64,000 bases of DNA, from assembly GCF_023078355.1 (NCBI RefSeq), contig NZ_CP095552.1, positions 930,001-994,000 on the forward strand. Reading direction: 5' to 3'. The notes under the pieces were generated by a model, which was not told where the DNA came from, did no database searches, and worked only from the letters and a program-made list of their open reading frames with translations. Each line of letters opens with the position of its first letter. Positions within the stretch are counted from its first letter, which is position 1. This DNA is from Gordonia hongkongensis. GTDB lineage: Bacteria > Actinomycetota > Actinomycetes > Mycobacteriales > Mycobacteriaceae. Of the stretch, positions 1 to 64,000 are shown in pieces. The position numbers were made by a program, and so were the translations under genes.

Positions 1-767
1 AGCCCCGGCCGCCGCGCGACACCTGGTCCGACAACCCCGTCTACCAGCAGATCCAGGCCGGGTTCGAGCAACATCACGTCGAGAATCCCGAGTTCATGGG
101 GTTGCACTACATGGACGCCGGCGAGGTCGAGGAGTGCTGGCAGCTGCTCCGCCAGAGCGTCATGTCGATCTCGTACGAATCACTCGCGCACATCCCGACC
201 TACTCGAGGTGGCTCGCCCAGCAGGACTGGACGCCGGTGTATCTCCGACACCGCAAGAACCTGCAGCTGATCGGGCTCAACGACCCCGGCAAGCGGTGGG
301 TGCTCAAGAACCCCAGCCATCTGTTCGCGCTCGACGCGCTCATGGCGGCGTACCCGGATGCCCTGGTGATCCAGACGCACCGGCCGCCCAGCACTCTCAT
401 CGCGTCGATGTGCAGCTTGGCCGAACACGCCACCCCGGGATGGTCGACGACGTTCACCGGCGAGCAAGTGGGCCAGGACCAGCTCGAGCTGTGGTCACGC
501 GGACTCCGTGAGTTCTCCACCGCACGGAAGCGGTACGACCCGGCCCAGTTCCTCGACATCGACTTCACCGATCTGCGCAACGACCCGATGGGCACCGTCG
601 AGCGGGTGTACGCGGCGCTGGACACCCCGATGTCGGAGGACGCGCGTGCGGCGGTGACCGCGCTCGACGAGGAGAGCCGGTCGGGTGCGCGCAAACCGCA
701 GCACCGGTACCAGCTCGCCGATTACGGACTCGACGAGGCAACGGTCGAGGCGGCCTTCGCCGTCTGA
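1..767 (+). CDS. Sulfotransferase family protein, 5' end outside window
   Basis: The reading frame is already open at the first full codon (position 3), so about 254 residues of the C-terminal part are present and the start lies upstream. The protein resembles the Sulfotransfer_3 type of PAPS-dependent sulfotransferase common in mycolic-acid actinobacteria. The segment WVLKNPSHLFALDALM, followed by a strand ending in THRPP, is the typical centre of these enzymes, where PAPS phosphate-binding residues lie. The N-terminal PAPS loop is not visible because of the truncation. The acceptor substrate cannot be told. The sulfate-activation genes cysD-cysNC lie 7 kb downstream and would supply PAPS; that link is functional inference, not an operon. 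The gene ends 38 bases before the next start on the same strand. Confidence 0.8.
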   Translation, partial: PRPPRDTWSDNPVYQQIQAGFEQHHVENPEFMGLHYMDAGEVEECWQLLRQSVMSISYESLAHIPTYSRWLAQQDWTPVYLRHRKNLQLIGLNDPGKRWVLKNPSHLFALDALMAAYPDALVIQTHRPPSTLIASMCSLAEHATPGWSTTFTGEQVGQDQLELWSRGLREFSTARKRYDPAQFLDIDFTDLRNDPMGTVERVYAALDTPMSEDARAAVTALDEESRSGARKPQHRYQLADYGLDEATVEAAFAV

Positions 768-805
768 CCCACCGGCCGCCCGTCGGTCGTTCTACAGTGC
801 TTCGC

Positions 806-1435
806 ATGGCAGAACCGGAGAACCGACAGTCGGCAGAGGGACTGAGCCGGCTCATCGCATTCGCCGACGCGGTGGTCGCGATCGCGCTGACCCTGCTGGT
901 GCTCCCGCTCGTCGACATCGCCAACGACCTGCGCGAGGATTCGTCGGTCGCGGACGTGGTGTCCGACAACTCGATCGAACTGGTCAGCTTCATCATCAGT
1001 TTCGGCGTCATCTGGATCCTGTGGCGCCAGCACCATCAGACGATGGAGTACTTCCGCGCCTACGACCGCACGCTGATCAACCTCCACTTCATCTGGTTGC
1101 TCACGATCGTGGCGCTGCCCTTCGCGACGGCCCTCATCGACGGCGCCCACATCGAGCAGGCCAACATCCTCTACATCGGTGTGCTGGCCGTCTCGGTGGG
1201 CTCGCTCATCGCGATCGCCGAATGGGGTCGTCGGCACCGGGAACTGCTCGCCGACGACGACGCCACCGACCGATGGGTCGCCTCGTCGAGCGGAGTCGCC
1301 ACGTTCATCATCCTCGCGGTCGCGCTGGGCGTCGCGATCGTGTTCCCGCGCAGCGGAAATCTGCCGCTGTTCCTACTGCTGCTGACCGACCCGGTCGAGC
1401 GGTTGCTCGCCCGGTGGCGGCCGCGGCGACACTGA
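806..1435 (+). CDS. TMEM175/DUF1211-type membrane protein, putative K+ channel
   Basis: This is a 209-residue membrane protein with about five or six hydrophobic segments. Near the N-terminus it carries RLIAFADAVVAIALTLLVL, which corresponds to the RxxxFSD signature in the first helix of TMEM175 (DUF1211) proteins, but with Ala in place of the usual Ser. Bacterial members form potassium-permeable channels as tetramers. A second conserved part (FGVIWILWRQHHQTMEYF) fits helix 2 and its following loop. ATG at 806 is chosen; a GTG at 797 would add three residues. It follows the sulfotransferase closely, but no functional link is evident. The family is assigned with fair confidence; ion specificity is not. 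Confidence 0.75.
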   Translation: MAEPENRQSAEGLSRLIAFADAVVAIALTLLVLPLVDIANDLREDSSVADVVSDNSIELVSFIISFGVIWILWRQHHQTMEYFRAYDRTLINLHFIWLLTIVALPFATALIDGAHIEQANILYIGVLAVSVGSLIAIAEWGRRHRELLADDDATDRWVASSSGVATFIILAVALGVAIVFPRSGNLPLFLLLLTDPVERLLARWRPRRH

Positions 1436-1442
1436 GGTCGGG

Positions 1443-2548
1443 TCAGCGCAGTGCGCGGGCCGCTTCGGTCACCGCGGTGTGCGGGGCACCGAACATCTGC
1501 GACGTGGCCTGTGCGCGTTTGAAAAAGAGCTGGATGTCGTGCTCCCAGGTGATGCCGATGCCGCCGTGCAGCTGGATGGCCTCGCCCGCGACACGACGAT
1601 AGGCATCGGAGCAGTACACGTGGGCGGCCAGCGCCAGATCGGCGGCATCCGGGTCGTCGGCGGCGAGGGCGGCCACGGCGGCGCGGGAGATCGACCGCGC
1701 CGTCTCGACCAGCACGTACATGTCGGCCATCCGATGCTTGAGGGCCTGGAACGAGCCGATGGTGCGCCCGAACTGCTTGCGGGACTTGGTGTACTCGACC
1801 GTGAGGTCGAGCGCTCGCTGCGCGCCCCCGACCTGCTCGGCGGACAGCAGGGCCCAGGCGAGCGCACGGAGCCGGGACGCGAGATCGTCCGGCGCGGGGA
1901 TCGCCGCGGACGCCACCTCGTCGAAGCGCACCGAGGACAGCGCCCGGGTCGGATCGAGGACGGGCATCGGCGACACCGAGACGCCGTCCGCATCGGCGGT
2001 CACCTCGTGCAGGGTCAGGTGTGTCCCGGGGCCGGCCGCGAGCACGAGGAGCACGTCGGCCGACTCGCCGTCGACGACGAAGTGGGCTGTCCCGGTGAGG
2101 AGTCCGGCGTCGGCACGCACACCGGGGGTCTGCCAGCCGCGTTCACCGGCCCAGCACACCGCCGCGGTCCGCTCGCCGGCGGCCAGGGGGGCAGAAGTCG
2201 CGACGACGCGTCGTCGTCACCCGCGAGCAGGATCGTGCCGGTGGCGAGTGCGGAGCCGAGCGCGGGGACGGGACTCAGTGCGGCGCCCAGTTCTTCGAGC
2301 ACCGCGGCCGACTCCATCCATGCCGCCCCGGCACCGCCGAATCGCTCGGGGACAGCAAGCGCGGCGACCCCGATCTCGGTGCACAGCGTCTGCCACAGGG
2401 TCGAGTCGATGCGCCCGGGAGCGCACATGGCCGCGCGGACCGTGGTCGAATCGCCCCGGCGACGCAGGAGATCCCGCACCGCCTCGACGAGTGCCTCCCG
2501 TTCCTCCGCGCCGATGGCCGGGCTTTCGATGCCGGTACTGACGGTCAC
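1443..2548 (-). pseudogene. Acyl-CoA dehydrogenase, frameshifted (third fadE of the operon)
   Basis: Two overlapping frames together make one acyl-CoA dehydrogenase of about 368 residues. The N-terminal part (GTG at 2548) holds the helical domain with PERFGGAGAAWMESAAVLEELG. The C-terminal part continues from about 2175 with the FAD/substrate domain, including YTKSRKQFGRTIGSFQALKH and AIQLHGGIGITWEHD. The frames switch at a run of six G on the + strand (2186-2191). One extra base there restores a continuous protein with a family-typical sequence across the junction. The GTG start overlaps the stop of the upstream dehydrogenase by four bases, so it is co-transcribed with it. It is either inactivated by a one-base deletion or intact and mis-sequenced at a homopolymer; the latter is favoured because other genes here show the same pattern. 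Confidence 0.75.
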
Positions 2549-3513
2549 AGCGTCTCCAGGATCCGTTGGCGGTGCACGGCGGGGGAGCCCCAGGCGTTGA
2601 GCAGCGCCCGGGTCTTGGTGATGTACAGCGAGATGTCGTGCTCGGCGGTGTACCCGATCGCCCCCATCACCTGCAGCGAGCGGCGGGCCGACAGGTCGGC
2701 GGCCTCGGCGGCCGCGACCTTCGCCGCCGAGATGTCGCGCGAGACGTCGGTGCCCTCCGGCACCTGGCCGTCGACGCCGAGGGCGGCTGCGTGAACGAGG
2801 GGGCGGGCCATCTCGATGGCGATCGCCACGTCGGCGAGATGATGTTTGACGGACTGGAACGACCCGATCGGTCGGCCGAACTGCTTGCGCGACTGCGCGT
2901 ATTCCGAGGCGATGGACAGCATCGCCTGACCCAGGCCGAGCAGCTGCGCGGCCGTGGCCAGTGCACCTGCGTCCGCGGCGTCGGACGCATCGACCCCGGT
3001 GGCCAGGACGTCGCCGGCGGTGACCCGCGACAACGTCCGGGTGCTGTCGACCGAGGGCTCGGTGCTCTGCACGGTGGCCCGCGAGAGCACTCCGTCCTCG
3101 ACGAGGTAGACATCGGCGGCGGCGGTGTCGGCGGCCAACGGCTGGAGCGGTCCGATCGCGCAGGTCGCCAGCCGCCCCTCGGCGAGGTCGCTGAGCGGGC
3201 CCGACACGTCGGCGTCGTGCAGCAGGATCGGCAGCACGGCGACGCTCTCGACGATCGGGCCCGGGGCACAGTGGCGTCCGAGTTGCTCGACGGCGACGAC
3301 CATCTCGACGGCCCCGGCGCTGCTGCCGCCGTGTGACTCGTCGATCAGGAGTCCGCTGATGCCCGCGTCGGCCAGCTGTGAGTAGACCTTGGCGACGGCC
3401 GCGCGGTCACCGGCCGCCCAGGCGCGCGTGGCGGTCGGCATGTCGGCCTTGCCCAGCATGGCGTCCACCGTCGAGGCGAGGTCCGTGTGGATGTCGGAGA
3501 GTCGGAAGTCCAT
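2545..3513 (-). CDS. Acyl-CoA dehydrogenase, FadE18-like subunit
   Basis: A protein of 322 residues from ATG 3513. A GTG at 3522 would overlap the upstream stop as GTGA and add three residues; translational coupling makes that start possible too. The C-terminal half has the hallmark YAQSRKQFGRPIGSFQSVKH of the flavin/substrate domain and VMGAIGYTAEHD near the end. The N-terminal half is short and divergent. In actinobacteria such pairs of adjacent fadE genes often encode the two halves of an alpha2-beta2 heterotetramer used on CoA thioesters of sterol side chains or rings. The order EchA13-FadE17-FadE18 matches M. tuberculosis Rv1935c-Rv1934c-Rv1933c. The exact substrate is not known from sequence. 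Confidence 0.85.
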   Translation of the reverse strand: MDFRLSDIHTDLASTVDAMLGKADMPTATRAWAAGDRAAVAKVYSQLADAGISGLLIDESHGGSSAGAVEMVVAVEQLGRHCAPGPIVESVAVLPILLHDADVSGPLSDLAEGRLATCAIGPLQPLAADTAAADVYLVEDGVLSRATVQSTEPSVDSTRTLSRVTAGDVLATGVDASDAADAGALATAAQLLGLGQAMLSIASEYAQSRKQFGRPIGSFQSVKHHLADVAIAIEMARPLVHAAALGVDGQVPEGTDVSRDISAAKVAAAEAADLSARRSLQVMGAIGYTAEHDISLYITKTRALLNAWGSPAVHRQRILETL

Positions 3514-3518
3514 GATGA

Positions 3519-4685
3519 TCACCGATCTCCACGGGGAAGGCCGAGCAGGCGCTCGGCGATGACATTGCGTTGGATCTCGTTGGTACCCGCGTAGATCGGC
3601 CCGGACAACGAGAAGAGGTAGCCGTCGGTCCACCGGTCGTCGAGCTCGGCGGCCGGGCCCTGCAGGTCGAGGGCGGTCTCGTGAGCGGCGATGTCCCACT
3701 GCGACCAGAACACCTTGTTGATCGACGACTCCATGCCGAGCGAACCACCGGCCGCGAGACGACTCACCGTCTGATACGTGGACAGCTCGTAGGCTCGTGA
3801 CCCGATCCACGCATCCGCCACGCGCGCATCGGTGTTCGCCGTCGACGGGACGTCATCCCGGTTCGACCGCCACAGTTCGACGAGGCGGTCGGTGGTGGCC
3901 AGGAACCGGCCGGGTGCGCGCAGCGACAGCCCGCGTTCGTTGGCGGCGGTGCTCATCGCGACCCGCCACCCGTTGTCCACCTCGCCGATGACACCCGACT
4001 CGCCCGGATTCGACGGATCGTCGGGGACGAAGACGTTCTCCAAGAACAGCTCTGCGAACCCGGCCTCGCCGTCGAGCTGTGCGATCGGCCGGACGGTCAC
4101 GCCCTCGCTGCGCAGGTCGAACATGAAGTAGGTGAGACCCTTGTGGCGCTGTGCCTGTTTGTCGGTGCGGAAGAGGCCGAAGGCGCGGTCGGCGAAACTC
4201 GACCGCGAACTCCAGGTCTTCTGACCGTTGAGCAGCCAGCCGCCGTCGGTGCGAACGGCGGTCGACCGCAGCGAGGCGAGGTCGCTGCCGGCCTCGGGTT
4301 CGCTCCACGCCTGACCCCAGATGTCGTCGGCGTTGGCCATCCGCGGCAGGATGCGTTCCAGCTGAGCAGGACTCGCGTGCTCGAACAGGGTGGGTGCGAG
4401 CAGGAAGATGCCGTTCTGGCTCACGCGTCCGGGAGCACCCGAACGGTAGTACTCCTCCTCGAAGATGACCCAGTGCAGCAGCGGGGCATCGCGGCCGCCG
4501 TATTCCTCCGGCCAGCTGACGACCGACATCCGGTCGGCGGCCATCGTTCGCTCCCACTCGCGGTGCGCCTCGAATCCCTCGGCGGTGTCCATCGACGGAA
4601 GCGGTTCGCGCGGAACATGATGGGCCAGCCAGGTGCGGACCTCGGCGCGGAAGTCGTCGGCGGCGTCGTCGAACAGCAGGTCCAT
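3519..4685 (-). CDS. Acyl-CoA dehydrogenase, FadE17-like subunit
   Basis: A complete 388-residue acyl-CoA dehydrogenase. Visible parts in order: an N-terminal helical domain with SWPEEYGGRDAPLLHWVIFE; the middle beta domain with WGQAWSEPEAGSDLASL (FAD contact) and LNGQKTWSSRSSFADRAFGL; and the C-terminal helical domain ending in GTNEIQRNVIAERLLGLPRG, the normal family terminus. It lies between the enoyl-CoA hydratase gene (one base separates its ATG from that stop) and the FadE18-like gene, in one tight minus-strand operon. It probably pairs with the FadE18-like protein as a heteromeric dehydrogenase. Synteny with Rv1934c supports the label, and the upstream KstR2-type operator points to steroid-derived CoA esters as substrate, which is inference. 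Confidence 0.9.
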   Translation of the reverse strand: MDLLFDDAADDFRAEVRTWLAHHVPREPLPSMDTAEGFEAHREWERTMAADRMSVVSWPEEYGGRDAPLLHWVIFEEEYYRSGAPGRVSQNGIFLLAPTLFEHASPAQLERILPRMANADDIWGQAWSEPEAGSDLASLRSTAVRTDGGWLLNGQKTWSSRSSFADRAFGLFRTDKQAQRHKGLTYFMFDLRSEGVTVRPIAQLDGEAGFAELFLENVFVPDDPSNPGESGVIGEVDNGWRVAMSTAANERGLSLRAPGRFLATTDRLVELWRSNRDDVPSTANTDARVADAWIGSRAYELSTYQTVSRLAAGGSLGMESSINKVFWSQWDIAAHETALDLQGPAAELDDRWTDGYLFSLSGPIYAGTNEIQRNVIAERLLGLPRGDR

Positions 4686-4686
4686 G

Positions 4687-5610
4687 TCAGCTCCCCGATC
4701 CCGCGGCGGTGCCGGTCGAGGCCGACGCCTTCATCGACTTCGCGTCCATCCCGCCGAGCGAGTCGCCACCCGCCTCGGAGTTCGCCGCGTGCGCGAAGTG
4801 GTGCCAGCCGAACACCGAGTCCATCGAGTTGCGAAGTCCCATCTGGTCTTCGCAGATGTTGACGGCCTTCTTGCTCAGGAAGAGCCCCTGCATCGGCATG
4901 GCGACCGCCTTCTCGGCGATCTCGTTCACCTTGGTCTCGAGGGCGTCCCGGGGGACGACGTGGTTGACCATGCCCCAGTCGGCCGCCTGCGTCGCGGTGA
5001 AACGTTCACCGGTGAACAGGATCTCCTTCGCCCGGCGCGGGCCGAGCACGAAGGCGTGGGCGAAGTACTCGACGCCGGGGATGCCCATGCGGGCGACCGG
5101 GTCCGAGAAGAACGCGTCGTCGGAGGCGACGATGAAGTCGCAGATCCAGGCGAGCATGAGACCGCCGGCGATGCACGCGCCATGGACCTGGGCGATGAGG
5201 GGTTTGGGGATGTCGCGCCAGCGGCGGCACATCCCCATGTACACCTCCATCTCGCGGGCGAGACGCTGGTCGGCACCGGTCTTGTCCGTGTGGTCCCAGT
5301 GCAGGACGGCCGCGTTCTCGTAGTAGGTGTCGAAGTCGCGTTCGGGGGTGCCGATGTCGTGTCCGGCCGAGAAGTGCTTGCCGTTCGCCCGCAGCACGAT
5401 CACCTTCACCGAAGCGTCGTCGACGGCCTTGCGGAACGCGGCGTCGAGCGAATAGGTCATCACCGAGTTCTGCGCGTTGCGGTACTCCGGGCGGTTCAGC
5501 GTCACATAGGCCACCGCGCCGTCGGGGCCGCCGGTCTCGTAGGCGACCGGTGAGGTGTCCGGGCCCAGATCGTCGGGTCCGAGCGCAGGTGGGATGACGG
5601 CGTCACTCAT
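4687..5610 (-). CDS. Enoyl-CoA hydratase/isomerase, EchA13-like
   Basis: A crotonase-superfamily protein of 307 residues and first gene of the acyl-CoA catabolic operon. The N-terminal oxyanion-hole segment is ANGKHFSAGHDIG, and the second is HGACIAGGLMLAWICDFI; together these bind the thioester carbonyl. ATQAADWGMVNHVVP is the usual family motif after the active site. It is about 40 residues longer than a minimal hydratase because of an extended helical C-terminus ending in a Ser/Ala/Gly-rich tail. Hydration of a 2-enoyl-CoA is the likely reaction, in step with the dehydrogenases downstream. The start ATG at 5610 is followed upstream by a palindromic operator at 5628-5641. Confidence 0.87.
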   Translation of the reverse strand: MSDAVIPPALGPDDLGPDTSPVAYETGGPDGAVAYVTLNRPEYRNAQNSVMTYSLDAAFRKAVDDASVKVIVLRANGKHFSAGHDIGTPERDFDTYYENAAVLHWDHTDKTGADQRLAREMEVYMGMCRRWRDIPKPLIAQVHGACIAGGLMLAWICDFIVASDDAFFSDPVARMGIPGVEYFAHAFVLGPRRAKEILFTGERFTATQAADWGMVNHVVPRDALETKVNEIAEKAVAMPMQGLFLSKKAVNICEDQMGLRNSMDSVFGWHHFAHAANSEAGGDSLGGMDAKSMKASASTGTAAGSGS

Positions 5611-5627
5611 GCCCTCGAGACTAACCT

Positions 5628-5641
5628 AGCAAGTGCTTGGT
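5628..5641. promoter_or_regulatory. KstR2-type operator upstream of echA13-fadE17-fadE18 operon
   Basis: The 14 bases AGCAAGTGCTTGGT match the published KstR2 consensus AnCAAGnnCTTGnT at every defined position, on both strands. The site is 17 bases upstream of the echA start. KstR2 is a TetR-family repressor of the late (HIP/ring CD) part of cholesterol catabolism, relieved by a CoA thioester. Other TetR regulators recognise similar CAAG/CTTG palindromes, so the identity of the repressor is inferred. No TetR gene is present in the window. Confidence 0.6.
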
Positions 5642-5826
5642 TGGTAGTCGGTGTCGGTGATCGCCGGGGTCAGAAGTGCGGTGTGGAGCGATAGGTGAAC
5701 TCCCGGATCCGGCCGTTTAGGAGGCGGCTGTCGTCGGCATCATCTCGGCGAACTCGCGAAACATGTTGGCGACGATCACCATTCGATGTTTCCTCTGCTG
5801 TTTAGCCCTAAAGAACACATAACCCC

Positions 5827-5925
5827 TGCTCCCTGAGGTGAGGAGCGCAAGCGACGAGCCACGAAGGGCAGGCGAGCATCGAACATGGCCCTTCGTGGCT
5901 CGCTTCACTCGCACCTCAGGGAGCA
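5827..5925. repeat. Dispersed palindromic repeat, copy A
   Basis: About 99 bases, bounded by TGCTCCCTGAGGTG on the left and CACCTCAGGGAGCA on the right, with internal inverted segments GAGCCACGAAGGGC and GCCCTTCGTGGCTC. The element can fold into one long imperfect hairpin. Copy A is inverted relative to copy B at 6161: on the opposite strand it has the same flank (GTGGACTACG) that precedes copy B. Confidence 0.85.
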
Positions 5926-5981
5926 TGAACAGAACGCTCTCGAGCGTTCGCTGCGTAGTCCACGACGGCCGCCAGGCCGGC

Positions 5982-6051
5982 GACCGGCAAACTTCAACTC
6001 GACTCCTGGACTTCGATCGAGGTCTAGGAGTCGAGTTGAAGTCTGCCGGTC
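5982..6051. repeat. 70-base near-perfect palindrome
   Basis: The two 35-base arms, which begin GACCGGCA and end TGCCGGTC, match at 32 of 35 positions with no loop. The three differences are all transitions. As RNA this would be a very stable hairpin; as DNA it could extrude a cruciform. It sits between the inverted repeat copies A and B and is not associated with a gene end, so it is not an ordinary terminator. Confidence 0.85.
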
Positions 6052-6160
6052 ACATGTCGGGGCAGCGCAAGTTCCGTCGAAGTGGCGCCGTTGTGTCGGG
6101 CCGGCAGCGTTGCAGGTCTTGCGTGGACTACGAAAGAACACTCTTAAGCGTCCACATCTC

Positions 6161-6263
6161 TGCTCCCTGAGGTGCGAGCGAAGCGAGCCACGAAGGGCTC
6201 CGCAACCTGTCTCACCAGGCCCTTCGTGGCTCGTCGCTATCGCTCCTCACACCTCAGGGAGCA
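6161..6263. repeat. Dispersed palindromic repeat, copy B
   Basis: A complete 103-base copy with the same ends as copy A and the internal segment CACCAGGCCCTTCGTGGCTC. It contains the intact site TCGTCGCTATCGCTCC (6231-6246), which is exactly the sequence split by the IS110-family insertion in copy C. About 35 bases before the element (from near 6126) are also shared with copy D, so the repeat unit is longer than the hairpin. Confidence 0.85.
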
Positions 6264-6330
6264 ATGGGGTCGCTTCTTTCGGATTAGGGGGCGGTTGGGT
6301 GCCCCCGGAAGTCATCGGTGGCGGTCCGGC

Positions 6331-6804
6331 TCAGGGGATGACGATGCTCCCGCTGCAGCTCGTGGACGGCACGCTCCAGAGCGCGTTCCGGTTGACCGCG
6401 CCGAAGGTCACGTTCACCCGGCCCTTGCCGATCTGGTTGACGGGGATCACGAAGTAGTGGACGCCCTGGTACGGCGGGTTCACGCGGACGTTGCTGACCT
6501 TCGAGCCGCGCTTGCCGGTGGCCAGGTTGTGCCAGTCGAGGCGGGCCGAGGACTGGTAGCCGCCGGGAAAGTAGCTGGTGAAGTCGGCGGCGATGTAGGC
6601 GTTGCCGGCATACGTGCTCACGATCGTGCGTCGCGCCAGGAACGGGACGTCGACGACGTTCGGGCTGAGGCCCACGCAGGTCGACAGCGGATACTCGCGG
6701 GACACCGCGTTCGCGTCGCCGGTGGCCGCGACGCCGAGCCCGGCAGCCGAGGTCAGAGCGATGGCGGCGGCGGCCAACCGGGTGATCGTCTTGGTGCTGG
6801 GCAT
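6331..6804 (-). CDS. Small secreted protein of unknown function
   Basis: A 157-residue protein. ATG at 6804 is preceded by AAGGGAG at good spacing. The first about 33 residues are a Sec signal peptide: a short basic start, a long Ala/Leu core, then a likely cleavage after DANA. The mature part has two cysteines (STCVG near its start and STSCSG near its end) that could form a disulfide bridging the two ends, and otherwise looks beta-rich (VSNVRVNPPYQGVHYFVI). No family is recognised. It is probably exported; no function is assigned. Confidence 0.75.
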   Translation of the reverse strand: MPSTKTITRLAAAAIALTSAAGLGVAATGDANAVSREYPLSTCVGLSPNVVDVPFLARRTIVSTYAGNAYIAADFTSYFPGGYQSSARLDWHNLATGKRGSKVSNVRVNPPYQGVHYFVIPVNQIGKGRVNVTFGAVNRNALWSVPSTSCSGSIVIP

Positions 6805-6925
6805 ATCTCGACTCCCTTGCTGGTGGCGACGATGACGTGTCGTGATCACCGGCCAGTTTTCCGCAGGGGAGTCCGTTTCGTGGGTATTTCCGGGCGCAGT
6901 GTTCATTCGTTCGGTCGACCCGCCC

Positions 6926-7855
6926 TCAGCTGAGATGACTCGAGATCCCGTCGGCGGCAGCACGCGTGGCCTCGCCGAGTCGGCGCACTTCGTCGACGTC
7001 GAGGGTGGTGTTCGGGCAGACGACGATGGCCGCGACCACCCGACGGGCGGCGTCGAAGACGGGGGCGCCGATGGTGACCACGGGTACCCCCGTGCTGCCG
7101 GCCGCGCAGGCGTCGATCTCCTCGGGCAGGTAATCGATGACCGACAGCTCGGTGAGCAGGTCGCCGACCCGCGCGCGCAGGGTGTCCGACATGGTGTCGA
7201 GGGAGCTCAGGGCCTCGATCATCGCCACGTGGTCGTCGGTCATGCGCTCGATCGAGTAGCCGCGTTCGGCGACGACGTCGAGCACCATGCCCAGCCGGGT
7301 GCGGGTGGACTCGGCGGCCTGGCCGATCCAGTTCGACCGGGCGTCGTCCGGGTCGAAGGCGATGAACTCCCGACAGATCGGCGGGCGGAGCCGGATGCGG
7401 CTGCCGTTTCGCAACCAGGGATGCTGCGCGGTCTCCGGTGCCAGGTGGGGCGGAAAGGCGTGCGACGCAAGGGTCACCCCGTCGGCCGAGGTCCGCCGGG
7501 CGACGAAACAGGGGATGTCGAACCGTTCGCACAGGTCGCGCGCCGCAGATGCCGCCCACCGTACGAGGTGGTCCGCGCCGTCGGCGTTCCGGACGAGGCC
7601 GACGAAGGCCGGTCCGACGCCGAAGGTGCCTGCCGACGGGTCCCGGATCAGCCATCCGCAGTCGACGAGTTCGGAGACGACGGCGTGCGCGGTGGCGCGC
7701 GACATCGAGGTCTGACGCACGATCTCGGCCAGCGTCAGCGACGGTTGCTCGGCGTCGGCGAGGAGTTCGACGATGCGGACGACCCGGGCGGTCGGTGGCG
7801 ACGCCGCGCGTGCCGGTTGACGCGCGTCGGAGAAGTCACCTACGGTTTGTGTCAC
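6926..7855 (-). CDS. IclR-family transcriptional regulator
   Basis: A 309-residue regulator, divergent from cysD. Residues about 20-85 form the winged helix-turn-helix (ARVVRIVELLADAEQ, then LTLAEIVRQTSMSRATAHA). The rest is the IclR effector-binding domain, ending in the usual segment with GVPVVTIGAPVFDAARRVVAAIVV. It is somewhat longer than the typical 250-260 residues, mostly in the linker and middle of the effector domain. The gene is divergently arranged with the sulfate-activation operon, and a 16-base palindrome sits between them, so it may regulate itself and cysD-cysNC-cysQ. The effector is unknown. Confidence 0.87.
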   Translation of the reverse strand: MTQTVGDFSDARQPARAASPPTARVVRIVELLADAEQPSLTLAEIVRQTSMSRATAHAVVSELVDCGWLIRDPSAGTFGVGPAFVGLVRNADGADHLVRWAASAARDLCERFDIPCFVARRTSADGVTLASHAFPPHLAPETAQHPWLRNGSRIRLRPPICREFIAFDPDDARSNWIGQAAESTRTRLGMVLDVVAERGYSIERMTDDHVAMIEALSSLDTMSDTLRARVGDLLTELSVIDYLPEEIDACAAGSTGVPVVTIGAPVFDAARRVVAAIVVCPNTTLDVDEVRRLGEATRAAADGISSHLS

Positions 7856-7870
7856 ATTGTCAACACATAG

Positions 7871-7886
7871 TGTCGAATATTCGACA
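7871..7886. promoter_or_regulatory. 16-base perfect palindrome between iclR and cysD
   Basis: TGTCGAATATTCGACA is a perfect palindrome lying 16 bases from the IclR start and 20 bases before the cysD start. It is the most obvious operator in this short divergent promoter region. IclR proteins commonly bind palindromes of this size; binding by the neighbouring regulator is inference. Confidence 0.55.
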
Positions 7887-7905
7887 TGTCAAGGGGGTTG
7901 CTCCG

Positions 7906-8880
7906 GTGGCCATCACCATCGACGCCGACGACGGACGTCGTCCCGACGACGCCGACGACGGACGTCGTCGTCATCACGGCTACGAGCTCTCGCATCTCGC
8001 GGCGCTCGAGGCCGAATCGGTACACATCTTCCGCGAGGTCGCCGCGACCTTCGAGCGCCCGGTGCTGCTGTTCTCCGGCGGCAAGGACTCGGTGGTGATG
8101 TTCCATCTGGCCCGCAAGGCCTTCTGGCCGGCGCCGATCCCGTTCCCGCTCATGCACGTCGACACCGGGCACAACTTCGACGAGGTGATCGAGTACCGCG
8201 ACCGCGTGGTCGCCGAGACCGGGGTCCGCCTGCTCGTCAGTTCCGTACAGGACGACATCGATGCCGGACGGGTCGTCGAACAGACCGGGCCGGGTGCCAG
8301 CCGCAACCGGCTGCAGACGGCGGCGCTGTTGCGCGGCATCACCGAAAACCGGTTCGACGCGGTGTTCGGCGGCGCCCGGCGCGACGAGGAGAAAGCGCGC
8401 GCGAAGGAGCGCGTGTTCAGCTTCCGAGACGAGTTCGGCGCATGGAACCCCCGCGAGCAGCGGCCCGAGCTGTGGCGGCTGTACAACGGACGGCACGCCA
8501 AGGGCGAGCACATCCGGGTCTTCCCGTTGTCGAACTGGACCGAACTCGACATCTGGCAGTACATCGCGGCCGAGGACATCGATCTACCCGAGATCTACTA
8601 CGCGCACCAGCGCGAGGTCATCCCGCGCGACGGCATGCTGCTCGCGAAAACCCGCTTCCTGCAGGAACTCCCGGGTGAGGAGGTGCGAACCGAGACGGTC
8701 CGGTTCCGCACCGTCGGCGACGCCACGTGCACCGGTTGCGTGCTGTCGGGCGCGGACGACGTGATGAAGGTGATCGAGGAGATCGAGGTGACGAGGCTGA
8801 CCGAGCGGGGCGCCACGCGCGCCGACGACCGGATCTCCGAGTCGGGGATGGAAGACCGCAAGAAGGAAGGCTACTTCTGA
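7906..8880 (+). CDS. cysD: Sulfate adenylyltransferase subunit 2
   Basis: A 324-residue ATP sulfurylase small subunit that, with CysN, makes adenosine 5'-phosphosulfate from ATP and sulfate. The ATP-pyrophosphatase P-loop [16 protein letters not shown] is at about residues 54-70. Family segments [40 protein letters not shown] and the C-terminal [12 protein letters not shown] are all present. GTG at 7906 is chosen because AAGGGGG precedes it at good spacing. The N-terminal tail before [15 protein letters not shown] is unusual: it contains a 22-base direct repeat (7921 and 7948) encoding DADDGRR twice. The stop overlaps the cysNC start as TGATG, so the two are translationally coupled. Confidence 0.95.
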
Positions 8881-10742
8881 TGGGCGACCTCATCGCCGCC
8901 GGCGGCGCGACCGAGATGCTGCGTCTGGCGACCGCGGGCTCGGTGGACGACGGCAAGTCGACACTCATCGGCCGGCTCCTCTACGACTCGAAGGCGATCT
9001 TCACCGATCAGCTCGAGTCGATCGAGCGCACCAGCGCCGAGCGCGGCGACGAGTACGCGAACCTCGCGTTGCTCACCGACGGCTTGCGCGCCGAACGCGA
9101 GCAGGGCATCACCATCGATGTCGCCTACCGGTATTTCGCCACCCCCCGGCGGAAGTTCATCATCGCCGACACCCCCGGCCATGTGCAGTACACGCGCAAC
9201 ATGGTGACCGGTGCCTCGACTGCCGATCTCGCGATGATCCTGATCGACGCGCGCAAGGGCGTGCTCGAGCAGACGCGGCGGCACGCGTTCCTGTCGTCGT
9301 TGCTCGGCATCCCGCACCTGACGGTCTGTGTGAACAAGATGGACCTCGTCGACTGGTCGCAGGAGCGGTTCGACGAGATCTGCGCGGACTTCGTCGATTT
9401 CGCGACCAAGCTCAACGTCGTCGACCTGACGTTCATCCCGATGTCGGCGCTGCGGGGCGACAATGTCGTCGAACAGTCCGCGGCGATGCCGTGGTACGAG
9501 GGGCGTCCGCTGCTGAATCATCTCGAGCACGTCTACATCGCCTCCGACCGCAACCTGATCGACACCCGTCTGCCCGTCCAGTACGTGATCCGGCCGCAGC
9601 GCAGCGACGGCGCCGACCACCGCGCCTACGCGGGCACCGTTGCCGGCGGTGTACTCGCCAAGGGCGACGAGATCGTCGTCCTGCCCAGCGGTTTCAGCAC
9701 GACCATCACCGAGATCTGGGCGCCCGGCGGCCAGCCGGTCGACGAGGCCTTCGCGTCGATGGCCGTGTCCGTCGAACTCGCCGACGAGATCGACATCGTG
9801 CGCGGCGACATGCTGGCCCGCCCCAACAACCGGCCGTACGTGGGACGCGACCTGGACGCGATGGTGTGCTGGTTCGCCGACGACGCCGAACTGCGACCGG
9901 GCAACCGGTATCAGCTGCTCTGCGGAACCCGGTTGACCCGCGCGCAGGTCAACGGGCTCAACTATCGCCTCGATGTCAACTCGCTGCACCGCGACGAGGA
10001 CGCGGAGGGATTGTCGCTCAACGAGATCGGGCGCGTCACCCTGCACACCCAGGAGCCGGTGACCTTCGACTCGTACCGGCGCAACCGCGACACGGGCAGC
10101 TTCATCCTGATCGACGAGGCCACGAATCGGACGGTCGCTGCGGGGATGATCACGGCGCCGGTGAGTCACGACAGTCATGTCGTCTGGCAGGCGACGAAGG
10201 TCGGCCGTGAGCACCGTGCGCACCGCGGTGCGACGATCTGGCTGACCGGTCTGTCCGGCTCCGGGAAGTCGTCGCTGGCGGTCGAACTCGAAAGGCGCTT
10301 CGTCGCCGAGGGGCGTCCGGCGTACCTGATGGACGGGGACAACCTGCGGCACGGCCTGAACTCGGATCTTGGCTTCTCCGACGACGACCGTCGGGAGAAC
10401 ATCCGCCGGACCAGCGAGGTGGCGGCGCTGTTCGCCGACTCGGGTTCGGTGGCGATCGTCTCGCTCATCAGCCCGTTCGCCGAGGAACGGCAGCGGGCCC
10501 GGGAGATCCACGCCGAGCGCGGGCTGCCGTTCTACGAGATCTTCGTCGACACCCCGCTCGCCGAATGCGAACGACGCGACCCGAAGGGGCTGTACGACCG
10601 CGCGCGGCGGGGGGAGATCAGCCAGTTCACCGGCATCGACTCGCCCTACGAGCGTCCGTCCGACCCGGAACTGCACATCACCCCCGACGACGGCCCGCCG
10701 TCCGAGGTCGCCGACCTGGTTCTGCGTAACCTGGGTCTGTGA
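8880..10742 (+). CDS. cysNC: Bifunctional sulfate adenylyltransferase subunit 1 / APS kinase
   Basis: A 620-residue fusion. The N-terminal about 430 residues are the EF-Tu-like GTPase Cys[20 protein letters not shown] (P-loop), [15 protein letters not shown] (G3) and NKMD (G4). The C-terminal about 180 residues are APS kinase CysC, with P-loop [21 protein letters not shown] and the [13 protein letters not shown] segment. Together with CysD it converts sulfate to PAPS. The same fusion occurs in mycobacteria. ATG 8880 overlaps the cysD stop; the cysQ gene follows after 37 bases, giving a complete sulfate-activation operon. Confidence 0.95.
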
Positions 10743-10779
10743 GTGCAGCCGTCCGGTATTCCGACCGAGAGGAAACCCC

Positions 10780-11558
10780 GTGACCGACGATCGTGCCCTG
10801 GCCGGTGAACTGGCCACCGCTGCAGGTGAACTCCTGCTCGACATCCGACGCTCCAGCGGATTGACGGGCAAAGAGCTCGGTCAGGAGGGCGACCGCCGGT
10901 CCGACGAGTTCATCCTCGGGCGTCTCGCACAGGAGCGGCCGGACGACGCGGTGCTGTCCGAGGAGTCGGCCGACGACAAGTCGCGGCTGTCGGCGTCGCG
11001 CGTGTGGATCATCGATCCGGTCGACGGCACGCGTGAGTACGGCACCTACGAACCCGGCGGCGGCCGCAGCGACTGGGCCGTGCACGTCGCGCTGTGGTCG
11101 GCCGACGACGGGCTGATCGCCGGTGCGGTCGCCTTGCCGGCCCTCGGGGTGACCTACCTCGACGACGGTTCCACCGTCGAGCCCGTGGAAGGCCTGGCGT
11201 CCCGGCCCCGGACCGGGGTCCCGCGCGTCGTCGTGAGCAGTTCGCGCCCACCGGCGTTCGCCGACGAGGTGGCCGCGGCGATGGCCGGCGAGGTGCTGCC
11301 GATGGGGTCCCCGGGGCCAAGGCGATGGCGGTGGTGCGCGGCGAGGCCGACGCCTACGTCCATGCGGGCGGCCAATACGAGTGGGATTCGGCCGCGCCGG
11401 TCGCCGTCGCGAAGGCGAAGGGTCTGTGGTGCGGGCGGATCGACGGTTCGCCCCTCGTCTACAACAACGAGGACACCTACCTGCCCGACCTCGTCATCTG
11501 CCGGCCGGAGTTCACCGAGGCGATCCTCACTGTCACCACCGAGGGTGCCGGCGGCTGA
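10780..11558 (+). pseudogene. cysQ: 3'(2'),5'-bisphosphate nucleotidase, frameshifted
   Basis: An inositol-monophosphatase-fold enzyme that hydrolyses PAP left by sulfotransferases and PAPS reductase. GTG 10780 has GAGAGGAAA upstream. The metal-binding motifs are present: SEESAD, then [12 protein letters not shown]. Near position 11309 the frame changes. Before it the protein reads EVLPMGS; after it, in another frame, [19 protein letters not shown] and [16 protein letters not shown] follow, which are the expected C-terminal motifs with the catalytic Asp in WDSAAP. The break is at CCCC-GGGG (11309-11316); one extra base there restores a 259-residue enzyme. A genuine loss would let PAP accumulate, so a sequencing error at the homopolymer is a strong alternative. 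Confidence 0.8.
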
Positions 11559-11570
11559 CGTCCGAGCGCC

Positions 11571-12110
11571 TCAGTGCGTGACCACGACCTTGATCGCGAC
11601 GATCACGGTCGCCACCAGCGTGACCGCGCCGGAGCTGAACAGCGTTGCCCGACTCGGTCGTTCGTTGTTGAGCCGGTCGATGACGAAGACCGTGCCGCCG
11701 ATGCGCAGGAGGATCACGATCTCCGCGACGAGCTGGGCGGTGCGGGGCTCGATCCAGCCGATCAGACCGAGCAGCAGGATCGCGCAAGGTAGGAGCGCCG
11801 AGGTCAGGATCGGCACCGAGTCGCGGAGATGACCGAGTACCTCCGATCGCGTCGGCTCGACCTTGCCGTCGGACACGCGCCGGGCGACGCCCTCGGCGAA
11901 GACGTGCGCGATGAAGGTCGACGCGGCGGTGCCCGCGAGGATCGCGATACCGACGAAGTCGTCCTCGACGTGCAACGGGATGAGCACGGCCAGGATCAGG
12001 ATGTTGCCGTAGATGTAGGCACTGATGCGCGGCGCGGCGTGCTTGCGTTCGAGCGGGTTGTCCCGACTGAACAGCGGCCCGTGCAGCAGGGCCCACGGAC
12101 TGTTGCTCAT
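11571..12110 (-). CDS. Hypothetical multi-pass membrane protein
   Basis: A 179-residue protein with about five hydrophobic helices. The N-terminus (SPWALLHGPLFSRDNPLERK) is cytosolic-looking, then come helices around AYIYGNILILAVLIPL, VGIAILAGTAASTFIAHVF, ILTSALLPCAILLLGLIGWI and SSGAVTLVATVIVAIKVVV. A charged loop, EGVARRVSDGKVEPTRSEV, separates helices 2 and 3. No family is recognised. It converges on cysQ with 12 bases between the stops and begins 14 bases downstream of the lipoprotein gene's stop on the same strand, so the two may be co-transcribed. Confidence 0.65.
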   Translation of the reverse strand: MSNSPWALLHGPLFSRDNPLERKHAAPRISAYIYGNILILAVLIPLHVEDDFVGIAILAGTAASTFIAHVFAEGVARRVSDGKVEPTRSEVLGHLRDSVPILTSALLPCAILLLGLIGWIEPRTAQLVAEIVILLRIGGTVFVIDRLNNERPSRATLFSSGAVTLVATVIVAIKVVVTH

Positions 12111-12124
12111 AGCTGGTGAAACTA

Positions 12125-12553
12125 TCAGCGCGGGAGGAGTTCGGCGACGACAGCGGAGATGGTGTCGTCGGGCCGCGTCAGGCAGACCGTCGCCGCCACG
12201 GTGGCCACCTGCTGGACATTGTCGGTCACGTCCAGATCGGTCAGGACCGCCGCCCGCCGGGCATCGTCGAGTTCGCGGAACTCCGTGCACGTCATGGTCG
12301 ACGCGGAGCCGGACCCGGTATCGGAACCGGACTCGGAGCCGCGCGACGGTGACGCACTGGCCCGGCTGCTGTCCGCAGATGTGGCGGGGCTGCTCGTCTC
12401 GGTGGCGCTCGTGGTCGCGACCGCGCTGTCGGGTGAAGGCGCGGGCGCGGCGTCGTCGGACGAACACGCACCGATCGCCAGCATCATCATCGCGGCCATC
12501 GACAGGCCCGCGGCCAGCTCCGCGGGGCGGGATCGGCGGGCGGGAACAGACAT
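12125..12553 (-). CDS. Putative lipoprotein
   Basis: A 142-residue protein with a lipoprotein signal: basic start, a hydrophobic Met/Ala-rich core, and a lipobox-like LAIGAC at about residues 25-30. A Ser/Ala/Thr/Pro-rich linker (roughly residues 33-85) follows, then a small C-terminal domain of about 55 residues with two cysteines (MTCTEF and AATVCLTRPDD). ATG at 12553 has GAGGAG seven bases upstream. The C-terminal part looks like the small helical periplasmic domains found in many mycobacterial lipoproteins. Function is unknown. Confidence 0.7.
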   Translation of the reverse strand: MSVPARRSRPAELAAGLSMAAMMMLAIGACSSDDAAPAPSPDSAVATTSATETSSPATSADSSRASASPSRGSESGSDTGSGSASTMTCTEFRELDDARRAAVLTDLDVTDNVQQVATVAATVCLTRPDDTISAVVAELLPR

Positions 12554-12617
12554 CACGGAACTCCTCGGGAAGCGGTCCGGGTGGTGACCCGGTGGTGCGG
12601 GATGGGATGGGGTGCGG

Positions 12618-14399
12618 TCAGCGCATGAGGCCGGAGAGCACGCCCGAGATGGCGGCCCGGACATCCGTGGTCTCGATGCGCATCAGGTCGTCCTGGCTGA
12701 GTGAGTCGAAGTCGCCTGCGGTGCTGAGCCGGAACTCGCGCTCCTCCTCGGCCGCCTCGATGATGTTGCGGATGAAACGGCCGTTGCCGGCGAGATCGGT
12801 GGCGCGCCGCGCGGTGCCCTGATGCTCGCGGACGTCGTGGTACAGCGGAGCGCACGCCTGCTCGATCTCGAGCATCGCCTCCCGCGTCAACGACGAATCA
12901 CGTTTGCGCGCAATGAAATCAGCGATGCGGGCGAGCTCGTCGGGAGTGTAGGAGTCGAACCGCACCCGGCGCGCGAAGCGCGACGCCAGTCCGTCGTTGG
13001 AGGCGAGGAACCGATCGATCTCGGCGTCGTAGCCGGCGATGATCACGACCAGCCGGTCACGGTCGTCCTCCATCCGGGCCAACAGGGTGTCGACGGCTTC
13101 GCGACCGAACGCGTCGCCGCCGGACAGCCCCTGCTGGATGAGCGTGTACGCCTCGTCGATGAACAGGACGCCGTCCATCGCGGAGTCGATGAGCGCCGCG
13201 GTCTTGATGGCGGTGCTGCCGAGGTGTTCACCGACCATGTCGCGGCGGGTGGCCTCGACGACCTTGTCGGACTTGATGAAGCCGAGGCCGCAGTAGATCT
13301 TGGCGACGATGCGGGCCACGGTCGTCTTGCCGGTGCCGGGCGGTCCGGTGAAAGCCAGGTGCAGGCTGCGGGCCGACGTCGACAGCCCGCGGTCGGCGCG
13401 GACCTTCGCCAGGGTCGCGGTGGACTGCAGTTTGGCCACCTGCTGCTTGACCGACTCGAGCCCGATCTGTTCGGCCAGTTCCCGTTGCGCCTCGGTCACC
13501 AGCGAATTCTGTTCGGCGGGGTCCCCGGAGGCCGACACCAGGGACTCGGCGCGATCGGGCACCGACTTCGGGTCCCACCGGTCGGTGCGTTCGGCGATCT
13601 GCTCGGGCGTCGTGGGGGGCATCCGGTAGGAGGGCGACCGGATGGCGTCGGCCGCGCCGGTCAGCGACGGGTCACGGGCGTAGGCCTGCTCGAACATCGA
13701 CTTCGCCTTCTCCTCGTGGCCCTGCTCGCGCAGCGCGAGGCCGTAGACGAAGATCGCCTGCGTCGAACAGGACGGGATCGGGCCGTCGACCGCGTTCTGC
13801 AGGCGCCGCATGCCCTCGCCGTGCATGCCGAGATGCACGCACGACGTCCCGGCCATGAAGTCGGCGACGGCCTGCATGTACGGGTCGTTCCACCGGTCGG
13901 ACCTGGTCAGCGAGGTCAGGACGTCGGGCCAGCGCTGGGTGGCGAAGTGCAGGAACGCGCGGACGAAATCCACGATCGGCACGCGGTGCGCCGCGGGTAC
14001 CTCGTCGAGGACCTCTTCCGCACCGGCGAAGTCCGCGCCGCGGACCAGACTGGCCGCGTAGGCCGCGGTCGCCTCGACGGCATTCGACGCCGGGAAGTCG
14101 ATCAGCATCCCGGTGTACCAGCGCCCCGCGATCGTGCCGGGCGGGAGCCCGAGCCGGCGCTGCTCCGCGCCGATCGACCCGCGGGCACGATAGAGGCCCA
14201 GGAGGACCTCATTGCTGCTGTCGCCGCAGGCCAGCCGGCCGATCCAGGCGTCGCCCAGGGCCGGGTCCCATTCGGTCGCTCGAGTGAAGGCCTTGGCGGC
14301 CTGAGCGGGATTGTCGACCGGTTCCTGACCTTCGACCGGGATGTTCAGGGACAGGACGCCGAGTTCGAAGAGTGCCCTCGCCTTGCGGACATCGGCCAT
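12618..14399 (-). CDS. EccA-like AAA+ ATPase (CbbX/CfxQ type), isolated
   Basis: A 593-residue protein. The N-terminal about 270 residues are helical repeats of the TPR type. The C-terminal half is an AAA+ domain: Walker A FTGPPGTGKTTVARIVAKI, Walker B GVLFIDEAYTL, sensor RLVVIIAGY and arginine-finger region LASRFARRVRF. This domain order and length match EccA, the cytosolic ATPase of ESX/type VII secretion systems. No other ESX genes (EccB-E, MycP, Esx, PE/PPE) are in the window, so either its partners are elsewhere or it has another remodelling role. It lies 64 bases downstream of nothing co-directional and reads away from purL; the intergenic gap to purL is 199 bases. Confidence 0.8.
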   Translation of the reverse strand: MADVRKARALFELGVLSLNIPVEGQEPVDNPAQAAKAFTRATEWDPALGDAWIGRLACGDSSNEVLLGLYRARGSIGAEQRRLGLPPGTIAGRWYTGMLIDFPASNAVEATAAYAASLVRGADFAGAEEVLDEVPAAHRVPIVDFVRAFLHFATQRWPDVLTSLTRSDRWNDPYMQAVADFMAGTSCVHLGMHGEGMRRLQNAVDGPIPSCSTQAIFVYGLALREQGHEEKAKSMFEQAYARDPSLTGAADAIRSPSYRMPPTTPEQIAERTDRWDPKSVPDRAESLVSASGDPAEQNSLVTEAQRELAEQIGLESVKQQVAKLQSTATLAKVRADRGLSTSARSLHLAFTGPPGTGKTTVARIVAKIYCGLGFIKSDKVVEATRRDMVGEHLGSTAIKTAALIDSAMDGVLFIDEAYTLIQQGLSGGDAFGREAVDTLLARMEDDRDRLVVIIAGYDAEIDRFLASNDGLASRFARRVRFDSYTPDELARIADFIARKRDSSLTREAMLEIEQACAPLYHDVREHQGTARRATDLAGNGRFIRNIIEAAEEEREFRLSTAGDFDSLSQDDLMRIETTDVRAAISGVLSGLMR

Positions 14400-14598
14400 C
14401 GTTTCCCCCTGTGTCGTCCCATCGGCGCACACCGACCCCGAACCGTTCTCCCCGGGTACCACGACGACACACCCCGGGGGCGGTCGCCGGAGACAGAGTA
14501 TCGCTAGACCGGCGTGACATCCGTCGCAGATCTCCCAGGGTGCGCACCCGAGGCGCCCCGGCGGCCGCAACCGCCCGCGCACGCCTAGACTTGTCCGG

Positions 14599-16893
14599 GT
14601 GAGTGCCCAGGTGGATACCGTCTCAGCCGCTGCCCAGACCCCGGACCATCCGCAACCCTTCCGCGAACTCGGTCTCAAGGACGACGAGTACGCGCGCATC
14701 CGCGAGATCCTGGGTCGCCGGCCCACCGACGCGGAGCTCGCCATGTACTCGGTCATGTGGTCCGAGCACTGCAGCTACAAGTCGTCGAAGGTGCACCTGC
14801 GCTACTTCGGTGAGACCACCACCGACGAGATGCGCGCGAGCATGCTGGCCGGCATCGGCGAGAACGCCGGCGTCGTCGACATCGGCGACGGATGGGCGGT
14901 GACCTTCAAGGTCGAATCGCACAACCACCCGAGCTACGTCGAGCCGTACCAGGGCGCCGCCACCGGAGTCGGTGGCATCGTGCGCGACATCATGGCCATG
15001 GGCGCACGCCCGATCGCGGTCATGGATCAGCTGCGCTTCGGCCCGGCCGACGCCCCGGACACCCGGCGCGTCGTCGACGGTGTGGTGCGCGGCGTGGGTG
15101 GCTACGGCAACTCCCTCGGCCTGCCCAATGTCGGCGGTGAGACCGTCTTCGACGCCAGCTACGCGGGCAACCCGCTCGTCAACGCGCTGTGCGCGGGCGT
15201 GCTGCGCACCGAGGACCTGCACCTGGCCTTCGCCTCGGGCGCGGGCAACAAGATCATCCTGTTCGGTGCACGCACCGGGCTCGACGGCATCGGCGGTGTC
15301 TCGGTCCTGGCGTCGGAGACCTTCGACGATTCCGAGGGCTCGGGTCCGAACCGCAAGAAGCTGCCCAGCGTCCAGGTCGGCGACCCGTTCACCGAGAAGG
15401 TGCTCATCGAGTGCTGCCTCGAGCTCTACCACGCCGGACTCGTCGTGGGCATCCAGGATCTCGGCGGTGCCGGGTTGTCCTGCGCCACGAGCGAACTCGC
15501 CGCAGCCGGTGACGGCGGCATGCACATCGACCTGGAGAAGGTGCCGATGCGCGCCGAGGGCATGACCCCGGCGGAGGTGCTCTCCAGCGAGTCGCAGGAA
15601 CGCATGTGTGCCGTCGTGACCCCGGACAACGTCGAAAAGTTCCTCGAGGTCTGCCGCAAGTGGGATGTGCTCGCGACCGTCATCGGCGAGGTCACCGACG
15701 GCGATCAGCTGGTCATCACCTGGCACGGCGAGACCGTCGTCGACGTGCCGCCGCGCACCGTCGCCCACGACGGTCCGGTCTACGAGCGTCCCGTCGCCCG
15801 GCCCGACTGGCAGGACACCGTCATCGCGTCGACGACCGAACCGCTGCAGCGCCCGAGCACATCCGACCAGCTGCGCGAGACGCTGCTGGCCATGCTGGCC
15901 TCGCCCGCGCTGTGCAGCCGCAAGTTCATCACCGACCAGTACGACCGCTACGTGCGCGGCAACACCGTCCTGGCCGAGCACGCCGACTCGGGGATGATCC
16001 GCATCGACGAGGAGTCCGGGCGCGGCATCGCACTGGCGACCGATGCGTCGGGCCGCTACACCTTCCTCGATCCCTACCGCGGCGCGCAGCTCGCGCTTGC
16101 CGAGGCCTACCGCAACGTCGCGGTGTCCGGGGCGACGCCGAAGGCCGTGACCAACTGCCTCAACTTCGGTTCCCCGGAGGACCCGGCGGTGATGTGGCAG
16201 TTCCAGCAGGCGGTCCGGGGGCTCGCCGACGGCTGCGCCCAGCTCGGCATCCCGGTCACCGGCGGCAACGTGAGCTTCTACAACCAGACGGGTGCGACGG
16301 CCATCCTGCCGACCCCGGTCGTGGGCGTCCTCGGCGTCATCGACGATGTGCACCGCCGCATCCCGACCGGCATCGGCACCGAACCCGGTGAGACACTCAT
16401 CCTGCTCGGTGAGACCCGCGACGAATTCGACGGCTCGATCTGGGCCCAGGTCAGTCACGACCACCTCGGTGGCGTCCCGCCGCAGGTCGACCTCGAACGC
16501 GAACGTCTGCTCGCCGAGATCCTGTCCGCATCGTCCCGCGACGGATTGATCTCCGCGGCACACGATCTCAGCGAGGGTGGCCTCATCCAGACCGTCGTCG
16601 AGGCGGCCCTGGCCGGCGAGACCGGGTGCCGCGTCCTGCTGCCCGAGGACGCCGACCCGTTCGTCTGGCTGTTCTCCGAGTCTGCCGGGCGCGTGCTCGT
16701 GGCGGTCCCGCGCACCGAGGAATCGCGGTTCACCGCCATGCTCGACGCGCGTTCGATGCCGTGGACACGCATCGGTGTGGTCGACCAGGGCAGCGACGCC
16801 GTCGAGGTCCAGGACTACTTCTCGGTGCCCCTCGCCGAACTCCGTGAGGCGCACGAGGGCACCCTCCCGAGGTTGTTCGGCGACACGGTCTAG
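14599..16893 (+). CDS. purL: Phosphoribosylformylglycinamidine synthase subunit II
   Basis: A 764-residue small-type PurL, which makes FGAM from FGAR, ATP and ammonia delivered by PurQ/PurS. Seen in order: the catalytic-region [32 protein letters not shown] (ATP and Mg site), the second half beginning near [13 protein letters not shown], and [11 protein letters not shown]. The length is typical. GTG start at 14599. PurQ and PurS are not in the window, unlike the usual actinobacterial purSQL order where they lie just upstream, so PurL stands alone here. A 146-base gap follows before the next gene. Confidence 0.95.
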
Positions 16894-17039
16894 GACACGC
16901 CGTAGTTGCATCACGCAACGGTCCGGCCTGCGAGGATTCCGTTGTATGTCAATGGAATCAATATCGTTTCCAGGCATGTCGCGCCCGGTGATGAACGGTT
17001 ACGCTCCTGGAGTTCTCTGACCGAGTCGAAAGGGCGCAG

Positions 17040-17411
17040 ATGAGCTACCCCAATGATCCGAACCAGCCGCCGAACTACGGCGCGGGTGGCTACGGACAGC
17101 AGCCGTACGGCGGGTTCCCGGGCGGGAATCCGGCCGGCCCGGAACCGGACAACAACCTCGTGTGGGCGATCCTGTCCACGGTGCTCTGCTGTCTGCCGCT
17201 CGGGATCGTGTCGATCGTGAAGTCGACCTCCGTCAGCAAGCTGTGGGCCGCCGGCGACTACGCCGGTGCGCAGAAGGCGGCCGACGAGGCGAAGAAGTGG
17301 GCGATGTGGAGTGCGATCTCGTCGGTCATCATCTGGGTCCTGATCATCATCGTTTATGTCGTCCTCTTCGTCATCCTCCTCGGCGCCTCCGCGACCACGT
17401 CCACGTACTGA
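17040..17411 (+). CDS. CD225/dispanin-like small membrane protein
   Basis: A 123-residue protein with a Pro/Gly/Tyr/Gln-rich N-terminus and two hydrophobic helices: NLVWAILSTVLCCLPLGIVS (about 41-60) and AISSVIIWVLIIIVYVVLFV. Between them is VKSTSVSKLWAAGDYAGAQK and a following ADEAKKWA segment, the typical CD225 intramembrane/loop layout with a Cys pair at the end of helix 1. Bacterial members have no established biochemical function. AAAGGGCGCAG precedes the ATG. The downstream DUF2752 gene starts inside its last 56 bases. Confidence 0.8.
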   Translation: MSYPNDPNQPPNYGAGGYGQQPYGGFPGGNPAGPEPDNNLVWAILSTVLCCLPLGIVSIVKSTSVSKLWAAGDYAGAQKAADEAKKWAMWSAISSVIIWVLIIIVYVVLFVILLGASATTSTY

Positions 17412-17856
17412 GCGTTTCGAGAGGGCCGTCCTCGGACGGGCCTCGGCTCTCTCGAAGCATCGGTACCTCGGTCCGGCGACGGTCGTCGCCGGTACCGGGA
17501 TGGTCTGTGCGGCCGTGTGGTTCGCCGATCCGACGACACCGGGCGGTGCCCTGCCGGTCTGTCCGACCAAGCTGATCTTCGGGGTGACGTGTCCGGGCTG
17601 CGGGTCGCTACGGGCGATCTACTCGCTGCTGCACGGCGATGTCCCGGCGGCGCTGCACTACAACGCCGTCGGGGTGCTCGCAATGGGGTTGCTGCTCTTC
17701 GCCTTCGGCGCGTACTGCCTGCGACTGTGGACCGGCCGCCGGGTTCGCAGCTGGCAGCACCTTCGCTACTCCGGGGTCGTCGTGCTGGTGGTCGTGCTGG
17801 CCTGGTTCGTCGTCCGCAACATCCCTGTCGAACCGTTCTGGTCACTGCACGTCTGA
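17356..17856 (+). CDS. DUF2752-family membrane protein
   Basis: A 166-residue protein containing GVTCPGCGSLRAIYSLLHGD, the signature Cys-Pro-x-Cys-Gly motif of DUF2752, followed by two hydrophobic helices. The CPGCG pair looks redox-active or metal-binding, but the role of the family is not known. ATG at 17356 is in a Ser-rich start overlapping the previous gene by 56 bases; a later internal start is possible, since the first about 25 residues are low complexity. CD225 and DUF2752 genes are commonly adjacent in actinobacteria, supporting a two-gene unit. Its last 15 bases overlap the convergent phosphodiesterase gene. Confidence 0.8.
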   Translation: MSSSSSSSSAPPRPRPRTERFERAVLGRASALSKHRYLGPATVVAGTGMVCAAVWFADPTTPGGALPVCPTKLIFGVTCPGCGSLRAIYSLLHGDVPAALHYNAVGVLAMGLLLFAFGAYCLRLWTGRRVRSWQHLRYSGVVVLVVVLAWFVVRNIPVEPFWSLHV

Positions 17857-18773
17857 GCGTCGGCTGCTGCCGCGGATCCAGCGCACCAGCCGCGAACCGG
17901 AATCGCGTGCGGGGGCATCGAGGTCGAGCGTCGCCAGGGCCTCGGGATCATCGGTCGTGATCTGGTCGACCCGTAACTCCAGCAGTCGCCTGATGTCCGG
18001 GATGACCCGCGGTCCGACCCGCGTCACCGTGTACCCGTCGACGAGCCGACCGCGCTCGTGGAACGCGCCGATCAGGTCGTGGCCGCGGTGGTCGGCCGCC
18101 AATATCAGCCGGTTCTCCAGGTACACCATCTCGGCCTCCGGCGATGCCGCCACCGCGCGATCGACGAAGCCGTCGAAGTCCCCGGAGCGGATCGCCGCGT
18201 CGGCGGCACCGTGATGGCAAGGGTCGTAACCGATCCGGATGCCCGGTGCGGCCGAGGTCAACGTGTCGACCGCCGCGGCGTCGCCGCACGACAAGATGTA
18301 GTGCCGAGCGGGGATGCGACACTGCGGGCGAACACCGCCACGGCCTGGGGATCGAGCGCGGCGTCGTCCTCCTTGAAGTCGAGCTGGAGGGACGCGGTGG
18401 GGGCGATGTCGACGCCGTCGAAGAGTTCGGTCAGGTCCTCGAGCAGGAGGACGTGCTCGTCGACGGGCCGGCCACGGTTGTCCCGCAGGGACAGTTCCCG
18501 CAGATACGACGCCGGGAGCGCGGACACCGCGCCGGTGCCGGTGGTGGCGTGGTCGACCGTGCGGTCGTGCAGGACGGCGAAACCGCGCTCGGCGTGGATC
18601 ACCAGATCGATCTCGACACTCGCGCCGAGCCGCATGCCCTCGACGATCCGGGTCGCGGTGAACGCCGTGTCGTCGGCGCGCCGCCGGCCCCGGTGCCACT
18701 TGAGCATCGTCCGATGGCCGTCGTGGTCGATGTGGATCGGGGCGGCGGGGTCCGGGGGCGACGTGGCGGTCAC
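17842..18773 (-). pseudogene. Glycerophosphodiester phosphodiesterase, frameshifted
   Basis: A GDPD-family enzyme of about 310 residues if the frame is repaired. The N-terminal frame (start 18773) has the substrate and metal-binding part VEIDLVIHAERGFAVLHDRT and the later LQLDFKED. The C-terminal frame resumes with ARHYILSCGDAAAVDTL and IGYDPCHHGAADAAI and runs to the stop at 17842. The switch is at a run of four G on the + strand (18310-18313); adding one base joins the two parts seamlessly. Substrate choice cannot be told, and the His-Glu-Asp metal set is only partly recognisable. Confidence 0.7.
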
Positions 18774-18822
18774 AGCTCCCGACTCTAGCGAGGCGCATCT
18801 CGCCGAATCGGCACGGCGAAGT

Positions 18823-18836
18823 TGGAACGTGTTCTA
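18823..18836. promoter_or_regulatory. KstR-type operator upstream of DapB-like oxidoreductase gene
   Basis: TGGAACGTGTTCTA matches the published KstR consensus TnnAACnnGTTnnA at all defined positions. It ends 12 bases before the ATG at 18848, where a repressor would cover the start of transcription. KstR is the TetR-family repressor of cholesterol-catabolic genes in mycobacteria and rhodococci. Confidence 0.55.
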
Positions 18837-18847
18837 GTTTGGATCGC

Positions 18848-19927
18848 ATGACATTGCGCGTGGTCGAGTGGTCGACCGGAACCGTCGGACGACATGCCAT
18901 CGCCGGGATCGACGCCCGGCCCGACCTCGAACTCGTGGGTGTGTGGGTGTCCGACCCCGCCAAGGTCGGCAAGGACGCCGGCGAACTCGCCGGGCTCGAC
19001 CGTGAGCTGGGTGTCGCGGCGACCGGCGACCGCGACGCGCTGATCGCCCTGAAACCCGACTGCATCGTGCACACCGCGATGACCGACGACCGCGTGCTGG
19101 AGTCGATCGAGGACCTCATCCACTTCGTGGAGAACGGGATCAACGTGGTGTCGAGCGGACCGGTGGTCCTGCAGTTCCCCCATGGCATCCTGCCCGACTC
19201 GCTGCTGGATCGGATCGCCGCCGCGGGTGCGGCGGGTGGCGCGAGCCTCCACGTCAACGGCATCGACCCGGGTTTCGCGAATGACGCACTGCCGCTGGCG
19301 ATGACGAGTCTCTCCCAGCGCATCGACGAGATCCGCTGTCAGGAGATCGCCGACTACTCGACCTACTACCAGCCGGTCGTCATGCGAGACCTGTTCGGCT
19401 TCGGGCAACCACTGGACGCCACGCCGCTGCTGTTCGCGCCGGGCATCCTGTCGATGGGGTGGGGGAGTGTCGTGCGACAGATCGCCGCGGGCCTCGACCT
19501 CGTGCTCGACGAGCCGCTTGTCGAACGCGTCGATCGGGTGGCGGCCGATCGTGACTACTCCACGGTCTCCGTCGAGATCCCCGAGGGCACGATGGCCGCG
19601 GTGCGCTTCGAGGTCGTCGGCCAGGTCGACGGCGTGGATCGCGTTGTGCTGGAGCACTACACGCGCACCCATCCCGACCAATGCCCGGACTGGCCTACCC
19701 CGCACGAGGGCGACGGTTGCTATCGCATCAGCATCTCCGGAGAACCCGAGATGACCGTCGAGTTCGGGCATCACGGCGAGAACGGCGACCACAACGTCTC
19801 CGGCATGATCGTCACCGCGATGCGTCTAGTCAATTCCGTTGCGGCGGTTGTCGATGCGAAACCCGGCCTGGTCACCGCGCTCGACCTCCCGCTCGTGACG
19901 GGTCGGGGGCTCTTCGTGCAGAAGTAG
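18848..19927 (+). CDS. DapB-like NAD(P)-binding oxidoreductase
   Basis: A 359-residue protein with an N-terminal Rossmann fold: LRVVEWSTGTVGRHAIAGID, followed by LELVGVWVSDPAKVGKDAGE. The first domain resembles dihydrodipicolinate reductase, and many actinobacterial members carry that name, but true DapB is about 245 residues and its tetrahydrodipicolinate motif is not seen. The central segment LHVNGIDPGFANDALPLAMT is typical of this longer subfamily. Real substrates are unknown. ATG 18848 is used; a TTG at 18839 would overlap the operator region. The KstR box suggests induction during sterol catabolism, which is inference. Confidence 0.75.
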   Translation: MTLRVVEWSTGTVGRHAIAGIDARPDLELVGVWVSDPAKVGKDAGELAGLDRELGVAATGDRDALIALKPDCIVHTAMTDDRVLESIEDLIHFVENGINVVSSGPVVLQFPHGILPDSLLDRIAAAGAAGGASLHVNGIDPGFANDALPLAMTSLSQRIDEIRCQEIADYSTYYQPVVMRDLFGFGQPLDATPLLFAPGILSMGWGSVVRQIAAGLDLVLDEPLVERVDRVAADRDYSTVSVEIPEGTMAAVRFEVVGQVDGVDRVVLEHYTRTHPDQCPDWPTPHEGDGCYRISISGEPEMTVEFGHHGENGDHNVSGMIVTAMRLVNSVAAVVDAKPGLVTALDLPLVTGRGLFVQK

Positions 19928-19970
19928 CCGCGCTCGACGACGGCGGGCGATGTGATCCGACAGGCGCGAG

Positions 19971-21590
19971 TCATCGACTGGCGAGTAACTCCATGAGGTG
20001 TGCTTCGACGAGGGACGGCCTGGGTGTGCGTGGTCCTGGGCGGGGTGGTCGGACGTCGATGACGTGGCTGGTTTTCAACCATGATCGGCGCGCGTCATGT
20101 GGGCGTGGCTCATCGCCGGACGTGGTGCGTCCGTGGATCTCTCGCCGCACCTGTTCTAGGTGGGCCTGCAACCGCTTGGGTATGTCGGGTCGGCGGTTGA
20201 TGTGTTCGGGGTTGGGTGGCGCGCCGGGTTCGGCGTTGAGTCGCCAGGCGCAGCGGCCTTCGTCGGGTCCGTCGCGGACTACCCGTGTTGTGTATTGGCC
20301 GGGCTGGTCGCCGACCATCCGGTTGTGTCGGGGACAGGCCGGTGCGAGGTCGTCGATGTCGGTGAGACCGCCTTTGGCCCAGTCCTTCTGGGCGTGATGC
20401 ATGTCGACCTGGGTGGCGGGCTGATCGCAACCGGGAGCCGAGCACACCTCCCCGTCAGGGCGGGCGAACGAGACGAGGCGTTGTTCGCGGGTGGCGAGGC
20501 GTTTGCCCCGTCCGAAGTGCAGCGGGACGGTGGTGGCGTCTTTGAAGATCGCGAGCCAGGGTTGCATGTCGGCGGCCATCGCGATCAGGTCCCGGATGGG
20601 CAGCAGGGTGCCGGTGGCGGTGGTCGCGAGTCCGGCTTCGCGGATCAGGTCCCCGAGGTCGGCTTTGATGATCAGCTGCACGGGCAGCCCGCGGTGCGAG
20701 GTGCCGAGAGTCCCGTCGGCGAAACCGGCGGCCAGGGCGGCGTCGAGGGCGTCGTGATTGGTCTGGGCGAGAGTGCGTCCGTCGCGGTCGGCGGCGGCGG
20801 TCAGGGCGTCGGGGTCGGCGGTGCCGGCCGGCCCGTGGGGCGACTGGGGGTCGTCGGGGTTGTTGAGTCCGGGTTTGCCCCACACGGCGAACATCATGGT
20901 GAGCCGGGCGGCGAGTGCGGGGGTCAGGGTGCCCGATATTTTGGCGGTGCCGTCGGCTCGTTGCCGGCCGATCCACAGGCCGCGGCGTCGTTTCTGGTCG
21001 GTGTCGTCTGACAGTGTGCCGTCGGGGTCGAGGTGGGCGAGCAGGCGGGCACCGAGCTGGGTGATCTCGGCGGGGGTGTGGGCTTCGGCGATCTCGGCCA
21101 TCTGTCGTTCGGCGGCGACCTTGATGTCGTGGTCGATGGTGCCCGGGATGCGGTCGAGGACGTCGAGGGTGGCTTGTACGTGGGCGGTGCCGACTGCGCC
21201 TTGTGCGAAAGATTCGGCGAGGCAGGGGTATTCGGGTGGGAGGACCTCGCCGCCGAGGCTGGTCCGGTGGGCGGTGGCGTCCATCTGCTTACGGCGGCGC
21301 ATCGGGTTCGACACCCGTAGCCGATGTGTCATGAACTGCATCAGGGTGCGGCAGCCGGCCTTGCGGGGCAGATCACGAGCCTCGACCTGATCGATCTGCC
21401 GGTCACCGGCGACGGTCAGACGTGCGATGGCGCGTTCGGTCTCCGCGGCGACGTCGATCAGTTCTTCGTCGGTGCACGAGGACAAGTCGACGGTCTGTAG
21501 TTCGTCGAGGTTCGCGTGTAGTTCGGCGACGAGTTCGGCCGCGCGGGACACGGGCGCGCCGTGGTCGGCGAGTGGTGTGGTGCTGGGCAT
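19971..21590 (-). CDS. HNH endonuclease-like protein, DUF222 / 13E12 family
   Basis: A 539-residue protein with the N-terminal DUF222 domain (about residues 20-350, with RKAGCRTLMQFMTHRLRVSN) and a C-terminal HNH domain: CSAPGCDQPATQVDMHHAQK and then LAPACPRHNRMV, giving the His-His, Asn and His ligands plus a Cys pair. These are the 13E12-repeat proteins of M. tuberculosis, usually multicopy. ATG at 21590 is preceded by a strong GGGGGAGG. An SOS-box-like site lies 31 bases upstream, and several M. tuberculosis paralogs are known LexA targets. The biological role, whether selfish or DNA-repair related, is unresolved. Confidence 0.88.
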   Translation of the reverse strand: MPSTTPLADHGAPVSRAAELVAELHANLDELQTVDLSSCTDEELIDVAAETERAIARLTVAGDRQIDQVEARDLPRKAGCRTLMQFMTHRLRVSNPMRRRKQMDATAHRTSLGGEVLPPEYPCLAESFAQGAVGTAHVQATLDVLDRIPGTIDHDIKVAAERQMAEIAEAHTPAEITQLGARLLAHLDPDGTLSDDTDQKRRRGLWIGRQRADGTAKISGTLTPALAARLTMMFAVWGKPGLNNPDDPQSPHGPAGTADPDALTAAADRDGRTLAQTNHDALDAALAAGFADGTLGTSHRGLPVQLIIKADLGDLIREAGLATTATGTLLPIRDLIAMAADMQPWLAIFKDATTVPLHFGRGKRLATREQRLVSFARPDGEVCSAPGCDQPATQVDMHHAQKDWAKGGLTDIDDLAPACPRHNRMVGDQPGQYTTRVVRDGPDEGRCAWRLNAEPGAPPNPEHINRRPDIPKRLQAHLEQVRREIHGRTTSGDEPRPHDARRSWLKTSHVIDVRPPRPGPRTPRPSLVEAHLMELLASR

Positions 21591-21620
21591 GACGGTCACC
21601 TCCCCCGAGAACCGTTGCTG

Positions 21621-21634
21621 CGAATGTACGTTCG
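21621..21634. promoter_or_regulatory. SOS (LexA) box-like site upstream of DUF222/HNH gene
   Basis: The 16 bases from 21620, read in gene direction as TCGAACGTACATTCGC, match 10 of 12 fixed positions of the mycobacterial SOS box TCGAAC-N4-GTTCGA; the first half-site is perfect. It is 31 bases upstream of the start codon, as expected for a LexA-repressed promoter. Confidence 0.55.
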
Positions 21635-21780
21635 AGTGTACACGAGTTCGGCTGACTTGGCCACGAAAACAATTGCCCGGCAATGTGAATCAGATTCATT
21701 GTGTTGCGGGAGCTTGTCGGTGGCGACCGGTAGGATTCGGCGGGGCGATGAGGGTTGTCGGTTGGGTCAAGCGAACACGA

Positions 21781-22263
21781 TCACCACGACGGCAGCCCGC
21801 GTGCCTCGAGCTGCGCACGCAGTCGCTCCCGGCCATGTAACGACTCGGCATCGGCGAGACGAGCGAGAACCTTTGTGCTCCAGTCTCCCTCGAGGCCGTA
21901 CCGACGTTGTAACCGGACAGGACCTCGTCGTATGCCTCGACGTGGGAGTCCGCAGACTCGGCGTCGTAGGTCTCGTGGTGGAGAACCGCCGCTTGGGGCA
22001 GGCGGGGTTTGATACCCGCGGGCTCGGTCGGATCGGGTCGTCCGATCGCCAGACCGAAGGTCGCGACCGCATGGTCGGGTAGGCCGAGTTCGTCGGCCAC
22101 CGCCAGGGGGTGGTTGCGGATCGACCCGACGAACACCGTTCCGAATTCCAGGGATTCGGCGGCGACGACTGCGTTCTGGGCGGCGAGCGCGGTGTCGACG
22201 AAACCGACGATCGTGGATTCGAGGTTGCCGGTGCCCGCGGGCGGGGCCGCCGCCCGACGACGT
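21781..22263 (-). pseudogene. Nitroreductase remnant, N-terminally truncated and frameshifted
   Basis: A fragment of an FMN-dependent NfsA/FRP-type oxidoreductase. From 22263 it reads GTGNLESTIVGFVDTALAAQ and AVVAAESLEFGTVFVGSIR, then TFGLAIGRPDPTEPAGIKPR and YDEVLSGYN. After about 21913 the frame must shift by one base to continue with GDWSTKVLARLADAESLHGR and ARGLPSW before the stop at 21781. About 160 residues of a usual 260-280 remain. The first about 100 residues, including FMN-contacting Arg/Ser at the N-terminus, are missing; the rpmJ stop codon sits exactly where the fragment begins. The truncation makes this real decay rather than a sequencing error alone. Confidence 0.75.
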
Positions 22264-22386
22264 TCAGCCCTGGCGCGCCTTGAATCTGGGGTTGCCCTTG
22301 TTGATCACGTAGATGCGCCCCTTGCGCTTGACCACTTGTGAACCGGGTTGGTTCTTCAACGACCGGATGGATGCACGGACCTTCAA
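22264..22386 (-). CDS. rpmJ: 50S ribosomal protein L36, zinc-free paralog
   Basis: A 40-residue protein, exactly the length of the C-minus form of L36: [19 protein letters not shown], then [19 protein letters not shown]. The Cys/His zinc ribbon of the canonical form is absent. TTG at 22386 is the start, with AAGGAGG upstream at close spacing. C-minus ribosomal proteins replace zinc-binding ones during zinc starvation and are usually repressed by Zur; a Zur-like palindrome lies just upstream. The gene is alone, not in a rpmB/rpmG/rpsN/rpsR cluster, and abuts a truncated nitroreductase gene. Confidence 0.92.
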
Positions 22387-22396
22387 CGGAGCCTCC

Positions 22397-22419
22397 TTAA
22401 TGGAAATTGTTTCCATTAA
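22397..22419. promoter_or_regulatory. Zur-box-like palindrome upstream of rpmJ
   Basis: Arms TTAATGGAAA and TTTCCATTAA are perfectly complementary around a TTG spacer. The 15-base centre TGGAAATTGTTTCCA has the layout of actinobacterial Zur boxes (TGAAAA-type half-sites facing TTTTCA). It begins 11 bases upstream of the TTG start, overlapping the likely promoter. The AT-rich perfect palindrome stands out in this GC-rich DNA. Confidence 0.6.
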
Positions 22420-22451
22420 AGCAGGTCCGTCGACGAGCGCCGAGGCGGGTG

Positions 22452-23960
22452 TCAGACCTCCCAGGTGTGCACCGGCTCGCCCTCGTGCATCTGGGTGACG
22501 TAGTCGCGGAGCATCCCGTGCAGCGCCTGTGTCCGGCTCTCGCCCGCGCGTTCGCGGGCCGCGACCGCCTGGCGTTGCCAGACCGATCCCGTCTGGCGGG
22601 AGATGCAGCGGCCCTCGATGACCGACAGGTAGCGCTTGCGGGCCTTGTCGGAGACGCCGAACCGCTGCAAACCGTCCTCGGCGAGCACGAGCAGCCGGCG
22701 CAGGACGAGTTCGTCGGGTCGCACCCAGCCGACGTCGGGCCAGTACAGCTGCGACTCCATGCCGGTGCGGGCGCCGGACTGCAGGTTCTCGGCGGCGGCG
22801 TTGAACGACATCCGCGACCACAGCGGCCGATCGGATTCGACGAGGCCCCGGACGACGCCGTAGTAGAACGCGGCGTTGGCCATCGTGTCGACGACCGTGG
22901 GACCGGCGGGCAACACGCGGTTCTCGACGCGCAGGTGGGCCTGTCCCTCGTGGATGTCGTAGACCGGACGGTTCCAGCGGTAGACGGTCCCGTTGTGCAG
23001 ACGCAGTTCGTCGAGGGTGGGGATGCGTCCGTCGTCGAGCTCGGCGAGCGGGTCGGTGTCGGTGCAGACGGGGAGGAGCGCGGGGAAATAGCGCGTGTTC
23101 TCCTCGAAGAGGTCGAAGATCGTGTTGATCCACCGCTCTCCGAACCACACTCGCGGCCGGACACCCTGGTTCTTCAGCTCCAGCGGCCGGGTGTCGGTGG
23201 CCTGTTCGAAGACCGGGATGCGGCTCTCGTGCCACAACGCGGTCTCGGCGAGGAAGGGCGAGTTCCCGGCCAGGGCGACCTGCACCCCGGCGATGGCCTG
23301 TGCCGCATTCCAGTGCGAGGCGAAGTCTTCCGGCGCCACTCGGAGATGGAGCTGCAGGGATGTACAGGCCGCCTCGGGCAGGATCGAGTCGGTCGACGTG
23401 CGCAGGTGCTCGGTGTCGTGGGTGTCGGTCAGCGGGATGCCGGTGATGTCGATCTCGAGATCCTCACCCCGGGCTGCGAAGATCTGCTCGTTCAGCAGGT
23501 CGTAGCGCGGGTTCGCCGAGATCCAGTGATGCGCGAAGTGTTCGGACTTCAGTGTCGGCAACATGCCGATCATGACCAGGTGGCTCGACGTCTGTGCGGC
23601 CCGCTGCTCGGCCCGGTTGAGCGACGTCCGCAACGCCTGCTCGAGCGAGATCGTATCGTCGGTCGTGAACGGTCGCGGCGAGACGTTGATCTCGATGTTG
23701 AACTGGCCGAGTTCGGTCTGATAGTCCGGATCGGCGATCGCCTCGAGGACGGCGGCGTTCGCCATCGCGGGCTGCATGTCCTCGTCGACGAGGTTCAGTT
23801 CGACCTCCATGCCGAGCAACGGCTTCGGCGGACGGCCCTGATCGGTGAACAGCCCGTCGGCGAGCATCCGCGCGATCGCTTCCGTGCCGCGACCCACCTG
23901 ACGCCGGAAACGAACCCGGTCCTCGCCGGTGAACTGCTGTTTGGACACCTCGGCTCCCAT
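22452..23960 (-). CDS. Glutamate-cysteine ligase family (GCS2-like) protein
   Basis: A 502-residue carboxylate-amine ligase. [19 protein letters not shown] at about residues 48-66 holds the acidic metal-binding residues, and [15 protein letters not shown] is the second conserved strand. [19 protein letters not shown] and [20 protein letters not shown] complete the grasp-like active site of the GCS2 family. It is longer than the 370-residue YbdK form. Actinobacteria make mycothiol rather than glutathione, so the substrate is probably not glutathione synthesis; it is left unassigned. ATG at 23960; the convergent stop region with rpmJ is short. Confidence 0.8.
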
Positions 23961-24015
23961 GCGGTCAATACTGCCCGATCCGCATCGGCGCGAACCCTCT
24001 TGCGAAGATGGCGGA

Positions 24016-24423
24016 GTGCCACCACGCAGGAGAGTGGACCCCGCCGAGGTCCGGGCCGCGGTGCTGGCCGTCTCGGACTGGCTCGTCGACCCGACCGTGC
24101 CGACCCCGGGACGCGCCGCCCTCGCCGACGCCGTCCGTCGATCGGCCCGGTCACTCGAGCAGCTCGCCCCCGGGAACTCGGTCGAGGTCCGGGTGCCTCC
24201 GTTCGTCGCGGTCCAGTGCATCGAAGGTCCCCGTCACACCCGCGGAACGCCGCCGAACGTCGTCGAGATGGCGCCGCGGACCTGGCTGCTCCTCGTCGCC
24301 GGTGTCCTCACCTACGACGACGCCCTCGCCGCGGGCCTGGTGGATGCGTCCGGGCATCGCGCGGCACTCATCGCCGACCTGCTGCCGCTCATCCCGATCG
24401 GCCCGCCGGGCGACCGGGAGTAG
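24016..24423 (+). CDS. Sterol carrier/MDMPI-type conserved protein (Rv0807-like)
   Basis: A 135-residue protein starting with GTG at 24016. It contains a compact region (VEVRVPPFVAVQCIEGPRHT, PPNVVEMAPRTWLLLVAGVL) typical of the small SCP2-like conserved proteins encoded directly before purF in mycobacteria (Rv0807). The motif VVEMAPRTWLLLVAG is the recognisable core. Its role is unknown. It is on the same strand as purF with a 151-base gap that contains a short palindrome GTGATGCATCAC (24428-24439) of uncertain meaning. The gene starts 55 bases from the divergent GCS2-like gene. Confidence 0.75.
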   Translation: MPPRRRVDPAEVRAAVLAVSDWLVDPTVPTPGRAALADAVRRSARSLEQLAPGNSVEVRVPPFVAVQCIEGPRHTRGTPPNVVEMAPRTWLLLVAGVLTYDDALAAGLVDASGHRAALIADLLPLIPIGPPGDRE

Positions 24424-24574
24424 GAGTGTGATGCATCACTCGACCGGGGCGTCGGGAATGACCCGCCGGTCGACACCGCTGGAAGATTCGCATCGGGAGC
24501 CGACCGACCCGTAAACTCACGCATGTCTCCCAGCCCACTCGACGGACCGATTCGCAGCCCCAGGGAGCTAGTCG

Positions 24575-26185
24575 ATGCCTGATCATTCGATCGCCCACAT
24601 GAACCTGCTCGCTGCCACGACGCCGGCGGGCGGATGCTCCGCACGTGGCTCGGGTGCGATCAATCCGGCCCCGCTGGACGATCTCGAGAACGAACCGCGT
24701 GAGGAATGCGGTGTCTTCGGTGTCTGGGCGCCCGGCGAGGACGTCGCCAAGCTGAGTTACTACGGCCTCTACGCCCTGCAGCACCGCGGCCAGGAAGCCG
24801 CGGGCATCGCCGTCGGCGACGGCAGCCAGGTGGTCGTGTTCAAGGACCTCGGACTCGTCAGCCAGGTCTTCGACGAGCAGACCCTGGGTGCGATGAGCGG
24901 GCATGTGGCGATCGGCCACTGCCGGTACTCCACCACCGGCTCGACGACCTGGGAGAACTCGCAGCCGATCTTCCGCACCACCGACGCCGGGACCGGCGTG
25001 GCCCTGGGCCACAACGGCAACCTGGTCAACACCGCGGACCTCGCGGCGCGTGCGCGCGAGCAGGGGATCAAGAGTTCGGCAGCGACGTCGGACTCCGATG
25101 TCGTCGGTGCGCTCCTCGCGCACGGCGCCGCGGACAGCTCGATCGAGCAGGCCGCGATGGAACTGCTGCCGACCCTCAAGGGCGCGTTCTGCCTGACCTT
25201 CATGGATGAGCACACGCTCTACGCCGCGCGCGATCCGCACGGTGTGCGCCCGCTGTCACTCGGCCGCCTCGACCGCGGCTGGGTCGTCGCCTCGGAGACC
25301 GCCGCCCTCGACATCGTGGGTGCGTCGTTCGTCCGCGACATCGAGCCGGGCGAGCTCCTGGCCATCGACGCCGACGGCGTCCGCAGCACGCGCTTCGCCG
25401 AGCCGACCCCCAGCGGGTGCGTCTTCGAATACGTCTATCTCGCCCGTCCCGACTCGGTGATCCACGGTCGTTCGGTGCATTCGACCCGCGTCGAGATCGG
25501 TCGCCGACTCGCCAAGGAACACCCCGCCGAGGGTGACCTGGTCATCCCGGTACCGGAGTCGGGCGTGCCGGCGGCCGTCGGATTCGCCCAGGAATCCGGG
25601 ATTCCGTACGGCCAGGGACTGATGAAGAACGCCTACGTCGGCCGTACCTTCATCCAGCCGTCGCAGACGATCCGCCAGCTCGGTATCCGCTTGAAGCTCA
25701 ATCCGTTGCGCGAGGTGATCCGCGGGAAACGGCTCGTCGTCGTCGACGACTCGATCGTGCGCGGCAACACCCAGCGCGCGCTCATCCGGATGCTGCGCGA
25801 GGCCGGTGCCGCCGAGGTGCACGTCCGCATCGCGTCGAGCCCGGTCCGGTGGCCGTGCTTCTACGGGATCGACTTCGCGTCCCCGGCGGAACTGATCGCC
25901 AACGGCATGGAGTCCGAGGCCGGAATGGTCGAGGGGGTCCGGCAGGCCATCGGTGCCGATTCGCTGGGTTACATCAGCATCGACGAGATGATCAACTCGA
26001 CCGGGCAGGCCGCGTCGAGCCTCTGCGCTGCGTGCTTCGACGGCAAGTACCCGATCGAGCTGCCCAAGGAGACCTCGATGGGCAAGGCGGTCCTCGAACA
26101 GATGCTGGCGAGCGCGGCCGGCGACCGCTCGGTGGACCCGCTGACCCAGCCGAACGACAACGTCAGCGCGGTCATGCGGCCCTGA
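24575..26185 (+). CDS. purF: Amidophosphoribosyltransferase
   Basis: A 536-residue enzyme for the first committed step of purine synthesis. After a leader of about 44 residues, CGVFGVWAP provides the N-terminal nucleophile Cys of the glutaminase domain once the propeptide is removed. ALGHNGNLVN and GVRPLSLGRL follow. The PRTase domain has the PRPP loop VVVDDSIVRGNTQ, and cysteines in the C-terminal half (WPCFYGID; SLCAACF) fit the Fe-S type. The start ATG 24575 has GGGAG upstream; an ATG at 24599 would also keep the nucleophile in a shorter leader. PurM follows 97 bases downstream, as in mycobacteria. Confidence 0.96.
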   Translation: MPDHSIAHMNLLAATTPAGGCSARGSGAINPAPLDDLENEPREECGVFGVWAPGEDVAKLSYYGLYALQHRGQEAAGIAVGDGSQVVVFKDLGLVSQVFDEQTLGAMSGHVAIGHCRYSTTGSTTWENSQPIFRTTDAGTGVALGHNGNLVNTADLAARAREQGIKSSAATSDSDVVGALLAHGAADSSIEQAAMELLPTLKGAFCLTFMDEHTLYAARDPHGVRPLSLGRLDRGWVVASETAALDIVGASFVRDIEPGELLAIDADGVRSTRFAEPTPSGCVFEYVYLARPDSVIHGRSVHSTRVEIGRRLAKEHPAEGDLVIPVPESGVPAAVGFAQESGIPYGQGLMKNAYVGRTFIQPSQTIRQLGIRLKLNPLREVIRGKRLVVVDDSIVRGNTQRALIRMLREAGAAEVHVRIASSPVRWPCFYGIDFASPAELIANGMESEAGMVEGVRQAIGADSLGYISIDEMINSTGQAASSLCAACFDGKYPIELPKETSMGKAVLEQMLASAAGDRSVDPLTQPNDNVSAVMRP

Positions 26186-26282
26186 TTTCGTGCCGTAGGC
26201 CCTCCGGTACCGTATGACCCGTCGGCGAACACGCCGGAAACAACGTTCGACCGAGATTTTCTGGAACGGGAGTGCTGCGGTG

Positions 26283-27389
<1,107 letters not shown>

Positions 27390-27451
27390 CGCGATCGGTG
27401 AATCCGCAACTCTCGCAGAGACATTGGAGCGGGGGAGCAGCCGCACACACA

Positions 27452-27496
27452 ACACCGACGCCCGCCGGAGGGGATTCCCTCGGCGGGCGTCGGTGT
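27452..27496. terminator. Strong hairpin after purM
   Basis: Arms of 20-21 bases beginning ACACCGACGCCCGCCG pair around a GATT loop, with one unpaired G. It lies 63 bases downstream of the purM stop. There is little of a T run, as is common in high-GC actinobacteria. It can act in both directions between purM and the opposing DUF3073 gene. Confidence 0.75.
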
Positions 27497-27536
27497 CTGT
27501 TCATGACGGGATCACCCCGGAACGGTCGCATGAGCA

Positions 27537-27565
27537 CGCACCACCCATCAGAAACGGGTGGTGCG
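27537..27565. terminator. Second hairpin between purM and DUF3073 gene
   Basis: CGCACCACCC and GGGTGGTGCG form a perfect 10-base stem with a nine-base loop. It sits between the convergent purM and DUF3073 genes and is nearer the latter, whose transcript it probably ends. No other feature is seen in 27390-27664. Confidence 0.6.
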
Positions 27566-27664
27566 TACGAAGTCATGGTCCCGCGTCGCCGCGGGTCCGC
27601 TCATGCGGAGAAAATGTGGGGTGATCCCGGGCGTCGAGAGATCAACACCCGAAGAGTGTGCGCG

Positions 27665-27844
27665 TCAAGCGCGTCGCCACTCCTCTTCGTCCACCCAGTC
27701 GTCCACCGGATCCGGTCGTTCTACAACCGGATCGCCCTGTCCGGAGAGCTCACGCTGCAAGCTTTCCAGGTCGGTGTTCGGAGTGGAGTACTTCAGCTGA
27801 CGTGCAACCTTCGTCTGCTTTGCCTTTGCCCGGCCGCGGCCCAT
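27665..27844 (-). CDS. DUF3073 small basic/acidic protein (Rv0810c-like)
   Basis: A 59-residue protein: MGRGRAKAKQTKVARQLKYS at the start, an acidic C-terminus with PDPVDDWVDEEEWRRA. This is the DUF3073 family, always small, and found beside purM in mycobacteria. The ATG at 27844 has GAGGGGG upstream; longer versions starting farther upstream do not align with the family. Function is unknown. The basic N-terminus could contact nucleic acid, which is speculation. Confidence 0.85.
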   Translation of the reverse strand: MGRGRAKAKQTKVARQLKYSTPNTDLESLQRELSGQGDPVVERPDPVDDWVDEEEWRRA

Positions 27845-27866
27845 ATGGGACCCCCTCGCACAATGA

Positions 27867-27894
27867 CGGGGCGGCCAAACAATTGGCGGCCCCG
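27867..27894. terminator. Hairpin between MOSC gene and DUF3073 gene
   Basis: CGGGGCGGCCAA faces TTGGCGGCCCCG across an ACAA loop with one mismatch. It is 44 bases downstream of the MOSC gene stop on the minus strand and could end that transcript before the DUF3073 start. It may equally be part of the DUF3073 leader. Confidence 0.45.
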
Positions 27895-27938
27895 TTCTCT
27901 TGAAGTAATTCTGTCGTGGGGACCAGTCTAGCGCGCCT

Positions 27939-28616
27939 CTAGGATTTGTGTTGTCCACCCTGTGTTGCCGCGCCGACGCGTCTTTCCGACTTGTTCACCA
28001 TCTTGGTCGCCTCGCGGCGGACCTTCGCGGGTAGATCGTCCTGCGCGAGCAACGACCGAATCGCCTCGACGTCACCGCCGGCGAGCAGATCACGTGATCG
28101 CACACCGTGACCGGGGCGGTGGACGACGGTGATCCGATCGCCCTGCGCCACCGTGCCGTTGCGGACAACGCGCAGGTAGGTGCCGAAATCTGCCTGCGCC
28201 AGGAACCGCTTCATCCACCGTGGCTCGCCCGCCCACACCGCGAAGGTCTTGCAGGGGACGCGAGGGATGGTCACCTCGAGAATTAGCCCGTCGGTGCCGA
28301 CTTCCCATCGCTCCCCGACGACGGCATCGGTGACCGCCATCCCGTCGATGCGCAGGTTCTCCCCGAACCATCCGTAAGGAAGCTCACGTCCGAGCTCGTC
28401 GGCCCATCGGCGCGCCTCGGGATCGGCGTAGGCGTACACCGCCTGATCGACGCCGCCGTGGTGTCGCTTGTTACCCACGTGGTCGTCGACGAGACCGAGT
28501 TCGTCGACGTCGAGGCGCCCGCTGCGGGGTCGCTTGTCGATGGCGGAGGGGCCGATGCCCGCGAGGATCACGTCGTCGCCGGCCGCGCACACGGCCAGCA
28601 CCACACCCGTGCTCAA
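27939..28616 (-). CDS. MOSC-domain protein (YiiM-like)
   Basis: A 225-residue MOSC (molybdenum cofactor sulfurase C-terminal) protein. DELGLVDDHVGNKRHHGGVD and the following AVYAYADPEARRWADELGRE are the hallmark of the YiiM subgroup, and TIPRVPCKTFAVWAG contains the conserved active-site Cys. TTG at 28616 overlaps the YgfZ stop as TTGA, suggesting coupling; GTG codons four and five codons later are alternatives. YiiM proteins act in reduction of N-hydroxylated compounds in E. coli; here this is only a family-level hint. Confidence 0.82.
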   Translation of the reverse strand: MSTGVVLAVCAAGDDVILAGIGPSAIDKRPRSGRLDVDELGLVDDHVGNKRHHGGVDQAVYAYADPEARRWADELGRELPYGWFGENLRIDGMAVTDAVVGERWEVGTDGLILEVTIPRVPCKTFAVWAGEPRWMKRFLAQADFGTYLRVVRNGTVAQGDRITVVHRPGHGVRSRDLLAGGDVEAIRSLLAQDDLPAKVRREATKMVNKSERRVGAATQGGQHKS

Positions 28617-29797
28617 CCGTTGCGTCCCGGCGCCGCCGAACCGCTGCGGAGTCGTTCCACGGCCGCGCGTCCCGCCTGGACCCGATCGTCGTCGCGGATC
28701 GAATCCGGATCGATCCGCGCGCTGACGGCGGACTCGGCCCCGACCGACAACTCCACGTCGGCGCCGACGTTGCGCTTGACGAGTGCCAGCGCGATGGGAC
28801 CCCACTCATGGTGGTCGATGACCGTGCCCACCCGGCCGACGGTTCGTCCGCCGGCGGTGACCGGGTCGCCGGGGACGGGTCGCTCGTCGACGCTCCCGTC
28901 CAGATGCAGCAGGACCAGCCGTCGAGGCGACTTGCCGAGGTTGTGTACGCGGGCGACGGTCTCCTGGCCGCGGTAGCAACCCTTGTCCAGGTGGACCGCG
29001 CCTAACTCGTCCGGACCGCCGATCCAGTCGACCTCGTGCGGGATCGTGCGTTCGTCGGTGTCGGCGCCGAGCCGGGGTCGGCGGGCGGCCACGCGCAGGG
29101 CTTCGAAAGCCCAGCTGCCGGCCATTCGCGCGCCGGCCTCGGTCAGCGTGTCCCACCAGCGGGTCAGCACGTACTCGGGCACCACGAGGTCGACGACCGG
29201 CAGGTCCCGGTCCTCGCCGAGCGGGGGCATGCGCCGCCAGAAGCCGAGCTGTTCGTCCTCGTGGTGCGACTCGGGCAACCCGCCCGCCTGGTACACCACG
29301 GCGTCCGCGCCGACCTCCAGGAGATCGGCGACCGGACCGTCGAGGGCCCCGGGCCCGATCAGCGTCAGGACCTTCATGTCCGAACGCGCGGCGGGTTCGG
29401 CCTTGGCCCAGAACACCATCTTGGTCAGGAAGTCGAGCAGCGGTCCGCCGCGCGAACCCTCGGTGTCGATCCACGTCACGCCGTCGATGTCGGTGAGGAC
29501 GAAATGCTCTTCGACTCGACCGTTGAGGTCGAGAGAGAGGTCTTCGGCGCTCGACCGGTCGGCGAGGGTGGCGATGTGCTGGCTGCTGATGGTGTGCAGC
29601 CAGGTCAGGCGTTCGGCGCCGGCGATCTCGAGAACGGCGCGGTCGGACCTGTCGACGATGATCACGCCACGTTGTGCGGCTCGTTGTTCGCCGAGGGGGT
29701 CGCCGTAGTGCCACGCGGTGTCGGCGGAGAGGAGGTCGCCGGGGCCGGGCACCGCCCCGCCCTCGGAATGCCTGGTCAGGATGGGTGAGCGGCTCAC
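28613..29797 (-). CDS. ygfZ: Folate-binding protein YgfZ (Rv0811c-like)
   Basis: A 394-residue GcvT-fold protein that helps maintain Fe-S enzymes in a folate-dependent way. The diagnostic YgfZ motif KGCYRGQETVARVHN, with its conserved Cys, is at about residue 270. The N-terminal RGVIIVDRSDRAVLEIAGAE and WLHTISSQHI segments are also typical. The length is longer than the 326 of E. coli YgfZ, as in actinobacteria. It is divergent from the PabC-like gene with 58 bases between starts, matching the Rv0811c/Rv0812 arrangement. The MOSC gene is coupled downstream. Confidence 0.9.
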   Translation of the reverse strand: MSRSPILTRHSEGGAVPGPGDLLSADTAWHYGDPLGEQRAAQRGVIIVDRSDRAVLEIAGAERLTWLHTISSQHIATLADRSSAEDLSLDLNGRVEEHFVLTDIDGVTWIDTEGSRGGPLLDFLTKMVFWAKAEPAARSDMKVLTLIGPGALDGPVADLLEVGADAVVYQAGGLPESHHEDEQLGFWRRMPPLGEDRDLPVVDLVVPEYVLTRWWDTLTEAGARMAGSWAFEALRVAARRPRLGADTDERTIPHEVDWIGGPDELGAVHLDKGCYRGQETVARVHNLGKSPRRLVLLHLDGSVDERPVPGDPVTAGGRTVGRVGTVIDHHEWGPIALALVKRNVGADVELSVGAESAVSARIDPDSIRDDDRVQAGRAAVERLRSGSAAPGRNG

Positions 29798-29855
29798 GCG
29801 TCGATTCTACGGGTCGATTCGGTGCGGGGCTGCGACGCATGACAACCTTCTATCC

Positions 29856-30725
29856 ATGGCGGATTCGATCCTTGTCTCCCTCGACGGCACCCGACACGAT
29901 GCCGACGCTCCCTTCCTCCACGCCGACGACCTGGCCGCGGTGCGCGGTGACGGCATCTTCGAGACGCTTCTCGTGCGCGGCGGCCGGGCGCGATGCGTCC
30001 GACTGCATCTCGAGCGACTGGCCCGGAGTGCGGCCGCGATGGAACTCGACAAGCCCGATCTCGACGAGTGGCGGGCGGTGATCGAGACCGCGACGCAGGC
30101 GTGGACGGAGAAGCACGGGTCGTCGGGTGAGGCACTGCTGCGGCTCGTCTACTCCCGCGGACGCGAGCACGGTTCGGCGCCGACCGCGTACGTCACCGTC
30201 GACGCGGTGCCCGACCGGGTGTCGGCGGCGCGTGCGGACGGTGTCCGGGTGGTCACCCTCGCTCGCGGCTTCTCGATCGACCTCGCCGCCACGGCGCCCT
30301 GGCAGCTCCTCGGCGCGAAGACCCTCAGCTACGCCACGAACATGGCGGCCCTGCGCCACGCGTCGGCCGAGGGCTTCGACGACGTGATCTTCGTCAGCAG
30401 CGAGGGCGCCGTCCTTGAAGGGCCCCGAGCCACGGTCGTCGCCGTGTACTCCGACACCCTGGTCACACCGCCGACCGAGATCGGGATTCTCGAGTCGACC
30501 ACCGTGCGTGCGGTTTTCGATGTCGCGGAACAGGAGGGTTGGACGACCAAGACCGACGTCCTACGGCCCGAGGATCTGGTGGCGGCCGACTCGGTCTGGC
30601 TGGTGAGCAGCGTGACCCTCGCGGCGCGGGTCACCCATCTCAACCGGTACGTGATGCCGCTCGCCGCGGACGCCGCGAAGTTCACCGATCTGGTCGACCG
30701 GGCCATCTCGGTGGACGACAATTGA
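29856..30725 (+). CDS. pabC: Aminodeoxychorismate lyase-like fold-IV PLP enzyme (Rv0812-like)
   Basis: A 289-residue fold-type IV PLP enzyme. AAVRGDGIFETLLVRGGRAR is the N-terminal signature, and LLGAKTLSYATNMAALRHA holds the PLP-binding Lys. SSEGAVLEGPRATVVAVY is the cofactor phosphate region. These features fit 4-amino-4-deoxychorismate lyase, which releases p-aminobenzoate for folate; branched-chain or D-amino-acid aminotransferase is the alternative in this superfamily. ATG 29856 gives the usual start. A folate role fits the divergent YgfZ gene. Confidence 0.8.
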   Translation: MADSILVSLDGTRHDADAPFLHADDLAAVRGDGIFETLLVRGGRARCVRLHLERLARSAAAMELDKPDLDEWRAVIETATQAWTEKHGSSGEALLRLVYSRGREHGSAPTAYVTVDAVPDRVSAARADGVRVVTLARGFSIDLAATAPWQLLGAKTLSYATNMAALRHASAEGFDDVIFVSSEGAVLEGPRATVVAVYSDTLVTPPTEIGILESTTVRAVFDVAEQEGWTTKTDVLRPEDLVAADSVWLVSSVTLAARVTHLNRYVMPLAADAAKFTDLVDRAISVDDN

Positions 30726-30864
30726 TCCCGGTCACCCCCACCTGATCTCGTCCGCCTGGGGCACACACCCGCGTGGGTGAGAGGGAAGACACCGCTTCGA
30801 ACTGGTCGGCGGGACCTTTGGCGCTTGTAAGGGCCCGGTGACCAGGCGTAACGTCGCGCCTACG

Positions 30865-30890
30865 ACCTACTACTACCGCTAGTAGTAGGT
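30865..30890. promoter_or_regulatory. 26-base inverted repeat upstream of cydA
   Basis: ACCTACTACTA and TAGTAGTAGGT are perfect 11-base arms around CCGC, 61 bases before the cydA start. The 226-base gap between pabC and cydA shows nothing else obvious. TACTA/TAGTA dyads of this kind resemble the operators of BlaI/MecI/CopY winged-helix repressors; Rex-type and Crp-type sites known for cyd genes elsewhere look different. Confidence 0.6.
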
Positions 30891-30951
30891 ACCCGGCAGG
30901 TTTCGACCTTGCCCCCGCAGCCCGGGGGCCGGCAACTCGATTCGAGGCGAT

Positions 30952-32532
30952 ATGGACGCTCTGGACGTCTCCAGATGGCAATTCGGGATCACGACCGTCT
31001 ACCACTTCATCCTGGTGCCGTTGACGATCGGCCTCGCGCCGATGATCGCGGTGATGCAGACGGTGTGGCATGTCACCGGCAACGAGCAGTGGCTGCGCGC
31101 CACGAAGTTCTTCGGCAAGCTCTTCCTGATCAACTTCGCGCTCGGTGTCGCGACCGGCATCGTCCAGGAGTTCCAGTTCGGCATGAACTGGAGCGAGTAC
31201 AGCCGGTTCGTCGCCGATGTCTTCGGCGCGCCACTGGCCCTGGAGGGTCTCGTCGCCTTCTTCCTCGAATCGACGTTCATCGGGCTCTGGATCTTCGGCT
31301 GGGACCGCCTGCCGCGCCGCGTGCACCTGGCCTGTATCTGGTTGGCCGCCATCGGTGTGAACGCGTCGGCGTATTTCATCATCGCCGCGAACTCGTGGAT
31401 GCAGCACCCCGTCGGCGTCACATGGGATGACGAACGCGGCCGGCCTGCCATGAACGACTTCGTCGCGGTGCTCACCAACAACACGACCCTGGCGGCCTTC
31501 CCGCACGTCATCGCCGGCGCCTTCCTCACCGCCGGTACCTTCGTCGCGGCCATCGGCATCTGGTGGATGGCGCGGAACTCATGGCGGGCCAAGAAGATCC
31601 GCGAGGCCGCGGACACCGGTGACCTGTCCGAGATCCCGGACAGCACCTCGCCGAGCCACGTCGACGCCACACCCGAGGACCTCGAGAAGGACGCCCGCGA
31701 CCTCTGGCGGCCGGTCACGAGACTCGCGTTGTGGATCACCATCGTCTCCGGTGTCGCGCTGTTCATCACCGGGGACCTCCAGGCGCAGATCATGTTCAAA
31801 CAGCAGCCGATGAAGATGGCGTCCGCGGAGTCGCTGTGCGAGACCGAGACGGGTCCGGGTTTCTCGGTTCTGTCGATCGGCCGCCAGAACAACTGCGAGA
31901 ACATCGAACACGTCATCGAGATCCCGAAGATGCTGTCGTTCCTCGCGAATCACGACTTCGATTCGACTCTGCAGGGCGTGGAGGAACTGCAGGAGCAGTA
32001 CACTCGGGCCTTCGCCGGGCAGCCGAACGTGCCGGCGAACCAGAACTTCGCACCCAACCTGTTCGTGACCTACTGGGGCTTCCGGGCGATGATCACCTGG
32101 GCGCTCGGCTCGGTGGTCGTGGCCTTGGGCGGACTGTGGTTCACGCGCCGTAAGCGGGTGGTCGAATCCAGACGCTTCGGCTTCATCGCCCTGTTGATGA
32201 TCCCGACGCCGTTCCTGGCCAACAGTTCCGGCTGGATCTTCACCGAGATGGGACGCCAGCCGTGGGTCGTGGCGCCCAACTGGGAGGACGACCTCGACCC
32301 GCTCCGGATCAGCATGCTGGTGCAGAACGGTGTGTCCAACCATTCGGCGAGCACCGTGCTCGTCACGCTGATCGGGTTCACGCTGCTCTACGGCGCCCTC
32401 GGCGTCGTGTGGTTCATGCTGCAGCGGCGCTATGTCATCGAGGGTCCGGCCGCACACGATGCGCGACCGCCGGGCCACACCGACGACGAGTCCGATTCCG
32501 ATGAACCCAAACAGCTCTCGTTCGCATACTAG
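30952..32532 (+). CDS. cydA: Cytochrome bd quinol oxidase subunit I
   Basis: A 526-residue membrane subunit carrying hemes b558, b595 and d. His18 in TTVYHFILVPLTIGLAP is the heme ligand near the N-terminus; LEGLVAFFLESTFIGLWIFG follows in helix 3. The GRQPW motif is present as FTEMGRQPWVVAPN. The quinol-binding loop is of the short type usual in actinobacteria. The enzyme reduces oxygen to water with menaquinol at low oxygen without pumping protons. First gene of cydABDC; cydB starts 12 bases after the stop. Confidence 0.96.
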   Translation: MDALDVSRWQFGITTVYHFILVPLTIGLAPMIAVMQTVWHVTGNEQWLRATKFFGKLFLINFALGVATGIVQEFQFGMNWSEYSRFVADVFGAPLALEGLVAFFLESTFIGLWIFGWDRLPRRVHLACIWLAAIGVNASAYFIIAANSWMQHPVGVTWDDERGRPAMNDFVAVLTNNTTLAAFPHVIAGAFLTAGTFVAAIGIWWMARNSWRAKKIREAADTGDLSEIPDSTSPSHVDATPEDLEKDARDLWRPVTRLALWITIVSGVALFITGDLQAQIMFKQQPMKMASAESLCETETGPGFSVLSIGRQNNCENIEHVIEIPKMLSFLANHDFDSTLQGVEELQEQYTRAFAGQPNVPANQNFAPNLFVTYWGFRAMITWALGSVVVALGGLWFTRRKRVVESRRFGFIALLMIPTPFLANSSGWIFTEMGRQPWVVAPNWEDDLDPLRISMLVQNGVSNHSASTVLVTLIGFTLLYGALGVVWFMLQRRYVIEGPAAHDARPPGHTDDESDSDEPKQLSFAY

Positions 32533-32544
32533 AGGAGCGTGCTC

Positions 32545-33627
32545 ATGAGTCTCGAAGAAATCTGGTTCCTGGTCATCGCGTTCCTGTTCGTCGGGTATTT
32601 CGTCCTGGAGGGCTTCGACTTCGGCGTCGGCATGCTGATGCCGATCCTCGGTTCGAGTCACACCGGTGGCGACGACAAGGTCGCCGCCGACGATCCCGAA
32701 GCCGACCCCGACAAACGTCGCCGCGCGCTCCTCAACACCATCGGCCCGGTCTGGGACGGCAACGAGGTCTGGCTCATCACCGCGGGAGCGGCGTTGTTCG
32801 CGGCCTTCGGCGGTTGGTACGCAACCATGTTCAGTGCGTTCTACCTTCCGCTGTTCCTCATCCTCATCGGGCTCATCGTGCGGGTCTGCGCGATCGAGTG
32901 GCGGGGCAAGATCAACAACCCCCGCTGGCGCGTGTGGTGCGACGTCGGAATCGGGCTGGGTTCGTGGATTCCGGCGATCCTGTGGGGTGTGGCGTTCGCC
33001 AACATCGTGCGCGGGCTCCCGATCGACGCCGACGCCCAGTACACGGGTGGGTTCTTCAACCTCCTCAACCCGTATGCCCTGCTCGGCGGCGCCACGACCC
33101 TGCTCGCGTTCCTCACCCACGGGGCGGTGTTCATCTCGCTGAAGACCTCCGGTGTGCTGCAGGAGGATTCGGCTCGCTACGCTGCCCGGCTGGCCTGGCC
33201 GACACTGATCGTGGCCGCCGTGTTCCTGCTGTGGACCCAGTTCGCCTACGGCAGCTCGTGGACCTGGATTCCGGTGCTCATCGCCGCCGTCGCCGCGGTG
33301 GGCATGGTGGCCGCCACCCAGATCCGCCGCGAGGGTTACGCATTCATGTTCACCTGCATCGCGATCGCCGGCACGGTCGCCACGCTGTTCGCCGAGCTCT
33401 TCCCGAACACGATTCCGTCGACTCTGAATCCGCAGTGGAACCTCACCATCGAGAACACGTCGTCGAGCGATTACACCCTTACGATCATGACGTGGGCGGC
33501 CGTGCTCATCACCCCGGTGGTGATGGGCTACCAGGCCTGGACCTATTGGGTGTTCCGAAAGCGACTGTCGGTCGCGCACATCCCGGACCCGGCCGGACTT
33601 CCGTCGTTGCGAATCCCGAGCAAGTGA
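32545..33627 (+). CDS. cydB: Cytochrome bd quinol oxidase subunit II
   Basis: A 360-residue partner of CydA with eight or nine membrane helices. FVLEGFDFGVGMLMPILG and TIGPVWDGNEVWLITAGAA are the hallmark N-terminal segments, with the acidic residues that line the proton path. ATG 32545 has AGAGGAG at the right distance; a GTG at 32539 lies between them and is less likely. The stop overlaps the cydD start as GTGA. Confidence 0.96.
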   Translation: MSLEEIWFLVIAFLFVGYFVLEGFDFGVGMLMPILGSSHTGGDDKVAADDPEADPDKRRRALLNTIGPVWDGNEVWLITAGAALFAAFGGWYATMFSAFYLPLFLILIGLIVRVCAIEWRGKINNPRWRVWCDVGIGLGSWIPAILWGVAFANIVRGLPIDADAQYTGGFFNLLNPYALLGGATTLLAFLTHGAVFISLKTSGVLQEDSARYAARLAWPTLIVAAVFLLWTQFAYGSSWTWIPVLIAAVAAVGMVAATQIRREGYAFMFTCIAIAGTVATLFAELFPNTIPSTLNPQWNLTIENTSSSDYTLTIMTWAAVLITPVVMGYQAWTYWVFRKRLSVAHIPDPAGLPSLRIPSK

Positions 33628-35345
33628 GACGCACCGCCCGGCCCCCGCTCGACCCCCGGCTGCTGCGGTATTCGCCGACGACGCGGCGGTATGTCGGGGT
33701 CACCGCGGCGTTCGCGGTGGCCGAGGTGGTCGCGATCATCGTGGTGGCCGCGATGGTGGCGTCGATCGTCTCCGAACTGATCGTGTCGCCCGGGGCGCGG
33801 TCATTCGCCGCGCAGGGCGTTCACCTGACCGTGTTGGCCGCAGCACTGGCGGCCCGGGCCGCGATGGCATACGGACACGACCGATACGCGCACCGCGCCG
33901 CCGAGCGTGCGATCGCGGAGATGCGTGCCGAGGCCCTCGATGTCCTCACCGATCCGGCCCGCACGTCGCCGCGATCGCTGACGGCGATCCGCGAACACGC
34001 GAGCACCGTCCTCCTGCGCGGGCTGGACGCCCTCGGGCCGTATCTGTCGGGCTACCTACCGGCCCTGGTGGCCGCGGTGGTTCTGACGCCGACGGTCACG
34101 GTGGTCATCGCGTTCGCCGACTGGCCGTCGGCGCTCATCATCCTCGTCACCCTGCCCCTCATCCCGCTGTTCATGGTGCTCGTCGGACTGATGACGCGCG
34201 ATCGCACCACACGCAAGCTGGCGACGATGAGCCGGCTGAGTGCCCAGCTCCTCGACCTCATCGCCGGATTGCCGACGTTGCGCGCACTGAACCGGGCCGG
34301 CGCCCCGGCGGTTCGGGTCGGTGAACTCGGTGAAGCCCACCGCCGCAGCACGATGAGTTCGCTGCGGGTCGCGTTCCTGTCGGGCGCCGTCCTCGAGTTA
34401 CTGGCCACGCTCTGCGTCGCACTGGTCGCCGTGGGGATCGGTCTCCGTCTGGTCTATGGCGAGATGTCGTTGTACGCGGGCGTTTTCGCGTTGATCCTGG
34501 CGCCGGAGGCCTACCTGCCGCTGCGTCGGGTCGGCATGCAGTTCCACAATTCCACCGACGGCCTCACCGCAGCCGAGCAGGTCTTCGAGCTCATCACACC
34601 GCCGTCTGACGCGGCCGCGCCGTCCGCCACCGGGAATCGCGGGGTCAGCGTCGCAGGCGAACCGATCACCGTGCTCGACGTCGGCATCCACGGGCGCGAC
34701 GGATGGGCACCGGAGTGCCTCCGCACGACGATCGAACCCGGGGCGCTGACCGTGTTCGCCGGACCGAACGGGTCGGGCAAGTCGACGATGCTGGCGGCGA
34801 TCATGGGCCTGCTCGCTCCAGACGCGGGATCGGTGCTGATCGGGTCCACCCCGGTCGGTCAGGCCGATCCGGCGGCGCTGCACGAACAGATCGCCTGGCT
34901 GCCCCAGCAACCGGTGATCGTGCCGGGCACGGTCGCCGAGAACCTGGAGCTGTTCGGCGCGCTGGACCGCGACGCCTTCGAATCGGTTTCCGCGGCAACA
35001 GGCTTCGCCGCAGTCCTGGGTGAACTGCCGGGCCGGTTCGGCACGGTGCTGGGATCCGGCGGGGTCGGGCTCTCCGCGGGACAACGGCAACGCCTCGCCC
35101 TGACCCGAGTCCTCGCCTCGCCGGCGCCGCTGCTGCTGCTCGACGAACCGACCGCCCACCTCGACGAGGCGTCCGAGCGCGACGTGTTCGCCGCACTCCG
35201 CGATCGCGCTCGGGCCGGGGACACCGTCGTCGTGGTGGCGCACCGGGGCGTCGCCCGCGAGTACGCGGACCGGGTGGTGGACTTCCCGGCGGCCACCGGC
35301 GCAGCAGCCGCGGGCACGGCCGAGGAGGTGGACCATGCGCGGTGA
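33624..35345 (+). CDS. cydD: Cysteine/glutathione-type ABC transporter subunit CydD
   Basis: A 573-residue fused permease-ATPase. Six membrane helices are followed by an ATPase domain with Walker A FAGPNGSGKSTMLAAIMG, signature LSAGQRQRLALTRVL and Walker B LLLLDEPTAHLDEAS. With CydC it forms the heterodimeric exporter required for assembly of cytochrome bd; low-molecular-weight thiols or heme are the reported cargo. GTG 33624 overlaps the cydB stop. The cydC start lies 11 bases inside its 3' end, so the pair is coupled. A much longer frame upstream is only an extension through cydB. Confidence 0.94.
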   Translation: MRRTARPPLDPRLLRYSPTTRRYVGVTAAFAVAEVVAIIVVAAMVASIVSELIVSPGARSFAAQGVHLTVLAAALAARAAMAYGHDRYAHRAAERAIAEMRAEALDVLTDPARTSPRSLTAIREHASTVLLRGLDALGPYLSGYLPALVAAVVLTPTVTVVIAFADWPSALIILVTLPLIPLFMVLVGLMTRDRTTRKLATMSRLSAQLLDLIAGLPTLRALNRAGAPAVRVGELGEAHRRSTMSSLRVAFLSGAVLELLATLCVALVAVGIGLRLVYGEMSLYAGVFALILAPEAYLPLRRVGMQFHNSTDGLTAAEQVFELITPPSDAAAPSATGNRGVSVAGEPITVLDVGIHGRDGWAPECLRTTIEPGALTVFAGPNGSGKSTMLAAIMGLLAPDAGSVLIGSTPVGQADPAALHEQIAWLPQQPVIVPGTVAENLELFGALDRDAFESVSAATGFAAVLGELPGRFGTVLGSGGVGLSAGQRQRLALTRVLASPAPLLLLDEPTAHLDEASERDVFAALRDRARAGDTVVVVAHRGVAREYADRVVDFPAATGAAAAGTAEEVDHAR

Positions 35346-37047
35346 TCCGTTGATCCGGGCCCTGGGCTTCCTCGGCCTGCGCCGGCGTCCCGCGCTCACC
35401 GCGCTCGCGCTCGGTGTCGGCGGCTCGCTCTCGGCCCTCTTCCTGGCGGCGCTGTCGGCCTGGCTCATCACCCGTGCGTGGCAGATGCCGCCGGTGCTGT
35501 ACCTGTCGGTCGCGATCACCGCGGTCCGGGCGCTGGGTATCTCGCGCGGAGTGTTCCGCTATCTGGAACGGCTGGCGACCCACGATCTCGCCCTGCAGGC
35601 CATGGCCACCGCGCGGCAGCGCGTGTACACGGCGTTGGCGTCGGGCGCACCGGGTTACTCGGTCACGTTGCGGCGGAGTGAACTGCTCAACCGGACCGGT
35701 GACGACGTCGACGAGATCGGCAACGCCCTCATCCGCGGCCTCATCCCGATCGGCATCGGTGCCACGACATCGCTTGCGGCAGTGGTGGTGATGGCGCTGG
35801 TCTCGGTGCCCGCGGCCGTGGTGCTCGCACTCGCGCTGGCCGTCAGCGGCGGTGTGGCGCCGTGGCTGGCCGCACGCGGTGGTGCCCGGTCGATCCGCGA
35901 CGGCGCGCAGGCCGCGTCCGAGGCCACGGAGGCCGCCACGACGGCGCTGTGGCACGCGCCTGAACTCGTCGTCGCACGCAGACGCCATCGCGCGCTGGCA
36001 GCGGCCGCAGCGGCGGATCGCCGCCATCTCGACGCCACGGACCGGGGTATCCGGTGGCAGGCATCCGCCGCGGCGGCGACTCCGCTGGCACTGGGTGCGT
36101 CGCTGATCGCGGCATGCGTCATCGCCGTCGAATTGGCCTCGGCGACCTCGGGTTCGCTCGCCGGGGTGAGTTCGGGGGCTGGACTGACGCCGATGATCCT
36201 CGGTGTGCTCGTCCTGCTGCCGCTGTCGGCCTTCGAATCCACCGCGCCGCTCACCGAGGCCGGGCTGCAGATCGAGCGGAGCCGACAGAGTGCGGCCAGG
36301 CTCATGGCGCTGGTGGACGGGGCGCACGCCGACGGAACGGTCGATGTGACCGACGCCGAGGTGTATCGGTCTCCGGTGCGTCTGACGACCACGGGATTGC
36401 GCTGGGGACACCGAGATCGGGAGATCCTCGGTCCCGCGGCGGGCGTGGATCTCGACCTGCGACCTGGTTCGCGTCTGGTGGTCACCGGGCCGAGCGGGGC
36501 GGGGAAGTCGACGCTGCTCCTCACCCTCGCCGGTTTGTTGCCGCCGATGGCCGGGGACGTCGAGGCGGTCGACGTCGGCGACGGTTCGGTTGTCGGGTCA
36601 CGTTCGGCGGGATGCTATTTCGCCGAGGAGGCACACATCTTCTCGACGTCGGTCCGCGAGAACCTGCGCGTCGCCCGCGGTGACATCACCGACGAGGAGA
36701 TCGACACCGCGCTGGCGGCCGCCGGGCTGCAGCGCTGGGCCGCAGCACTTCCCGACGGTCTGGACACCGTCCTCACCGGTGGGGCCGATGCGATGAGCGG
36801 CGGGCAGCGGCGGCGACTGCTGCTCGCCCGCGCACTGCTGCACCCCGGGCGTGTCGTCCTGCTCGACGAACCGACCGAGCATATGGACGAGGCGGACTCC
36901 GACGAGCTGTTGCGGCGCCTCCTGGGGATCGAACGGGACCTGTTCGGGCCCGACCGGATCGTCGTCGTGGTGACCCACCAGCGCCCGGTCGACACTGGTG
37001 CGGTAGCGGTGCTCGAGTTGGCGGGCGGGCCCCTTCCTGCTCCCTGA
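35335..37047 (+). CDS. cydC: Cysteine/glutathione-type ABC transporter subunit CydC
   Basis: A 570-residue fused permease-ATPase partner of CydD. Walker A is VVTGPSGAGKSTLLLTLAGL, signature MSGGQRRRLLLARALL and Walker B VVLLDEPTEHMDEA, so both halves of the heterodimer retain intact ATP motifs. The last coding bases and the TGA stop (37045-37047) fall inside the first 10 bases of a dispersed palindromic repeat (37038 on), so the repeat provides the C-terminal Ala-Pro and stop. This suggests the repeat replaced the original gene end; the protein is still full length. Confidence 0.94.
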   Translation: MRGDPLIRALGFLGLRRRPALTALALGVGGSLSALFLAALSAWLITRAWQMPPVLYLSVAITAVRALGISRGVFRYLERLATHDLALQAMATARQRVYTALASGAPGYSVTLRRSELLNRTGDDVDEIGNALIRGLIPIGIGATTSLAAVVVMALVSVPAAVVLALALAVSGGVAPWLAARGGARSIRDGAQAASEATEAATTALWHAPELVVARRRHRALAAAAAADRRHLDATDRGIRWQASAAAATPLALGASLIAACVIAVELASATSGSLAGVSSGAGLTPMILGVLVLLPLSAFESTAPLTEAGLQIERSRQSAARLMALVDGAHADGTVDVTDAEVYRSPVRLTTTGLRWGHRDREILGPAAGVDLDLRPGSRLVVTGPSGAGKSTLLLTLAGLLPPMAGDVEAVDVGDGSVVGSRSAGCYFAEEAHIFSTSVRENLRVARGDITDEEIDTALAAAGLQRWAAALPDGLDTVLTGGADAMSGGQRRRLLLARALLHPGRVVLLDEPTEHMDEADSDELLRRLLGIERDLFGPDRIVVVVTHQRPVDTGAVAVLELAGGPLPAP

Positions 37048-37115
37048 GGTGCGAGCGAAGCGAGCCACGAAGGGCTCCGCAGCGTGCCTCACCAGGCCCT
37101 TCGTGGCTCGTCGCT
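37038..37115. repeat. Dispersed palindromic repeat, copy C, left part
   Basis: The first 78 bases of the repeat, from TGCTCCCTGAGGTGCGAGCG to GGCTCGTCGCT. It is interrupted at 37115 by the IS110-family element; the remaining 25 bases lie at 38625-38649. Joining the two parts reproduces the site seen intact in copy B. Confidence 0.88.
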
Positions 37116-37425
37116 GATATGTAGTGCTGCTCTGTCAAGTCCCATGGCGAAATTGCCTCCTTCTCAGGGGCTGTTGTGGGGTTGGCCACCCGCCGCGGTG
37201 TGTGGTGGTCGTTACTCGCGACGGTGTTGTCGGACTGATATACGCGGGTTGGTTACCGCTCAACGGTGTTCGACAGGAGATGAAAACGCTGGCCGACGGG
37301 TCTATGTAAACGTGCGTACCGTGCACCCAAAAGTGCTGGCGCACATAGCGACGCCGTGGATTCGTTCCCTGTTCACCACAGCGGGAGTCCCGCGACGGGT
37401 GGCCAAGATTGTGTGTCAGTGCTGG
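37116..37425 (-). ncRNA. Candidate bridge RNA region of the IS110-family element
   Basis: This non-coding end of the element shows no protein. An 11-base inverted repeat, TTGGCCACCCG at 37182 and CGGGTGGCCAA at 37396, could close a 225-base RNA structure. ATAGCGACG (37345-37353) is the exact complement of CGTCGCTAT, the target including the CT core and both flanks. CTGATAT (37235-37241) equals the element's left-end junction CT-GATAT, as a donor guide would. Read on the transposase strand, the target match comes before the donor match, the order known for bridge RNAs. Extent and transcription are inferred. Confidence 0.5.
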
Positions 37426-38511
37426 TTAGTCGTCGAGCACCGCCAGCGACCAGCACCAGCCGGCGAGCTCACGAGCGATCGCGGTGTTGGCCACGCAGGG
37501 ATGTTTGCTGCGGCGGTCGAATTGTTGCCAGCGCTTGTGTAGCCGACGATTGCCGGCATGGCCACGGGCGCGGGCAGCCGGTGTAGCAGCCTCCCACCGG
37601 CGGCGCATGGTCTGTCCGGGTGTGGCGTAGGGGCGTCGGTGTTGCCAGGCCGCCTCGACCAATAGCCGCCGCACGTGGGCGTTACCGGCCTTGGTGATCG
37701 ATCCCTGACTGCGGGTCCCGCCGGTCGAGTATTCCGAGGGCACCAACCCGGCGTAGGAGCCGATCGTGGCGCCACTAAACCGTGACCAGTCGCCGATCTC
37801 GACCGCCAAAGCGAACGCGGTCAGCGTCGACACGCCCCGCAGACACGACAGCCGGGTGACCACCGCCCGCCACGGATCGGTGGCCGCGGTCTGTTCGATC
37901 AGCTCATCGAGGCGGTCACGGCGGGCGGTCACGCTCAACACCGCGTCCAGGTCGTTGTCGAAGGCGGCTTGCAGCAGCGGCAGCTCGAAACGTTGACGCT
38001 GCAGCCACCGCTGATGAACACCGGTCCAGGGTTTCCCGCCGGAGTAGACGATCCCCTGTCGCAGAAGCAGTTTGGACAATCGATGCCGAGCGCGCATCAA
38101 GTCGCTGCGGGCGTCCTCGCGGGCGCGGACCAGATCCCGTGCGGCTTCGGTGCCCACCTCAGGAACACTGACCGCCACCACTTCGCCCAGGCGCAGCAAC
38201 TTCGCCAAGTGTGCAGCGTCTCGGGCATCGGTCTTGACGCGGTCCCCGGCTGGCCGCTGCAGCTTCGAGGGCGCGGCAACCACACACTCCATCCCGGCCG
38301 CCGTGATCGCCCGCGCCAATCCAAAGCCGGTCGGACCGGCCTCATAGGCCACCCGCACCGGCGGGGCCAGGCCTTGTAGCCAGCTGACGATGGTCGCCGC
38401 ATCAGGGACCAAGGTCTCCCGAATCACCTGCCCGGTGTCTTCATCGATGGCGTGAGCGACCACCGAGCGTGCGTGAACATCCAATCCGACACTTGTACCC
38501 TGAACAATCAC
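37426..38511 (-). CDS. IS110-family transposase (DEDD/serine recombinase)
   Basis: A 361-residue transposase. The RuvC-like N-terminus has the DEDD residues: GLDVHARSVVAHAIDE (D), YEAGPTGFGLA (E) and KTDARDAAHLAKLLRLG (D, D). The C-terminal Transposase_20 domain has LRGVSTLTAFALAVEIGDWS, YAGLVPSEYSTGG and RSQGSITKAGNAHVRRLLV, which includes the conserved catalytic Ser region. GTG at 38511 is chosen because AGGAGG lies six bases upstream; a TTG at 38532 would add seven residues before the ribosome site. The gene is intact, so the element may be active. Confidence 0.9.
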   Translation of the reverse strand: MIVQGTSVGLDVHARSVVAHAIDEDTGQVIRETLVPDAATIVSWLQGLAPPVRVAYEAGPTGFGLARAITAAGMECVVAAPSKLQRPAGDRVKTDARDAAHLAKLLRLGEVVAVSVPEVGTEAARDLVRAREDARSDLMRARHRLSKLLLRQGIVYSGGKPWTGVHQRWLQRQRFELPLLQAAFDNDLDAVLSVTARRDRLDELIEQTAATDPWRAVVTRLSCLRGVSTLTAFALAVEIGDWSRFSGATIGSYAGLVPSEYSTGGTRSQGSITKAGNAHVRRLLVEAAWQHRRPYATPGQTMRRRWEAATPAARARGHAGNRRLHKRWQQFDRRSKHPCVANTAIARELAGWCWSLAVLDD

Positions 38512-38624
38512 CGGAGGCCTCCTGATCTGCAATGTGGTGCTACCGCCGAGTGTGAACTCAGCAGCAGCAACCCACGATGTGTTTGCAGCTTGAGGCCTTC
38601 GGCCCCAAGGCCCTCATACCGTCT

Positions 38625-38649
38625 ATCGCTCCTCGCACCTCAGGGAGCA
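38625..38649. repeat. Dispersed palindromic repeat, copy C, right part
   Basis: The 25 bases ATCGCTCCTCGCACCTCAGG and AGCA-ending remainder complete the repeat cut by the insertion element. They end with the same CAGGGAGCA as the other copies. Confidence 0.85.
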
Positions 38650-38689
38650 ATAGTCAGCGGCTCTCTGCCTGTGGGCGGGCACGAAACAA

Positions 38690-38728
38690 GAACCGGGGCC
38701 GGACGTACACGTCGTCCGGCCCCGGTTC
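38690..38728. terminator. Terminator of the aldehyde dehydrogenase gene
   Basis: Perfect 16-base arms, GAACCGGGGCCGGACG and CGTCCGGCCCCGGTTC, with a seven-base loop, 22 bases downstream of the minus-strand aldehyde dehydrogenase stop. On that strand TTGTTTCG follows the stem, a reasonable U-rich tail. Confidence 0.8.
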
Positions 38729-38749
38729 CCCCTGTGAGAGGCGGGAGGT

Positions 38750-40249
38750 CTAACCCGTGGACACCTCGTAGCCCATCGGCAGCATCGTCGACTTGTGCTC
38801 GAGGAAGGACTCGAGACCTTCTCGGCCGTTCTCACGGCCGATGCCCGAGTTCTTGTAACCGCCGAACGGTGACTCGGGATCGATGGCGTACCAATTGATC
38901 CCGAAGGTGCCGGTGCGGATCTTGGTGGAGATCTCGATGCCGCTCTCGACGTCGTTCGTCCACACCGTGCCGGCGAGTCCGTAGCTCGAGTCGTTGGCGA
39001 TGGCGATGGCCTCGTCGACGTCGTCGTAGGCGATGACCGACAGCACGGGACCGAAGATCTCCTCCTGCGCGATGGCCATGTCGTTGGTGACGCCGGTGAA
39101 GATCGTGGGGGTGAGGAAGTAGCCGGAGTCGAGTCCCTCGGGACGCTCGCTTTCGAGAACCGCGGTGGCACCGGCCTTCTTGCCGAGTTCGACGTACTCC
39201 TCGACCTTGTTCCGCTGGTTCTCGGTGATCAGCGGTCCGAGCTGGGCCTCCGGATCGGACGGCAGCCCGACCTTCATCGCCTTCGCGGCCTCGACCATCG
39301 CGGCCACGATCTCGTCCTGTCGGCTGCGCGGCACCAGGATTCGCGTCTGCGCGACGCATGCCTGGCCCGTGTTGAACAGGCCGAGGAACGTCAGCATGAA
39401 GGCGTTCGCGGCGAGGTCGACGTCGTCGAGGACGATGGCGGCCGACTTGCCGCCCAGCTCGAGCGAACACCGCTTGAGGGTCTGGGCGCAGGCGGCGCCG
39501 ATCGCCTTGCCGGCCGCGGTCGAACCGGTGAAGGTGATCTTGTCGACGTCGGGATGCGCGACGAGCGCCTGCCCGGTCTCGGTGCCACCGGTGACCACCG
39601 AGATCGCCTCGGCGGGAACGCCCGCCTCGATGAACAGCTGCGCGACGTAGTTGCCGGTCATGGGGGTCTCGGGTGCGGGTTTGAGCACCACCGAGCAGCC
39701 TGCGGCCAGCGCGGCACCCATCTTGTTGCAGGTGATGAACAGCGGGACGTTCCAGGCACAGATCGCGCCGACGACGCCCACCGGTTCGCGGGTGATCCTG
39801 GTGGTGCCGAACAGGCCGGTGCGGTATTCCTCCCACTGGTAGTCACGGGCCGCGTTGGCGTAGGCGCGCAGGACACCGGTGCCGGGGAGCTGTTGGAGGG
39901 TGCTGATCGCGCTCGGCGGCGCGCCCATCTCGGCGGAAACGAGCGCGGTGATCTCGTCGCCCCGCTCGTCGATCAGATCAGCGACCTTCGCGATGATGTC
40001 GGCGCGCTGTGCGGGCGGCGTCGAACTCCAGACCCCGGAGTCGAAGGCCGCGCGCGCCGCGCGGACCGCGGCGTCGACGTCGGTGGCATCGGCGAGCGGT
40101 ACCGAACCGACGCGCTCACCGGTGGCGGGGGAGTGGACCTCGAGGGTCTCGGTGGAATGGGGATCGGCCCATCGGCCGCCGATGAGCAACTGGGGTTGAT
40201 CGCCCCCGCCGATGAGGGTGGCGGGTTGGGACTCCACGGTCTCGGTCAT
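38750..40249 (-). CDS. NAD(P)-dependent aldehyde dehydrogenase
   Basis: A 499-residue ALDH-superfamily enzyme oxidising an aldehyde to an acid. GAICAWNVPLFITCNKMG has the catalytic Asn, FTGSTAAGKAIGAACAQTL the cofactor fold, LELGGKSAAIVLDD the general-base Glu and FNTGQACVAQTRILVP the nucleophile Cys. The C-terminal PFGGYKNSGIGRENGREGLE is the usual family end. The aldehyde cannot be told from sequence. It is monocistronic, with a KstR-type operator about 95 bases upstream of the ATG and a strong terminator, which suggests induction in sterol catabolism. Confidence 0.93.
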   Translation of the reverse strand: MTETVESQPATLIGGGDQPQLLIGGRWADPHSTETLEVHSPATGERVGSVPLADATDVDAAVRAARAAFDSGVWSSTPPAQRADIIAKVADLIDERGDEITALVSAEMGAPPSAISTLQQLPGTGVLRAYANAARDYQWEEYRTGLFGTTRITREPVGVVGAICAWNVPLFITCNKMGAALAAGCSVVLKPAPETPMTGNYVAQLFIEAGVPAEAISVVTGGTETGQALVAHPDVDKITFTGSTAAGKAIGAACAQTLKRCSLELGGKSAAIVLDDVDLAANAFMLTFLGLFNTGQACVAQTRILVPRSRQDEIVAAMVEAAKAMKVGLPSDPEAQLGPLITENQRNKVEEYVELGKKAGATAVLESERPEGLDSGYFLTPTIFTGVTNDMAIAQEEIFGPVLSVIAYDDVDEAIAIANDSSYGLAGTVWTNDVESGIEISTKIRTGTFGINWYAIDPESPFGGYKNSGIGRENGREGLESFLEHKSTMLPMGYEVSTG

Positions 40250-40342
40250 TACGCGTGTGCTCCTCAGAGGACGGGGCCCTGCCCGGGCGAGGGCGGCCGA
40301 CAGCCGCCGATGGACAGGTGTGAACTACGGCACACGCAATAC

Positions 40343-40356
40343 TAGAACACGTTCTA
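40343..40356. promoter_or_regulatory. KstR-type operator upstream of the aldehyde dehydrogenase gene
   Basis: TAGAACACGTTCTA is a perfect palindrome and matches the KstR consensus TnnAACnnGTTnnA at every defined position. It lies 94 bases upstream of the aldehyde dehydrogenase ATG, and just after the end of the LON-domain gene at 40379. Confidence 0.65.
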
Positions 40357-40378
40357 ACTCTGATGCCAGGGGTGGTCG

Positions 40379-41014
40379 TCAGGAACTGCCGAAGGCCACC
40401 CGGGCCTCCATCCCCTGCAGCACGTCGTGGAGGATCTCGATCTGGTCGGACGGGTCCTCGGCCTCGAGGAGTCGGTGCTGGTCATGCGGTTGTCCCGCCG
40501 TCTGCGCCGCCCACCGGTGGATGGGCGAGAGGTCTGCGGCCCGGGGATCGGAGTCGATGAGCGCGAAGGCGGCGATGATCGGCTCGGGGTCCTCGCCGGC
40601 GGCGCGGAACTTTCGCCGGATCAGCTCGCGGTGTCGTTCGGCGAGGTCGCGCAGACGGGCCAGATCGGAGCGGCTCGGGGTCCGTTCGGGCAACACCGTG
40701 ATGCGGGCGCGGGGATATGGATCGTCGGGCAGCCACTCCTCGACCCGGAACCGGCGACGGCCGATTGCGGTCAGCGCCGCGCGGCCGTCCGGCAGCCGGC
40801 CGGTGATCTCGGCGTGTGCCAAGGTGCCGACCCGGCAGCGTGATTCGCCGCCGCCGACCTCGGAACCGCGCTCGATGAGTACCACGCCGAATCTGACCGT
40901 GGGCGGGTCGGTCGAGGTGTCGGCATGGTCGTCCAGCATCTGCCGATAGCGTGGCTCGAAGATGCGCAACGGCAGTTCCGCGCTCGGCACCAGGGCGGTG
41001 CCGAGCGGGAACAT
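40379..41014 (-). CDS. LON substrate-binding-domain protein
   Basis: A 211-residue protein made only of the N-terminal (LAN) domain of Lon, without ATPase or protease parts. MFPLGTALVPSAELPLRIFE and the following PRYRQML is the typical start; FGVVLIERGSEVGGGESRCR and VGTLAHAEITGRLPDGRAAL follow. Such stand-alone proteins are common in actinobacteria; they may bind substrates for proteolysis, but this is not shown. ATG at 41014. The downstream gap to the ALDH operon holds only the KstR box. Confidence 0.82.
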   Translation of the reverse strand: MFPLGTALVPSAELPLRIFEPRYRQMLDDHADTSTDPPTVRFGVVLIERGSEVGGGESRCRVGTLAHAEITGRLPDGRAALTAIGRRRFRVEEWLPDDPYPRARITVLPERTPSRSDLARLRDLAERHRELIRRKFRAAGEDPEPIIAAFALIDSDPRAADLSPIHRWAAQTAGQPHDQHRLLEAEDPSDQIEILHDVLQGMEARVAFGSS

Positions 41015-41068
41015 CGGCGCGACGAGCGTTTCGCCCGCCGCCGGTTCAGAGGTCAGGGCGTGCTCGTC

Positions 41069-41377
41069 TCAGGACTTGGGTCGCGCGTCGAGCACGACCT
41101 CGAACTCGAGCAGATCCGCACCCGAGGCGACCGGCTTCGCGCGCTCACCGGAGTGCGCCTCGCGGGCCGGACCCGCCGACCAGGCCTGGAAGTCCTCTTC
41201 GGACTCCCACTCGGTGACGACGAAGTAGCGGTCGTCACCCTTGACCGGACGCAGCAACTGGAATCCGAGGAACCCCTTGGACCCGTCGACCGAGTGGGCG
41301 CGATTGGCGAACCGCTTCTCCAGTTCGGGGCCCGCGCCCTCGGGGACGGAGATGGCATTGATCTTCACAACAGACAT
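41069..41377 (-). CDS. mhuD: Heme-degrading monooxygenase MhuD-like
   Basis: A 102-residue ferredoxin-like antibiotic-monooxygenase-fold protein very close to M. tuberculosis MhuD (Rv3592). The residues used by MhuD are all here: Asn7 in VVKINAI, Trp66 in EDFQAWSAG, and the heme ligand His75 in AREAHSGERA. The conserved block FLGFQLLRPVKGDDRYFVVT is also present. It would open heme to release iron for use. It is a dimer in the family. ATG 41377. Divergent from the hydrolase gene, the same order as Rv3592/Rv3591c. Confidence 0.92.
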   Translation of the reverse strand: MSVVKINAISVPEGAGPELEKRFANRAHSVDGSKGFLGFQLLRPVKGDDRYFVVTEWESEEDFQAWSAGPAREAHSGERAKPVASGADLLEFEVVLDARPKS

Positions 41378-41488
41378 GCGTCCACCATAGGCGCTGCGCG
41401 CGGGCGGTCGTCTGGGGAACGACGACACGGCGGTCGGGCCCCGTGCCGGTCGTCGGTGGCACTGCGGTTCTGCGACTACAGTTCTGGC

Positions 41489-42319
41489 ATGTTCGACGGT
41501 GAGGTTCCGCAGGAGACCGGACTTCGCGACCACAGTGGTCCCGAAGTCGCGGACGACGCGAACGGATCGTCGGCCACAGTCGAGCGCGCGGCGCCGCCCA
41601 TCGTGTTGCTGCACGGCCTGATGGGCCGCGGACGGACATGGCGCCGCCAGGTCCCGTGGCTGCGCCGGTACGGCCGGGTGTTCACCTACGACGCCGCGTT
41701 CCACACCGGCGCCGACGCCGAAGAACCCTGCGACGGCGGCGAACTCGCGACGGAGCGGTTCGTCGCCGACCTCGCCGAGGTCCTCACCTGGATCGACCGC
41801 GGGCCTGCGGTCCTCATCGGGCATTCGATGGGAGCCCTACACGCCTGGTGCGCGGCGGCGGAGTACCCCGAACTCGTCGCAGCGCTGGTCGTCGAGGACA
41901 TGGCCCCCGACTTCCGCGGCCGGACCACCACGAGCTGGACCCCGTGGTTCGAGTCCTGGCCGGACCGATTCGCCTCCGAGGCCGAAGCCGTCGAGATGTT
42001 CGGGCCGGTGGCCGGCCGCTACTTCTTCGAGGCCTTCGACGACGGCCGGTTACACGGTCGGATTCCGTTGTGGGCCGCGATCGCCGAGGAATGGGGCCGA
42101 CGCGACTTCTGGACGCAATGGCGTTCGGTCGGTGTGCCGGCGCTGCTGATCGAGGCCGAGCACGGGGTCACCCCGCCGGGGCAGATGCGGACGATGTGCG
42201 CGGTCAACGACCACGCCCGATACCTCCGCGTGCCGGATGCCGGACATCTGATCCACGACGACGCGCCACATGTGTATCGCGGTGCGGTGGAGGCATTCCT
42301 GTCCGGCCTCGACCGCTGA
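41489..42319 (+). CDS. Alpha/beta hydrolase (Rv3591c-like)
   Basis: A 276-residue alpha/beta hydrolase. PPIVLLHGLMGRGRTWRRQV gives the oxyanion-hole HG motif, VLIGHSMGALHAWCAAAEYP has the nucleophile Ser in GHSMG, VPALLIEAEHGVTP the acid region and AGHLIHDDAP the catalytic His. The first about 35 residues are a variable tail. Substrate unknown. ATG at 41489; a strong bidirectional terminator follows the stop. Confidence 0.87.
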   Translation: MFDGEVPQETGLRDHSGPEVADDANGSSATVERAAPPIVLLHGLMGRGRTWRRQVPWLRRYGRVFTYDAAFHTGADAEEPCDGGELATERFVADLAEVLTWIDRGPAVLIGHSMGALHAWCAAAEYPELVAALVVEDMAPDFRGRTTTSWTPWFESWPDRFASEAEAVEMFGPVAGRYFFEAFDDGRLHGRIPLWAAIAEEWGRRDFWTQWRSVGVPALLIEAEHGVTPPGQMRTMCAVNDHARYLRVPDAGHLIHDDAPHVYRGAVEAFLSGLDR

Positions 42320-42338
42320 GGCTGCTGCGCAACGTAAT

Positions 42339-42372
42339 TCGGGGCGTACACGACGAATCGTGTACGCCCCGA
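42339..42372. terminator. Bidirectional terminator between convergent genes
   Basis: TCGGGGCGTACACGA and TCGTGTACGCCCCGA are perfect 15-base arms with a CGAA tetraloop. It lies 20 bases after the hydrolase stop and 17 bases after the stop of the opposing membrane-protein gene, so it serves both. Confidence 0.85.
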
Positions 42373-42388
42373 GGAGGAACGAGTGGCG

Positions 42389-43345
42389 TCAGGCGGGGTC
42401 GGCCGGCGCGATGGGCGCGCCGTTGAGCCGGCGCCAGCAGTGCACGAAAAACAGCTGGGCGACGGGAGCTGCAACGATCAGGCCGATTCCGCACAGTAGG
42501 GCGCCGACCAGGGTGATTGCGTAAGTCACCAACCACGTGAGTAGAGAGTCGCCGAATCTGGACTTCACCAACTCGAACGATGCCTTCAGTGCCTCGACAG
42601 GCGATAGCCCCTTGTCGATTGTGGCAACGATCGAGAAGATCAAGAAGAACGCGGCGATGATGCCGGGGAGCACGCACAGGAACGTACCGATGGCTGTGAT
42701 GATCCCGACCAGAATCGCGGTGCCGATCACTGGTCCGAATCGAATCGGGGTCAGGAAAGATGCCGCGGATACAGGTTCGCCGTTAGCGACACGGACCGCT
42801 CCGGAGATGATGCTCGCCTGCAAGTACAGAATGCCGATGTAGAAGACCACGGCGATAAGCGCCATTAGGATGTAAGTACCGATTCCAGGCCCGCCGGACT
42901 GGATATACCCGTTCTCGTCTATAACGAGGTCGTCACTGCTGGCGAATAAAACGGTGTAGAAGACCCCGAGGAACACCGCGTAAAGCAGGAACATCGCGAG
43001 GCCCGGCAGGATCATCGCACCGACGTTGTTCTTGAACTTGCCGAAGGCCCACGAGAACGCGGTGCCCACGTCGATCTTGCCCGAATCTCCCGGCGCGCCG
43101 TAGGGATCCGGGGCTCCGGGATAGGCCCCGGCGTCACCGTACTGCGGCCCGCCCGGAGGCGGCGGAGGCGGGGCCTGGCCGTACTGCGGCTGCGGCGGCG
43201 GCTGCTGGCCGTACGGCGGTTGCTGGGGAGGCTGCTGCCCGTACTGCGGCGGCTGCTGCCCGTATTGGGGCGGCTGCTGCCCGGGGAAGCCGCCTGGTTG
43301 CTGCGGGTCCGGCGGCGGGACAGGGGGATACGGCGGCTGACTCAT
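42389..43345 (-). CDS. Membrane protein with proline/glutamine-rich N-terminus
   Basis: A 318-residue protein. Residues 1-85 are low complexity, made of PPQYGQQ-like repeats with Gly, Pro and Tyr. The remainder holds about five membrane segments: MILPGLAMFLLYAVFLGVFY, YILMALIAVVFYIGILYLQA, VIGTAILVGIITAIGTFLCV, LPGIIAAFFLIFSIV and TWLVTYAITLVGALLCGIGL. EALKASFELVKSRFGDSLLT is a conserved loop of this DUF-type family related to the membrane domain of glycerophosphodiesterases. Function unknown; ATG 43345, with ATG 43357 possible. Base composition in the helical part is visibly less GC-rich than its surroundings. Confidence 0.72.
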   Translation of the reverse strand: MSQPPYPPVPPPDPQQPGGFPGQQPPQYGQQPPQYGQQPPQQPPYGQQPPPQPQYGQAPPPPPPGGPQYGDAGAYPGAPDPYGAPGDSGKIDVGTAFSWAFGKFKNNVGAMILPGLAMFLLYAVFLGVFYTVLFASSDDLVIDENGYIQSGGPGIGTYILMALIAVVFYIGILYLQASIISGAVRVANGEPVSAASFLTPIRFGPVIGTAILVGIITAIGTFLCVLPGIIAAFFLIFSIVATIDKGLSPVEALKASFELVKSRFGDSLLTWLVTYAITLVGALLCGIGLIVAAPVAQLFFVHCWRRLNGAPIAPADPA

Positions 43346-43508
43346 GGAACGGGACATTAGCAACGATCCGGGCGTGGTGGGAGACTATCTCCGAACGATC
43401 AAACGACTGGTCAATGAACCCGGCACGGCTTATGAGGTCTGTCGGCACCGGCTCGAGCGGAGTTCCGGTACAGCCGTCTCGGAGCCGTTCGGCGGAGTCC
43501 CGGCGGAG

Positions 43509-44405
43509 CTATGCCTCGCCGGCGAGGCAGTAGCGTCCGCTTGCGGTGATCTCCACGAGCCCGTCGACGAGCAGCGAATCCAGGGCCCGGTCGCGCTGGG
43601 CGGTGTCGGAGGTCCACACGACGTCGAGTGCGGCGCGGTCGACGGCGCCGCTCGTGTTGCGCAGGACATCGAGGAGCAGCCCGCGCACCTGACGGTCGGT
43701 GCCGGCGAACTTCTGCACCCGGCGCGGCGGTCCGGAGTGCGTCGGCCGGCCGAGGCCGACCCAGGTGCAACCGTCGACGAGAGGGCACTTGTCGCACTTG
43801 GGGTTTCGAGCCGTGCAGACGAGCGCGCCGAGTTCCATCAGCGCCGCCGAGAAGCGTGGTGCCGACGCGGCGTAGGTGCCGTCGTCGGACCGGGGGAGCA
43901 GCGCCTGCGCGTCGGCGAGATCCCGCCGCGACGGATTCGCCGGTTGTTCGCGCCCGTGAACCGCGCGGACGATGACCCGCCGGACGTTGGTGTCGACCAC
44001 CGGCACGGCCTGTCCATAGGCGAAGCAGGCGACCGCCCGTGCGGTGTAGTCCCCGATACCGGGCAGTCCCAGCATGGTCTCGACATCCTCGGGAACCCGA
44101 TCGCCGTGGTCGGCGGCCAGCACCTTGGCGCACTCGTGAAGGCGGAGCGCGCGTCGGGGGTAGCCGAGCTTGCCCCACGCCCGCAGGACCTCCCCGGCCG
44201 GTTCGACCGCCATCGCCGAGGGGACCGGCCATCGCCGGACCCACTCCCGCCAGGGTTCGACCACCCGGGACACCGGCGTCTGCTGCAACATGATCTCGCT
44301 GATGAGGATCTGCCAGCCGCTACACGACGGGTCACGCCACGGAAGATCCCGTTCATGCATATCGAACCAACCGAGCAGATGGCCCGATGGCACACTATTG
44401 GGCAT
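43509..44405 (-). CDS. mutY: A/G-specific adenine DNA glycosylase
   Basis: A 298-residue glycosylase removing adenine mispaired with 8-oxoguanine. ISEIMLQQTPVSRVVEPWRE is the start of the glycosylase fold; LGLPGIGDYTARAVACFAYG is the helix-hairpin-helix, and VPVVDTNVRRVIVR holds the catalytic Asp. Four Fe-S cysteines are spaced C-x6-C-x2-C-x5-C in CTARNPKCDKCPLVDGC. The C-terminal 8-oxoG-recognition domain is reduced, as in mycobacteria. ATG 44405 shares bases with the divergent carbonic anhydrase start; GTG 44393 is a good alternative. Confidence 0.93.
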   Translation of the reverse strand: MPNSVPSGHLLGWFDMHERDLPWRDPSCSGWQILISEIMLQQTPVSRVVEPWREWVRRWPVPSAMAVEPAGEVLRAWGKLGYPRRALRLHECAKVLAADHGDRVPEDVETMLGLPGIGDYTARAVACFAYGQAVPVVDTNVRRVIVRAVHGREQPANPSRRDLADAQALLPRSDDGTYAASAPRFSAALMELGALVCTARNPKCDKCPLVDGCTWVGLGRPTHSGPPRRVQKFAGTDRQVRGLLLDVLRNTSGAVDRAALDVVWTSDTAQRDRALDSLLVDGLVEITASGRYCLAGEA

Positions 44406-45054
44406 GACCGCAACGACACCACGGCAGGCCTGGCGCATCCTGCGCGACGGCAACAACCGATTTGTGACAGGTGAATCTCAGCATCCCAGCCAGGGTATCG
44501 AGGACCGGGCGCGACTCGCCGGGGGCCAGCACCCGCACGTCGCGCTCTTCGGTTGCGCCGACTCCCGCCTGGCGGCCGAGATCATCTTCGACCAGGGTCT
44601 CGGCGACATGTTCGTCGTCCGCACGGCCGGTCAGGTCATCGACTCGGCGGTCCTCGGTTCGCTCGAGTACGCCGTCGAGGTGTTGCAGGTACCGCTCATC
44701 GTGATCCTCGGGCACGACAGCTGCGGCGCGGTGAAGGCCACCCTCGACGCGCTCGACGACAACCAGATCCCCGGCGGTTACATCCGGGACGTCGTGGAAC
44801 GGGTCACCCCCAGCATCCTCGCCGGCCGTAGCGAGGGCCTGACACGAGTCGACGAGTTCGAGGCCCGCCATGTGGTGGAGACCGGGCAGCTGCTCATGCA
44901 GCGCAGCCGGATCATCGCCGATCGGATCAGTACCGGCCGCCTGGCGATCGTCGGCCTGACCTACCAGCTCAGCGAGGGGCAGGTGAACGTCCAGGGCGTG
45001 TACGGGGACATCGGTGAACGCCCGGCGCCCACCGCGGTGGCCGAGTCTGCCTGA
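44404..45054 (+). CDS. can: Beta-class carbonic anhydrase
   Basis: A 216-residue beta-carbonic anhydrase interconverting CO2 and bicarbonate, like CanB (Rv3588c). Zinc ligands: Cys and Asp in LFGCADSRLAAE, then His and Cys in ILGHDSCGAVKAT. The middle GLGDMFVVRTAGQVID is the usual dimer strand. The start ATG overlaps the mutY ATG on the other strand, so at least one of the two probably has a leaderless transcript or a later start. No ribosome-binding site is seen upstream. Confidence 0.93.
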   Translation: MTATTPRQAWRILRDGNNRFVTGESQHPSQGIEDRARLAGGQHPHVALFGCADSRLAAEIIFDQGLGDMFVVRTAGQVIDSAVLGSLEYAVEVLQVPLIVILGHDSCGAVKATLDALDDNQIPGGYIRDVVERVTPSILAGRSEGLTRVDEFEARHVVETGQLLMQRSRIIADRISTGRLAIVGLTYQLSEGQVNVQGVYGDIGERPAPTAVAESA

Positions 45055-45181
45055 CGTCGTATTCGTCTCCGCATGCGGTGGACCTGAAGGCGAACTCTAG
45101 ACTTTGCCTGCTCGGGACCGCTTTCCCGCTGCGACACGCCGCACGTGATGAACCAGAAGTCAAGACCCGGCCGTTAGCGTT

Positions 45182-45958
45182 GTGGTCGTGATCGAACCCC
45201 AGGGCCCGCTGCCACCCGAGATCTACTGGCGACGCCGCGTCGTCGCCGCGGGTGGTGCGCTGGTCGTGGTCGGTCTGGTCGTAGCACTGATCGTGTGGAT
45301 GACGTCGGGAAGCGGGGATCCGCAGAACACCGCAGCCACCGCGAGCGTGTCGTCGAGCTCATCGGCGTCGTCGACGACATCCGCGCCGCCCGCGTCGGAA
45401 CCGCAGGCGGGTGGCGCCTCCGGTGAACCGGATGCGGGGGGCGGCGCCGGCGGCGGGGCGGGTGCTCCGGCGGGGCCGCCCGCGGGGTCCGCGACCCCGG
45501 TCGAATCGACAAGTCCAGCAGGCGTTCCCGGAGCGGCCGGCGGGCCGGCCCTGTGCCCGGATCAGGCGATCTCGGTGGTCCTCTACACCGACAAGCCCAC
45601 CTACACGATCGGACAGAACCCGGTGTTCACCATCGTGACCACCAACGCGGGACTGTCCGAGTGCACCCGCGACGTCGGCAAGGCCGTGCAGAACGTCATC
45701 GTCCGCACCCTGGACGGCACCCGGACGCTGTGGTCGGCGCGCGACTGCTCGCCGCTGAACACCGTCAACAACGTGGTGCTCAAGCCTGCGCAGCAGGTGA
45801 AGGACACGATCACCTGGTCGGGCACCACCAGCAGCCCCGGTTGCGAGCGCCCGCGGACCCAGGTGCCCGCCGGCTCCTACTCCGCCATCGGCAAGATCGG
45901 CGAACGCGAATCGTTCCCGATCACGTTCAACATGGTCGCCCCGGCCCAACAGCCCTGA
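45182..45958 (+). CDS. Membrane-anchored exported protein (Rv3587c-like)
   Basis: About 258 residues. PPEIYWRRRVVAAGGALVVV begins the single N-terminal membrane helix (residues about 20-42). A long Ser/Gly/Ala/Pro linker follows to about residue 120, then an extracytoplasmic domain of about 130 residues with three or four cysteines (GGPALCPDQ, GLSECTRDVG, ARDCSPLN, SPGCERPRT) and the conserved SVVLYTDKPTYTIGQNPVFT. GTG 45182 or GTG 45188 could start it; neither has a good ribosome site. It is probably on the outer face of the membrane. Function unknown. Confidence 0.75.
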   Translation: MVVIEPQGPLPPEIYWRRRVVAAGGALVVVGLVVALIVWMTSGSGDPQNTAATASVSSSSSASSTTSAPPASEPQAGGASGEPDAGGGAGGGAGAPAGPPAGSATPVESTSPAGVPGAAGGPALCPDQAISVVLYTDKPTYTIGQNPVFTIVTTNAGLSECTRDVGKAVQNVIVRTLDGTRTLWSARDCSPLNTVNNVVLKPAQQVKDTITWSGTTSSPGCERPRTQVPAGSYSAIGKIGERESFPITFNMVAPAQQP

Positions 45959-45989
45959 GCGACGGTCACGTTCGCCGGGCCAGGCGACT

Positions 45990-46025
45990 AGTCGTAGCGC
46001 TCGATGCTGGTCTCGGCCAGGCGGG
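45990..46025. repeat. 36-base direct repeat, distal copy of the disA 3' end
   Basis: These 36 bases are identical to 47281-47316, the last codons of disA, including the stop-complementary AGTCGTAGCGCTCG start. This copy is not part of any gene here. Together with the second copy it brackets 1,255 bases that contain the mycolyltransferase gene. Confidence 0.92.
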
Positions 46026-46145
46026 TACCGCGAACTATTCGTTCGCTAGGTAAAGTACCGACTCGTTGAGTATCAATGATGAGATCTCCTACCTCGGTCT
46101 CGTCTGGCGGGGAGGTCTCTCATCCGAGTCGGATTCAAGGCGTTC

Positions 46146-47225
46146 ATGCGTCGCTGTGTGGTTGCCGCGGGCGTTGCGGTGACGTGCGCATCATCAGCGC
46201 TGGTGTGGGGCAGCGGGCCCGCAGTGGCATCCGACCCGGAGATGCTCAGGGCTGACGCGGGTTGCGTCTGGAGAACGCCGGCCGAGCGCGCTCAGAACCT
46301 ACAGACTTGTACCTTCGACTCGACTGCGCTCGGGCGAGAGGCCACGGTCCAGATCCGAGCCGCAGACACACGAGAGCGCCAGGCAGGGCGCGGAATCTAC
46401 TTCCTGGACGGATTGGGGTCGAATCCGGAGTTCAGTACGTGGACAGCGGAGCCTGAAACCGTCGCTGCCTACGATTCCGTCAACACTCTCGTCTTTCCGG
46501 CCGGTGGTGCAGGTGAGTGGATGACAGACTGGGAGAAAGCGCCCACCGGTCAGTCGATTCCGCCGCAATGGAGCTCGTTCATCGGGGTCGAACTGCCGAA
46601 GTATCTGCAGCGGAACTTCGATGTGCCGAGATCGGGCAACGGCATCGTCGGGGTATCGATGTCCGCGGGTCCGGCGATCGTCCTTGCGCTGGACCATCCA
46701 ACGGTGTTCAAAGTGGCCCGTTCCTACTCCGGCTACTATCCGACTGACAACCCGCTCGGGTGGTTGGGAATACCTGCCATCCAGCGTGAGCGTGCCGACA
46801 TCGAGAACGGACGCACCGCGATGTGGGGAGACCCTGAGGCGCCGGGTAACCGCTGGGCACAGAACGACGTCCTGTCCCGTATCGGCGAAGTCGCGCGAAC
46901 TCGCCAGACCGTGATTGTTTCCTCCGGGAACGGAATTCCGACCAGCAATGAACTCCGCGAAGCCAACCAGGTCCTTCAGGAACGATTGGCTGCTGATCCC
47001 GGATCGGGTCCGAAGCTCGTGCAGCAGGCGGCAACCGCGCTAGCTCTGGGAGTTGCGCTGGAGTCTGGCGCTATGTTCTCGACGGTGGCCCTCCAGGCCG
47101 TATCGACACGTCTCGGACTGCCGATCTCGTTCAACTATCGGAACGGCGGACACAACTGGTATGCGTGGTCGGCGGACGCGAACGATGACGCGCAGATGAT
47201 CGAACGAGCACTGCTGTCCAACTAG
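46146..47225 (+). CDS. Antigen-85/mycolyltransferase-like exported esterase
   Basis: A 359-residue protein with a signal peptide of about 28 residues (MRRCVVAAGVAVTCASSALV, cleaved near VASDP). GIYFLDGLGSNPEFSTW is the oxyanion-loop region; VVGVSMSAG-type sequence GIVGVSMSAGPAIVL holds the nucleophile Ser, and NYRNGGHNWYAWSADAND the catalytic His, as in Ag85. Such enzymes move mycolic acids onto trehalose and arabinogalactan in the cell wall. The gene interrupts a block that is otherwise collinear with mycobacteria, lies between two copies of the disA end, and looks lower in GC than its neighbours, all signs of recent insertion. Confidence 0.85.
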   Translation: MRRCVVAAGVAVTCASSALVWGSGPAVASDPEMLRADAGCVWRTPAERAQNLQTCTFDSTALGREATVQIRAADTRERQAGRGIYFLDGLGSNPEFSTWTAEPETVAAYDSVNTLVFPAGGAGEWMTDWEKAPTGQSIPPQWSSFIGVELPKYLQRNFDVPRSGNGIVGVSMSAGPAIVLALDHPTVFKVARSYSGYYPTDNPLGWLGIPAIQRERADIENGRTAMWGDPEAPGNRWAQNDVLSRIGEVARTRQTVIVSSGNGIPTSNELREANQVLQERLAADPGSGPKLVQQAATALALGVALESGAMFSTVALQAVSTRLGLPISFNYRNGGHNWYAWSADANDDAQMIERALLSN

Positions 47226-47278
47226 CGGCCTCGCGGCCGTTGCCGTGATCGAGGTACCAGTCGCCCGAATACGCGCGA

Positions 47279-48364
47279 TCAGTCGTAGCGCTCGATGCTG
47301 GTCTCGGCCAGGCGGGACAGTCCCTCACGGATGTGGCGGGCCCAGATGCTGCCGATACCCTCGACCGCCTGCAGATCGGCCGACGAGCTCGCGAGCAGCG
47401 CCTGTAGGGTCCCGAAGCTGCGCACGAGCCGGTCCACGTGGGCGAACTGCAGCCGCGAGATCCGGGCGAGCAGACGGTAACCGCGGGGACTCATCGCCGT
47501 GTCCTGGGCCTCGATCGTCGTCGGGTACCCGAAGGCCCCGGCGAGCAGGGTGAGGTCGAGAAGGTCTGCGTCGCTGAGGTTCTCGACGACCTCGAGCGCC
47601 TGGCGGACATCCTCGGCGGTCGCCGGCTCGGGGCTGGCGTAGTAGTCGCGGACGAGCAGTTCGCGCATGGTGTCGTTGTCGCTGATCAGCTCCTCGAGCT
47701 GCAGGCTGACCTGCCGGCCGTTCACACCGAGTTCGAGGACGTACTCCTCGATCTCGGCCGACACACGACGGACCATCTCCATGCGCTGGGCGGTCGACAT
47801 CGCGTCGCGCAGCAGCACGTAGTCCTCGATCTCCGCGCGCGACAGCGCCGAGATCACCTCGTCGAGCCGGGCCTTGTACCGCTCGAGGGTGGCCAGCGCG
47901 ACGTTGGCGCGGGACAGGATCGGGTCCGGGCTCTCGACGACCCGGCGGGCGCCGTCGACGTAGACGCTCACGATCGACATCGACGCGCTCACCGAGATCA
48001 CCGGATGCCCGGTCTGGATGGCGGTCCGCTCCGCCGCGCGGTGACGGGTGCCCGACTCCTCGGTCGGGATGGAGGGATCGGGGACCAGCTGGACGTTGGC
48101 CCGCACGATGCGCTTGCCGTCGGTGGAGAGCACGACTGCGCCGTCCATCTTGGCGAGCTCGCGCAGTCGCGTCGGCGCGAACTCCACGTCGAGGTGGAAA
48201 CCGCCGTCGCAGATCTTCTCGACGTCGGAGTCGTGCCCCAGCACGATGAGGGCGCCGGTGCCGCCTCGCAGGATGCGTTCGAGGCCGTCACGAAGCGGCG
48301 TGCCGGGCGCGACGCGCGCCACCGTGTCGCGCGTCAGCTCGGATCTGACCACCTCGGCAACCAT
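47279..48364 (-). CDS. disA: DNA integrity scanning diadenylate cyclase
   Basis: A 361-residue c-di-AMP synthase. The N-terminal DAC domain has [20 protein letters not shown] (DGA motif) and [11 protein letters not shown] (RHR motif). A helical linker follows, and the C-terminal helix-hairpin-helix domain ends at [20 protein letters not shown] and SIERYD. The octameric protein scans DNA for branched structures. ATG 48364 has GGAGGGAA upstream. It is divergent from the thioesterase gene; in mycobacteria radA lies next to it, as here one gene away. Its last 12 codons are duplicated at 45990. Confidence 0.96.
47281..47316. repeat. 36-base direct repeat, native copy within disA 3' end
   Basis: The copy that forms the end of the disA coding sequence, from the stop codon region through 11 codons ([11 protein letters not shown]). 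It is identical base for base to 45990-46025, in the same orientation, 1,291 bases away. Confidence 0.92.
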
Positions 48365-48385
48365 GACTTCCCTCCAGTGACCCGT

Positions 48386-48403
48386 CCGTCCCCGCGGGGA
48401 CGG
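48386..48403. promoter_or_regulatory. 18-base perfect palindrome in the disA leader
   Basis: CCGTCCCCGCGGGGACGG is a perfect palindrome 22 bases upstream of the disA ATG, in the 106-base divergent promoter region shared with the thioesterase gene. It could be an operator or a leader hairpin; nothing in the sequence decides. Confidence 0.35.
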
Positions 48404-48470
48404 CGCCCACCCGCGCCGGGCCGGATGCCAGCGACATCGGCCGTTCTGATGGTGACTAGGGTACCGGGGT

Positions 48471-49019
48471 GTGAAGAGCAGCAGTTTCGTGGTGCCCGAC
48501 GACCTGGACGAGGTGGAACGCCACCCGAAGGCGGCCAAGCCGGGCGAACCCGTCCGCATGCACAACCCGACCTGCTACGGCTGCGGACCGGACTCCCCGC
48601 AGGGCCTGCATCTGGTGGTGCATGCGGGTGAGGGGTTCACCGTCGACGCGTCGATGGAGGTCGAGACCCGGATGGAGGGCGGCCCCGGCGTCATCCACGG
48701 CGGCATCCTGAGCACCGCGTTCGACGAGGTGATGGGCACGATCCCGCTCCTGATCGGGCCCTCCGGGGTGACGGTGCATCTCGAGGTGGATTACATCCGG
48801 CCCATCCCGGTGGGCTCGACGCTGCAGTTCACCGGCACCTTGCTGGGCCGACAGCGCCGCAAAATCTTCACCGAGGCGGTCGCCCACATCGGTAATCCGG
48901 ACGAGCCGGTGGCCAGCGCACACGCGATCTTCGTGACGATCGATGTGCGGAAGCACTTCGCCGCCCATGTCGAGAAGAGCGCCCGGGCGGAGGAGTACAA
49001 ACGCCGGATGTACCCCTAG
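48471..49019 (+). CDS. PaaI-type hotdog-fold thioesterase
   Basis: A 182-residue acyl-CoA thioesterase-like protein. A short Cys pair ([18 protein letters not shown]) near residue 35 precedes the hotdog domain, which has [20 protein letters not shown], the catalytic HGG motif with the Asp/Glu on the central helix, and [17 protein letters not shown]. Substrate unknown. GTG at 48471. The gene sits between disA and radA, which are adjacent in M. tuberculosis, so it is an extra gene in this block. Confidence 0.85.
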
Positions 49020-49041
49020 GCGTAGCGGCCAGGGGGACGGG

Positions 49042-50421
49042 TCAGAAGGGCGCGTCCACCGGATCGGCGTCGCGGAGACCGACGGCGTCGCCGAGGTTCG
49101 CCACACGCAGGATCCGGATGCCCGTCGGCAGTTCCTCGTCGGTGGCCGCGGGGATGATCGCCTCCCGGAAGCCGAGTCGCTTCGCCTCGGCGAGTCGGCG
49201 CGCGACGGCCGAGACACGACGGACCTCACCGCCGAGCCCGACCTCGCCGACGACCACCGTCGACTGCGGGATCGGCTGGTTCTTCACCGTGGAGTACACA
49301 GCGAGCGCGATCGCGAGATCGGCGGCCGGCTCGGTCACGCGCATGCCGCCCACCGTGGATAGATACACCTCGCTCTTCGCGATCTGTTTCAGACCCCCGC
49401 GTGCCTGCAGGACCGCGAGCACCATCGAGACGCGGTTCATGTCCAGGCCGGAGACCGCCCGGCGCGGAATGTTCATCTCGGTGCCGTTCGCCAGCGCCTG
49501 GACCTCGCCCACCAGTGCGCGTTTGCCGTCCATGGTCACCAGGGTCGCGCTGCCGCTCACATCCGAATCACGTTGATGCAGAAAGATTCCGGAGGGATCC
49601 GGGACCTGATGGATGCCGTCGTCGCGCTGTTCGAAACACCCCACCTCGTCGGCCGCCCCGAACCGGTTCTTGACACCGCGGACCATGCGTAGCGTCGAGT
49701 GCCGGTCACCCTCGAACGCGAGTACGACGTCGACGAGGTGCTCCAGCGACCGCGGCCCGGCGACCGCGCCCTCCTTGGTGACGTGGCCGACGAGGATGAC
49801 CGCGACCCCGCGGTTCTTGGCGAGCGAGACCAGTGCGGTCGTCACCGCCCGGATCTGGGTCACGCCCCCGGTGACGCCGTCGGCCCCGGAGGCGACGAGG
49901 GTCTGGACCGAGTCGACGATCATGAGTGACGGCGCGACGGAGTCGACGTGGCCGAGGATCGTCGCGAGGTCGGTCTCGGCGGCCAGGTAGACGTTCGGGT
50001 GCACCGCGCCGGTGCGCTCGGCCCGCATGCGGACCTGCCCGGCAGATTCCTCACCGGTGATGTAGAGCGCGGTGCGGTCCTGTGCCGCCCAGTGTTTGAC
50101 GGCTTCGAGCAGCAGCGTCGACTTGCCGACGCCGGGCTCACCGGCCAGCAGGATGACCGAGCCCGGGACGACGCCGCGGCCCAGCACCCGGTCGAGCTCG
50201 CCGATGCCCGTGGGGATCGCGGCGGACGATTCGGCGTCGACCTCGGTGATGCGCAGAGCGGGGCTCGACGGTGCGACCGCCGCGGTCGAGCGCGCCGACG
50301 GTGCCGGCCCGGCCACCTCGCCGATCGTGCCCCATTCGCCGCACTCGGGGCAGCGGCCCACCCACTTGGGCACCTGATGGCCACACGCGGTGCAGCGGAA
50401 GGACGTCTTGGTTCTGGCCAC
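49042..50421 (-). CDS. radA: DNA repair protein RadA
   Basis: A 459-residue RecA-like branch-migration helicase. The N-terminal C4 zinc finger is CTACGHQVPKWVGRCPECG; Walker A is LLAGEPGVGKSTLLLE; VKNRFGAADEVG contains the RadA-specific KNRFG motif; the C-terminal Lon-like domain follows from about residue 290 with GLGGEVRRVSAVARRLAEAK. It processes recombination intermediates and its partner DisA lies next to it. ATG 50421. Divided from the lpqE-like gene upstream by a terminator. Confidence 0.96.
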   Translation of the reverse strand: MARTKTSFRCTACGHQVPKWVGRCPECGEWGTIGEVAGPAPSARSTAAVAPSSPALRITEVDAESSAAIPTGIGELDRVLGRGVVPGSVILLAGEPGVGKSTLLLEAVKHWAAQDRTALYITGEESAGQVRMRAERTGAVHPNVYLAAETDLATILGHVDSVAPSLMIVDSVQTLVASGADGVTGGVTQIRAVTTALVSLAKNRGVAVILVGHVTKEGAVAGPRSLEHLVDVVLAFEGDRHSTLRMVRGVKNRFGAADEVGCFEQRDDGIHQVPDPSGIFLHQRDSDVSGSATLVTMDGKRALVGEVQALANGTEMNIPRRAVSGLDMNRVSMVLAVLQARGGLKQIAKSEVYLSTVGGMRVTEPAADLAIALAVYSTVKNQPIPQSTVVVGEVGLGGEVRRVSAVARRLAEAKRLGFREAIIPAATDEELPTGIRILRVANLGDAVGLRDADPVDAPF

Positions 50422-50451
50422 CCGGTCAGCCTAGGTGGCGGGGCCGACAGA

Positions 50452-50487
50452 ACGAGCGAGGCCCGGCGTGTGCCGGGCCTCGCTCGT
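50452..50487. terminator. Terminator downstream of the lpqE-like gene
   Basis: ACGAGCGAGGCCCGGC and GCCGGGCCTCGCTCGT are perfect 16-base arms around GTGT. The hairpin lies 21 bases past the second in-frame stop (50508) of the lpqE reading frame, so it ends a transcript that includes the His-rich tail. Confidence 0.85.
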
Positions 50488-50507
50488 GGAAGTGGTTCGA
50501 CCGGTGG

Positions 50508-50603
50508 TCAGTGGCCGCCTTCGCCGTGACCCTCGCCGTCGGCGCCGTGTTCGCCGGTGCCGGCCCCGGAGCCCTCTTCGCCGTGGCCCTCGTCGCCGTG
50601 ATG
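50508..50603 (-). other. In-frame His/Gly/Glu-rich extension after the lpqE stop
   Basis: Directly after the TAG stop of the lpqE-like gene the same frame continues for 31 codons before a TGA at 50508. The translation begins HHGDEGHGEEGSG and ends HGADGEGHGEGGH: seven His with Gly and acidic residues, the look of a metal-binding tail. The length, composition and in-frame position argue that it was once, or still is under readthrough, the C-terminus of the lipoprotein. Confidence 0.55.
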
Positions 50604-51242
50604 CTATTTGTAGAAGGTCGGCTCGGCGTTACGTGCCACGTCCTGGCGCTCGAGCTCGGCGCCGCCGTCGACCGGGGCGTCGACGGTGGTCTGGCCGGCA
50701 TCGACCCAGCGGCCGTCGGCCTCGCGCTTCTCGAACACGAACGTCAGCTCGGTCGTCAGACCCGCCGCGACCGTGTCACCGGTGTTGTCGAGCTCGACGC
50801 TGAGGCGCTTCTCGAACTCGGGGTTGGCGCCGACCGGGGTGCCGCCGCGCAGCGCCCCGTTGGGCGGGATGACGCGGTCATCGGCCTCAGCGCCCTCGAT
50901 GAAGGTGACCTGCCCCTCCTCGGGGTTGATCCCCTTGAGGCGGTAGTAGACCAGCGGATCGGAGTTGGCGATGACGAACGCCAGCTCGAACGGTCCGCCG
51001 TCGCCGAAGACCGTCGATGCGTCGTTCTCGGGGTAGAGGATCTGCACGTCGCGGAGCTCGAGTTCGTCGTAGTTGACGTTCGCGCCGTTGATCGCGGGCA
51101 GCTGATTGGCGGTCTGCGAGATCTGACCCGCACCGCAGCCGGTGGTGCCGAGGGCGACGGCGATGCCGATCGCGGCAACCGCGGTCACCATGCGAGATGG
51201 CCGAACCGCCGACCGCCGCGCGGAAAGTGATAGCACTGACAC
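50604..51242 (-). CDS. lpqE: LpqE-like lipoprotein
   Basis: A 212-residue lipoprotein in the position of M. tuberculosis lpqE, between radA and carD. The signal (AVAAIGIAVALGTTGCG) ends at a Cys at about residue 36, with Thr rather than Leu at -3. The mature part has INGANVNYDELELRDVQILY and FELAFVIANSDPLVYYRLKG, a beta-sandwich-like domain of unknown ligand. GTG 51242 is preceded by GGGAGG; a TTG at 51260 is less likely. The protein ends TFYK at an amber codon, followed by an in-frame His-rich tail, so the native protein may have been longer. Confidence 0.82.
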   Translation of the reverse strand: MSVLSLSARRSAVRPSRMVTAVAAIGIAVALGTTGCGAGQISQTANQLPAINGANVNYDELELRDVQILYPENDASTVFGDGGPFELAFVIANSDPLVYYRLKGINPEEGQVTFIEGAEADDRVIPPNGALRGGTPVGANPEFEKRLSVELDNTGDTVAAGLTTELTFVFEKREADGRWVDAGQTTVDAPVDGGAELERQDVARNAEPTFYK

Positions 51243-51291
51243 CCGATCCTCCCAGGTCAAACGAAGCCGACATGCAGCGCGCGAAACCCTG

Positions 51292-51308
51292 CACTACGCA
51301 GCGTAGTG
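51292..51308. promoter_or_regulatory. 17-base palindrome in the lpqE/carD divergent region
   Basis: CACTACGC and GCGTAGTG are perfect eight-base arms around one A, 50 bases upstream of the lpqE start. It is the only clear dyad in the 395-base gap between lpqE and carD. An operator is plausible; the regulator is unknown. Confidence 0.4.
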
Positions 51309-51601
51309 GGCGCGGTGCGGAAAAGTCCGGCCGGGTACCCGATTGGTCTGTCGCCGTCGCCGGCGCCACGGCCCCGCAGCGGTCGCCGGGTGGTCGAGCC
51401 CACGTCGTCCCAGGGGTCGGCGGGCGGTGCCGGGGAGCCCGGTCGACACCGTGGTGGGGCGTACCCCGCGCCAGGCCGACGGGGAGCTCCGGTGGGGTAG
51501 CCCACCCTCACCGGGCACCCCTCGCGACCTCGCAAGAGCCTGTCATGAAACCTGTTCACCGCGTTGACCTGCACCGTTGGGTGGGTGCCTCGGAACGCCC
51601 G

Positions 51602-51610
51602 TGCTAGACT
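51602..51610 (+). promoter_or_regulatory. Extended -10 promoter of carD
   Basis: TGCTAGACT is an extended -10 element (TGn followed by TAGACT), 27 bases upstream of the carD start. No good -35 hexamer is seen at 17-base spacing, as is common with extended -10 promoters and the main sigma factor. Confidence 0.5.
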
Positions 51611-51637
51611 GGCTTCACTCGAAAGGGGCAAGGAACA

Positions 51638-52126
51638 TTGAATTTCAAAGTTGGCGACACCGTCGTTTACCCCCATCACGGTGCTGCCCGGGTCGAAGAC
51701 ATCGTGACCCGGACCATCAAGGGTGAGCAGATCGAATACCTTGTTCTCAAGGTTGCCGACGGTGACATGACCGTTCAGATTCCCTCGACGAAGCTCGAGT
51801 ACGTGGGCGTTCGCGACGTCGTCGGGCAGGAAGGTCTCGATCAGGTCTTCCAGGTTCTGCGGGCCCCGCACACCGAGGAGCCGACCAACTGGGCGCGCCG
51901 GTTCAAGGCGAACCAGGAGAAGCTGATCTCGGGCGACATCATCAAGGTCGCCGAGATCGTCCGCGACCTCTGGCGTCGCGAACAGGATCGTGGGTTGTCG
52001 GCCGGTGAGAAGCGGATGCTGACCCGAGCCCGTCGCGTTCTGGTCGACGAGTTGTCACTCGCCCAGAACACCGACGACGAGAAGGCCACCAGCATGCTGG
52101 ACGAGGTCCTCGCCGCCGCTTCCTGA
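51638..52126 (+). CDS. carD: RNA polymerase-binding transcription factor CarD
   Basis: A 162-residue essential regulator, the same length as mycobacterial CarD and nearly identical over long stretches. The N-terminal RNA-polymerase interaction domain has [20 protein letters not shown]; the C-terminal DNA-binding part has [18 protein letters not shown] and includes the Trp that wedges the promoter open. It stabilises open complexes, notably at rRNA promoters. TTG at 51638 has AAGGGGCAAGGA upstream. IspD follows on the same strand after 30 bases. Confidence 0.97.
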
Positions 52127-52156
52127 CCGCCGGTCGCACCTGGTTCAGGACTCTTC

Positions 52157-52849
52157 GTGACACCTACGCCGGAGCTTTTCGGCGCAGAAGTCTGTGTCAT
52201 CATCCCGGCCGCCGGGTCGGGAACCCGACTCGGTGAGCCGGTGCCCAAGGCCTTCGTGGATGTGGGTGGACGGACGATCATCGAGCGATGCGTTGACAAC
52301 ATCCCCGCCTCGCTGGGGGCGACCGTGGTCGTCGTGGTGCCCGCCGACCTCGTCGAGCGGGCATCGGCGTTGCTGACCGGCGTGCGCGTCGTCGCCGGTG
52401 GCGCTCACCGGTCGGATTCGGTGCGCGCCGGCATCGCCGCCGCCGGTGGCGCCGGCATCCTGCTCGTGCACGACGCCGCGCGACCACTCACCCCCGCGCG
52501 GGTGTTCACCGACGTCGTCGCCGCGATCCGCGCCGGGCATCAGGCGGTCGTCCCCGCCGTTCCCGTCGTCGACACCCTCAAACAGGTCGAGCCCGGCCCG
52601 GCCGGTCTCGAGCGCGTGACGCGGACCGTCGACCGCGAGGAGTTGCGCGCCGTGCAGACCCCTCAGGGTTTCGCCCGTGACGCCCTCCTCCGTGCGCACG
52701 CCGATGACGCCGGTATCGCGACCGACGACGCCGGCCTCGTCGAGAGATGCGGAATCGATGTCCACCTCGTCCCCGGAGACCCGCTTGCCATGAAGATCAC
52801 CACGCCCTGGGACCTGCGTATCGTGCGCGACATGGTCGGTGGGCGATGA
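52157..52849 (+). CDS. ispD: 2-C-methyl-D-erythritol 4-phosphate cytidylyltransferase
   Basis: A 230-residue enzyme of the non-mevalonate isoprenoid pathway that joins MEP to [23 protein letters not shown] is the CTP-binding signature; [16 protein letters not shown] and [11 protein letters not shown] are conserved, and [14 protein letters not shown] is the substrate part. GTG at 52157. The stop overlaps the ispF start as ATGA, so the two are coupled, as in mycobacteria. Confidence 0.95.
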
Positions 52850-53343
52850 GGGTCGGCATCGGTACCGACGCCCATCGCGTCGACGCGTCCGCCGAGTGCT
52901 GGATGGTCGGTCTGTATTTTCCCGACGAACCGGGGTGTGAAGGCCACTCCGACGGCGACGTCGGCGCCCACGCGCTGTGCGATGCGGTGCTGTCGGCGGC
53001 GGGTCTGGGTGACGTGGGTTCCGTGTTCGGCACCGGTCGCCCGGAGTGGGAGGGTGTCTCGGGAGTCCAGATGCTCTCGCACGTACGGACTCTCATCGAG
53101 GCCGACGGGCTCCGCGTGGTGAACGCGGCCGTACAGGTGGTGGGCAATCGGCCCAAGATCGGACCGCGCCGTGCGGAGGCGCAGCAGGTGCTGTCCGACG
53201 TGCTGGGCGGCCCGGTGTCGGTGTCGGCGACAACGACCGACGGCCTGGGCATGACCGGCCGCGGCGAGGGGATCGCCGCGATGGCCACCGCGCTGCTGGA
53301 CGCCGCGCTGTCGCAGGCCATGCCGCCGTACGATTCCGCTTAG
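52846..53343 (+). CDS. ispF: 2-C-methyl-D-erythritol 2,4-cyclodiphosphate synthase
   Basis: A 165-residue trimeric enzyme producing MEc[22 protein letters not shown] holds the Asp/His zinc ligands; [20 protein letters not shown] the third ligand and active-site residues; [20 protein letters not shown] the CDP-binding end. The initial DVH-type motif reads DAHR. ATG 52846 overlaps ispD. A 194-base gap to cysS follows with no clear gene on this strand. Confidence 0.95.
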
Positions 53344-53447
53344 TCCGCGACGTTCAGCACGAGCCCGTAGGGGCTGCGCTGCTCCAGGTGGCCCCGCCCG
53401 TGGGCCCTCGAGCACGCGCGGACGCACACCGTAGCGCCGAACGCCAT
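53340..53447 (-). CDS. Possible 35-residue Cys/His protein
   Basis: A short frame on the strand opposite ispF and cysS, in their 194-base gap, from ATG 53447 to TAA 53340. It reads [20 protein letters not shown] and then [16 protein letters not shown]-x3-C-x3-H-x3-H would put four metal-type ligands on one helix face. No family is recognised, no ribosome site is obvious, and the frame also stays open farther upstream, so it may be chance. Confidence 0.25.
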
Positions 53448-53537
53448 GCGCCCGTGTCCGGTGGCCTTGCGTGAGGTGCGCGCACCTGCGGCTCGGGCCG
53501 TCGGTGGCCAGGTCAGGGTCCGGTAGGATTGCCGGTC

Positions 53538-54928
<1,391 letters not shown>

Positions 54929-54929
<1 letters not shown>

Positions 54930-55879
54930 TGGCAGGGAATTCCAAGCGCAGAGGCGCAATTCGCAAGGACGGCACCAAGAAGGGGCAGACCGTCGGCTCG
55001 GGTGGTCAGCGTCGCCGCGGCCTCGAGGCCCGTGGCGCGACACCGAAAGCGGTTGACCGGCCGTATCATCCGGCTCACAAGCGAGCCAAGGCGGCGTCGA
55101 AGTCGGCGGCGGGTCGCGGCGGGGCGCGGGCCAGGGACGAAGGTCCCGAGTACGTCCTCGGCCGCAATCCGGTCGTGGAATGTCTGCGCGCGGGCGTGCC
55201 GGCCACCGCGCTGTACATCGCCACCAACTCCGAGCCCGACGAGCGGGTCGCCGAGGCGGTGAAGATCGCCGGCGACTCGGCGATCTCGATCCTCGAGGTC
55301 GGCAAACCCGAACTCGATCGCCTGTCCACCAACGGAATGCACCAGGGCATCGCGCTGCAGGTGCCGGAGTTCGAGTACACCCACCCGGACGACCTGATGG
55401 CGGAGGCCAAGGCCAGCGGCACCCCGCCGCTGCTCGTAGCCCTCGACAACATCACCGATCCGCGCAACCTGGGCGCGGTGATCCGCTCGGTCGCGGCCTT
55501 CGGCGGGCACGGCGTGGTCATCCCCGCACGACGCAGCGCGAGCGTGACGGCCGTCGCCTGGCGGACCAGTGCCGGCGCCGCGGCGCGTCTACCGGTCGCC
55601 CGCGCCACCAATCTGACTCGCACACTGAAGGATTGGGCCGACGCCGGGGCGCAACTGGTCGGTCTCGACGCGGACGGTGACGTCACCCTCGACGACTACG
55701 ACGGCAGCGGCCCCACCGTGATCGTGGTCGGTTCGGAGGGCAAGGGGCTCTCCCGCCTCGTTCGCGAGAGCTGCGACTCGATCCTGTCCATCCCGATGGC
55801 CGGCGACGTCGAGAGCCTCAACGCCTCGGTCGCCGCCGGTGTGGTCCTCGCCGAGTTCGCCCGCCAGCGACGCCGCTAG
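54929..55879 (+). CDS. rlmB: 23S rRNA 2'-O-methyltransferase, TrmH/RlmB family
   Basis: A 316-residue SpoU-type methyltransferase. The first about 75 residues are basic and disordered-looking ([20 protein letters not shown]). The substrate-binding domain starts at [20 protein letters not shown]; the knotted SAM domain has [40 protein letters not shown] and [20 protein letters not shown]. It would methylate G2251 of 23S rRNA if orthologous to RlmB; the mycobacterial gene here (Rv3579c) supports the family only. Coupled to cysS. Confidence 0.9.
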
Positions 55880-55899
55880 CAGCACCCCTCCTGGGCCGG

Positions 55900-56658
55900 T
55901 CAGGCCGGTGGCGCGCCGATGACGATCCCGGCGGCGGTGAGTGCATCGCGCACGGCCTGCGCGTGTCCGACCGCGCCCGGGGTGTCGCCGTGGAGGCAGA
56001 CCGATCCGGCGTCGACGTCGATCTGGGTTCCGTCGATCGCGCCGATCCGGCCCGTCGTGACGAGTTCGACCACCCGTCGCGCGATCTCGGCGCTGTCCGA
56101 CAACACCGCGCCGTCGGTTCCGCGCGGCACAAGGGTGCCCGCCGGGGTGTAGGCGCGGTCGGCGAACGCCTCGGAGATGATGTCGAGTCCCGCCCGTCGG
56201 GCGCGTGACAGCACCTCCGATCCCGGTAGCCCCATGACCGCCAATCCGGCGTCGACATCGCGGACCGCGGTGACCACGGCCTCGGCCTGCTGCTCGTGAT
56301 GGACGATGGTGTTGTACAGCGCGCCATGCGGTTTGACGTAGGTGACGGCCCCGCCGACCGATCGGGCGAGGGCGTCGAGCGCGCCGATCTGGTACACCAG
56401 GTCGGCGACGAGGTCCGGAGTCGTCATCTCCATGAACCGGCGCCCGAAGCCGCTGCGATCGGGGTAGGACACCTGGGCGCCGATCCGGACCCCGGCGTCG
56501 ACCGCGGCCCGGCAGGTGGCGAGCAACTGCGCGGGGGTGCCGGCGTGAAAGCCGCACGCCACGTTGGCGCTGGTGACGATCCCCAGCATCGCCGCGTCGT
56601 CGCCGATGCCTTCACCGAGGTCGGCGTTGAGGTCGATGCGTGCCGCGCCGGAACCCAT
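55900..56658 (-). CDS. pxpA: 5-oxoprolinase subunit A (LamB/YcsF family)
   Basis: A 252-residue protein of the LamB/YcsF family. IDLNADLGEGIGDDAAMLGI, VACGFHAGTPAQLLATCRAA and VTYVKPHGALYNTIVHHEQQ are its diagnostic segments. With PxpB and PxpC it hydrolyses 5-oxoproline, a damaged form of glutamate/glutamine. PxpB and PxpC are not adjacent here, unlike the usual operon, so they must lie elsewhere if the complex is complete. It is divergent from the carboxylesterase gene. Confidence 0.9.
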   Translation of the reverse strand: MGSGAARIDLNADLGEGIGDDAAMLGIVTSANVACGFHAGTPAQLLATCRAAVDAGVRIGAQVSYPDRSGFGRRFMEMTTPDLVADLVYQIGALDALARSVGGAVTYVKPHGALYNTIVHHEQQAEAVVTAVRDVDAGLAVMGLPGSEVLSRARRAGLDIISEAFADRAYTPAGTLVPRGTDGAVLSDSAEIARRVVELVTTGRIGAIDGTQIDVDAGSVCLHGDTPGAVGHAQAVRDALTAAGIVIGAPPA

Positions 56659-56720
56659 GAGCGCATCGTAGTGGTGGCCGACCAGCGGGGACCGCCCGAT
56701 CGGTGTGTGTGCGGCGGCGG

Positions 56721-56746
56721 GTAGACGAAGTCGTCGTTTCGTCTAC
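56721..56746. promoter_or_regulatory. Inverted repeat operator upstream of the carboxylesterase gene
   Basis: GTAGACGAA and TTCGTCTAC are perfect nine-base arms eight bases apart, ending 10 bases before the esterase ATG. The position and form fit a TetR- or MarR-type repressor site between the divergent pxpA and esterase genes. No regulator gene lies alongside. Confidence 0.5.
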
Positions 56747-56756
56747 GGTGGTGGGT

Positions 56757-58304
56757 ATGGCATTACTCGACAGTAAGGTGACCATCCGTAACGGCGTGGT
56801 CGAGGGCGCCCGGGGGAAGCGGCTGCGCAAGGGGACCATCAGCTGGCGAGGCATCCCGTTCGCGGCACCGCCGGTGGCCCATCGCCGGTTCCGTGCACCG
56901 GAGCCCGCCCACGACTGGCCCGGCGTCCGCGACTGCACCAAGGTGGCCAAGGCGGCCATCCAGGAGAAGCGGTTCACGGCCATCGCACCGGGCAAGTTCG
57001 CGCCGATGGCCGAGGACTGCCTCACGCTGAACGTCTACTCGCCCGACGTCGCGTCGTCGGCACCGCGACCGGTGATGGTGTTCATCCACGGCGGTGCGTT
57101 CATCCTCGGTACGGCCGCCACCCCGCTCTACGACGGCGCCTTCCTCGCGCGTGCCCAGGACGTCGTCGTCGTCACCATCCAGTACCGGTTCGGTCCGTTC
57201 GGCTTCCTCGACCTCGGTCAGTTCGCCACCGAGGATCGTCCGTTCGACTCCAACGTCGGACTGCGTGACCAGATCGCGGCCCTGCAGTGGGTCCAGGACA
57301 ACATCGAGGCGTTCGGCGGCGACGCGGAGAACGTCACGATCTTCGGCGAGAGCGCCGGCGGGTCGTCGGTGCTCTCGCTGCTGTCCGCCCCGTCGACGAC
57401 CGGTCTCTATCACCAGGCCATCGCGCAGAGCCCAGCCCCGGAACTGATCGTCGAGCAGGACGCGGCGAAGATCTACGCGGACGAGTTCGTCCGGCTGTTG
57501 CGCGACCCGCAGCGTCGGACGACCTCCCTCGAACGGGACGAGCCGCCCGTCGACACGGTCCACGCCCAGCGTCTGCTCACCTCGCCCAACCCGGCGTTGC
57601 TGCTGGCGGCGGGGAACCGGCTGATGCGATTCGCCACCAAGACCGCCGGTGGTGCGATCCCGTTCGCGCCCGTCGTCGACGGCGATCTGCTGCCGCGGTC
57701 GCCGCTCGCCGCCGCCGCGGGTGGGCTCACGCAGCCGGTGCCGCTCGTGATCGGCAGCAACCGCGACGAGGGCAAGCTGTTCGCCAAACTCTGGAACGTC
57801 CTGCCCGACGCCGAACGCACCCTGATGCGCGTCGAGGACGAGGAGGTCCGGCGCGAGATCGCCTCGCACTACGAGGACGGGGACCGCGACCGCATCCGGC
57901 TGGCCGGCGACTCGATCTTCTGGGCACCGATGAGCGCCTTCGCCGACGGGCACAGCGCCGTCGCCCCGACCTACGTGTACCGCTACGACTACCAGACGAA
58001 GGTGCTCGAGGCCACGGGCTTCGGGGCCACGCACGCCACCGAGCTGTTCAGCGTGTTCGGTGCCTACCGGGCCCCGATGGGTGCCGGTCTCGCCCTCGCC
58101 GACTGGCCCGCCACCGGCCGGGTCACCAAGAACGTCCAGACCCGCTGGGGCGGGTTCGCCCGCACCGGCGACCCGGGTTTCGGCTGGCCCGCCTACACCA
58201 CCGCCGACCGCAAGGTCCTCGTCCTCGACGACCCCGACCACGTCGAGGCCGACCCGGACACCCTGCGGCGCCAGGCGTGGTACCGGGTGCATTCGCCGGC
58301 CTAG
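56757..58304 (+). CDS. Type-B carboxylesterase/lipase
   Basis: A 515-residue enzyme of the COesterase family. ISWRGIPFAAPPVAHRRFRA and AEDCLTLNVYSPDV are the family start; VMVFIHGGAFILGTAATPLY the oxyanion hole; VTIFGESAGGSSVLSLLSAP the nucleophile Ser in GESAGG; FGATHATELFSVFGAYRAPM the catalytic His. No signal peptide is seen, so it is likely cytosolic. It would split carboxyl esters; substrate unknown. ATG 56757 is just after the inverted repeat at 56721. Confidence 0.92.
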   Translation: MALLDSKVTIRNGVVEGARGKRLRKGTISWRGIPFAAPPVAHRRFRAPEPAHDWPGVRDCTKVAKAAIQEKRFTAIAPGKFAPMAEDCLTLNVYSPDVASSAPRPVMVFIHGGAFILGTAATPLYDGAFLARAQDVVVVTIQYRFGPFGFLDLGQFATEDRPFDSNVGLRDQIAALQWVQDNIEAFGGDAENVTIFGESAGGSSVLSLLSAPSTTGLYHQAIAQSPAPELIVEQDAAKIYADEFVRLLRDPQRRTTSLERDEPPVDTVHAQRLLTSPNPALLLAAGNRLMRFATKTAGGAIPFAPVVDGDLLPRSPLAAAAGGLTQPVPLVIGSNRDEGKLFAKLWNVLPDAERTLMRVEDEEVRREIASHYEDGDRDRIRLAGDSIFWAPMSAFADGHSAVAPTYVYRYDYQTKVLEATGFGATHATELFSVFGAYRAPMGAGLALADWPATGRVTKNVQTRWGGFARTGDPGFGWPAYTTADRKVLVLDDPDHVEADPDTLRRQAWYRVHSPA

Positions 58305-58351
58305 GCGGCCGTCGTGCACAACGAGAGAACACCCCTCAGCATCCACATCTC

Positions 58352-58451
58352 TGCTCCCTGAGGTGCGAGCGAAGCGAGCCACGAAGGGCTTCGCAACGTG
58401 TCTCACCAGGCCCTTCGTGGCTCGTCGCTAACGCTCCTCACACCTCAGGGA
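58352..58451. repeat. Dispersed palindromic repeat, copy D
   Basis: A copy starting TGCTCCCTGAGGTGCGAGCG, with the same internal CACCAGGCCCTTCGTGGCTC, preceded by about 30 bases also found before copy B (including TCCACATCTC). Its right end runs into a tandem array of the right arm at 58431, and the first right arm ends CAGGGATCA rather than CAGGGAGCA. Confidence 0.85.
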
Positions 58452-58580
58452 TCAAAGGGGCAATCGCTGACGCTCCTCACACCTCAGGGATCAAAGGGGC
58501 AATCGCTGACGCTCCTCACACCTCAGGGAGCAAAGGGGCAGTCGCTAACGCTCCTCGCACCTCAGGGAGCAGAGGGAGCA
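58431..58580. repeat. 39-base tandem repeat, about 3.8 units
   Basis: Units start at 58431, 58470, 58509 and 58548, each beginning ACGCTCCTC and holding CACCTCAGGGA, followed by an AAAGGGGCA spacer. The first two are identical; the third and fourth carry a few changes, and the last is incomplete. The array is a multiplication of the right arm of the dispersed repeat. The region 58305-58621 between the convergent esterase and hydrolase genes holds nothing else. Confidence 0.9.
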
Positions 58581-58621
58581 CCCCACAGACCCGCCGCGGT
58601 TTGTTGTTCTTTCGGAGCGGG

Positions 58622-59425
58622 TCAGCCGAACTCCCAGACCGACGGGGGGTCGGCGGCCAGGAACGACAGGACGAGCGGGTTGAACAGCTCGGGCGATTCG
58701 ACCGGCAGGATGTGGGTGCCCGGGATCACGGCCAGCCGGGCCGCCGGCAGCGTCCGCGACAGCTCGAGCGCGTGCTCGAGGCGGACGAGCCCGCGATCGC
58801 CGACCACCACCAGCGTCGGTACCTCGACGTGGGTGAATTCGCTGACCTCGCATTCCAGTTCGGCGGCGAGCATCCGGACCGCCTTGTCGAAGACCGTCTC
58901 GAAATGCTCGGGCCCGTCCGGCGACGTGGTGTCGTAGTAGATGCGCAGGTAGTCCATCGTCACCGGGTCGCGGCGAGACACCCGGGAGATGAACTCGTCG
59001 GCCATCCGGCCGGCACGGTTCAGGTATCCGCCGACGAACACCAGCCGATGGACGAGGTCCGGGCGGTCCCGGGCGACGAGCAGGGCGACGGTGCCGCCGT
59101 CGGCCCATCCCACCAGATTGGCAGGCCGGCGCACGACGGTCTCGAGATAGACGATCGTGCGTGCCACGATCCGGTCGAGGTGGAACTCGCCGGGGAGGTC
59201 GGGACTGTGACCGTGACCGGGCCGTTCGGGTACGAACACCTGCTGACCGGCGTCGAGGAAGGCGGGGATCTGCGTTCCCCACGTCGACGCCGACGCGAAC
59301 AGCCCGTGGAGCAGGACCATCGGCGGGCCGTATGACTCGCCGGCGGTGAAGTGCCAGATCGTCGCGTCGGCGATGTCCACGTAGACGCCGCCGTCGACGC
59401 GTTCGCCGGCGTGAACCTGTCGCAT
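58622..59425 (-). CDS. Alpha/beta hydrolase-fold protein lacking the nucleophile Ser
   Basis: A 267-residue protein. PPMVLLHGLFASASTWGTQI is the oxyanion segment and GHGHSPDLPGEFHLD the following loop. The nucleophile elbow reads ANLVGWADGGTVALLVARDR; relatives have GWSDGG, so Ser is replaced by Ala. The acid (VPTLVVVGDRGLVRLEHALE) and His (VIPGTHILPVESPELF) positions are kept. It may be a non-catalytic binder or use another residue. ATG at 59425 has GAGGGAG close upstream; frames farther upstream are not needed. Confidence 0.82.
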   Translation of the reverse strand: MRQVHAGERVDGGVYVDIADATIWHFTAGESYGPPMVLLHGLFASASTWGTQIPAFLDAGQQVFVPERPGHGHSPDLPGEFHLDRIVARTIVYLETVVRRPANLVGWADGGTVALLVARDRPDLVHRLVFVGGYLNRAGRMADEFISRVSRRDPVTMDYLRIYYDTTSPDGPEHFETVFDKAVRMLAAELECEVSEFTHVEVPTLVVVGDRGLVRLEHALELSRTLPAARLAVIPGTHILPVESPELFNPLVLSFLAADPPSVWEFG

Positions 59426-59645
59426 CGCGCTCCCTCGAATCTCGCCGGACGTGTCGACCTGCAGGACATGGTCGCAGAGTCGGGTGCCGGTTCGGGGCAT
59501 CGTTGGCGAATCGAGATGGCACGGATGACTCGCACCGGGCGGCCCACCGGTCCGATCGCGTGAAAATATGTGCCGAGCCGTGTCGTGGGATAGGTTCTCT
59601 TCGGGGCGCTAAGGGTCGGGACGGGGGTCACTCGAAGGGTGGCGA

Positions 59646-61607
59646 ATGCACGTGTCCTGGAAAACCCGCGGCGAGTCGCGTTGTCGACGTAGCCGTGGGC
59701 CGGCGTTGTTGCTGGTGGGCCTGCTGTTGGCCGGCATCGCCTCGATCGGGGCGCCGTCGACACCGGCCGCGCAGGCGGCGCCGGGGGATCCGCCTGCGCC
59801 GCTGAACCTTCGCGATCTCGGTTCGTCGCCGACCATCGCGTTCCCGGGACAGCAGGGCGAGGTGAGTCTGTCCCTCGCGGTACCGCCGGATCTCGCCCCC
59901 ACCGAATTGCGCGGCGTCACGCAGTATCCCGCTTTCGTCACCGGCGGCAACATCGACGTCCTGCAGGAAGGCCGGCTGATCTCGCGGACGCCGATCAATC
60001 CGGCTGTGAATTCGCCGATCTCGCTGTCGCTACGCGGCGTGCGGGTCGAACGCAACGCCGCCGACATCGTCCTGCGGACCTATCTGCGCACGGCCGGATC
60101 GTGTCTGTTCGACCCCGATTCGGGGTTGCGCATCCAGAACGCGACCGTCACATACGGTGGCCGGGAAGCCGCGCCGAACAGCGTCGCAGAGTTCCTGCCG
60201 CCGGTCCTGCGCAAGCTGACCATCTTCGTCCCCGACGACGTGCGGCCCGCCGAGGGCGCTGCGGCCGTGTCGCTCGCGACCGCCGTGATCGCGAATTACG
60301 GTGCGGCGACAGTGGAGATCGAGACGGACTCGCTGCCGCGCGGCGATGCCGCACCTGACGAGGAGATCGAACCGCTCGAGCGGCAGATCGTCATCAACTC
60401 GGCCCTGCCCGACGGACTCAGCCTGGGGCCGGGTGCAGGCTGGCCGGTGTTGCGGATCGGCGGCAGCGAGGACGACCTGGAGACCCAGGTCGAGTTCCTC
60501 ACCTCTGATCTCTCGTCGATCGCCGTCAGCTCCGCGGCCGTGGCCGGACCGCCTTTTGCCGCACCGCAACTCGCGCCGGAGGTCACCACGCTCGCCGAAC
60601 TGGGCGTGGGGGACCAGCGCGTCTCGGCGACCGGCTGGCCGACCATCTCGTTCGGGGTCGACCAGACGCGCCTGGGACGGCCGTCTCAGAACGTGCGAAT
60701 CCAGCTGAAGGGCACCTACACCCCGATGGGCGGCCAGATCGCGGTGTCGGTCGGGGACCGGGTCATCGCCTCCTGGCCCGCCGACTCCTCCGGCAGCTAC
60801 AACTCCTGGGTCGACATCCCCGCCGATCTGCTGACGCGTTTCACCGAGGTCACCGTCACCTACAACCACGGCGACGTCGGCGAGCAGTGTGGCGCGGGAG
60901 TGCGCAGTTCGCTGAGCCTGGACTCGTCCGGGGAGGTGCGATCCGAGGTCGCCGACCCGCCGACACCATCCGGGTTCGCATCGTTGCCGCAGGCGTTGAT
61001 GCCGCGGAACTCGTTGGCCTGGACCCGCGGTGACGTCGCCGACGTCGCCCGCGCGGTGGCGTTGATGTCGGGCCTGCAGCGACTGTCGGCGGTGCGTCTC
61101 GGAGTCGACGTCGTACCGCTCGACGACGCCATGTCGGCCTCGGCCCCCGCGGTCGTCATCGCCGCGGACGGCCAGGGATTGCCCGAGCTGTCGCTGCCGG
61201 TGACCGCCGACGGCGGCACGGTCTCGGTGCTCAATCCGGACGGCCGGCGCGCCGAGGTGCAGCTGTCGCCGACCGTGCGTTTCGGTTCGCTGCAGGTTGC
61301 CCGTGGTGCCGGCCGGTCGGTGCTGGTCGCGACCTCGACGAACGCCGCCGCCGATCTCGACGCCCTGCTCGACTGGCTGGCCGCCGATCCCGATCGCTGG
61401 CCGTCGCTGAACGGCGACGCCTTGTTGCAGGTGTCCGGCCAGGAGCCGGTGCCCGTGGTCGATGACGATGTGCAGCAGCCGGAGTCGTCGACCGGCGACA
61501 CCTCCTGGGTGGCGTTCGCGGTCGTCGGGGTCGGCATCGTCGTGGTGGCGGCCGTCGCCGCGACCCTCATCCTGCGCCGTCGACGCCAACGGACCGCCGA
61601 GAGCTGA
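59646..61607 (+). CDS. BcsB-like cellulose synthase accessory protein
   Basis: A 653-residue exported, membrane-anchored protein. A signal-type helix lies at about residues 18-38 (ALLLVGLLLAGIASIGAPST), a large beta-rich extracytoplasmic region follows, and a C-terminal helix (AFAVVGVGIVVVAAVAATLI) is followed by RRRRQR. Stretches such as RTAGSCLFDPDSGLRIQNAT and SVGDRVIASWPADSSGSYNS resemble the repeated carbohydrate-binding/flavodoxin-like modules of BcsB. BcsB partners the BcsA glycosyltransferase, guiding the new glucan out of the membrane. A GT2 gene lies two genes downstream, which supports the call. The polymer may not be cellulose. Confidence 0.75.
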   Translation: MHVSWKTRGESRCRRSRGPALLLVGLLLAGIASIGAPSTPAAQAAPGDPPAPLNLRDLGSSPTIAFPGQQGEVSLSLAVPPDLAPTELRGVTQYPAFVTGGNIDVLQEGRLISRTPINPAVNSPISLSLRGVRVERNAADIVLRTYLRTAGSCLFDPDSGLRIQNATVTYGGREAAPNSVAEFLPPVLRKLTIFVPDDVRPAEGAAAVSLATAVIANYGAATVEIETDSLPRGDAAPDEEIEPLERQIVINSALPDGLSLGPGAGWPVLRIGGSEDDLETQVEFLTSDLSSIAVSSAAVAGPPFAAPQLAPEVTTLAELGVGDQRVSATGWPTISFGVDQTRLGRPSQNVRIQLKGTYTPMGGQIAVSVGDRVIASWPADSSGSYNSWVDIPADLLTRFTEVTVTYNHGDVGEQCGAGVRSSLSLDSSGEVRSEVADPPTPSGFASLPQALMPRNSLAWTRGDVADVARAVALMSGLQRLSAVRLGVDVVPLDDAMSASAPAVVIAADGQGLPELSLPVTADGGTVSVLNPDGRRAEVQLSPTVRFGSLQVARGAGRSVLVATSTNAAADLDALLDWLAADPDRWPSLNGDALLQVSGQEPVPVVDDDVQQPESSTGDTSWVAFAVVGVGIVVVAAVAATLILRRRRQRTAES

Positions 61608-61612
61608 CCGGC

Positions 61613-63222
61613 GTGCCCGAGGCTCCCGCGACGACCACGGCGCAGAACCCGGAACCGTCGACCCCGGATTCGGGGTCGGCCGGCACGACGAGTGCGGTCG
61701 CCACGCTCGTCGGCGTCGTCACGCGCCGCAAGCCCGAGACGCCGCACCCCGCATTCGTCGATCACCCGGAGTGGCTGGTGGCGGCCCGGTGGCTGTTCCT
61801 GATCGGGTGCACGGCCCTGGGGTTCTGGAACACCATCGTCGCGATCGTCGACGAGTTGATGGCGCAGACGCTCATCCTCTACGTCCCGGTGCTGGTCGTC
61901 CTCGCGCTGATCGCCGTCATCGGGGTGTCGTGGCGCACCGTCGACGAACTGCCGATCTACGACCGGCAGACCGACGTCATCGTCGGCATCGTGGTGCTGA
62001 TCCTCGCGCTGGCGATGAAGTATCTGGTCAACCCGCGCTATGCGCGCGCGTACCTCACCACCCACATGGATCTGCTCGCCCTGTGGTTGTTCGTCTTCGG
62101 CGCGGCGGTTCTGCTCTTCGGGCTGCGTCCGGTCGCCCGCTACCGGTGGGTGTGGCTGCTGTTGGTGCTCATCTTCCCGCCGCCGGTCCGCGCCGTCGTG
62201 CTGATCATGGGTGGGACGTCGCTCGCCGCCGGTTTCGTGGTGGTGCTGATGGCCGTCGCCGCGACCGCGATCGCGGTGGGTCGGACGTGGCGGCGAAAAT
62301 TGGTCGCGGCGTTGCTGGCCGGTGCGGTGGGCCTGGTCGCGCTGTTCGTGCTCGACGCGCTCGGCGCGCCCCGGAACATCGTCGTGCCCTATCCGGGCCT
62401 GATCGCGGCCCTCGCGACGTCGGCCTACATGCTGGTCGACTATCGGCGGCGCGGCGGCCGGCAGTGGTCGCCGCCCGAGGCCGGCCGGATCAGTCCGCCG
62501 AAAGTCCCGTTCGTGGGCCGGCCGGGTCTGGTGGTGCTGCTCGTGGCGGTCCTGCTGGCGCTGTGCCCCACCCCGCCGGTGGGTAGCAACTACCAGAGCA
62601 ATCGCTATCCGCAGCTCGGTATCGGTGAGCCGCTCGTGGTCCCGGTCGGCTGGCGGCAGGAGTCCCTGGGTGTCTACGGGTGGGTGTCACGCCTCTACGG
62701 GCCGGGGTCCGTGCTGATCCGCCAGGTCCTGGTGCAGACCCGCGGCAATCGCGCCTACGACAAGTTCGCGCGTCCCCGGCGGGTGGTCGTCGACAGCGTC
62801 GACAGCAGGCGGCCACTCGTCCTCGACGTCTACCCGGACATCTTCCGCTACGACCTGTCCAGCGAACGCACGAGCCTTCCGATCGAGGTGGACCTGTCGA
62901 ACGGGGTCCGGGGTCGGGTGTGGAGTGTCGTCGACGACGAGCGCTACCTCACCTACACGGTGTTGTCCTGGCGATGGAACAACGGCAACCGGACCCAGCA
63001 GGTCATGCTGTGGGCAGTCGACAACCACGAGCCCGAGGCCTACTTCCCGGAGCCGCGGATCACCATCCTCGCGAACATGAACTCGCTGATGACGATCCTG
63101 CTGCGGGGCAACTCGGTCCTGCTGGACACCGACCCGCAACTCAAGGACGAGGCCCTGCTCATCGGCTTGGCCGGGGAGCTCATCCGGGCCCAGCTCGGGG
63201 CCGCTCGGGGGCCGGTGCATGA
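61613..63222 (+). pseudogene. Polytopic membrane protein of the polysaccharide locus, frame disturbed at its end
   Basis: Starting at GTG 61613, five bases after the BcsB-like stop, a frame runs through at least seven membrane helices (AARWLFLIGCTALGFWNTIV; LILYVPVLVVLALIAVIGVS; DVIVGIVVLILALAMKYLVN; DLLALWLFVFGAAVLLFGLR; WVWLLLVLIFPPPVRAVVLI) and then a soluble domain (QESLGVYGWVSRLYGPGSVL; LSWRWNNGNRTQQVMLWAVD). In this assembly the frame does not stop before the glycosyltransferase gene but runs on in the wrong frame. One extra G in the run at 63207-63211 would give ARGAGA and a TGA overlapping the next ATG, restoring a 536-residue protein. No family is recognised with confidence. Confidence 0.65.
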
Positions 63223-64000
63223 GCATCGACGAGGCCGGCCCCGGGCACGCCGCAGCCGCCGACAAGCCGGGGGTCGCGCGCAGCACCAGACCGACGCGTC
63301 CGGTGGCCGAACTGCTCGCCGACCCGGGCTACCGGGCGCAGGCCCTCGAAGACGCCGTGAACCGTCTCCGCAACGCCGACGAGGACATGTCGGCCTCGGT
63401 GGCCTTCAGCCGGATTCAGAAGATCATCGGGTTCACGCTGCTCGGCATCATCGCCGTCGCGATGGTGATCGAACCGGTCGGGACCTGCGCGACCCTGGTC
63501 TCGATCGCCACGATCGGATACGTGGTGACCCTCGCCGACCGCCTGGTGATCTTCCGGCGGGGACTGGTCAACGGTGCCATCCGCGTCTCCGACGAGGACG
63601 CCCGGTCCATCCCCGACGACGAGTTGCCCGCCTACACCGTGTTCGTCCCGGCCTACGGCGAGCCGGAGGTGGTGGGTCAACTGGTGGCCGCGATGGAGAC
63701 GATCGAGTACCCACGGGACAAGCTCCAAGTCCTGCTGCTGTTGGAAGAGGACGACGAGCCGACGATCGAGGCGGCGCGCGGGGTGGAGGAGAACGGGATC
63801 GTCACGGTCGTCCTGACACCCCCGGCGCAGCCGCGGACCAAACCGAAGGCCTGCAACTACGGCATGCACTTCGCCACCGGCGACATCGTCACCATCTTCG
63901 ACGCCGAGGACAAACCCGACCCGCTGCAGCTCCGTCGGGCGGTGTACGTGCTGAACAACTCCGGCGACGACTCGGTGGTCTGCGTGCAGGGCAAGCTCAG
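63219..64000 (+). CDS. Glycosyltransferase family 2, BcsA-like, 3' end outside window
   Basis: The first 260 residues of a membrane glycosyltransferase. After a variable start and PVAELLADPGYRAQALEDAV, two membrane helices follow (GFTLLGIIAVAMVIEPVGTC; TLVSIATIGYVVTLADRLVI). The GT-A domain begins at PAYTVFVPAYGEPEVVGQLV and LLLLEEDDEPTIEAARGVEE, and IVTIFDAEDKPDPLQLRRAV carries the DxD-type motif that binds the nucleotide sugar and metal. The order BcsB-like, membrane protein, GT2 suggests a beta-glucan or related exopolysaccharide synthase. The QxxRW motif would lie beyond the window. Confidence 0.88.
   Translation, partial: MSIDEAGPGHAAAADKPGVARSTRPTRPVAELLADPGYRAQALEDAVNRLRNADEDMSASVAFSRIQKIIGFTLLGIIAVAMVIEPVGTCATLVSIATIGYVVTLADRLVIFRRGLVNGAIRVSDEDARSIPDDELPAYTVFVPAYGEPEVVGQLVAAMETIEYPRDKLQVLLLLEEDDEPTIEAARGVEENGIVTVVLTPPAQPRTKPKACNYGMHFATGDIVTIFDAEDKPDPLQLRRAVYVLNNSGDDSVVCVQGKL

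Follow-up and report, generated by a model that had tools for sequence, protein, structure and literature searches.

An IS110-family insertion element at a fixed base of a dispersed palindromic repeat in Gordonia hongkongensis, with predicted guide segments downstream of its transposase

Introduction

IS621 and ISCro4 belong to the IS110 group of insertion elements and use a bridge RNA. Elements like IS621 have either no subterminal inverted repeats or short and imperfect ones, and the RNA is found in a noncoding region upstream of the transposase. The window, by which we mean the whole stretch of 64,000 nucleotides of Gordonia hongkongensis analysed here, holds an element which shares the ends of this group. 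It differs from IS621 and ISCro4 in that the predicted RNA lies 3' of the transposase and not upstream, the right guide precedes the left (the reverse of IS621), AG forms the core in element orientation and, apart from this core, just two bases are read by the left guide.

The seekRNA elements of the IS1111 group (ISEc11, ISPa11, ISKpn4 and ISPst6) are described in the available part of PMC11187229 as having a long downstream noncoding region, with the top-strand guide located 5' of the bottom-strand guide, and both features recur in the window element. Their subterminal repeats are 11-13 bp with 7/3-bp extensions and their transposases have 330-350 aa, in contrast to exact repeats of 4-8 bp in the group of the window element and a transposase of 368 aa. 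In addition, the REP-targeting elements ISPpu9, ISPpu10, ISPa11 and ISRm19 also insert at a constant position in dispersed palindromic repeats, although in another host phylum and in another repeat family (available part of PMC1525189).

IS110-type elements with a 3' noncoding region are noted as a group in PMC11187229, the available part of which gives no guide order. Compared by description only, the window element resembles them in combining IS110-like ends with a downstream noncoding region, and ISAar29, named in the available part of PMC11208160, may belong to the same group as the window element. PMC11187229 and PMC11208160 supplied the features by which the groups are told apart here. 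Among the literature matches listed, which included few subscription papers and were covered by title and the start of the abstract, we found neither the window element, nor an IS110 element in Gordonia palindromic repeats, nor a guide order for the 3'-noncoding IS110-type group. The available parts of PMC12306157, PMC12500396 and PMC13199778 held nothing that alters the interpretation.

Results

The element and its target site

A 103-bp palindromic repeat is interrupted by the element after base 78, and an uninterrupted copy of the repeat (copy B) is present elsewhere in the window. The features are located as follows.

37116..38624, minus strand: IS110-family insertion element, 1,509 bp with one core copy counted (CT on the plus strand, AG on the transposase strand)
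37114..37115: core dinucleotide at the right element end, CT on plus and AG on minus
38623..38624: core dinucleotide at the left element end, CT on plus and AG on minus
37114..37120, minus strand: right terminus ATATCAG (donor half and core)
38615..38624, minus strand: left terminus AGACGGTATG (donor half and core)
37038..37115, no strand assigned: repeat part 1, first 78 bp of the 103-bp palindromic repeat
38625..38649, no strand assigned: repeat part 2, last 25 bp (hairpin arm adjoining the target)
6161..6263, plus strand: copy B, in which the repeat is uninterrupted and the target is the same (ATAGCGACG on the minus strand)

The CT which the initial annotation saw at both junctions is present on the plus strand at 37114-37115 and 38623-38624. 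Nothing beyond it is duplicated there, in agreement with the reported absence of a classical target duplication. The proposed likeness to the CT core of IS621 holds on the plus strand only and is a matter of strand: the transposase ORF is on the minus strand and therefore the core is AG in element orientation, where the ends read AG-ACGGTATG... and ...ATATC-AG. The two repeat parts had also been said to rejoin exactly to copy B. Their alignment with copy B is collinear and gapless, but the letters differ at 3 of 78 and 1 of 25 positions, and exact rejoining is therefore true of the alignment and not of the letters.

A natural pre-insertion counterpart of the occupied site, as had been anticipated, was found in the related genome G055. 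The orthologous locus there carries the end of an ABC-transporter gene, the uninterrupted 103-bp repeat and the right flank in unbroken order, without duplication or deletion. This empty-site repeat shows 10 and 1 differences from the joined window halves. The repeat was observed to be only partly present at the orthologous locus of G021, and no repeat match was found at that of G038. Within the genus, 31 of 59 genomes (the own genome included) have a match to the repeat.

The longest exact subterminal inverted repeats were found to be 4-8 bp over 31 distinct end pairs and 4 bp in the window element, where only exact matches were scored and gapped or mismatched repeats were not. Among the guide groups described below, the right end is ACATATCAG in 32 and CCATATCAG in 7, with TATC required by the search.

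Copies in the genome and the genus

Five copies of the element are present in the own genome (5.4 Mb, two contigs); four are intact and a further insertion has split the fifth. Although the repeat has two diverged subtypes, the junction falls on the same base in all five, and the four intact copies have 0-1 differences over 1,510 bases. In G038, a genome of the same genus, there are four copies, and all of them likewise sit at this base of the repeat. The three that were compared differ from the own copies at 99-101 of 1,510 bases. The G038 transposases have 97% identity to that of the window in three copies; the fourth, which is altered, has 94% over residues 68-368 and 84% over residues 1-90. 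The placement of the element at a defined point of a dispersed palindromic repeat is real and not a chance observation, and the expectation of identical ends in independent copies was borne out in all nine (five own, four in G038). A transposase match at E <= 0.001 was found in 11 of the 59 genus genomes, the own genome included, and some of these matches are weak.

The transposase

37426..38532, minus strand: transposase ORF, 368 aa from TTG, DEDD_Tnp_IS110 and Transposase_20

The ORF of 368 aa (361 aa as clustered in the protein database) contains the RuvC-like domain PF01548 together with PF02371, which places it in the IS110 family as first annotated. Candidates for the DEDD residues are D18, E64 and D105, invariant in 11 aligned sequences, and D102, present in at least 90% of them; they were paired by eye with the IS621 motif, without residue alignment, and the catalytic residues of IS110-family recombinases were taken from the available part of PMC11208158. 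The serine site G--P----SG reads GLVPSEYSTG in the window protein, with Thr at the place of the serine. Among the 120 homologues listed, TG is found in 7 (the window protein included) and SG in 108, with no motif match in 5. According to the available part of PMC11187229, TG is an accepted variant in IS1111 transposases.

A homologue with 73% identity occurs in Gordonia sp. DT219. At least 7,998 homologues were found at E <= 1e-20 among the best 8,000 candidates scored, a cut-off which may overreach the group. Against solved structures, a single-sequence search gave chance matches only, and a profile search found ISCro4 and IS621.

The predicted guide RNA

37190..37376, minus strand: predicted guide RNA region (target- and donor-binding parts), 3' of the transposase, from comparative evidence
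37345..37353, minus strand: right target guide (RTG) CGTCGCTAT, 9 nt complementary to the target ATAGCGACG
37300..37305, minus strand: left target guide (LTG) ATAGAC, in which AT and the core AG match the left target
37235..37241, minus strand: predicted left donor guide ATATCAG, same sequence as the right element end

Noncoding sequence extends for ~310 bp downstream of the transposase (stop at 37426 to 37116) as against about 90-110 bp upstream, and the downstream region is conserved among relatives whose transposases are about 49-67% identical. On the minus strand the RTG (37345-37353) lies 5' of the LTG (37300-37305), and from these positions the RTG would also come before the LTG in the RNA. 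Together the window guides spell ATAGCGAC(G), which is written beside the hairpin of the repeat. ATATCAG, which is also the right end of the element, occurs in the donor part; no right donor guide was located. A conserved block, GAGCGGTA, was considered as left target guide and dropped because it is conserved in relatives with different targets.

The outer stem of the target part is GGAGCG/CGCTCC, with altered forms such as GGATCG/CGATCC and GGAGTG/CACTCC. When the register was left free, 41 of 52 RNAs showed the whole stem, against a mean of 16.0 and a maximum of 27 in 300 permutations; when it was fixed, 7 of 25 distinct arm pairs did, against a permutation mean of 2.8 and a maximum of 8. 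RNAalifold predicted 21 pairs from 13 sequences, 9 of them with two-sided changes and with a covariation term near zero. The single-sequence fold was not more stable than shuffles (z -0.56). Rfam has no curated family for the RNA region, and three matches at E <= 1 to microRNA families were dismissed as they score far under the gathering scores.

Covariation of guides and targets

The ends of relatives were located without guide letters, using AGAC..TATG on the left and TATC[AG] preceded by TTGA on the right. The RNA block was recorded 88 times, in some cases for the same copy under different locus names; removal of duplicates and of records without both anchors left 68 unique records with 43 distinct guide combinations. 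The first RNA-block pattern gave no match in 18 of 52 loci scanned. A looser pattern picked up L125, and a further six (L085, L086, L089, L127, L130 and L131) were read by hand; the other eleven are cut before the right end or gave no clear reading. Among the 43 loci L152-L194, 15 had no match; L176 was read by hand and the rest, many of them fragments, were left out.

The bases just 5' of CTATG were found to be the reverse complement of the core and the right flank. Over positions +1 to +4 the RTG agrees with the right flank in 135 of 148 cells, where 20,000 permutations gave 51.9 on average and 75 at most. For the 37 guides with known flank, the matches by position, with permutation means in brackets, are 29 (11.1) at +1, 37 (13.2) at +2, 36 (16.3) at +3, 33 (11.3) at +4, 17 (9.6) at +5 and 7 (7.3) at +6. 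The match is complete from +1 to +4 in 26 of these guides and incomplete in 11, and a frame shift by 1-4 bases lowers the matches to 1-23 of 37 per position.

The LTG (..NNAGAC) agrees with the left flank in 32 of 34 guides at -2 and in 34 of 34 at -1, the latter count being partly forced because the search anchor admitted only T or C at -1. No match was observed at -3 and beyond (12 of 34 at -3). Two guide groups have C instead of T at -1, and in their RNA the left guide has CAG and the right guide CTG. Both kinds occur in one genome, G324, where L129 has CCAG/CTG and L185 has CTAG/CTA; their RNAs are 87% identical and differ in accord with the -1 base. This within-genome switch, together with a thinned set of 13 RNAs less than 75% identical which still gave 49 of 52 matches, answers the fact that the permutations ignore kinship. 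G853 has three copies with one guide, yet these differ among themselves at +1 and +4.

Seven relatives that had escaped the first patterns were read later. Of those with enough flank, 5 of 6 show a complete match from +1 to +4, including L085, an element of the Coriobacteriaceae. L086 matches at three bases up to the contig end, and L089, with a decayed donor part, at 2 of 4. The left guides of six later-read relatives match at -2 in 6 of 6 and at -1 in 5 of 6. The bridge-RNA guidance suggested in the initial annotation is thus supported by covariation of guide and target among relatives.

Choice of the repeat as target

The 9-mer ATAGCGACG occurs 50 times in the genome and the pattern read backwards 15 times. 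It is over-represented because the dispersed repeat carries it beside its hairpin. Sorting assigned 5 sites to the RNA gene of the element itself, 29 to single arms or repeats that are unoccupied and 16 to other places. For this sorting, 10 repeat copies were identified by position and the remaining 35 sites were read individually. The 16 non-repeat sites are unoccupied, which with five insertions is indistinguishable from chance. At the free bases -2, -1 and first core base, the 96 repeat arms read ATA in 30, CAA in 30, TTA in 15 and others in 21. All five own insertions are at ATA arms (0.31^5, about 0.003), and therefore target choice within the repeat family follows the guide. The simplest reading is that the repeat is targeted through the guide match and not through recognition of the palindrome itself; with five insertions to judge from, the palindrome may or may not contribute as well.

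Among multi-copy relatives, the copies in G853 (3), G331 (4, right side only) and G321 (2) have little in common apart from the bases read by the guide. About 28 nt of right flank are common to two of four copies in G270, 6-11 nt to three copies in G196 and about 12 nt to three in G277, so repeated sequences may be involved there too. In G324, a different palindrome, TGGCGCGGTTAAGTGCA...TGCACTCAACCGCGCCA and similar forms, has four copies at its foot. A link to the CGTC-tagged REPs of PMC3733652 is not claimed: in the available part of that source the tag is the unpaired end of the hairpin unit, and here five bases separate CGTC from the hairpin arm. A search of the own genome for Y1_Tnp (RAYT) genes gave no match at E <= 0.001.

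Discussion

We consider it very probable that the window holds a recently active IS110-family insertion sequence which is guided to its target by an RNA. The RNA would be transcribed and bound by the transposase. On the right side of the target, its 5' guide (RTG) would pair with -1, the AG core and positions +1 to about +5; on the left side, its 3' guide (LTG) would pair with -2, -1 and the core. The donor part with ATATCAG would pair with the element's own right end, and the DEDD/Tnp recombinase would use the AG core to join a circular form, with no duplication of the target, as in IS621 and IS1111 elements. As expected of a bridge RNA or seekRNA, segments complementary to both target strands were found which change with the target. 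To judge from the sequence, the element is probably a variant of the IS621/IS1111 kind, with an RNA that would be expressed and active.

The nine insertions at the foot of a hairpin, and the G324 relative at the foot of another palindrome, could instead suggest that the palindromic repeat is recognised by the transposase, or through DNA structure, and that the RNA region is a conserved end structure without guide function. This is most improbable given that guides and flanks covary over 37 guides and lose their agreement on a frame shift, and that relatives with 60-70% identical transposases are located at unrelated sites. Furthermore, CAAG arms are as common as ATAG arms (30 each) and TTAG arms half as common (15), yet neither CAAG nor TTAG is found among the five occupied. 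Duplication of chromosomal segments carrying both element and repeat, in place of independent insertions, would account for the near identity of the four intact own copies (0-1 differences over 1,510 bp) and for the shared insertion point. We give this hardly any credence because the flanking repeats are of two diverged subtypes, the DNA outside the repeats differs between copies and the orthologous G055 locus is empty.

For the RNA-guided element that we favour, its place in the superfamily has also to be considered. The RNA downstream of the transposase, the top-strand match 5' of the bottom-strand match and the GL-P----S(T)G motif would all suit a canonical IS1111-group element whose subterminal inverted repeats are merely shortened. 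This seems unlikely, though by no means negligible, when exact repeats of 4-8 bp (4 bp in the window) and a transposase of 368 aa are set against the 11-13 bp with 7/3-bp extensions and the 330-350 aa in the available part of PMC11187229. We tentatively propose, as a reading that could prove right or wrong, a third layout of the IS110 superfamily which would be widespread in Actinomycetota. It would combine IS110-type ends with a 3' RNA and guides in IS1111 order that read only 8-9 bases and overlap at -1, some members having settled on host palindromic repeats (two repeat families, two genera) as a high-copy landing site.

The group mixes features used to separate IS110 from IS1111 and therefore bears on the move of the RNA between element ends. 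It appears large from the homologue count, bearing in mind that the cut-off may overreach it. Pairs of pre- and post-insertion sites, together with a guide code from about 40 natural guides, could make target choice predictable from sequence alone, and a compact recombinase with mapped guide positions is a sensible candidate for programmable recombination work.

As a separate observation, the 9-base target of the window element also occurs, without mismatch, in its RNA gene. The idea that A is avoided at -2 in order to spare this gene (A occurs in 1 of 43 guides) is weakened by L130, which has A at -2 in both guide and target.

Gain or loss of the 103-bp repeat

The locus that carries the insertion (36300-38700) was compared with the corresponding loci in three congener genomes (L229-L231), where the 103-bp palindromic repeat was observed to be present in G055, partial in G021 and unmatched in G038. 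The repeat has therefore been gained or lost between species. A Y1_Tnp gene was sought in the G. hongkongensis genome and was not found at E <= 0.001.

The open reading frame upstream of the insertion, which encodes an ABC transporter (35335-37047, plus strand), has its stop codon within the first bases of the repeat (37038-37047). Elsewhere in the window, the region 58352-58571 contains one full copy of the repeat together with an additional right arm located approximately 100 bp beyond it, and both have TTAG at the target point in place of ATAG.

Self target in the RNA gene

A perfect ATAGCGACG target is located inside the predicted RNA gene of the element itself, at positions 37345-37353. 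Such self sites within the RNA gene form five of the 50 ATAGCGACG sites found in the host genome, and none of the five element copies in this genome was observed to contain an insertion at the self target.

Element ends and other copies

Approximately 18 nt inward of the right end of the element, the motif TTGAC(A) was observed (37133-37138, minus strand) and is also found in most of the aligned relatives. From its sequence this motif looks like a -35 box; no -10 box at normal spacing was seen across the circle junction.

In G324, a genome of another genus, all four copies of a relative (L129, L183, L184 and L185) lie at the foot of a dispersed palindrome that differs from the 103-bp repeat. 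One of the copies in G038 (L098) has an internal duplication of approximately 100 bp in its 3' region, and its transposase is altered. The transposase gene of the fifth copy in the G. hongkongensis genome (L013, C1:2507900-2512000) is split by a second insertion sequence of approximately 1.5 kb, which is flanked on either side by the short direct repeat GGACCAGA and which we take to resemble an IS256-type transposase.
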